Part shown: positions 1 through 28,719 of the stretch, one piece after another
How positions within the stretch are numbered: the stretch's first letter is position 1
Layout of the letters: the number at the start of each line of letters is the position of its first letter
Assembly: GCF_003435375.1 (NCBI RefSeq)
Contig: NZ_QWGL01000036.1
Span: 1 to 28,719 of the forward strand
Reading direction: 5' to 3'
Source: Clostridium sp. AM34-11AC
Lineage (GTDB): Bacteria; Bacillota; Clostridia; Lachnospirales; Lachnospiraceae
DNA length: 28,719 nucleotides
Notes under the pieces: generated by a model
Databases searched by the model: none
What the model was told of the DNA's origin: nothing
What the model saw: only the letters and a program-made list of their open reading frames with translations
Translations under genes and position numbers: made by a program

Positions 1-61
1 GGGCATGTTCACAATTTATTTACTCATGCGTTTTTCGTGGTTGATTCCTGGGCAGGAACCG

Positions 62-209
62 CAAGAAGTATTACTGTTCACGCTGCGCAAACAGTAACTG
101 ATTTTGCCGATGCTTCACATTCCGAATCGGCAAAATCCATTACCATCACTGTATTGTACGGAATTTTCAGTTCAGAAAATTCCTACCCGTGTACAGTGAC
201 CAAGAAGTA
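62..209. repeat. 9-bp target-site duplication flanking copy 1
   Basis: CAAGAAGTA occurs at 62-70 and again at 201-209, immediately outside the two ends of the element. If one copy plus the element is removed, the flanking sequence becomes continuous. Confidence 0.75.
71..200. mobile_element. MITE-like element, copy 1
   Basis: A 130 bp element closely similar to 26770-26902, differing by one 2-base indel and five substitutions over the shared length. Its ends are imperfect inverted repeats: TTACTGTTCACG on the left, CGTGTACAGTGA on the right. The 9-mer CAAGAAGTA stands directly before it (62-70) and directly after it (201-209), as expected of a target-site duplication. Inside are three hairpins: 71-97 (TTACTGTT/AACAGTAA arms), 100-137 (12 bp perfect arms GATTTTGCCGAT/ATCGGCAAAATC) and 160-183 (9 bp arms GGAATTTTC/GAAAATTCC). 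It encodes no transposase, so it would be moved in trans. An open frame runs through it by chance. Confidence 0.85.
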
Positions 210-370
210 CAGAACTGCCGACGTCAGCTTCTTCTGAATACCCGGCAATAGAAAACGAGTACAGACAACCGCCCGTACCCGCTTCTAATATTCAAATATG
301 CTCTTGCAGCGCAATCTGGTCTGAACCTGTTTCAGCATAACGGCATTTCTGCCGCATACCGCCTGCGTTT
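210..370. other. Sequence between the element and the first gene
   Basis: I see no convincing gene, RNA or terminator here. When the element and one duplication copy are removed, the plus-strand frame beginning at base 1 stays open to a TAA at 338-340. This could be the end of a gene broken by the insertion, but the peptide is not recognisable and a minus-strand frame is also partly open. Confidence 0.3.
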
Positions 371-613
371 TCAAAGCAGCTCGATCTCATCCTCCACGTC
401 CACCGGAACCCGGAACTCCGCTGTCACTTCGTTGTAGCAATCCTCGCACAGGTCAAAATGGTGGATCTCCCCGTCTTTTTCCGAAAAGAAGTCCCATCTG
501 TGATCTGATGTAAACACACCTTCCCGCACGATCCCATGTTTCACCGCCAGTTTTTTCCCACAGCGGTTGCAGATCACACAATCCAGCCTGCCATCTTTTC
601 CGTATTTTCTCAT
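371..613 (-). CDS. Small zinc-ribbon protein, function unknown
   Basis: An 80-residue protein with two CxxC pairs, Cys15/Cys18 (preceded by Cys12) and Cys56/Cys59, spaced as in a zinc ribbon. This suggests a structural zinc and a nucleic-acid or protein contact role, but nothing more specific. The rest is polar, with an acidic C-terminus; there is no signal peptide or membrane segment. The ATG start is supported by a GGAGGA site 8-10 bases upstream. It lies 75 bases after rimI on the same strand, with a small hairpin (640-656) between, so co-transcription with rimI is possible. I cannot name its family, and there is no sign of damage. Confidence 0.7.
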   Translation of the reverse strand: MRKYGKDGRLDCVICNRCGKKLAVKHGIVREGVFTSDHRWDFFSEKDGEIHHFDLCEDCYNEVTAEFRVPVDVEDEIELL

Positions 614-688
614 CGTTTCTTTTCCTCCGCCTTCTTTATCTCCGGCTCTTCCGGAGTCCCCTACAGTATAGCGGATATTTTCATGATT

Positions 689-1237
689 TTAAGTGGGAAT
701 CGATGGAACGGAACGTCTCCACATGATGAGGGCATCCTCCACCGGATTCTGATAGTAATTTTTCCGCACAGCCTCCGCCTGAAAACCATAGGATTTATAA
801 AGGTTTATGGCAGGTGTGTTTCCGGCGCGCACCTCCAGAGTCAGGTCCGGCGCTTCCTTTTCCTTTGCAGAGATTTCCAGACGGTCCATGAGTTTCTTTG
901 ACTCCCCACAGCCCCTGTGTTCCGGGAGCACTGCGATCCTCATGAGCTCGCCTTCGCCGGCGAGGAAGCGGAAATTCGCGTATCCGATCCTGGTGCCGTC
1001 TGTATCTGTCAGCACCCAGGCCTCGTCCCACTCACTCTCAAGCAGGTCAGAGAGGAGCTTTTCAGACCAGGCATCCGAAAAGCAGGTCTGTTCGATCTGC
1101 TTCACAGCGGAAATATCATCCACAGTCATCGCGCGAAGCACAGCTCCTGCCTGTTCCGCGGATTTTTCACCGCTGTTTTCGTTATTTATGTATTTATTGT
1201 GATTGTTGGAATTTTCATGAATAATGTCTTTTTCCAC
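689..1237 (-). CDS. rimI: RimI-like ribosomal protein N-acetyltransferase
   Basis: A GNAT-family acetyltransferase expected to acetylate the N-terminal alanine of ribosomal protein S18 using acetyl-CoA. The fold begins near residue 33. The acetyl-CoA loop is at about 103-114, and the RimI signature EVRAGNTPAINLYKSYGF is at 135-152; it includes Glu135 and the Tyr residues expected near the catalytic centre. The loop reads HRGCGES, so its last position is Ser where Gly or Ala is usual. The start is GTG, chosen because AAGGAG lies six bases upstream. This gives an Asn/Glu-rich N-terminal extension of about 32 residues that E. coli RimI lacks. A start at Met37 would remove it but has no comparable site. 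tsaB/tsaD, the frequent partners of rimI, are not in the window. Confidence 0.85.
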   Translation of the reverse strand: MEKDIIHENSNNHNKYINNENSGEKSAEQAGAVLRAMTVDDISAVKQIEQTCFSDAWSEKLLSDLLESEWDEAWVLTDTDGTRIGYANFRFLAGEGELMRIAVLPEHRGCGESKKLMDRLEISAKEKEAPDLTLEVRAGNTPAINLYKSYGFQAEAVRKNYYQNPVEDALIMWRRSVPSIPT

Positions 1238-1329
1238 TATATTCTCCTTTTCAACCGCATTCCACAGGCTTGCACACCATGCACGACGGATCTGCCGGAT
1301 TTTTGCCGGAATTTTCGTTCATGTGAACA

Positions 1330-1360
1330 GACTGCCGGGAAATAAATTCCCGGCAGAGTC
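1330..1360 (-). terminator. Hairpin after the glycosyltransferase gene
   Basis: The arms TGCCGGGAA and TTCCCGGCA, with a five-base loop, extend by GAC/GTC across a two-base bulge. It sits 44 bases past the stop of the large glycosyltransferase. No U-run follows on the minus strand, so it may protect or slow the transcript rather than be a standard intrinsic terminator. Confidence 0.4.
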
Positions 1361-1403
1361 TTATCACAATATTCGATTCCATATATGACTTTACAGCCAA
1401 GTC

Positions 1404-4400
1404 CTATCTCTTTTTCTTCGGCGTAAAGTCCTCCTCGATGACCTTCCATGCAGCCTCAACGCTGAAGTACTCGCGGATGTATTTCTGGGTCTCCTCGCAC
1501 ATTCTGCGGCATTCTGCCGGATCCTGATACATCTTGACTACCTCGTCAGCGAATGCCGCCGGTCCGTCGGCAACCTTCATGACACGATCCGCCTCCGGGA
1601 TTCCCTCGGAACCGATGGATGTGGTGACGATGGCAGCTCCATTGTAGACTGCCTCAACGACCTTGCCCTTAACTCCGGCGCCGTAGCGCAGCGGAACCAC
1701 AACGATGCGGGATGTGGAATAAAGAGACGCAAGCTCTTCCTCCGTGACAAAGCCTTTGACAATGATGCCGCTTCCCGGCTGTTCAAGCGCTTTGATCTCG
1801 TCTGTCACCTTAGAGCCAACCACATAGAAGTTTACGTCGATCCTCTGTCTGATCAGCGGGAAGATCTCCTTTGCGAACCAGAGAACCGCGTCCGCGTTCG
1901 GCGGATGCGCGAAGCCGCCGACAAACAGCAGTCCCTCCCTCTTTGCGAAGTCCTTGTCGATATTCTCCAGGAATTTCTCATAGACATAGGCTGTGATCGC
2001 CTTGATCTTGTACTCCGGATGGATCGCGTGGATCGCCTCCTCCTCCACGTAGGACGGATAGTAGGAGACCGCCGCCTTCTCCATCAGGGAGAATTCGATG
2101 GATTTCCAGTAATCGGACTCCCGTTTCTTCTTGATATCGCCGGTAAGCTCGTACTCCCGGTACTCTCTTAAGAAATGCAGATCATGTCCGTAGTAGATCA
2201 CCTTGATATTGGTGTTCTTCTTAATAAAATCAACATACTTGATGGCGATATGCGGACGGTTCAGGTACGCAAAATCGATCTCATCTTTATTCTTTGTCAG
2301 CCAGTCCCAGATACCTGCCTGGTACTCCGGCCCATATAAGATCTCCACGCCCATCTGCTGAAGTGTTGTGGAGTACGGCTCCTCGTGAAGGAAGTTGTCT
2401 CCGAGGAATTTCACGGAATATCCCATCTTCACGAACATTTTGAGGTACTGGTAAGTAGTCTTGGAACCCGCGTCCTTATCGAAGGTCGGAACATAATGGT
2501 CCACCACAAGGATCACCGGCTTCTTCTGGCTTCTCTCACGGGCACGGAACGGGTTCGGATTGCCTGTATTTACAGACTGCTTTTTGAACTCCTCCGCCCA
2601 CTTTTCCTTTAGCTTCTTACTGTTCTCCACCTGGTAGCGCTTTAGACCAGTTCCATTTACGTCGGTACCGTTGGAGACGCCCTCGAAGTGGATGACTTTT
2701 GACAATGGCTGGTAGACTACGCGGTATCCGGCTTTTCTCACCTCGAAGGCAAGGTCGGAATCCTCGCAGTACGCCGGTGCAAACAGCTCGTCGAAACCGC
2801 CGATCTGTTTCCAGAGGTCATTGGATAACAGGATCGCCGCACCGGAGATATAGTCCACATCCTTCACGTAGTTGTATTCCGGCTTCTCCGGATCGTCAAG
2901 ACGTCCATAATTCCAGCCGGAGCCGTCGCTCCAGATGATTCCCCCCGCTTCCTGGAGACGTCCGTCAGGGTAGACCAGCTTGGAGCCAACCATACCGATC
3001 GTCGGATCAGACTCGATGAGGTTCACGAGTGATGAGAGCCAGCCCGGAGTTACCTGTGTGTCATTATTTAAGAACATCACATATTTTCCGCGGGCCGCCT
3101 TCGCTGCCTGGTTACAGTTTCTCAGGAAACCCTGGTTCGTCTTGTTTCTGCAGATCACGAGATTCTCCGCGTACAGGGACAGCTCCTTCGTCGCGTCCGT
3201 GGACACGTCATCGGCGATGATGATCTCATAGGTCACATCCTTCGTGTTCTCTAAGATTGAGAGCAGGCAGGCATAGGTATAGTGGATCTGGTTGTAGACC
3301 GGGATCACGATGGACACGGTCGGGTGCTCCACATAGTCAAAATGGAGTTTTCCATGCTCTAAGTAACCGGCGCCGATCTTAAAGTCGCCGCGGATCCTGT
3401 TTCTTCCGTCCTTTGTGAAATACAGCCTTCCGTATTTTCCCGGATGAAAGACGGTATTCTTGAAGTACCCCGCGATCTTTCTCTTTCTTGTGCCCTTCGG
3501 CATGACTTTATCCACAGCGCGGTGGCATTTCCGGAGAACTTTCCACATGATCGCCTCATGTTTCGACAGGTACTGCAGGTCTCCCGCCATTCTCGCGTTC
3601 TCGCTTCTCAGGCTGGCGATGATGGCATCCAGGTTCGTCACATGATTGTTTGTGAGACGCTGGACTTCCTGCTGCTTCATGATCGTGATGTCCTTCTCGG
3701 AGATCTCCTGCTTTAAGTTCTCGCACCAGTCTTTTACCTTGTAGAGCTCGCTCTCGCGGTCAAGAAGAAATTCCACGGTCTTTGTCGGCTGCTCGTACTG
3801 TTTCATGTAGCCGAAGGAGCCTGCATCATGGACATAGGACTGGAACGCCTTTTCCATGCCGTCAAAGATCTGGAGTTCTCCCCCTGTGATCCCGAAATGG
3901 GCATAGAGATCCTCTTCTTTTACGTTGAGGACTCTCTCGTAGCGTCTGTAAAAATATAAGAGGTCGCGGTATTTCAAAAATTTCTCCGGGATTGGGAAAT
4001 CAAATACCCATTCATAGTCGATTCCGTAGATGCAGTTCTCGTTTTCCGGCACCATCAGGTTCTCGAAGAGCCCATCCACATTGGAGACCGCGGCTGCCTT
4101 ATCGTCGATCATCGGAACTTTTCCGAATACCGTCTCGAACTCCGGTGTCGCCTCAAAGATTTTCGCGTCTGCATTTTCCGGGAACAGCACCTTCATCACG
4201 GTCTCAAGCTCCTGATACGGAACCTCGCCCATAACGATAGCCTCGCCCAGGGCATCCCCGACCGTCTTGCCGTTTAAGTACTGGAAGGAGACCGTCTTCT
4301 TATCCTTTTTCCATTCCGGCTTCAAGAAACGGATGGCAGGATTCAGATCACGGATCTTCTCATATTTTTCTCCGAAGGAGCGGATATGCGCCTCGCCAGC

Positions 4401-4517
4401 CTCTGTGAGAGCCGTTTTTTCAACGGTGAGAACTTCGTCCTCCCGCACGATCTCTGTCTTTAACTGGAACTGCGCCGCTCTGGTCCGGTTGTATTTTACA
4501 AATAAAATCTGTCTCAT
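1404..4517 (-). CDS. Kinase-like / coiled-coil / GT2 / GT4 fusion protein
   Basis: A cytoplasmic protein of 1037 residues that probably elongates a surface glycan. Four parts can be seen. (1) Residues 1-180 resemble a protein-kinase or APH fold: candidate ATP lysine Lys34, a catalytic-loop-like NVDGLFENLM with Asp148 and Asn153 in D-x4-N spacing, and a metal-site-like Asp167 in YGIDYEWVFDFPIP. (2) Residues about 254-331 are strongly heptad-like and look like a coiled coil. (3) A GT2 domain starts near 398 (TVSIVIPVYNQ) and has LNNDT as its DxD-type motif and a CEDSDLAFEVRKAGY acceptor-side motif. (4) A GT4-like domain fills about 680-1030, ending in a nucleotide-sugar site near GAGVKGKVVEA. 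The ATG at 4515-4517 shares ATGA with the methyltransferase stop and has AGGGGAAGG upstream. A longer in-frame start at 4583 would lie inside that gene and is rejected. The kinase assignment is fold-level inference. Confidence 0.85.
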   Translation of the reverse strand: MRQILFVKYNRTRAAQFQLKTEIVREDEVLTVEKTALTEAGEAHIRSFGEKYEKIRDLNPAIRFLKPEWKKDKKTVSFQYLNGKTVGDALGEAIVMGEVPYQELETVMKVLFPENADAKIFEATPEFETVFGKVPMIDDKAAAVSNVDGLFENLMVPENENCIYGIDYEWVFDFPIPEKFLKYRDLLYFYRRYERVLNVKEEDLYAHFGITGGELQIFDGMEKAFQSYVHDAGSFGYMKQYEQPTKTVEFLLDRESELYKVKDWCENLKQEISEKDITIMKQQEVQRLTNNHVTNLDAIIASLRSENARMAGDLQYLSKHEAIMWKVLRKCHRAVDKVMPKGTRKRKIAGYFKNTVFHPGKYGRLYFTKDGRNRIRGDFKIGAGYLEHGKLHFDYVEHPTVSIVIPVYNQIHYTYACLLSILENTKDVTYEIIIADDVSTDATKELSLYAENLVICRNKTNQGFLRNCNQAAKAARGKYVMFLNNDTQVTPGWLSSLVNLIESDPTIGMVGSKLVYPDGRLQEAGGIIWSDGSGWNYGRLDDPEKPEYNYVKDVDYISGAAILLSNDLWKQIGGFDELFAPAYCEDSDLAFEVRKAGYRVVYQPLSKVIHFEGVSNGTDVNGTGLKRYQVENSKKLKEKWAEEFKKQSVNTGNPNPFRARERSQKKPVILVVDHYVPTFDKDAGSKTTYQYLKMFVKMGYSVKFLGDNFLHEEPYSTTLQQMGVEILYGPEYQAGIWDWLTKNKDEIDFAYLNRPHIAIKYVDFIKKNTNIKVIYYGHDLHFLREYREYELTGDIKKKRESDYWKSIEFSLMEKAAVSYYPSYVEEEAIHAIHPEYKIKAITAYVYEKFLENIDKDFAKREGLLFVGGFAHPPNADAVLWFAKEIFPLIRQRIDVNFYVVGSKVTDEIKALEQPGSGIIVKGFVTEEELASLYSTSRIVVVPLRYGAGVKGKVVEAVYNGAAIVTTSIGSEGIPEADRVMKVADGPAAFADEVVKMYQDPAECRRMCEETQKYIREYFSVEAAWKVIEEDFTPKKKR

Positions 4518-5374
4518 GCCTTCCCCTTTTCCCACATGCCAAGGAATGAGTTCGTGAATTTCGTGAAGTCCCCATTTCTGCATGCGTTCGTCATGGCTTT
4601 CTCCTCGTTTCCGAACCAGAGTCCCGGTCCGTCAAGACGGGCGGAGATGTTCGTCACATCGCCGGTCTGCGGGAGATAGCCGTCGGAGTAGATGGTCACC
4701 GGGTAACGGTAGTCCGGAACCGGATAGTAGAGCATTGCGGTTCCGCCAAATTTCTCTTTTAAGTCCTCAAACAGACCACGGAACTCCACCTCCAGGAAGG
4801 AGTGCTCAAATGGCTCCGCTCCCATGAAATAGCGGACACCAGACTCATTCTCCGCTGCCGCTAAAAGCCTTCCGCCAGGTCTCACAAGAGCAGCTGCTCT
4901 TGCCAGCAGATCTGCTGCCCCGTTTTTCTCTGTCCTGGAGAGCATGGACGGCAGGATCACATAGTCGAAGCCATCCTTATAGAGAGCATCCAGTTCTTCT
5001 GCCGCACGCTCTTTTCCCTTGTACTCTTTCCATCCAAGAGACTCTGTTCCCGCCTTTGGAAGTTCGCCGCGGACCAGGCAGAGATTTTCCTTCTCTCCGT
5101 GTCTTTTCCGGTTCACCTCCAAGTTCTCATCCAACGGATCCAGAACGACCACCTCACCGGCGCGCTCCGCAAAGAGCCCGGTACAGGAACCGTAGTCGGA
5201 TCCGACCTGGAGAACCCGGTCCTTTTTTCCTATTTCCAGCCACTCGAAAAGGTTTTCCCTTAACGGCGAAAATGCGTAGAGACACCACGGGCTTGTTTCA
5301 CCCCGCAGTGCCGCCTCCGCATCTCCTTTATACTTTTCGAGCAGGTCAAGAAGTTCATAACTGTAATCCTTCAT
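4514..5374 (-). CDS. SAM-dependent methyltransferase of the polysaccharide operon
   Basis: A 286-residue class I methyltransferase. SAM-binding motif I is VLQVGSDYGSCTGLFAE at about 54-70, followed by an acidic strand end (VVVLDP) and a later FDYVILPSML strand. The C-terminal third (PDYRYP, IYSDGYLP) looks like an acceptor-specific region. It is translationally coupled to the kinase/glycosyltransferase fusion by an ATGA overlap, and it follows the Wzm/Wzt exporter by 14 bases. That position suggests it methylates the exported glycan, possibly at the non-reducing end to stop growth, but its acceptor cannot be read from sequence. The ATG start has GGGAG eight bases upstream. Confidence 0.8.
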   Translation of the reverse strand: MKDYSYELLDLLEKYKGDAEAALRGETSPWCLYAFSPLRENLFEWLEIGKKDRVLQVGSDYGSCTGLFAERAGEVVVLDPLDENLEVNRKRHGEKENLCLVRGELPKAGTESLGWKEYKGKERAAEELDALYKDGFDYVILPSMLSRTEKNGAADLLARAAALVRPGGRLLAAAENESGVRYFMGAEPFEHSFLEVEFRGLFEDLKEKFGGTAMLYYPVPDYRYPVTIYSDGYLPQTGDVTNISARLDGPGLWFGNEEKAMTNACRNGDFTKFTNSFLGMWEKGKA

Positions 5375-5388
5375 CTTTTCTCCCGCTT

Positions 5389-6705
5389 TTACGCCCTTGT
5401 GAGCGATGTCTCCACCTCAGACTCCATGTCGTAGACGCCGACCGTATTCTTGTTGGAGATCACCGTAATGTTTGCAATGTTGTACAGGCGGTGGTAGACC
5501 ACATGTTCCTCGCCCTCGAAGCCGGTACAGCTCATAGAGAGCAGGTACTCGCCGCCCTGTAATGTCATCTTCTGGGTAAAGGAAACGTCGTAGACATCGC
5601 CATCCCCCACCGGTTTGATATCGCATCCCTCGTACATGGTGTTCGTTCCGGTGAGGTCTGTTCCCTTTTTATCGCGGATCGTGTAGGTAAAGATCGGACT
5701 CTTGATCGGCGCATGGAAGCGGATCCGCTCCTTGATCGTGAACATCTCTCCCTTTAACAGAAGGTTTGTGAGATTTCCTTTCGCGTCGAAGAGTCCCAGG
5801 TCGAAGATCTCAGCCCGGCCGTCACCGTACTCGGTGCGGTCTGTGTTGATGGTGATCTTATCCTTCATGAGGGATCCGTCGGAATGGGATTCCTCCGCCT
5901 TCGCCTTTTTCTCATCGCCTAACATCCCGCCGGAATAATCGCTCTCCAGTTCTTCATTTAAGGAATCCAGCTGGTTTGCCAGGATCTTCTTATAGAGATC
6001 CACCATGTGACCCGGCTCACCTTCCGCGATGAATTCGCCCTTGTTTAAGAGAACGACCTTATCGCAGTATTTGATGATACTGCCCATATCGTGGGTAACC
6101 ATGAGGATCGTTGTTCCCCTCTGCTTGATCTCCTCCATCTTCCGGTAACATTTTGCCTGGAAGAATACGTCTCCGACGGACAAGGCCTCGTCGACGATCA
6201 GGATCTCCGGCTCCACATTAATGTTGAGCGCAAACGCCAGACGGACGAACATACCGCTGGAGTATGTCTTCACCGGCTGATAGACAAAATCGCCGATATC
6301 CGCAAAATCCAGGATATCCTGCAACTTCTCATCCATCTCCTTCCGGGAATAGCCCATCATCGTGCCGTTCATATAGATATTTTCGATTCCGGTGTAGTCC
6401 ATGTTGAAGCCGGCACCAAGCTCCAGAAGTGCGGAGATCTTTCCCTCAACGTCCACCTGGCCTGTGGTCGGTGTGAGGACACCGGTGATGATCTTTAAGA
6501 TCGTTGATTTACCGGAACCGTTCGTTCCGATAATGCCCACCGTCTGTCCTTTTTCCACGTTGAAGGACAGACCATTTAAGGCATAGAAGTCTTTGTGATA
6601 GCTTTTATGTGTCAGGCTTAAGGATTCTTTCAAGCGGTCGATCGGCTTGTCGTAGAGCCTGTACACCTTCGTCACGTCTTTTACTGTAATCGCATTGGCA
6701 GACAT
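5389..6705 (-). CDS. wzt: Polysaccharide ABC exporter ATPase with Wzt-type C-terminal domain
   Basis: The ATPase of a Wzm/Wzt (TagGH, RgpCD) class glycan exporter, 438 residues. Walker A GTNGSGKST is at 60-68, the signature SSGMFVRLAFA at 149-159, Walker B ILIVDEAL at 168-175 and the switch His at 205. After a charged linker (about 235-285), residues 285-430 form a predicted beta-sandwich with the pattern EYGDGRAEI and TGTNTMYEG typical of Wzt C-terminal domains. Those domains bind the modified end of the polymer before export. TagH and short RgpD-like ATPases lack this domain, so it argues for chain-end recognition here. The ATG start has TAGGAGG upstream; the permease stop is nine bases away. 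Confidence 0.9.
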   Translation of the reverse strand: MSANAITVKDVTKVYRLYDKPIDRLKESLSLTHKSYHKDFYALNGLSFNVEKGQTVGIIGTNGSGKSTILKIITGVLTPTTGQVDVEGKISALLELGAGFNMDYTGIENIYMNGTMMGYSRKEMDEKLQDILDFADIGDFVYQPVKTYSSGMFVRLAFALNINVEPEILIVDEALSVGDVFFQAKCYRKMEEIKQRGTTILMVTHDMGSIIKYCDKVVLLNKGEFIAEGEPGHMVDLYKKILANQLDSLNEELESDYSGGMLGDEKKAKAEESHSDGSLMKDKITINTDRTEYGDGRAEIFDLGLFDAKGNLTNLLLKGEMFTIKERIRFHAPIKSPIFTYTIRDKKGTDLTGTNTMYEGCDIKPVGDGDVYDVSFTQKMTLQGGEYLLSMSCTGFEGEEHVVYHRLYNIANITVISNKNTVGVYDMESEVETSLTRA

Positions 6706-6714
6706 GGTTTCCTC

Positions 6715-7533
6715 CTACAATACATCTGAGAAATGCGGACGGAGCCGCTTGAATACTTTGAGTCCCACTAACATGGTGATCAGGGTCACTGCCCAGAAAT
6801 ACACGGTCAGTGTCGGACGCATGAAGAACCAGTCTCCCGTCAGCATGCTGTCACGGTATCCCGCCGCAATATAGTAAAACGGGTTCAGCTTCAGGATCAT
6901 CGGAGCCATCGTCAGACCTTTGTCGAGGAATAACTGCTCGCTGTACATAATCGGGGTCAGCCACATGCCGAACTGCAGGCAGATGCTGACGATCTGTGCC
7001 ATATCCTTGAAGAATACCTGGATCGCGCTGGTAAGATAGGTGAGCGCCAGGGCGTACATGGATGCGGCAAAGGAATAATAAATGATCTGGATCCAGGAAA
7101 TCTGCGGTCTTTTGCCGCTGACCAGGAATACGATGAACATGATCGCAACAAAGAACACATGGACGAACAGGCAGGAGATCAGTTTGATCACAGGCAGGAT
7201 CTCCACCTTAAATACTACTTTTTTTACCAGGTAGTTGTATTCCTGAAGGCATCCTGTTCCGCAGTTTAAGGCTTCGGAGAAGAAGAACCACGGGGCGATA
7301 CCCGGAACCAGCCACTGGACATAGGAGGCGTTCGGCACCGGCGGCGCACTCTTGAATCCGATGGGACCGAAGATGAGCCAATAGATCAGGACGGTGACGA
7401 TGGGCTGGATAAACATCCAGACAACGCCAAAATAGGAGCCGACAAAACGTTTTCTGAAATCTGCCTTGGAGAGTTCCCAGATCAGTTTTCTTTTTGCCAC
7501 CAGCTCCTTCAGTAATGAAGTCAGATAATTCAC
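6715..7533 (-). CDS. wzm: Polysaccharide ABC exporter permease
   Basis: An ABC-2 type permease of 272 residues, partner of the ATPase that follows. After an N-terminal amphipathic stretch (RKRLIWELSKADFRKRF) come about six membrane segments. The conserved GVVWMFIQPIVTVLIYWLIF and LNPFYYIAAGYRDSML regions are typical of Wzm/TagG/RgpC exporters of lipid-linked polysaccharide. The start is GTG; AAAGG lies about ten bases upstream, which is acceptable but not strong. It lies 87 bases after rfbC, in the same transcription direction. Confidence 0.88.
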   Translation of the reverse strand: MNYLTSLLKELVAKRKLIWELSKADFRKRFVGSYFGVVWMFIQPIVTVLIYWLIFGPIGFKSAPPVPNASYVQWLVPGIAPWFFFSEALNCGTGCLQEYNYLVKKVVFKVEILPVIKLISCLFVHVFFVAIMFIVFLVSGKRPQISWIQIIYYSFAASMYALALTYLTSAIQVFFKDMAQIVSICLQFGMWLTPIMYSEQLFLDKGLTMAPMILKLNPFYYIAAGYRDSMLTGDWFFMRPTLTVYFWAVTLITMLVGLKVFKRLRPHFSDVL

Positions 7534-7551
7534 GCTTTAACAACCTTTCTG

Positions 7552-7598
7552 GTCTCCGGGGGCGGGGAGCGCTATCCGCACATTCCCGGGGCGGAGAC
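7552..7598 (-). other. GC-rich hairpin in the rfbC-wzm spacer
   Basis: GTCTCCG (7552-7558) and CGGAGAC (7592-7598) are perfect complements around a G/C-rich interior. There is no following U-run, so it is more likely an mRNA stability or processing structure than a terminator. It may separate rfbC expression from that of the exporter. Confidence 0.4.
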
Positions 7599-7620
7599 TA
7601 TGTGTGAGTTTTAATATAAT

Positions 7621-8196
7621 TTATCTGTCGAATTTAAAAATTTCCTTGAATCCCGGCCATTTCTGGTCTTTCTCGGAGATGATGAGCTGCATGTCCGGTG
7701 TGATCGGCCACTTTACGCCGATCGTCTCATCATTCCATGCAAGTCCGCCCTCGTCACCCGGATGATAGAAATCGGTGCACTTGTAGGCAAACTCTGCCTC
7801 GTCGGAGAGAACGACAAAGCCGTGTGCGAAACCTTCCGGAATGTAGAACTGTTTCTTGTTCTCTGCGGAGAGCTCAACACCGAACCACTTTCCGTATGTC
7901 TTGGAGTGTGTTCTTAAGTCAACGGCTACATCGAAAACTGTTCCACGTACCGCCCGGACGAGCTTGCCCTGCGGGAACTGCTTCTGGAAATGAAGGCCGC
8001 GGAGTACGCCCTTTACGGACATAGACTGGTTATCCTGTACGAATACCATGTTGAGTCCAGCCTCTTTGAAGTCGTTCTGGTTGTATGTCTCCATGAAGTA
8101 TCCGCGCTCGTCGTTGAATACGGTCGGCTCGATCACATGAAGGCCTTCGATTACCATTCCATCTGTTTCACAGGAAGAAACTTTGATCTTTCCCAT
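7621..8196 (-). CDS. rfbC: dTDP-4-dehydrorhamnose 3,5-epimerase
   Basis: The RmlC/RfbC enzyme, third step from dTDP-glucose to dTDP-L-rhamnose. At 191 residues it has normal length. Visible family motifs are FNDERGYFMETYN, VLRGLHFQ with the catalytic-base His69, RGTVFDVAVDLR, YIPEGFAHGFVVLS and CTDFYHPGDEGGLAWND. The ATG start has GAGG nine bases upstream. It leads an operon with the exporter and glycosyltransferases, which points to a rhamnose-containing polymer. rfbA, rfbB and rfbD are absent from the window, so the rest of the pathway must be encoded elsewhere. Confidence 0.95.
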   Translation of the reverse strand: MGKIKVSSCETDGMVIEGLHVIEPTVFNDERGYFMETYNQNDFKEAGLNMVFVQDNQSMSVKGVLRGLHFQKQFPQGKLVRAVRGTVFDVAVDLRTHSKTYGKWFGVELSAENKKQFYIPEGFAHGFVVLSDEAEFAYKCTDFYHPGDEGGLAWNDETIGVKWPITPDMQLIISEKDQKWPGFKEIFKFDR

Positions 8197-8444
8197 AGTT
8201 TTTTACCTCACATTTTTATAAATTTACGGCTGCAATATTTCTCTTTCGGCATATACCCATCTCATTTCTGAAGCAGAAATATATGCTTTTCCTGCACACC
8301 GCTGTATTTTCGCCATTTTTCGGCATTTCCGCACTACATCATACCACCCCACAGGCGGAATGACAACTTTTTTCTGCGTTGTGCCACTGCGCCGCCATTT
8401 GTATATAGAAGCAGGCAGCAGGTCAGTTTACATAATTTTTAGCT
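8197..8444. other. Control region between two polysaccharide operons
   Basis: A 248 bp spacer between the rhamnosyltransferase stop and the rfbC start. It contains the sigma-A promoter listed separately and leaves an rfbC leader of roughly 135 bases. I see no terminator with a clear U-run for the upstream block, so read-through is possible. Confidence 0.5.
8338..8366 (-). promoter_or_regulatory. Sigma-A promoter for rfbC operon
   Basis: On the minus strand TTGTCA (8361-8366) and TATGAT (8338-8343) are separated by exactly 17 bases. Each matches consensus at five of six positions. Predicted transcription begins near 8330. Confidence 0.65.
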
Positions 8445-9371
8445 CTATTTCCAGTAATTGCGGTTCATAGACAGCTTTACTGCCAATTTTCTTGGCAGCT
8501 TCTTATACCTTTTCCCGGCAAGATACCCCAGATACTTGAATCCGCTGTCCACCACAAGCTTCGGGACGAGGTACGCGTGCCCCGTCTTTACGAGCCAGCG
8601 GGCTGTGTCCTTCACCATGCGGATGCCCTCGCCCTCGGACCGGATCCCGGAGAATACGTCGGGATTGTCCGCCTGGGAGATCGCCAGGTCAAAGTTTCTG
8701 TGGAACTGCTGGGACGCCGTATAGTTATGGGAGTGGATCACTCTCGCGTCCGCCGCGTAGTAAACCGCGTATCCATTCTTCATGGCCTTCGCCGCGAAGA
8801 TCATGTCCTCGTTGAAGATCGTCTTCCGGATAAAACCACCGAGTTTCCTATAGATCTCCCGCTTATATGCCGCGCAGACATTGGAACAGAAGTAGGTCTT
8901 GATCCCCAGGGTGTCGAGGTCTGAAAGTCTCTTGACCCGGCTTTTGTCCGGATAGTTAAAATCTCTCGTGTGGCACTCGATGATATTGCAGTCCGTTGCC
9001 GGAAGCTGTCTCGCATATGCCACAGCGATATCGTCCCCGGAGAAAAGTGCGTCCGTCAGGGCTTTTATCAAATTTGTATCCGCTGGAAGCGCATCATGGG
9101 TCATGCAGACACAGACATCCGCATCGGAGTGCCCGATCCCTGCGTCTCTTGTAGCGCCATGGTCAAACTCTTCCTTCGTCACATGGTACACGGAGAGATT
9201 TTCCGGGAGTCTTCCCGGTTCCAGGGTCTCCGTCCACTTATCCCACAGGTACTTTTCTGTATTCATGATGATCAGCCGGTCCACCGGTACGGTCTGGCGT
9301 CCCAGCCGGTCAAATAATTCCAACAATCTGTTTCCCGGACCATAGACCGGGATGATCACATCAACCTTCAT
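8445..9371 (-). CDS. GT2 glycosyltransferase, rhamnosyltransferase-like
   Basis: A 308-residue GT-A fold enzyme. Residues 3-12 (VDVIIPVYGP) are the nucleotide strand, and FDHGATRDAG near 69-78 is characteristic of bacterial rhamnosyltransferases. THDA at 91-94 stands in the DxD position, and FNEDMIFAAKAMKNGY near 190 is the catalytic-base region. A basic C-terminal tail without a membrane segment suggests a peripheral protein at the inner membrane face. The ATG overlaps the flippase stop by 11 bases, so it is co-translated with it. With rfbC starting the next operon, dTDP-rhamnose is the likely donor, but that is inference. Confidence 0.85.
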   Translation of the reverse strand: MKVDVIIPVYGPGNRLLELFDRLGRQTVPVDRLIIMNTEKYLWDKWTETLEPGRLPENLSVYHVTKEEFDHGATRDAGIGHSDADVCVCMTHDALPADTNLIKALTDALFSGDDIAVAYARQLPATDCNIIECHTRDFNYPDKSRVKRLSDLDTLGIKTYFCSNVCAAYKREIYRKLGGFIRKTIFNEDMIFAAKAMKNGYAVYYAADARVIHSHNYTASQQFHRNFDLAISQADNPDVFSGIRSEGEGIRMVKDTARWLVKTGHAYLVPKLVVDSGFKYLGYLAGKRYKKLPRKLAVKLSMNRNYWK

Positions 9372-10674
9372 CGTGTTTTTGAGCTCTCTCTTTCTGTTTC
9401 ATAAATCCTGCAGAGAAAATTCCAAAGAATACCATCAGTGCCGCCATCAAAAGCATGTATACGAAGGCGCCTCCCTGGATTCCTCCCATCCGGACGAACC
9501 AGCCGGAAGAAAGCACCGCGAGTACGCTGACGAAGGCGTAGCCCAGGATGATGAACCTCTGTTTCTGCATGATAATAAGGGAATAGTAAAACAGGTTCAT
9601 GAATGCATTGAGGGCGCCGCCGATGATGATCAGTACCAACGCCATGCGGCAGGTGGAAAGTCCTTCTCTTAAGTTTGGGTACAGCAGGCTGATCACCGGA
9701 ATTCCCAATAACCACGCACCGCCCACCGCGAGAACGGTCAGGGCCGCAATGATCAGGGCAAGGTTCATGATGATCTTCCGGAATGCTTTTAAGTGGCCTG
9801 TCTCCCAGTCCACCGCGAGCTTTGTGAGGTACGGGCGGATCACGAAGCCGGCAACCAGATTGATCACGCTGGTCGGCATAAAGATCGCGCCGTAGACTGC
9901 GAGATCACGGTCTGCCATATGGGCCTCGATGGCGTATTTTGATGCAGAAAAGATATAGAAGTCCAGAACCACCGAGAAAAATAACAGAACATTGTCCCGG
10001 AAGAGCTGGAATTTCTTTCCTTGCACCGACTTCCATGTCACATTCGGGAGTTCCCGGATCACGAGGAAGTCAAACAGGAAAAATCCCACGGTCTGCGCGC
10101 CCACTGCCCAGATACTGGCGGTCAGAAGCTCTCCCGTCACCGCGAGACTTCCGAGAAAACAGGTCACGGAGAGGATCGTCCGGAACGCATTGGATTTTCC
10201 CGTCAGGTACAGTCTTCCCCCCCGCTGGAATTCCGCCTCGTATGTATCCGCCAGGGCATCGATGACCTTGTAGACCACCATCAGGAAGACAATGACCGCT
10301 TTCTCAAAGGTATAGCCGCTGACCATCACATAGCCAAAGCCCACAAGGATCGCGAGACCGCAGGTGATGAGACGCAGCCCGAGATAGTCACCGAAGGTGT
10401 ACTTCTCCCCGGTATCCGTGATCTGGAACGGGCGGATCCCAAAGTATGCCGCCATGAACATGTGCTGTCCGAAGGTGGTAAAGGCGAAGGTGAACACTCC
10501 GCCCGCGTCCTCGCCCGCAAGCTGGACCACCGCGATAGAGAGCACCATGGACGCAAAGGCGTAGAGGAAGCTTCCGATCATATTCCAGATAATGTTCTTC
10601 TGCTCCGACACCGCGGATCCGTCGCCGATGATGAGTCTGGCAAACCCGTGAGGCGTTTTCGGTCGGTTATTCAT
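9361..10674 (-). CDS. Wzx/MATE-like polysaccharide flippase
   Basis: A membrane protein of 437 residues with about twelve hydrophobic segments across its length, matching oligosaccharide-lipid flippases of the Wzx/RfbX class. The first segment begins near NIIWNMIGSFLYAFASMVLS, and the C-terminus is charged and cytoplasmic. Its role would be to turn undecaprenyl-linked glycan units across the membrane. The ATG at 10672-10674 is chosen because AAGGA is eight bases away; an upstream in-frame TTG (10680) is only two bases from that site. It overlaps the glf stop by eight bases. Having a flippase beside a separate ABC exporter suggests two different products or a side-branch donor lipid. Confidence 0.82.
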   Translation of the reverse strand: MNNRPKTPHGFARLIIGDGSAVSEQKNIIWNMIGSFLYAFASMVLSIAVVQLAGEDAGGVFTFAFTTFGQHMFMAAYFGIRPFQITDTGEKYTFGDYLGLRLITCGLAILVGFGYVMVSGYTFEKAVIVFLMVVYKVIDALADTYEAEFQRGGRLYLTGKSNAFRTILSVTCFLGSLAVTGELLTASIWAVGAQTVGFFLFDFLVIRELPNVTWKSVQGKKFQLFRDNVLLFFSVVLDFYIFSASKYAIEAHMADRDLAVYGAIFMPTSVINLVAGFVIRPYLTKLAVDWETGHLKAFRKIIMNLALIIAALTVLAVGGAWLLGIPVISLLYPNLREGLSTCRMALVLIIIGGALNAFMNLFYYSLIIMQKQRFIILGYAFVSVLAVLSSGWFVRMGGIQGGAFVYMLLMAALMVFFGIFSAGFMKQKERAQKHDEG

Positions 10675-11776
10675 TTCCAAATTCCTTCTTTACGCAGGAC
10701 AGGGCGGACTCGATAACCTTATCCATATCGTAATAGCGGTATTCCGCGAGTCTTCCGCCGAAGATCACATTCTTCTCTTTTTCAGCGAGTTCCGCGTATT
10801 TCTTATATAATTCCTGGTTTCTCTCATCGTTTACCGGATAGTATGGCTCCATGCCCTCGGTCCACTCCGCCGGGTACTCTCTCGTGATGACTGTCTTCTC
10901 CTGGGTTCCGAACTCGAAGTGTTTGTGCTCAATGATCCTCGTGTACGGAGTCTCGCGGTCGGTGTAGTTGATGACCGCATTGCCCTGATAGTTGTCGCAG
11001 TCTAAGACCTCCGTCTCAAACCGCAGACTGCGGTACTGGAGTTTTCCGAAGCAGTAGTCGAAATAGCTGTCGATGGTTCCTGTATATACGACCTTGTCCG
11101 CAAGGGCGTCATATTTCTCCTTGTCAGCCAGGTAGTCGGCTCCGAGGCGGATCTCACAGCCCTCGAAGAGCTTTTCCGTGATCTTATTGTAGCCGCCGAT
11201 CGGGATTCCCTGGTAAAGGTCATTGAAATAGTTGTTGTCGTAGGTGTAGCGTACCGGGAGACGTTTGATGATGAAGGCTGGGAGCTCCTTGCAGTCTCTG
11301 CCCCACTGTTTCTCAGTGTAGCCCTTGACAAGCTTCTGGTAGATATGGGTTCCCACAAGGCTGATGGCCTGCTCTTCCAGGTTCTTCGGCTCGCCCTTGA
11401 TGACCTTTCTCTGCTCATTGATGATCTTTTTTGCCTCCTCCGGAGTGGAGATTCCCCACATGCGGCTGAAGGTGTTCATGTTGAACGGCATGTTGTACAT
11501 CTCGCCCTTGTAGTTCGCAACCGGGCTGTTTGTATAACGGTTGAACTCCACGAGACTGTTCACAAAGTTCCATACTTCCCTGTTGCTGGTATGGAAGATA
11601 TGGGCACCATAGCGGTGTACATTGATGCCCTCGATATTTTCACAGTAAATGTTTCCGCCTGCGTGTTCTCTCTTCTCAAGAACCAGGCAGGTCTTTCCGG
11701 CTTTTTTTGCGTAGTACGCGAAAACTCCGGCGAAAAGTCCGCTGCCCACTAACAGGTAATCATATTGTTTCTTCAT
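10667..11776 (-). CDS. glf: UDP-galactopyranose mutase
   Basis: A flavoenzyme converting UDP-galactopyranose to UDP-galactofuranose. The FAD-binding motif is DYLLVGSGLFAGVFA near the N-terminus, followed by VLEKREHAGGNIY. Further Glf motifs are HRYGAHIFHT, GYTEKQWG, RLPVRYTYDNNYFND and a C-terminal GRLAEYRYYDMDKVI. Starting at the ATG at 11774-11776 gives 369 residues, the usual length, with GAGGAG ten bases upstream. An ATG six codons earlier has no ribosome site. The locus polymer therefore probably includes galactofuranose, whether in the main chain or as a branch. Confidence 0.95.
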   Translation of the reverse strand: MKKQYDYLLVGSGLFAGVFAYYAKKAGKTCLVLEKREHAGGNIYCENIEGINVHRYGAHIFHTSNREVWNFVNSLVEFNRYTNSPVANYKGEMYNMPFNMNTFSRMWGISTPEEAKKIINEQRKVIKGEPKNLEEQAISLVGTHIYQKLVKGYTEKQWGRDCKELPAFIIKRLPVRYTYDNNYFNDLYQGIPIGGYNKITEKLFEGCEIRLGADYLADKEKYDALADKVVYTGTIDSYFDYCFGKLQYRSLRFETEVLDCDNYQGNAVINYTDRETPYTRIIEHKHFEFGTQEKTVITREYPAEWTEGMEPYYPVNDERNQELYKKYAELAEKEKNVIFGGRLAEYRYYDMDKVIESALSCVKKEFGNE

Positions 11777-11864
11777 ATAGACTGTTCTCCTCATTGTCCC
11801 GGCTTTTCTGCGCCGATGTATTTTGCAGCATGGGTGAGCTGGATTTTATGTCCTGCTGCCTGAA

Positions 11865-12371
11865 TTACTCTTCTTCCTTAACAAAGATTTTTTCTTTCGG
11901 AAGAATTTCGCGGAGCTCCTCCACGAGCTGGACTGCCGCAAACAGGGCCGATCCGGCAAAAATAAAGATATCACCCAGGTTGAAGACCACTTTTTTCAGT
12001 TTCTTCCACTGGATGCTGAAATAGTCCACCACATATCCGCGTTTGAGCCGGTCATAAAGGTTGCTCGCTCCGCCGGCCAGCACCAGGGTCAGCGCCGTCT
12101 TCTCCAGCACACGTCCCTTCTTTCCGATCACATACGCCCATGCACCGGCTACCGCCGACAGCATGCAGACCGGGACCATCTCCACAAGTTTTGGGTATTC
12201 CTTCATGAATCCGAAGGAAAAGCCCGGATTGTGGTTTTTGTGGAGGCGGATCAGGCCGCCTGATTCTTTCACGGTTTTCGGGAATTCTCCATCGGGTCTG
12301 GCTTCGATCTCTTTTTTCACAGCCAGATCTGTAAGCGCAAGCGTCGTTCCGAATGTCAAAAATCCAAACAT
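11865..12371 (-). CDS. lspA: Signal peptidase II family protein
   Basis: A 168-residue membrane protein with LspA signatures: KNHNPGFSFGF (45-55), GGASNLYDRLKRGYVVDYF (100-118) and VFNLGDIFIFAG (129-140). Predicted catalytic aspartates are Asp116 and Asp134. The family cleaves prolipoprotein signal peptides at the membrane. The N-terminus lacks the usual long first helix and holds a polar stretch at about 19-40, and the C-terminus is strongly acidic, so this may be a specialised paralogue. It has AAAGGGG before its ATG and is first in the minus-strand run leading to glf, 88 bases away; the reason for its place in a glycan locus is unclear. Confidence 0.82.
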   Translation of the reverse strand: MFGFLTFGTTLALTDLAVKKEIEARPDGEFPKTVKESGGLIRLHKNHNPGFSFGFMKEYPKLVEMVPVCMLSAVAGAWAYVIGKKGRVLEKTALTLVLAGGASNLYDRLKRGYVVDYFSIQWKKLKKVVFNLGDIFIFAGSALFAAVQLVEELREILPKEKIFVKEEE

Positions 12372-12632
12372 TGCGATTCCCCTTTCTTTTCTATCTTACA
12401 TGATTGCATACTTTCACAGATATCCTTATATTACAACATTTTAAAGGGTCCGTCCATATATTTCTTATTTCACGGTCAGACTGCGGCACCATTTTCACAC
12501 GTTTTCTTACCCATTTCATTTACGCCTCTCGTTCCTCTTCCCGTTTTCTGATCCTGTAATTTTTTTTGGAACATGTGCCCTTGTCCCTCATATACATATA
12601 TAGTATGAACCATTTTCTGTGGAGTATCAGCC
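12372..12632. other. Divergent intergenic region lspA / subtilase
   Basis: This is AT-rich spacer between divergent genes. A weak plus-strand promoter is listed separately. I could not find a well-spaced promoter for lspA, and there is no RNA gene or repeat. Confidence 0.4.
12581..12609 (+). promoter_or_regulatory. Possible promoter for the S8 protease
   Basis: TTGTCC (12581-12586), a 17-base spacer and TATGAA (12604-12609) stand 23 bases before the ATG. Both hexamers match consensus at only four of six positions, and an alternative sigma factor is possible. Confidence 0.35.
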
Positions 12633-14366
12633 ATGTCATGTACAAATTCTGTCGCGTCGGAAGATTTTGCGGATTTTATCGCACCTTATTTTACTACACC
12701 TGAAGAGTTTATTCGTTCACAGGGGACAGACTGCATTGATTTTGTGAATTCTACGCTGGCGGTCGTCTATGTTCCGCTCTCCACAGTGACACCTTCTACT
12801 TATACTTCCTATACATATTCGGCAGTTCCAAAGCTATATAGTCTTCTGGATGTCACAAGTATGGATGCTGCCGGGATCACGCCAGCGGGGGAGCTTCCGG
12901 TGCTGAACAATCAGGGCGCGGGAGTTATTGTGGGATTTGTGGATACGGGGATCAATTATACAGATTCGCTGTTTCGGAATGTAGATGGAAGTACAAGAAT
13001 TATTGGGATATGGGACCAGACAAATAATTCAGATAATTCTAACAATATAGAGAATGAAACTGCAAAACCATTTTCTGCCTTCTCAGCTCTCTACGGCACG
13101 CAATACACTGCCGAGGAGATCAACCTGGCCCTGAACTCCGACAATCCCGCCTCCATCGTCCCCACCCGGGACGAAAACGGACATGGAACATTTCTCGCTT
13201 CCATTGCCGCCGGGAACCGGGATGAACGGGCGGGATTTTCCGGGGCGGCACCGCAGGCATCCATCGCCATGGTGAAATTAAAACCCGCCAAGCAGTATCT
13301 CCGTGACTTCTACCTGATCCAGGACGGGGCAGAGGCCTACCAGGAGAACGATATCATGATGGGCGTCTCCTATCTCTATTTTCTCGCCAGAAAATACTCC
13401 ATGCCCCTCGTCGTCTGCATTCCTCTCGGCACCAATATGGGAAGCCACATGGGAATGAGCCGCCTCGGGCAGTATTTAAACCAGGTCAGCCTTTCAAACG
13501 GTTCCGCCGTCATCACCGCTGCCGGGAACGAGACCGGGGCGAGACATCACTTCCGGGCTGTCATGGACGCAGATACGGATGAAGTCACCGCGGAGCTGCG
13601 GGTGGGGGAACGGGAAGCCGGTTTTTCCATGGAACTTTGGGCGGAGAACATGGGTGCCTACACGGTGGGCTTTATCTCACCGACCGGCGAAGTTGCGCGG
13701 GAGATTTCCGTTCCGCTCCGGGGCGAGAACACGGTGTCCTTTCTCCTGGAACAGACCCAGATCACAGTCTACACCCAGATCGCCGATGTGAGCTCCGGGA
13801 GCCAGTTTATCTTTATGCGCTTCGAAAACCCCATGTCCGGGATCTGGCGGATCCTGATACGGAACTCTCTGGACATCCGTGAGACCTTTCATATCTGGCT
13901 GCCGGTCCGGGGCTTTATCTCCGATGAGACCTATTTTCTCCGCCCGGATCCCGATACGACCATCACGGATCCCGGAAATGCCCGGTATCCCATCACTGTC
14001 ACCGCCTACGACCACACCAAAAACAGCATCTACATCCACGCCAGCCGCGGCTACAGCCTGTCCGGCCAGATAAAGCCGGACCTCGCTGCCCCGGGTGTCA
14101 ACATCTTAGGCGCGTCCGTCTCAGGAAGACGTCTCACAAGAATGTCCGGCACCTCCGTCTCCGCCGCCCACCTCGCCGGTGCCGCGGCGATCCTGTTGAA
14201 CTGGGGCGTCCTCAATGCAAATTATCCATATCTCAACACGCCGGTGCTAAAGTCCATCTTCGTCCGTGGGGCACAAAGAAATCCAGCGCTCACATACCCG
14301 AACCGTGAGTTCGGATATGGAACGCTGAATCTGTATGAAGCTTTTTTACATCTCAGAAACCTTTAA
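12633..14366 (+). CDS. Subtilisin-like (S8) protease, Csp-type
   Basis: A 577-residue subtilase with all catalytic residues visible: Asp104 in GFVDTGI, His184 in ENGHGTFLAS, oxyanion Asn299 in AAGNE and Ser508 in MSGTSVSAAH. About 90 residues precede the catalytic domain and could be a prodomain. There is no signal peptide, so it is probably cytoplasmic or acts in spore or mother cell. A jelly-roll-like insert lies between Asn299 and Ser508, as in clostridial Csp germination proteases and their Lachnospiraceae relatives. A germination role is not shown, since no cspBAC, sleC or ger genes are here. TGGAG precedes the ATG. Codon use changes abruptly near 13080. Confidence 0.88.
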   Translation: MSCTNSVASEDFADFIAPYFTTPEEFIRSQGTDCIDFVNSTLAVVYVPLSTVTPSTYTSYTYSAVPKLYSLLDVTSMDAAGITPAGELPVLNNQGAGVIVGFVDTGINYTDSLFRNVDGSTRIIGIWDQTNNSDNSNNIENETAKPFSAFSALYGTQYTAEEINLALNSDNPASIVPTRDENGHGTFLASIAAGNRDERAGFSGAAPQASIAMVKLKPAKQYLRDFYLIQDGAEAYQENDIMMGVSYLYFLARKYSMPLVVCIPLGTNMGSHMGMSRLGQYLNQVSLSNGSAVITAAGNETGARHHFRAVMDADTDEVTAELRVGEREAGFSMELWAENMGAYTVGFISPTGEVAREISVPLRGENTVSFLLEQTQITVYTQIADVSSGSQFIFMRFENPMSGIWRILIRNSLDIRETFHIWLPVRGFISDETYFLRPDPDTTITDPGNARYPITVTAYDHTKNSIYIHASRGYSLSGQIKPDLAAPGVNILGASVSGRRLTRMSGTSVSAAHLAGAAAILLNWGVLNANYPYLNTPVLKSIFVRGAQRNPALTYPNREFGYGTLNLYEAFLHLRNL

Positions 14367-14412
14367 TTTATAACATCCGATGCCGTGCAGACACTATCAG
14401 CAGGATTCATAT

Positions 14413-16092
14413 TTATTCAGCTTTGTAACAGGCTTCCGTCGGCCCCGGCAGAGCAGCCGCCTTCTTGTCCGCCGTAGAATACTCCCGCATCTCGATCCGC
14501 GGGCCACCGTGTTTTTCCAGATACGCGCGGGTGATCGTCACAGAACCGATCTCCGGGTCCTTCGGGATCTCGAACATGATATCGAGCATGAATTCCTCGA
14601 TGATCGCCCGGAGCGCTCTCGCACCGGTGTCTTTTTTGAGCGCCTGCTCTGCGATCCATTCCAGGGCATCATCGTCAAAGTTTAAATTTACCTCATCCAT
14701 GGCGAGAAGCTTCTTATACTGCTTTAAGATCGCGTTCTTCGGCTCCTTTAAGATCCGCACGAGGAATTCCTTCGTGAGTCCCTGAAGTGTCACGGTCACC
14801 GGAAGTCTTCCCAAGAACTCCGGGATCATGCCGAATTCTCTGAGATCCTGGTTTGTGACCTTTGAGAGAATGTCCGGATCCTTATCATATTTATCCTTCG
14901 GATCAGAGCCGAAACCGATGGACGTGGTGTTCGTCAGGCGTTCCTTGATAATATTCTCAAGATCTGGGAACGCGCCGCCGCAGATAAAGAGGATATTGTC
15001 GGTGTTGATCATCTCCATCGGAGTCATGGCATTCTTCTGGCCTGTTCCCACAGGGACTTCCACGTCCGCGCCCTCTAGAAGCTTTAAGAGTTCCTGCTGC
15101 ACGGACTCGCCGCTGACATCGCGGGTGTTCGTGGATTTCTTCTTTGCGATCTTATCGATCTCGTCGATGAACACGATGCCCATCTCCGCTTTCTGCACAT
15201 CACCGCCCGCCGCTGCGAGGAGCTTTGTGAGAACACTCTCGATATCGTCACCGATATAACCTGCTTCTGTTAAGGATGTAGCGTCCGCGATCGCAAGCGG
15301 CACATCGAGGAGCTTCGCCAGAGTCTTTACGAGATACGTCTTACCGCTTCCAGTAGGTCCGATCATCAGGATATTTGACTTTTCGATGTCAATATCGGTT
15401 CCGTACTTCCCGGCATCCGGGGATGTCTTGGAAAATACACGCTTATAGTGGTTGTAGACTGCGACAGCGATCACCTTCTTCGCCTGCTCCTGGCCGATCA
15501 CATACTCGTCGAGCTGCGCCTTGATCGCATGGGGGGCCGGGATCTCGCTGAGCTTAAACAGCTCCTTTTTTACTTTTTTCTTCTTTTTCCTGCGCTTATG
15601 GCCCTGGCCCATGAGGGCGCCGAGGTCGATCTGCCCCACCGGGATTCCGAAAATATTTCCCAATGGAATTCCCTCTGATCCGTCACCGTCCTCCTCGAAA
15701 TCATCGCCATCTTCGGTCTCGTCAGCATCCACAACGGTCTGCTCTGCGTCCTCATCCGTGTCTGCTTCAGTCGGATTATCCACAGAATTCTGTTTTTCCG
15801 CTTCGCTCACGTCATCTTTCTTACCCGCAGCAGTTCCGGTATTCTCCTGCTTCTGCGCTCCATCTCCGCTTCCCATCGGATTCAGATACATATTTTTCAA
15901 CAGCTCCGGCGTGATCCCGGACATCTTTGTCCAGTCCATACCGCTTCCCATCATCATATCAAACGATCTCTGCATACAGTCCCGGCACACCTGCAATCCG
16001 CCCGGCAGCGTGATCATTTTTCCTGCCTGACTCTCCGTCCGTCTGCACATGCAGCAGATCTTCTCATATCCGTTATTTTTGTTGTCTTCCAA
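14413..16092 (-). CDS. clpX: ClpX-type ATPase with acidic insert
   Basis: A AAA+ unfoldase of 559 residues, about 140 longer than typical ClpX. It has an N-terminal zinc-binding domain (CCMC at 13-16, CRDC at 36-39), an acidic Asp/Glu-rich linker (about 93-140), then GNIFGIPVGQIDLGALMGQG and a basic run (166-176). The AAA+ core follows: Walker A GPTGSGKT at 245-252, pore loop GYIG at 278-281, Walker B IVFIDEID at 306-313, and sensor 2 near GARALR. The IGF loop at 392-394 is kept, so docking to ClpP is likely. The start is TTG with GGGAG upstream. clpP and tig are not adjacent, so this may be a second ClpX. It converges with the S8 protease, 46 bases apart. Confidence 0.9.
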   Translation of the reverse strand: MEDNKNNGYEKICCMCRRTESQAGKMITLPGGLQVCRDCMQRSFDMMMGSGMDWTKMSGITPELLKNMYLNPMGSGDGAQKQENTGTAAGKKDDVSEAEKQNSVDNPTEADTDEDAEQTVVDADETEDGDDFEEDGDGSEGIPLGNIFGIPVGQIDLGALMGQGHKRRKKKKKVKKELFKLSEIPAPHAIKAQLDEYVIGQEQAKKVIAVAVYNHYKRVFSKTSPDAGKYGTDIDIEKSNILMIGPTGSGKTYLVKTLAKLLDVPLAIADATSLTEAGYIGDDIESVLTKLLAAAGGDVQKAEMGIVFIDEIDKIAKKKSTNTRDVSGESVQQELLKLLEGADVEVPVGTGQKNAMTPMEMINTDNILFICGGAFPDLENIIKERLTNTTSIGFGSDPKDKYDKDPDILSKVTNQDLREFGMIPEFLGRLPVTVTLQGLTKEFLVRILKEPKNAILKQYKKLLAMDEVNLNFDDDALEWIAEQALKKDTGARALRAIIEEFMLDIMFEIPKDPEIGSVTITRAYLEKHGGPRIEMREYSTADKKAAALPGPTEACYKAE

Positions 16093-16130
16093 ATTTTTTC
16101 TCCCTGAACCTTCTATCGTTTCTCATGGAT

Positions 16131-16146
16131 ACAGGCCGCGGCCTGT
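16131..16146. promoter_or_regulatory. 16-bp perfect palindrome in clpX leader
   Basis: ACAGGCCGCGGCCTGT is its own reverse complement, with no central spacer. It lies about 35-50 bases downstream of the predicted clpX start site and 40 bases before the TTG codon. It could bind a dimeric repressor or fold in the mRNA. No known operator is recognised. Confidence 0.45.
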
Positions 16147-16184
16147 CCACGCGTTTTCTGCCTGTTTTTACAGAATTATAACCT

Positions 16185-16213
16185 ATTATAATGCAAATTG
16201 AGTCTTCCCGCAA
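16185..16213 (-). promoter_or_regulatory. Promoter for clpX
   Basis: On the minus strand a perfect TATAAT (16185-16190) lies 17 bases from TTGCGG (16208-16213). A second TATAAT follows at 16175-16180. The -35 is weak, so assisted initiation is possible. Confidence 0.55.
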
Positions 16214-16459
16214 CCGAAAAACCATGTGTAAATTTTCTGACAGAATCATCTTTCCTCTTAACAGTATCTGAACTCTGCCCCCTGTATTTTTTTGATGTTT
16301 TTTGTAGTTTGAATTTAACATGGAATTGTAGCAACTAAGTAACTGTTTGGCAGGTCAGCGCATTCCCTGCACCGACCGTAAGTAACACAGGCTTGACCGC
16401 GGCTGTGAATTCACTGAACCGTTACCTGGTGAACAACTATATAAGAGGGGGTAAATCTT
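16214..16459. other. Spacer before gltS
   Basis: Together with the clpX leader this makes a 367 bp gap. A short hairpin-forming stretch (GGTC/GACC arms around 16353-16377) and GAGGGGG before the gltS ATG are visible. I found no convincing promoter pair and no riboswitch I can name. Confidence 0.35.
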
Positions 16460-17644
16460 ATGATCACTTTACAGCTCGACATGTACCAGGCCTGCGCCCT
16501 CGGCGCTCTCGTCTATTGTCTCGGACGACTCATGGTCAACAAACTTTCATTCTTAAGTAAGTACTGCATCCCGGCACCGGTTGCCGGCGGTATCGTATTC
16601 GCCTTTGCTCATCTGGCGTTATACGCAGCAGGAATTCTGGAACTCTCCTTTGACACAACATTACAGAGTGTCTTCATGACGGTCTTCTTCTGCAGCGTCG
16701 GATTCACAGCCTGCTTCCGTCTGTTGAAAAAGGGCGGACTTCAGGTATTTCTGTTCCTCGGACTCGCAGTCGCCATCTGTGTCATCCAGGACGCAGTTGG
16801 CAGCGGTCTCGCAGCAGCCTTTGGTCTGGATCCGCTGCTCGGCTTATGTATGGGTTCCATGCCGTTAGTAGGCGGACACGGAACATCCGGTTCCTTCGGA
16901 CCGCTTCTTGAAACAGATTACGCCGTTGTAGGCGCTACCACAGTTGCTCTCGCGGCAGCTACATACGGACTTGTATCCGGAAGTATGATGGGCGGCCCGA
17001 TCGCACGTGCCCGTGTTGAAAAACTCCACTTAAAATCCACAGCAGCTGAGGAAGGCAACGAGACAGCTGAGGTTATGCCGGCCGTTGATGGTCAGAAATT
17101 CACAACATCCGCAATGTTTTTAGCAGTTGCCATCGGTCTCGGTACTCTTATTTTCACATTCTTCAAAGATGTATGCCACCTGACATTCCCGACTTATATC
17201 GGCGCTATGCTCGCAGCAGCAGCGATCCGCAATATCTGGGATGTCCAGCACAAAGAACTTCCGATGGTTGAGATTGACGCCCTCGGCGGACTTTCCTTAA
17301 ATCTGTTCCTGTCCATGGCTATGATGAGCTTAAAGCTTTGGCAGTTAGCAGCACTTGCTCTTCCGATGATCGTCATCCTGCTTGTTCAGACGATTGTTAT
17401 GTTCCTGTACGCGAACTTCGTTGTATTCAACGTTATGGGACGTGACTACGAGGCAGCTGCCATGACAACTGCATTCTGCGGTTTCGGTATGGGCGCTACC
17501 CCGAACGCTATGGCAAACATGAGAGCACTCGTTGAGCGCTACGGTGCAGCTCCGAGAGCATTCTTCATCGTACCGTTAGTAGGAAGCTTATTCGTTGACT
17601 TCTTCAACTCCATGGTACTGACCACGTTCATGAATTTCCTGTAA
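16460..17644 (+). CDS. gltS: Sodium/glutamate symporter
   Basis: A GltS/ESS family membrane transporter of 394 residues that couples Na+ entry to glutamate uptake. The N-terminal segment with SFLSKYCIPAPVAGGIVFA (30-48) and the re-entrant pore loop GSMPLVGGHGTSGSFGP (132-148) are family hallmarks. The second half repeats the fold, with FCGFGMGATPNAMANM as the matching inverted loop. About ten to twelve hydrophobic segments are seen. GAGGGGG precedes the ATG by eight bases. It is a single-gene unit ended by the strong hairpin downstream. Confidence 0.94.
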   Translation: MITLQLDMYQACALGALVYCLGRLMVNKLSFLSKYCIPAPVAGGIVFAFAHLALYAAGILELSFDTTLQSVFMTVFFCSVGFTACFRLLKKGGLQVFLFLGLAVAICVIQDAVGSGLAAAFGLDPLLGLCMGSMPLVGGHGTSGSFGPLLETDYAVVGATTVALAAATYGLVSGSMMGGPIARARVEKLHLKSTAAEEGNETAEVMPAVDGQKFTTSAMFLAVAIGLGTLIFTFFKDVCHLTFPTYIGAMLAAAAIRNIWDVQHKELPMVEIDALGGLSLNLFLSMAMMSLKLWQLAALALPMIVILLVQTIVMFLYANFVVFNVMGRDYEAAAMTTAFCGFGMGATPNAMANMRALVERYGAAPRAFFIVPLVGSLFVDFFNSMVLTTFMNFL

Positions 17645-17689
17645 ACATGTTTTCAGGAACTTTTCGATAAAACCTTTATACCTTTACAA

Positions 17690-17735
17690 AACAAGACCGC
17701 CTTTCCCGTGATCACTCCAGGGAGGCGGTCTTGTT
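17690..17735. terminator. Bidirectional terminator gltS / htrA
   Basis: The arms AACAAGACCGCCT (17690-17702) and AGGCGGTCTTGTT (17723-17735) are perfect over 13 bp. U-rich sequence follows on both strands, so it serves both converging genes. Confidence 0.9.
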
Positions 17736-17759
17736 TCTCTATTTTATATCGACTCTTTA

Positions 17760-19379
17760 TTATTTTCCGATCTTAGACTGGCTCTGCGCCGGTTTCTGAT
17801 CCTGCTGTCCGCCCTGGCTCTGACTGTTTTCACTGTCAGACTCAGCCGGACGCTGCTTTAAGGTTAACTGGACTTCTCTCTCCTGATAGCTGCCGTTTAC
17901 AAGAGACTGGACAGTCAATGTTACGGTATCACCGGATTTATAGTAAGTCAGAAGCTTTGCAAGGTCCGCGTAGTTGGAGATCTTCTCACCATCCAGCTTT
18001 GTAATGATGTCCTTCTCGTGAAGATCGGAACCTGCGGCTGCGGAGTCTTCCATGATCTTGTAGACATAGACACCCTGCGGCATTCCGTACATCTTTGCCA
18101 TGGACTCATCAATGTTCTGTAACTGGATTCCGAGATAGCCCTGCTCAGACTCGGAAACCGCGATCTTTGTGGTCCTTGTCATGAGGTCATCGATGATGTC
18201 TTTTGCTTTAGAGATCGGGATCGCGTAACCGACGCCTTCAACACTTGTATCCGCGTACTTTGCTTCGTTGATGCCGATAACTTCACCTTTGGAGTTTAAG
18301 AGAGCTCCGCCGCTGTTGCCTGGGTTGATCGCTGCGTCTGTCTGGATGACGGTCTTAGTCGCATCGTCAACTTTGATCTCTCTGTTTAACGCGCTTACAT
18401 GTCCGACTGTCACGCTCTGGCCAAGTCCAAGCGCGTTGCCGATGGCGATAACGCCCTGCCCCATCTTTAAGGAATCGGAATCACCGAGTGTCGCCGCTTT
18501 GATCTTGTCCTTTGTGTCAGCGGAGATCTTGTCGAGCGGAACTGCGATTACTGCGAGATCCGCCTCGGAGTCTGTGCCCTTAATGGCCGCGTCCGCAGTG
18601 CTCTCATCTGCGAACGTCACGGTAAGTCCCTCGGAATCACTGACAACGTGGTTGTTTGTAACGATCAGAAGCTCGGAGTCATTCTGTCCGACGATGATGC
18701 CGGAACCGCTGCTCGGGACTTCGTAGGTCTGGGATTGTCCAAACCAGGTGTTGCTCTGGTAGACCTGGGTATTTGTGATCGATACGACAGACGGAAGGGT
18801 TGCGTCCACAATCGCGGAGACATCCTCAATAACAACACCGTTGCTGGAAGTTGTGGATGTGTTCGCTGCCGGGATCTGGGTCGTCTGCCCGATGGTCTCG
18901 TTTACCTGAGAGCTCTGGTACGGCAACAGGGTGTTGGCCGCACGGTTGACTCCGTACATCGTTCCGCCGGATACGACACCGAAGAGGATCGCTGCCGCCG
19001 CGACAAGAGCTGTCGTCTTGGCGTAGGAGTGTTTCTTCGAAGCGTGGTGGCTGTTTCCGTTTCCGTTCGGATTCTGTCCATGTCCCTGATAATAGTCGTA
19101 CTGCTGATACGGGTTCGTGTACTGGTTCTGGTTTCCGTAATACTGCTGATGCTGCTGCCCGCTGTAGTAACCGTTCTGGCCGTTCGGATTTCCGTTATAC
19201 GGCTGGCCGTTCTGTGTACCGGAACCAAGTCTTCCGTAGACCTGTCTTCCTGTATGCTCACCCTGAGGCTGCTGGGCTCCGTTTTGGGTGTTCTGAGTGT
19301 TCTGCGTATTTATCGGCTGTTCATTATTTTTCTTTTCGTTTTCATTATTTACTTCGTTCCATTTATTTTCATCATACAT
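17760..19379 (-). CDS. htrA: HtrA/DegP-like membrane-anchored serine protease
   Basis: A surface quality-control protease of 539 residues. Residues 1-115 are a cytoplasmic low-complexity tail rich in Asn, Gln, Gly and Tyr. One membrane segment follows at about 121-139. The trypsin-like domain carries the triad His244 (TNNHVV), Asp274 (SEADLAVIAV) and Ser356 (NPGNSGGALL). A single PDZ domain occupies about 410-508 (GYLGIQL to VQLTLKQR), and the C-terminus is Gln/Ser-rich. This is the Gram-positive HtrA layout with the catalytic part outside. AAAGGAG precedes the ATG. Tandem repeats near the promoter suggest response-regulator control. Confidence 0.93.
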   Translation of the reverse strand: MYDENKWNEVNNENEKKNNEQPINTQNTQNTQNGAQQPQGEHTGRQVYGRLGSGTQNGQPYNGNPNGQNGYYSGQQHQQYYGNQNQYTNPYQQYDYYQGHGQNPNGNGNSHHASKKHSYAKTTALVAAAAILFGVVSGGTMYGVNRAANTLLPYQSSQVNETIGQTTQIPAANTSTTSSNGVVIEDVSAIVDATLPSVVSITNTQVYQSNTWFGQSQTYEVPSSGSGIIVGQNDSELLIVTNNHVVSDSEGLTVTFADESTADAAIKGTDSEADLAVIAVPLDKISADTKDKIKAATLGDSDSLKMGQGVIAIGNALGLGQSVTVGHVSALNREIKVDDATKTVIQTDAAINPGNSGGALLNSKGEVIGINEAKYADTSVEGVGYAIPISKAKDIIDDLMTRTTKIAVSESEQGYLGIQLQNIDESMAKMYGMPQGVYVYKIMEDSAAAGSDLHEKDIITKLDGEKISNYADLAKLLTYYKSGDTVTLTVQSLVNGSYQEREVQLTLKQRPAESDSENSQSQGGQQDQKPAQSQSKIGK

Positions 19380-19473
19380 AATAGGAATCTCCTTTCTGTG
19401 TTGAAATTTTCGATGTTTCTTTTTGTACTTAAGGACTCTCTCTTTTTCTTTCCTCTCCTTAACTACATGACAT

Positions 19474-19509
19474 AGTGTACCAGTGAAATGTGATGAAAGT
19501 GTGATGAAA
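19474..19509 (-). promoter_or_regulatory. htrA promoter region with 11-bp tandem repeats
   Basis: TGTGATGAAA is repeated at 19489-19498 and 19500-19509, an 11-base period; on the htrA strand it reads TTTCATCACA twice. A TG-extended TACACT (19474-19479) serves as -10, and the repeats cover the weak -35. Direct repeats at one helical turn fit an OmpR-family regulator such as CssR-type control of htrA. This is inferred. Confidence 0.5.
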
Positions 19510-19568
19510 CATGCACGGTTCTGTGAAATAGCGTCACAATTCCCGTGTTTTTGTAATACGCAAAAAAA

Positions 19569-19623
19569 TCCCGGAATCCATCAGTGGGCTGCTATTCTGT
19601 ACCCATCCGGATGGATTCCGGGA
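19569..19623 (-). terminator. Terminator of uppP
   Basis: The arms TCCCGGAATCCATC and GATGGATTCCGGGA are perfect over 14 bp and are followed on the minus strand by seven T residues. It begins 16 bases after the uppP stop. Confidence 0.92.
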
Positions 19624-19638
19624 AACTCTTGTTTTTCT

Positions 19639-20478
19639 TTATTTTGTCAGGATCGCAGTCAGTCCGAAATAGATCAGGACGATCACACCGAGGACGATGC
19701 GGTAGTATCCGAAGAATTTGAAGTCATGTTTTTTGACATATCCGAGTAAGAACTGGATCGAGTACATGGAAACGACGAAGGCGATCACCATGGCAGCTGC
19801 CATGAAGAAGAGCTCCATTGCGGAGAATGCCAGGCCGTAGTGAAGGATCTTTAAGAGACTGGCGCCGAACATGACCGGAATTCCAAGGAAGAAGGTGAAC
19901 TCCGATGCGGCGGTTCTGGAACAGCCAAGCATCATCGCACCGAGGATCGTTGCGCCGGATCTCGATGTACCCGGGATCAGCGCGAGAAGCTGGAAGAGAC
20001 CGATGTAAAATGCGGTCTGGTAACTAATCTGGGATACTTTCTTTATGCGGAATTCCGCGTGCTGGTTGCGGTTCTCGAAGGCAATAAAAATAACACCGTA
20101 GATGATGAGCATCGCCGCTACCACATATGGATTATAGAGATACTTGTCAAGCACTTCGTCAAGCAGGATTCCGACCACGGCAGCCGGAAGGCAGGCGATG
20201 ATGATCTTAAACCATAGATGCCATGTGGCGCGCTTCTGTGTCGGTTTTTTCCCCGGATCAAATGGGTTCAGGCGTCTGAAATACAGGACCAGTACCGCGA
20301 GAATTGCGCCTAACTGGATCACGACGCGGAACACGTTCATGAATTCTTCTGATACATTCAGGTGGACGATATTCTCCACAAGGATCAGGTGACCGGTGCT
20401 GCTGATCGGAAGCCATTCGGTGAAACCTTCGACGACACCGAATACGACGATCTTTAGAAATTCGATAAAGTTGCTCAT
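19639..20478 (-). CDS. uppP: Undecaprenyl-diphosphatase
   Basis: A BacA/UppP membrane phosphatase of 279 residues that recycles the C55-PP lipid carrier for peptidoglycan and surface glycans. The two catalytic signatures are EWLPISSTGH (21-30) and PGTSRSGAT (about 169-177). Around eight hydrophobic segments are visible. The ATG at 20476-20478 is used because GGAG lies five bases upstream; an in-frame GTG two codons earlier overlaps the ribosome site itself. It is monocistronic, with its own terminator, and functionally complements the glycan locus at the other end of the window. Confidence 0.95.
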   Translation of the reverse strand: MSNFIEFLKIVVFGVVEGFTEWLPISSTGHLILVENIVHLNVSEEFMNVFRVVIQLGAILAVLVLYFRRLNPFDPGKKPTQKRATWHLWFKIIIACLPAAVVGILLDEVLDKYLYNPYVVAAMLIIYGVIFIAFENRNQHAEFRIKKVSQISYQTAFYIGLFQLLALIPGTSRSGATILGAMMLGCSRTAASEFTFFLGIPVMFGASLLKILHYGLAFSAMELFFMAAAMVIAFVVSMYSIQFLLGYVKKHDFKFFGYYRIVLGVIVLIYFGLTAILTK

Positions 20479-20518
20479 ATTCACTCCTATGCTTTATATT
20501 TTAAATATAGCGTGCGGT

Positions 20519-20550
20519 CTTCTTGTTTTCATTGTCATGAAAACAAGAAG
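20519..20550. other. Perfect 14-bp hairpin upstream of uppP
   Basis: CTTCTTGTTTTCAT and ATGAAAACAAGAAG surround the tetraloop TGTC. It lies about 40 bases before the uppP ATG and lacks a U-run, so it may be a leader structure or an operator rather than a terminator. Confidence 0.45.
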
Positions 20551-20576
20551 CTTCGGGCATCCGCCCTATGTCAACA

Positions 20577-20627
20577 GGTTCAAAAAAATGCTTCTGCAAG
20601 CAAGCTTGCGGCGCATTTTTCCGAACC
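20577..20627 (-). terminator. Terminator of ung
   Basis: The outer arms GGTTC/GAACC enclose AAAAATGC/GCATTTTT and an inner GCAAG/CTTGC stem. The minus strand runs into seven T residues. It starts about 20 bases after the ung stop. Confidence 0.75.
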
Positions 20628-20647
20628 CGCTGACGCACGCCAGATTG

Positions 20648-21325
20648 CTAGTTGATATTTTCGATCTGCCAGTCGATCGGCTCGATTCCGTTCTCTTTTA
20701 AATACTTGTTTGTCTTACTAAACGGTCTGCTGCCGAAAAATCCACGATAGGCGGACAACGGGCTCGGGTGCGGTGACTCGAGGATCAGATGCTTCGGATT
20801 CGTCAGCATTGGCTTTTTCATCTGCGCCGGGCGTCCCCAGAGGATAAATACCATCGGGCGGTCCTGCTCGTTTAAGACGCGGATCGCGGCGTCCGTGAAT
20901 TCCTCCCAGCCGATATTCTTGTGGGAGTTGGCCGCATGGGCACGAACGGTCAGGACTGTGTTTAAGAGCATCACACCCTGATCTGCCCACTTCTTTAAAT
21001 ATCCATTGTTCGGGATATAGCAGCCGCAGTCCTCATGAAGTTCCTTATAGATATTGACCAGGGACGGCGGGATCTCCACCGACGGCTTTACGGAAAAGCT
21101 CAGTCCATGCGCCTGCCCCGGCTCGTGGTACGGGTCCTGTCCCAGGATCACTACTTTTACTTTTGAGAGCGGAGTAAACGCAAAGGCGTTGAAGATGTCA
21201 TCCGGCGCCGGGTAGACTTCCTTTGTCTCGTACTCGCTCTTTACGGTCTCGTATAATTTCCTGTAATACGGCTTTTTGAATTCCCCGCTCATAGGGACCA
21301 ACCAGTCATTTGCGATCGCAGCCAT
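20648..21325 (-). CDS. ung: Uracil-DNA glycosylase
   Basis: A family 1 uracil-DNA glycosylase of 225 residues that removes uracil from DNA in base-excision repair. The water-activating motif [17 protein letters not shown] carries Asp64, and the DNA-intercalation loop [18 protein letters not shown] lies near the C-terminus. [18 protein letters not shown] is also a family region. The ATG has a near-perfect AAGGAGG site seven bases away. It follows the sirtuin-like gene by 98 bases and has its own promoter. Confidence 0.97.
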
Positions 21326-21365
21326 ATTTCCTCCTTGTTGTATTTATTCGTAACGCTTCAGTACC

Positions 21366-21394
21366 TTCATAATTTTATGTTTTCTTACCGTCAA
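21366..21394 (-). promoter_or_regulatory. Promoter for ung
   Basis: TTGACG (21389-21394), a 17-base spacer and TATGAA (21366-21371) on the minus strand, about 40 bases before the ung ATG. Confidence 0.55.
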
Positions 21395-21423
21395 CACAGC
21401 AAGTGCTCAAACCTCCTGAACAG

Positions 21424-21939
21424 TTACACTCTTTCTAAGAAATCATCCACTAATTTAAACGATACCTCCGCCACCGGACATGATTTCCCAGAAAGCTCTT
21501 CCGGCACCTGAGAAAAGATCTTGTGAACCCGGAACAGATACGCCTTATTGTTTAACATTGCTGTCTTCTCAAAGGGCCAGCGGATCAGGGACGGATCTTT
21601 ATAGTTCTCACCAAGCTCCAGGAGCACCGTGTTCCGGTTCAGGGTGCAGGAAAGCCATAAGGTATAATGCTTCCACGCTTCTTCCGTAAAGGATACGCTG
21701 TGGGGAACTGCCATATGACCGGCAGAAAAGCCCAGCCGGTCCGCATCCTCACCGGACAGTGAAGTTATGATATAATAATCCTTTCCATCCAGAAAATTTT
21801 TTAACTTTTCGGCGGCATGAAGGACCTCTTCCTCCTCCGTGCCTTCTTTTTTCTTCCACTCAGAGCCGATCCCCACCAGGATCTTTTCCGCGTTTTCCAG
21901 TTTTTCCTTCAGGATCTTTTCTGCTTCTGTCTTTTCCAA
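21424..21939 (-). CDS. Small degenerate sirtuin-like protein
   Basis: A 171-residue protein that follows the order of Sir2-family motifs, closest in pattern to macrodomain-linked SirTM enzymes. Residues 17-26 (AEKILVGIGS) match the first Rossmann strand and loop. DYYIITSLSGEDADRLGF (54-71) stands where sirtuins read YFVxTTNxDxxFxxAGF. VLLELGENYKDPSLIRWPFE (105-124) matches the LELGxGxxTPxIIRxPF motif. The TTN-D residues are lost, and no zinc cysteines are present, so catalytic activity is doubtful. The start is TTG with GGAGG six bases upstream and a good promoter. No macrodomain or lipoate genes are nearby. Confidence 0.6.
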   Translation of the reverse strand: MEKTEAEKILKEKLENAEKILVGIGSEWKKKEGTEEEEVLHAAEKLKNFLDGKDYYIITSLSGEDADRLGFSAGHMAVPHSVSFTEEAWKHYTLWLSCTLNRNTVLLELGENYKDPSLIRWPFEKTAMLNNKAYLFRVHKIFSQVPEELSGKSCPVAEVSFKLVDDFLERV

Positions 21940-21983
21940 GCTTTTCCTCCAATATTCTGCATAATTCGTTTTCGAACGTTAAC

Positions 21984-22012
21984 ATCATAACATAAATGGG
22001 GTCTGGATTCAA
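21984..22012 (-). promoter_or_regulatory. Promoter for the sirtuin-like gene
   Basis: On the minus strand TTGAAT (22007-22012) and TATGAT (21984-21989) are 17 bases apart, about 45 bases before the TTG start. Confidence 0.55.
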
Positions 22013-22250
22013 CTGATCCCTCTTGTCCTTTGCTTTTCATTTTCTTAAGTTTTTCTGTCTGCGGCAGAATACGTTCCGCCGTCCTTGAATTCTTATGGCA
22101 TGTCAGCGACATTCCAGAAGTGCCATGCATAATTTTCCCCTGTATCTCTCATACTTTTTTTGCAGATGAATATCAGACAGATCCATAGCTGTTGTTTTTA
22201 TCAGCTGTCTGAAGAAACTGCATGGCAATTATTATGGAAAGGATGGATCA
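22013..22250. other. Intergenic spacer before 22251
   Basis: The remainder of a 311 bp gap. It holds two imperfect hairpins: ATGGCA/TGCCAT near 22096-22130, and AGCTG/CAGCT with CAGAC/GTCTG near 22170-22210. I see no gene and no convincing plus-strand promoter. Confidence 0.35.
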
Positions 22251-22685
22251 ATGATGGAAGAGCACTCAGTCAATCTTCTCCGCGAATGTGACTCCGGCTG
22301 CAAAATGGCGGCGGAAAGCCTGGAACAGATCCGGGATATGGTGTCGGATCAGGAGCTCTGGAAGGATATCACGGAAAGCTATGAAAAACATCAGGAGCTG
22401 GACGCAAAGATCAAAAAGACCTTAAGCGCCATGGAGGAAGAGGGAAAAGAACCGGGAAAAATGGCATCTGCCTGGTCATGGATGTCCACAGAAATGCGTA
22501 TGCTGGCAAAGGGCGGCGACAAAGAAGCCGCCAGTATTGTCACTGACGGCTGTAATATGGGGATCAAGACCATATGCGGTTATAAAAATCAGTATTCTGG
22601 TGCGTCAAAGGCTGTCATGGAGATCGCCGATGAGCTCACCGGGATGGAGGAAAATCTCAGAGATCATATGAAGAAATTTCTATAA
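22251..22685 (+). CDS. Ferritin-like helical protein, function unknown
   Basis: A 144-residue, all-helical, soluble protein whose pattern suggests a four-helix bundle like the DUF2383/ferritin-like families. Regular acidic and His positions occur early (MMEEHSVNLLRECDSGCKMA, then ESYEKHQELDAKI). The most conserved-looking part is WSWMSTEMRM followed by DGCNMGIKTICGYKNQY. Whether it binds iron cannot be judged, because the paired Glu/His ligands are not clear. AAAGGATGG precedes two adjacent ATG codons; the first is used. It is a single gene with no same-strand partner. Confidence 0.65.
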   Translation: MMEEHSVNLLRECDSGCKMAAESLEQIRDMVSDQELWKDITESYEKHQELDAKIKKTLSAMEEEGKEPGKMASAWSWMSTEMRMLAKGGDKEAASIVTDGCNMGIKTICGYKNQYSGASKAVMEIADELTGMEENLRDHMKKFL

Positions 22686-22750
22686 CGGTTCAGCAGATCT
22701 CTTCCGCTTTCCTATCTTCCGGCCGGTGCCCCGCCACCGCCGGAAACTCC

Positions 22751-22911
22751 GAATATTTCACAAAGCCGATCTTTGCAATCAAGCACACGGTGGACCGGCT
22801 CGCAGAAAATGATTTTTCCGCCCGCGTCGATGTTCTTCGAAAGGAAGTCATCGCCAATGTCTCCCCTGAGCTCCGCTCCCCACTTTCCGTGATCTCCGGC
22901 TACGCAGAAAA
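22751..22911 (+). pseudogene. Sensor histidine kinase relic (HAMP-HisKA)
   Basis: The plus-strand frame starting at 22751 reads FTKPIFAIKHTVDRLAENDF, the end of a membrane-linked HAMP domain. It goes on with SARVDV, then directly RKEVIANVSPELRSPLSVIS and GYAE. The last part is the H-box of a histidine kinase, normally NVSHELRTPL, but the phospho-acceptor His is Pro. About 25 residues expected between HAMP and H-box are missing, and the ATPase domain is absent. There is no start codon with a ribosome site. The fragment ends at a terminator hairpin. It is a decayed remnant. Confidence 0.75.
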
Positions 22912-22949
22912 AGGACTGGCAAAACACCGTAATGCTTTTTGCCAGTCCT
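22912..22949. terminator. Terminator of the ATC-hydrolase-like gene
   Basis: AGGACTGGCAAAA (22912-22924) pairs with TTTTGCCAGTCCT (22937-22949), 13 bp. The minus strand continues with a T-run, and T-rich sequence also follows on the plus strand. It directly follows the stop at 22954-22956. Confidence 0.85.
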
Positions 22950-22953
22950 ATTT

Positions 22954-23790
22954 TTAAATTCCTAATCTTTCAAAAAAATTCTTATAAAATTCTGTTTTCA
23001 ACAGTTCTTTAGCACCATAACGGTCATACTTATTCCACAGTGGATCATCATCCATATTAACATATAATGGAAAATGTTTATCTGCAAATTCTCTGCTAAG
23101 CTTTTGATGCATTTCCGTTGACTCCTGTATTAAATGTTCTGCAGCATCCTCCGCCCATACATGAAGTGCCTTTGTCATTACTTTTACCGCCTGATCTGGA
23201 CATTCCTCATATAAAACTTCCAACATATAATAGTAAACTCTTACACATAATGAAGAGAATCCCGATTTACCTGCTTCAGCTGAACCGTCAATCTGAGGGA
23301 CCTTATAACCTGGATCATATTCCGCAAAACACTTCGCTTTCTTGTCGGACGGAACATTTGCCTTTCTCAAAACAACGTGGAAATCGCAATAGCCATCCCC
23401 ATCTTGTGTCAGGGTCTGTGCCAGATTAACCTGAGTCAGACCAAATGCATATTCCTGATAGCATGCGCGATGAAATTCTTCACAATAAATTCTTCCTATT
23501 CTTCTTGCATCATATTGATCCCAAACTTCTGCCATCGGGCAAACAAGTGTATGTGAATTTCTTTCTTCATCTGTCAATTTCAAGCGATCCCTGCGAAATC
23601 TCGGATCTGACGGCAGATCACTGCATACGGCAAACAGACTATGCATATTAATTTTTACACCCAGTGCCTCATGCTTTTCTCTTCGAGTTCGACCACGGTC
23701 TTTGCCATATCGCCTCGTTGCTTCGCGGACGATTCGTTCCCCCTTTTCTCCAAGAGCGTTCATAATCTCTCTTGCGAGCAATGCATACAT
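22954..23790 (-). CDS. ATC-hydrolase-family protein, probably 5'-truncated
   Basis: A 278-residue protein resembling the L-2-amino-thiazoline-4-carboxylic acid hydrolase family. Members open a thiazoline ring on the way to cysteine, though most clostridial ones are untested. The supporting pattern is VCPMAEVWDQYDARRIGRIY with CEEFHRACYQEY, and later LTQDGDGYCDFHVVLRK. The ATG at 23788-23790 has no ribosome site, and the sequence before it is the antisense of a LysR fragment. The protein begins already inside a helix (MYALLAREIMNALGEKG), where relatives usually have about twenty more residues. The gene is more AT-rich than its neighbours. It may be non-functional. Confidence 0.6.
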   Translation of the reverse strand: MYALLAREIMNALGEKGERIVREATRRYGKDRGRTRREKHEALGVKINMHSLFAVCSDLPSDPRFRRDRLKLTDEERNSHTLVCPMAEVWDQYDARRIGRIYCEEFHRACYQEYAFGLTQVNLAQTLTQDGDGYCDFHVVLRKANVPSDKKAKCFAEYDPGYKVPQIDGSAEAGKSGFSSLCVRVYYYMLEVLYEECPDQAVKVMTKALHVWAEDAAEHLIQESTEMHQKLSREFADKHFPLYVNMDDDPLWNKYDRYGAKELLKTEFYKNFFERLGI

Positions 23791-23792
23791 AA

Positions 23793-24173
23793 TTGTATAA
23801 CTATCAAAAAAAAGATTCTATTCCCGCATCTGTGCTGGCAGATTATCCTATGGTTGTTCACCCTAATTTACATTCCGGACCATTTTCTGATATTTTTTCC
23901 CGCTTAGGAATCCCAGAAAACAAAAATCGTATTATTGCTGGATCCCGTGCTATTATTTATGATACTCTTGAACATACAGATGCTTATTATGTGTCTTCTG
24001 ATTTAAAACAGGGCTACCGGAAAATAGAAACTCCCAAAAATTTACGTTCTTTTCTAATTGATGGATGCACAATTACTTCTGAAATTGGCTGGATCCGACA
24101 TGAAGACTATACGCTTTCTCCTATTGCCAAAGAGTTCATTAAAGAATTAACTTGGATGTTTCAAGAATTGTAA
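23793..24173 (+). pseudogene. LysR-type regulator C-terminal fragment
   Basis: About 126 codons that match the second half of a LysR substrate-binding domain: VLADYPMVVHPNLHSGPFSD, then RAIIYDTLEHTDAYYVSSDL, and ending SEIGWIRHEDYTLSP with AKEFIKELTWMF. The DNA-binding helix-turn-helix and first effector subdomain are missing. A TAA lies directly before the first codon (TTG) and there is no ribosome site. It abuts the 5' end of the ATC-hydrolase-like gene, the usual divergent regulator-target arrangement. A deletion probably removed the control region and both N-termini. Confidence 0.72.
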
Positions 24174-24242
24174 TTATCATTTTTTCAATAACAGTTATGA
24201 CTTTTATCGATAACAATACTATGTCTCACGATATAAACTTTG

Positions 24243-24267
24243 GGGGTGTCGGCAATCGCAACACCCC
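24243..24267. other. GGGGTGT/ACACCCC hairpin
   Basis: Seven-base perfect arms at 24243-24249 and 24261-24267 with an 11-base loop, 70 bases past the LysR fragment. No U-run follows. Confidence 0.4.
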
Positions 24268-24336
24268 TTGTGGACTTTCAACGCAGACTGGCGGTAAGTT
24301 CATCATACTTAGAAACGTGCGCCGCAAGGCACACGC

Positions 24337-24379
24337 AAAAAAATGCTGCCTGCAAAATTAATCTGCACGCAGTATTTTT
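24337..24379. terminator. Bidirectional terminator-like hairpin before panE 3' end
   Basis: AAAAATGCTGC-C-TGCA (24339-24354) pairs with TGCA-C-GCAGTATTTTT (24364-24379), with one mismatch and one G-U pair. U-rich ends occur in both directions, so it fits the end of the panE operon on the minus strand and of the LysR fragment on the plus strand. Confidence 0.65.
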
Positions 24380-24448
24380 ATACGATTCTATTCGCTTTTG
24401 AATTTCTGTTATTTTTCTTTCAGTTCATCCACCTTTTGCAAGTATTCT

Positions 24449-25387
24449 TTATCTTTCTTTCAGCTCATCCGCAATCTTCTTATACACTGGCATCGGAACA
24501 TGGTACTTCTCGCCCATGCGGACCACCTCATATACGAGCCCATCGATCTCTGACTGCTTTCCTTCCATCACATCTCTCTGCATGGATGTCGTGGACTCCG
24601 GTGCGAGATGGGATAAGATCTCAAGGTTGACTTTCACATAGTCTCTCTCAAACGGAACCCCCATCGCCTCCGCCAACGCCATGATCTCGCGGATCATCGC
24701 CTTGAACGCCTCGCGCTCCTCGCCCTCTCTCTGAAAATCTGCCGCTGTGGCATGATAGTAAAGGCCTGCAGCACCGATCGGGGATACATAGGAGAATTTT
24801 TCCAGGGCATCCCGGCGGATATTTTCAGAGAGTTCTCCGGATATTCCGCTGTCGTTAAAGTCCTTCGCAATCTCCTTAAGTTCTTCCTGGAACTCGCCCT
24901 TTTCCTTGACGCCAAATACGACCCGCAGGATCTTTCCGTGCTGCACAAGGGCACCCGGTTCCTCGATATTCGCGGACACATAAATACAGCCGTCTGTTAC
25001 AAGAATTCCCGGGAGCTTTTCCTGCAGGCGGCTTCCCGTTCCATAGATATTGAGGACCGGGATCACAATCGTGCTCTTCTTTGCGATCTTCCGGATAAAA
25101 GGCACCGTGCTGTCCAGGGAATATCCCTTGACACACACGAGGATCACATCCGGCTTTTCTTCCTCCCCTGCTGTCTCGATCTTTTTCTCATAAGATTCCA
25201 TATTCTCCGCCTGCACTGGGATCGTCTCCACAGTTTCATCCCAGAGATGGCGGACGGTAAGTCCATGTTCCTTCATAGCGGCAAGATGAGCATTTCTCGC
25301 AATCAGCGTCACGTTTTTTCCCGCCTTTGTCATATAGGCACCAAGAATTCCTCCGGTGCCTCCTGCACCGATGATCAGATATTTCAT
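24449..25387 (-). CDS. Ketopantoate reductase family protein
   Basis: A 312-residue NADP-dependent oxidoreductase of the PanE/ApbA family, which reduces 2-dehydropantoate to pantoate or related 2-keto acids. The dinucleotide site is YLIIGAGGTGGILGAYM (3-19) followed by LIARN. VILVCVKGYSLDSTVPFI is the second strand-helix motif, and the C-terminal helical domain contains EKFSYVSPIGAAGLYYH with the likely catalytic Lys. The Asn commonly found four to five residues later is Ser, so the substrate may not be ketopantoate. GAGGAG precedes the ATG. It follows an M20 amidohydrolase by 17 bases, which argues for a peptide or amide catabolic unit rather than pantothenate synthesis. Confidence 0.8.
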   Translation of the reverse strand: MKYLIIGAGGTGGILGAYMTKAGKNVTLIARNAHLAAMKEHGLTVRHLWDETVETIPVQAENMESYEKKIETAGEEEKPDVILVCVKGYSLDSTVPFIRKIAKKSTIVIPVLNIYGTGSRLQEKLPGILVTDGCIYVSANIEEPGALVQHGKILRVVFGVKEKGEFQEELKEIAKDFNDSGISGELSENIRRDALEKFSYVSPIGAAGLYYHATAADFQREGEEREAFKAMIREIMALAEAMGVPFERDYVKVNLEILSHLAPESTTSMQRDVMEGKQSEIDGLVYEVVRMGEKYHVPMPVYKKIADELKER

Positions 25388-25404
25388 AATATTTTTCTCC
25401 TCGA

Positions 25405-26598
25405 TCAGTCTGCCTGATGCTCTACCTCATAGGCATGTTCTTCCTTGATCTTTTTTAACGTCTCCGGCTCACGGATCAGATCAAGGGCTGTAAATGCAAG
25501 AACCTTTGCACCGAGAAGGATCGAATCCAGTCCTTTCTGTGAGCATGCCGCCGCAACCATCTCTTTACTGTGGCCCTTGATCGGCTCGTCGCTGATATTG
25601 ATGGTCGGCTGGATCGCCGGAACGACCTGGGATACATTTCCGATATCTGTCGACCCCATAAGGCGCTCTCCTGCCGGATCTGCAGTCTCTCCAAACAATT
25701 CCAGATTCTTCGCATAAACCGCATCAAAGGATGGTGTCGGAACCATATTTTCTACCCAGTTCTGATACGGCTTCATGCTGCCCTTTGCGCCCATTGCCAT
25801 CGCGGAGGCTTCCACGATCCGCTCTACCTTAGCGTAAACATCCTTTAATGTGGAAGCTGCAGCAGCCCGCAGATAAAATTTTGCTGCCGCGTAATCCGGT
25901 ACCGTGTTCGGTGCCTGTCCGCCGTTTACGATGATCCCGTGAATCCGCACATCATCACTCAGATGCTGGCGAAGAGCATTGATGGAGTTATAGGTCTGGA
26001 TCAGCGCGTCTAAAGCATTGATTCCCTGCTCCGGTGCCGCAGCCGCATGAGACGCCTTACCCCAGAATTCAATATCGATCGGAACACATCCAAGTGTTTT
26101 TTCTGTAAGGCGATGTCCCACACCCGGATGTGCGGAAAGAGCCGCGTCAACGTCCTTGAAATATCCCTCGCGGACAAAGCTTCCCTTCGCACTTCCGTTT
26201 TCTCCGCCTTCCTCTCCAGGTGTTCCGTAGAGGCGGACCTCTCCGCCGACCTCATCGATCACGCTCTTTAACGCCGCAGCCGCCAGAGAAGAAGTTGCTC
26301 CAAACAGGTTATGTCCACAGCCATGTCCAAGTCCTACAAGGGCATCGTACTCCGCAAGGAAAACCATGACCGGACCGGGTTTCCCGGATTTATAGCTCGC
26401 CGCAAAACCGGTTCTGTGACCTGCCGCCGGCATCTCTACTTCAAATCCCACGCTCTTAATCTGATCTGCAAGACGCTTGGAAGCGAAAAACTCATAATTG
26501 CTGACCTCCGGCTTCTCATGGATCTCCAAAGCGATCTGCTGATATGTCTTGCCGTTTGCCTCTACATAATCCACAATTTTCTTCTGTAATTCGTCCAT
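25405..26598 (-). CDS. M20 family amidohydrolase (AbgB-like)
   Basis: A metal-dependent amidohydrolase of 397 residues in the M20D/AbgB group, which includes p-aminobenzoyl-glutamate and N-acyl-amino-acid hydrolases. The metal-site motif EYDALVGLGHGCGHN (83-97) contains Asp85, Cys94 and His96. GTPGEEGG holds Glu129/Glu130, His157 follows, KASHAAAAPEQGINALDA is in the dimerisation lid, and the last ligand His lies in IKGHSKEMV. There is no signal peptide. The ATG at 26596-26598 has AAGGAG ten bases upstream; an in-frame TTG three codons earlier is only two bases from that site. It forms an operon with the ketopantoate reductase homologue. The natural substrate is unknown. Confidence 0.85.
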   Translation of the reverse strand: MDELQKKIVDYVEANGKTYQQIALEIHEKPEVSNYEFFASKRLADQIKSVGFEVEMPAAGHRTGFAASYKSGKPGPVMVFLAEYDALVGLGHGCGHNLFGATSSLAAAALKSVIDEVGGEVRLYGTPGEEGGENGSAKGSFVREGYFKDVDAALSAHPGVGHRLTEKTLGCVPIDIEFWGKASHAAAAPEQGINALDALIQTYNSINALRQHLSDDVRIHGIIVNGGQAPNTVPDYAAAKFYLRAAAASTLKDVYAKVERIVEASAMAMGAKGSMKPYQNWVENMVPTPSFDAVYAKNLELFGETADPAGERLMGSTDIGNVSQVVPAIQPTINISDEPIKGHSKEMVAAACSQKGLDSILLGAKVLAFTALDLIREPETLKKIKEEHAYEVEHQAD

Positions 26599-26661
26599 TA
26601 TCCACAATCTCCTTTTCTTTTATCCCATAAATTCACTGCAGTATTCTTATAAGGAAAAAGG

Positions 26662-26685
26662 CCTGACAAAAACCTACTTGTCAGG
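26662..26685 (-). terminator. Terminator of putP
   Basis: CCTGACAA (26662-26669) pairs with TTGTCAGG (26678-26685) around an eight-base loop, and the minus strand continues CCTTTTTCC. It is 220 bases from the putP stop because the mobile element is inserted between them. Confidence 0.65.
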
Positions 26686-26769
26686 TCTCTTAATGCGTAT
26701 TATAGTTCTTTTCGCCTGAATTTTCCAGTCTTTTCTTCCGATTTCACTGATCTGTTCCGGCAATTATTT

Positions 26770-26902
26770 GTTACTGTTCACGCCTTGCGCAAACAGTAAC
26801 TGATTTTGCCGATGCTTCGCATTCCAAATCGGCAAAATCCACTACCACCACTGTATTGTACGGAATTTTCAGTTCAGAAAATTCCTACCCGTGTACAGTA
26901 AC
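26770..26902. mobile_element. MITE-like element, copy 2
   Basis: A 133 bp copy of the element at 71-200. Its ends GTTACTGTTCACG and CGTGTACAGTAAC are inverted repeats with one mismatch, better conserved than in copy 1. AATTATTT flanks it at 26762-26769 and 26903-26910 (nine bases if the adjoining C is counted), as a target duplication. The right duplication covers the putP stop codon, so the gene end is preserved. The internal hairpin arms (for example 26802-26813 with 26828-26839) are identical to copy 1, while three of the five substitutions lie between arms. The 8 bp duplication and GT...AC ends recall IS66-type elements, but this is tentative. Confidence 0.88.
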
Positions 26903-26904
26903 AA

Positions 26905-28437
26905 TTATTTTCCTGCTCTTACTTCCTCAAACTCCTCCTGGATCTCCTTTGACGGCTCATCGGTCGCAAGGCTGACAACAATCAGACAGAGCATTGCAAT
27001 GATAAACGCCGGAAGAAGCTCATACACATTCCATGCACCGCCCAACGGGCGAACGCAGTATTTCCATACAAATACCATGACTCCGCCTGCGATCATGCCG
27101 ACAAGAGCACCGTTCCTGTTGGAACGTTTCCAGAATAATGCCGCAAGGACCACCGGTCCGAATACAGCGCCAAATCCAGCCCACGCAAAGGACACGATTC
27201 CAAATACGGAGCTGTCCGGATTTCCTGCCAAAAATACTGCGATCACTGCGATAAAGAGGACCGTCGCCCGGGCAACATGGATCGTTCTCTTCTCCGTAAG
27301 GTTTACGCCAAACATCCCCTTTAACAGGTTCTCAGAAACAGCGGAAGATGCAGCAAGAAGCTGGGAATCTGCGGTAGACATCGTGCAGGCTAAGATTCCG
27401 GCAAGTGTGATTCCCGCACCCACGATCGCGAGGAATCCATGCTGGCTTAAGAGTGTCGCAACCTGAATGATGATCGTCTCCGAAGCGGATCCCTTTAACT
27501 CTGCCATCACGCCATTCTTTGAGAGACTGTAACCGACAACGCCGATAAAGATCGCAACTGCCATAGAGATTACGACCCATACCGTCGCGATTCGTCTGGA
27601 AAGTGATATATTCTCCTCGCTTTCCGTCGCCATAAAGCGGAGAAGCACATGCGGAACTCCAAAGTAACCAAGCCCCCAGGCAAGAGTAGAGACGGTTGTT
27701 ATGGTTCCATAAGAGGAAGCGGTTCCTGCCTCGCTGTTATATGTAGCTGTTAATGATAAAAAGCCCGGCAGTTCTTTCGCATTTTCAAGAACATTCTGAA
27801 CTCCGCCGCTCATGGATACACCGAAACATACCACAAGGACAAGCGCGATCGTCATAACAATACTCTGGATCAGATCCGTAAAGCTCGCTGCCATAAATCC
27901 ACCGAGTGCCGTGTAACCGACAATGACGACAGCACTAATCAGCATAGCCGCCGTATACGGAATTCCGAATAATGTGGAGAACAGTTTTCCACATGCCGCG
28001 AATCCGGACGCTGTATACGGGACAAAAAAGATAATAATAAAAATTGCAGAAATTCCCAATAACAGTTTCGAGTCATCGCAATACCTGTTTGCAAAGAAAT
28101 CCGGCAGTGTGATCGAATTCGTCTTTGCGCTGTATCTCCTGATGCGTTTCGCCACGATCAGCCAGTTTAAATAGGTACCGATGGCAAGTCCGATCGCAGT
28201 CCAGGATGCGTCACAGATACCGCTGAGATAAGCCACTCCCGGCAGTCCCATCAGCAGCCAGCTGCTCATATCCGATGCCTCCGCACTCATGGCCGTCACA
28301 AAAGGACCTAATTTTCTTCCGCCAAGATAGAAATCGCTGGAGTCATTGTTCCCTTTAGAATAGAAGAAACCGATTGCCAGCATCATCACCAGATAGGCAA
28401 TGATCACAAGAAAAACACCGATGATCGCTCCATTCAT
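26905..28437 (-). CDS. putP: Sodium/proline symporter
   Basis: A sodium:solute symporter of 510 residues with about 13 membrane segments, closest by motif to PutP. SAEASDMSSWLLMGLPG (51-67) in the broken first helix is the Na+/proline site. TLPDFFANRY, PYTASGFAACGKLFSTLFG and GYTALGGFMAASFTDLIQ are further PutP features. The C-terminus is acidic (KEIQEEFEEVRAGK). The ATG is preceded by AGAGGAAG; an overlapping upstream ATG is out of frame. It appears to be monocistronic, with its own promoter, and its stop lies inside the duplication made by the mobile element. Confidence 0.94.
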   Translation of the reverse strand: MNGAIIGVFLVIIAYLVMMLAIGFFYSKGNNDSSDFYLGGRKLGPFVTAMSAEASDMSSWLLMGLPGVAYLSGICDASWTAIGLAIGTYLNWLIVAKRIRRYSAKTNSITLPDFFANRYCDDSKLLLGISAIFIIIFFVPYTASGFAACGKLFSTLFGIPYTAAMLISAVVIVGYTALGGFMAASFTDLIQSIVMTIALVLVVCFGVSMSGGVQNVLENAKELPGFLSLTATYNSEAGTASSYGTITTVSTLAWGLGYFGVPHVLLRFMATESEENISLSRRIATVWVVISMAVAIFIGVVGYSLSKNGVMAELKGSASETIIIQVATLLSQHGFLAIVGAGITLAGILACTMSTADSQLLAASSAVSENLLKGMFGVNLTEKRTIHVARATVLFIAVIAVFLAGNPDSSVFGIVSFAWAGFGAVFGPVVLAALFWKRSNRNGALVGMIAGGVMVFVWKYCVRPLGGAWNVYELLPAFIIAMLCLIVVSLATDEPSKEIQEEFEEVRAGK

Positions 28438-28498
28438 TTTTCATACTTCCTCTCATTTTAGTCTGCTATATTAGTTTAATAAAGCGTTAATGTAGTTT

Positions 28499-28526
28499 AG
28501 TATATCAGAAAATGGCCGGATTGCAA
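28499..28526 (-). promoter_or_regulatory. Promoter for putP
   Basis: On the minus strand TTGCAA (28521-28526) and TATACT (28499-28504) are 16 bases apart, leaving a leader of about 55 bases. Confidence 0.5.
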
Positions 28527-28552
28527 GTGTTTTCCGGGGATTTGCATCCGAA

Positions 28553-28585
28553 AAAAGGTCGGCACATTTCCCGTGCCGACCTTTT
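28553..28585 (-). terminator. Terminator upstream of putP
   Basis: AAAAGGTCGGCAC and GTGCCGACCTTTT are perfect 13 bp arms around a seven-base loop. The minus strand ends in six T residues, so it closes a gene entering from beyond the right edge. Confidence 0.9.
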
Positions 28586-28628
28586 CCTGTCTTTCTTCAA
28601 TTTTCATGGGAGCTTGATTTCGGTATCA

Positions 28629-28706
28629 TTACCGCTTCTCATCCCAGCTTCCGTCCTCCCGGACAAACCAGCCGTCCGGTGTTGTGGTCAAGCTTTTTTG
28701 TAACAC
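28629..28706 (-). CDS. Possible C-terminal tail of an unseen gene
   Basis: A short minus-strand frame ends with TTTPDGWFVREDGSWDEKR and a TAA about 44 bases before the terminator. The Gly-Trp and Gly-Ser-Trp spacing is like that in cell-wall-binding repeats. A TAG lies just upstream in this frame near the window edge, so either a frameshift is present or the frame is accidental. Confidence 0.3.
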   Translation of the reverse strand: MLQKSLTTTPDGWFVREDGSWDEKR

Positions 28707-28719
28707 TTGTGGCTAAAAA

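Follow-up and report, generated by a model that had tools for sequence, protein, structure and literature searches.

A predicted kinase–glycosyltransferase fusion protein with a candidate ruler helix at a clostridial Wzm/Wzt locus and its genomic link to one Wzt_C subtype

The window analysed here, a stretch of 28,719 nucleotides from Clostridium sp. AM34-11AC, carries a gene cluster that is transcribed from the minus strand in the order glf, a gene for a 439-residue protein, a GT2 glycosyltransferase (GT) gene, rmlC, wzm, wzt, a methyltransferase (MT) gene and the gene of a 1037-residue protein (Table 1). The last three all lie on this strand where the initial annotation had placed them, and the TGA of the MT gene does overlap the ATG at 4517. 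The presence of rmlC suggests that the glycan contains L-rhamnose, and UDP-galactopyranose mutase suggests galactofuranose; an RmlC match occurs in 36 of the 80 closely related loci described below. The separately encoded GT2 could be an adaptor or a side-sugar enzyme, and the 439-residue protein between glf and this GT2 has no Pfam match.

Table 1. Features of the cluster, with window coordinates and the basis of each assignment
Feature	Coordinates	Strand	Basis
Wzt ATPase with C-terminal glycan-binding domain, 438 aa	5389..6705	-	Pfam ABC_tran + Wzt_C; Wzt_C at 5425-5838
Predicted class I SAM-dependent MT, 286 aa; putative detached N-terminal terminator module	4514..5374	-	Weak Pfam, SAM motifs
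Stop/start overlap (ATGA) of MT and kinase-GT genes	4514..4517	-	Sequence
Predicted APH-like kinase domain, residues 1-242 of 1037-aa protein	3792..4517	-	
Kinase residue codons K34; D148; N153; D167	4416-4418; 4074-4076; 4059-4061; 4017-4019	-	
Putative ruler helix, residues 248-338 of 1037-aa protein	3504..3776	-	Structure model, period, length
GT2 domain, residues 399-613 of 1037-aa protein	2679..3323	-	Pfam PF00535 (402-525, E 1.7e-27), PF13641 (399-613)
GT4-type domain, residues 690-1037 of 1037-aa protein	1407..2450	-	Pfam PF13692 (862-999, E 1.2e-22)
Wzm permease	6715..7533	-	Pfam ABC2_membrane
RmlC, dTDP-4-dehydrorhamnose 3,5-epimerase	7621..8196	-	TIGR01221 above cut-off
GT2 glycosyltransferase	8445..9371	-	Pfam
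UDP-galactopyranose mutase (glf)	10667..11794	-	TIGR00031 above cut-off

Read from the ATG at 4517, the fusion protein has the 1037 residues first ascribed to it; a longer reading of 1059 residues from 4583 is also open, and most relatives with the same split arrangement start where the shorter one does. Both GT domains proposed for this protein are recognised by Pfam, and the GT4-type domain additionally matches NCBIfam TIGR03087 below cut-off. Neither Pfam nor NCBIfam covers residues 1-390 at E<=1e-3 (25 of 27 families listed for NCBIfam).

Relatives were collected in two partly overlapping sets. The close set consists of the best 80 of 225 loci, and the wider set of 136 loci from 132 of the 164 genomes that match the MT–kinase query P0194; the latter loci were picked by hand, strong and odd-length places first and then others to about E 1e-31, and omit weaker or unlisted places as well as the genomes G001 and G003. 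In both surveys domains were assigned with profiles made from the window proteins and extended on the same loci. Alignments A1 to A5 comprise 9, 16, 61 (the window and 60 of the 80 close loci), 30 (of 121 available) and 34 rows, respectively.

The kinase-like nature claimed for the N-terminal region is favoured by its predicted structure, a protein-kinase-like (APH) fold that groups with APH, choline and macrolide kinases. Lys34, Asp148-x4-Asn153 and Asp167 are located as claimed and are invariant in all 61 kinase-plus-helix sequences, and the active-site Lys, Asp, Asn and Asp are nearly invariant across 218 kinase sequences; the stretch 8-148 ranges in length from 138 to 213 residues among the 61. 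Foldseek fits the kinase model only loosely to its matches (TM by query 0.25-0.40, rmsd 7-24), and a profile of the window family matches no kinase, whereas a WbdD profile searched as a control matches both WbdD and eukaryotic protein kinases (Ste20-type). The domain thus appears to represent a distinct kinase family, outside Pfam recognition and common in related bacteria, of which we found no published description among the open-licence PMC papers listed by our searches. One could argue that the domain is a non-catalytic sensor of the glycan end and that the MT alone provides the cap, as the WbdD of E. coli O8 is described as a simple methyltransferase that has no kinase domain (in the part of PMC3482155 concerned with it). 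Near-invariance of the active-site residues makes such a sensor hardly credible, and we regard the domain as a predicted active kinase.

How do these modules relate to WbdD, to which the initial annotation had likened them? According to the relevant part of PMC3482155, WbdD of E. coli O9/O9a and K. pneumoniae O3 likewise consists of an MT followed by a kinase and a coiled coil, an order that is found in one chain in fused relatives of the window proteins; in the window itself the MT has a gene of its own, which overlaps that of the fusion protein. Like the fusion protein, WbdD adjoins wzm-wzt with a C domain, and its D351, N356 and D369 correspond to D148, N153 and D167, at spacings of +5 and +13 in WbdD and +5 and +14 here. 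Unlike the fusion protein it contains no GT modules and instead recruits WbdA, as the same part of PMC3482155 describes. At the sequence level, an origin of the parts from WbdD itself is not supported. Homology of the kinase to WbdD was rejected, as hhalign comparison of a 34-member kinase alignment with a 30-member WbdD alignment yielded a probability of 2.9% over 17 columns at the catalytic loop. The MT aligns with the WbdD profile around the SAM site only (73 columns, probability 86.9%; an earlier alignment covered 71 columns of the MT region alone, at 42%). The proposed comparison of the N-terminal region with the WbdD kinase and APH folds came out in favour of the APH type. When the fused protein of L012 was modelled (602 residues, pLDDT 84) and its Foldseek rows were inspected, WbdD (4azs) ranked 18th with an alignment of 537 columns, the next longest among the 50 rows listed being 340; being by far the longest, this alignment should span both enzyme domains. 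Yet the model fits 4azs poorly (TM 0.19/0.25, rmsd 16), and given this and the loose kinase superpositions a domain arrangement shared with WbdD is not established. WbdD chains are absent from the 50 entries listed in each of the VIA comparisons of kinase and MT, which by itself proves nothing. The weak profile matches indicate that WbdD and the window family share logic, order and catalytic pattern rather than a demonstrable common kinase ancestor.

The assignment of the neighbouring protein as a methyltransferase is upheld by weak Pfam matches (best E 1.3e-5, below the gathering cut-off) together with the motifs of a class I SAM site: among 208 sequences G58 is conserved in 203, G62 in 205 and D79 in 137, with Glu at the latter position in 68. 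An alternative would be a choline/ethanolamine-type kinase and a phospho-base methyltransferase that together make phosphocholine-like groups for the glycan by a LicA-like logic. LicA indeed heads the Foldseek rows of the kinase model, and phosphoethanolamine methyltransferases are among the fold matches of the MT. Then again, APH(3')-Ia outscores LicA in VIA (12.7 versus 11.1), the MT structure resembles numerous unrelated class I MTs to much the same degree, and the eight cluster proteins scanned contain no LicC or LicD domain. Since it would moreover leave both the Wzt_C linkage and the ruler described below unexplained, we judge this alternative very improbable and favour an enzyme pair that would cap a glycan chain.

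Between kinase and GT2 the initial annotation had placed a coiled coil of about 75 residues. In the structure model the last helix on the kinase side ends at residue 240 and is followed by a single helix of 91 residues (248-338). As for its coiled-coil character, a COILS-type score leaves every segment of the window protein below p 0.5, whereas the hydrophobicity profile of 61 sequences peaks at a period of 3.50 with a power of 90, a value reached in none of 2000 permutations (95th percentile 55); for the window sequence alone the period signal is borderline (73 of 2000 permutations). The family profile speaks for a coiled coil, and scoring of the single protein does not. The segment 284-340 measures 57 residues in all 61 sequences and the segment 230-340 measures 111 residues in 49 of them (range 110-134); such a near-fixed length is what a ruler requires. 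The evidence supports a heptad-period helix standing between the terminator and polymerase modules. Residues N291, H292 and N295 are invariant in 61 of 61 sequences, a pattern of conservation suggesting that the helix may also have a specific role beyond its length. That it keeps its sequence as well as its length exceeds the needs of a passive spacer and counts against a pure ruler.

A splitting off of the MT, as initially proposed, is supported by the relatives: 33 of the 80 close loci encode MT and kinase as one protein. A first search of 5.8 billion proteins retrieved relatives of about 1250-1390 residues, and those read or mapped combine MT, kinase, helix, GT2 and GT4 in one chain (120 of 248 matches listed). 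MT–kinase proteins of about 610-650 residues that have no GT appeared in a second search (120 of 214 matches listed), and those that were read have no long helix sequence; a further search listed 120 of 388 matches. Counting the window with the close set, the kinase ORF includes MT, GT2 and GT4 in 30 of 81 loci, the split form of the window occurs in 46 and the remaining 5 are cut or broken. Among the 138 kinase ORFs at the 136 wider loci, 11 are fused to both MT and GT and 25 have a separate MT and fused GT; of the remaining 102, 86 lack a GT but have a tail of at least 150 residues, be they MT–kinase proteins or separate kinases. Most of the wider family has no GT after the kinase tail, which counts against the end-capping reading set out below. 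In a FastTree phylogeny of all kinase stretches of at least 180 residues (n=218, window included) fusion to the MT is gained or lost at least 30 times and fusion to the GT at least 18 times, rough figures that include broken genes.

Set beside the window protein by description, ORF6 of the K. pneumoniae O7 cluster would be the closest characterised system. According to the parts of PMC11231755 (2024) that deal with it, O7 ORF6 contains an MT, a kinase that lacks annotation and most resembles AmiN, a CBM-like domain, a coiled coil and a pair of GT2 domains; in vitro it acts on a mimic of the repeat by both phosphorylation and methylation, the former being abolished by the D441A exchange. Its orthologues are there reported from proteobacteria and cyanobacteria and homologues from Gluconacetobacter and Methanoculleus; the word 'Gram-positive' is absent from the main text of that paper. 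The 30 fused loci described above unite a corresponding set (MT, kinase, a putative coiled-coil helix and two GTs) in a single chain, and an APH-like kinase fold is predicted here as well. In the window, however, this set is split after the MT, kinase and helix are contiguous (residues ~240/248) without a CBM between them, and the protein ends in GT2-GT4 rather than GT2-GT2, although one relative, L120, has a kinase followed by GT2-GT2. The initial annotation's statement that it was aware of no characterised fusion of this kind is thus out of date.

A further terminator/GT fusion is WbbB of K. pneumoniae O12, the terminator of which is a Kdo transferase. As described in the pertinent part of PMC11231755, WbbB joins a pair of polymerising GTs to a terminator and a coiled-coil ruler, a make-up like the one proposed here, but its terminator is a glycosyltransferase and not an MT–kinase. 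WsaE of the Geobacillus stearothermophilus S-layer glycan shares with the window system a Gram-positive host, an ABC-exported glycan and the combination of an MT with two glycosyltransferases; a terminating methyl cap, which is a 2-O-methyl rhamnose, has been proposed for it, the relevant part of PMC2943079 describes no kinase, and an extra length factor is there considered possibly necessary. A Gram-positive precedent for an ABC-exported glycan with a phosphorylated non-reducing end is the S-layer glycan of Clostridium difficile Ox247, whose locus is also clostridial and encodes an ABC transporter. This glycan is rhamnose-rich and its authors speculate that the phosphorylated end acts like the O9a cap; a cyclic phosphate is proposed, and the gene responsible is not identified in the part of PMC6254364 that describes it. 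The alternating Man/Rha capsule of C. bolteae, as presented in part of PMC8353590, was considered as the product of a relative and dropped: the related locus of an E. bolteae MAG (L045) has heptose-type sugar genes nearby, and for this reason we claim no link to that capsule.

The C-terminal domain noted in the Wzt ATPase matches Wzt_C (PF14524) at residues 290-427 well above cut-off (E 1e-40, 139.5 bits versus 30.4), and across residues 5-429, a stretch that takes in the C domain, the protein shares 35% identity with Wzt from E. coli HS, which is annotated as O9 family. A survey of its co-occurrence with the MT/fusion pair, as had been suggested, revealed a same-strand Wzt that carries the Wzt_C domain in the window and in all 78 assessable close loci (two of the 80, L019 and L056, end just upstream), at a distance of at most 1.3 kb in 76 of 79 cases and 3.3 kb in all. 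In the wider set Wzt_C lies within 5 kb in 124 of 132 assessable loci, 4 others not being assessable. Exporters devoid of the C domain therefore rarely accompany the pair: of the eight loci without a nearby Wzt_C (L122, L124, L146, L150, L151, L173, L228 and L240) one, L151, is on a short contig, and only L146 and L240 show Wzm with a short NBD that has no C domain. In the bacterial family to which [Clostridium] asparagiforme (genome G001, locus L012) belongs, taken here to be the Lachnospiraceae, 164 of 299 genomes match P0194 at E<=1e-3 and 180 match Wzt_C, the latter as against 2 of 14 control genomes. All 147 genomes with a strong Wzt_C (E<=1e-35) lie within these 164, and 145 of them also when P0194 is required at E<=1e-10, whereas the 135 genomes without a P0194 match have a strong Wzt_C in no case and a weaker one in 27. 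The remaining 17 of the 164 genomes have no strong Wzt_C; weak P0194 matches may represent an MT alone, because the query includes the MT. This constitutes a strong genomic link between the kinase family and one Wzt_C subtype. This co-occurrence partly reflects co-inheritance in one operon, and the P-values for the linkage ignore kinship.

Short-tailed MT–kinase ORFs, which serve as a no-ruler control, lack Wzt_C in 3 of 9 cases as compared with 5 of 123 other ORFs (p 0.01, ignoring kinship, and some genes are split or cut); an association of short tails with missing Wzt_C is suggestive only. Such proteins at L122, L124 and L146 imply that the pair can act outside capped export. This would suit an alternative in which the targets of kinase and MT are internal sugars or a side group along the chain and not its end, comparable to a WsaE-like O-methylation with an added phosphate, and in which the helix, with its conserved polar residues, serves oligomerisation or as a scaffold. 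We consider it unlikely, as it sits poorly with the tight link to one Wzt_C subtype, with the near-fixed helix length and with a module order that matches O7 ORF6 and WbdD.

End capping coupled to length measurement in our opinion remains the probable explanation of the whole. The locus would make a lipid-linked glycan, with Wzm/Wzt as its exporter. A coiled-coil rod of about 90 residues would have at its base the GT2 and GT4 domains, which form the repeat's alternating linkages, and at its far end the kinase domain, so that only chains long enough to reach the kinase would be phosphorylated at their non-reducing end. The phosphate would then most likely be methylated by the separately encoded MT, which in many relatives is part of the same polypeptide; this cap would halt growth, and the C-terminal domain of Wzt would read it and license export. 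The initial proposal that the locus follows the logic of O9a is accordingly supported in the predicted kinase fold, the catalytic set, the helix, the MT module and the Wzt_C linkage, but not in a descent from WbdD or in the novelty of the fusion.

The system is conserved and widespread, and its terminator–ruler–polymerase logic has been partly anticipated in Klebsiella; new are the unannotated kinase family and the strong genomic link to one Wzt_C subtype. Tentatively, and with somewhat more doubt than confidence, we suggest that the modules form a third sequence-distinct family of MT–kinase terminators, encountered here in Clostridia-type Gram-positives alone and without detectable descent from WbdD. 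Such a family would have gained and lost fusion to its MT and polymerising GTs repeatedly but kept its pairing with a single Wzt_C subtype; roughly half of the genomes sampled from this bacterial family (164 of 299) would then make unrecorded methyl-phosphate-capped, length-measured surface glycans. If true, cap-and-measure control of glycan length, known from Gram-negative O-antigens, would be common in gut Firmicutes and be carried out by a kinase family outside Pfam recognition, a Wzt_C subtype would be tied to a terminator type, and a chemical mark, phosphate or methyl-phosphate at the non-reducing end, would be predicted. The fused relatives would be natural all-in-one enzymes with which polymerisation, measuring and capping could be reconstituted in vitro, and natural split and fused versions would allow ruler and cap to be studied separately. 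The Gram-positive setting originally inferred is supported by the relatives: the 80 close loci are labelled as Lachnospiraceae, Clostridium, Enterocloster, Hungatella, Lacrimispora and similar Clostridia, some being labelled only 'bacterium'. One of the 80 stems from a MAG labelled 'Paenibacillaceae'.

The putative ruler helix of the 1037-residue kinase-GT protein contains three polar residues, N291, H292 and N295, all within the segment EVQRLTNNHVTNLD, that are unchanged in 61 of 61 sequences of the family alignment, an invariance that is unexpected if the helix is a mere spacer. At locus L120 of a relative the kinase is followed by GT2-GT2 and the methyltransferase (MT) is a separate gene; by its glycosyltransferase make-up this locus is nearest to ORF6 of Klebsiella pneumoniae O7. 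The 1208-residue relative P0031 has a GGDEF domain (PF00990) annotated in addition to its GT domains and may be a chimeric assembly.

At four loci (L122, L124, L146 and L148) the kinase of the MT–kinase protein is followed by no more than a short tail; L148 is truncated by a contig edge. The glycan-binding domain Wzt_C was not found within the stretch covered around L122, L124 and L146. The L124 gene adjoins a likely cytidylyltransferase, as judged by eye, and that of L146 a Wzm with a short NBD. L147 and L148 each carry two adjacent MT–kinase genes; one of the L147 copies and both L148 copies have changed catalytic residues.

The 439-residue protein of the window, which has no Pfam or NCBIfam match among the matches listed, is probably polytopic, judging by eye, and is possibly a flippase for a side-sugar. 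Its cluster is already equipped with Wzm/Wzt. At L045, nucleotidyl transferase, GHMP kinase, HAD phosphatase and SIS isomerase genes of the GDP-heptose type lie close to the kinase-GT gene.

Coordinates of the features discussed
Feature	Source	Position	Strand	Remark
Helix segment	window	3627-3668	-	residues 284-297 of the 1037-residue protein
439-residue protein	window	9361-10680	-	between glf and GT2 gene
Kinase–GT2-GT2	L120	9053-12172		
GDP-heptose-type genes	L045	14241-17274		Enterocloster bolteae MAG
MT–kinase pair	L147	6004-12174		
MT–kinase pair	L148	8914-12005
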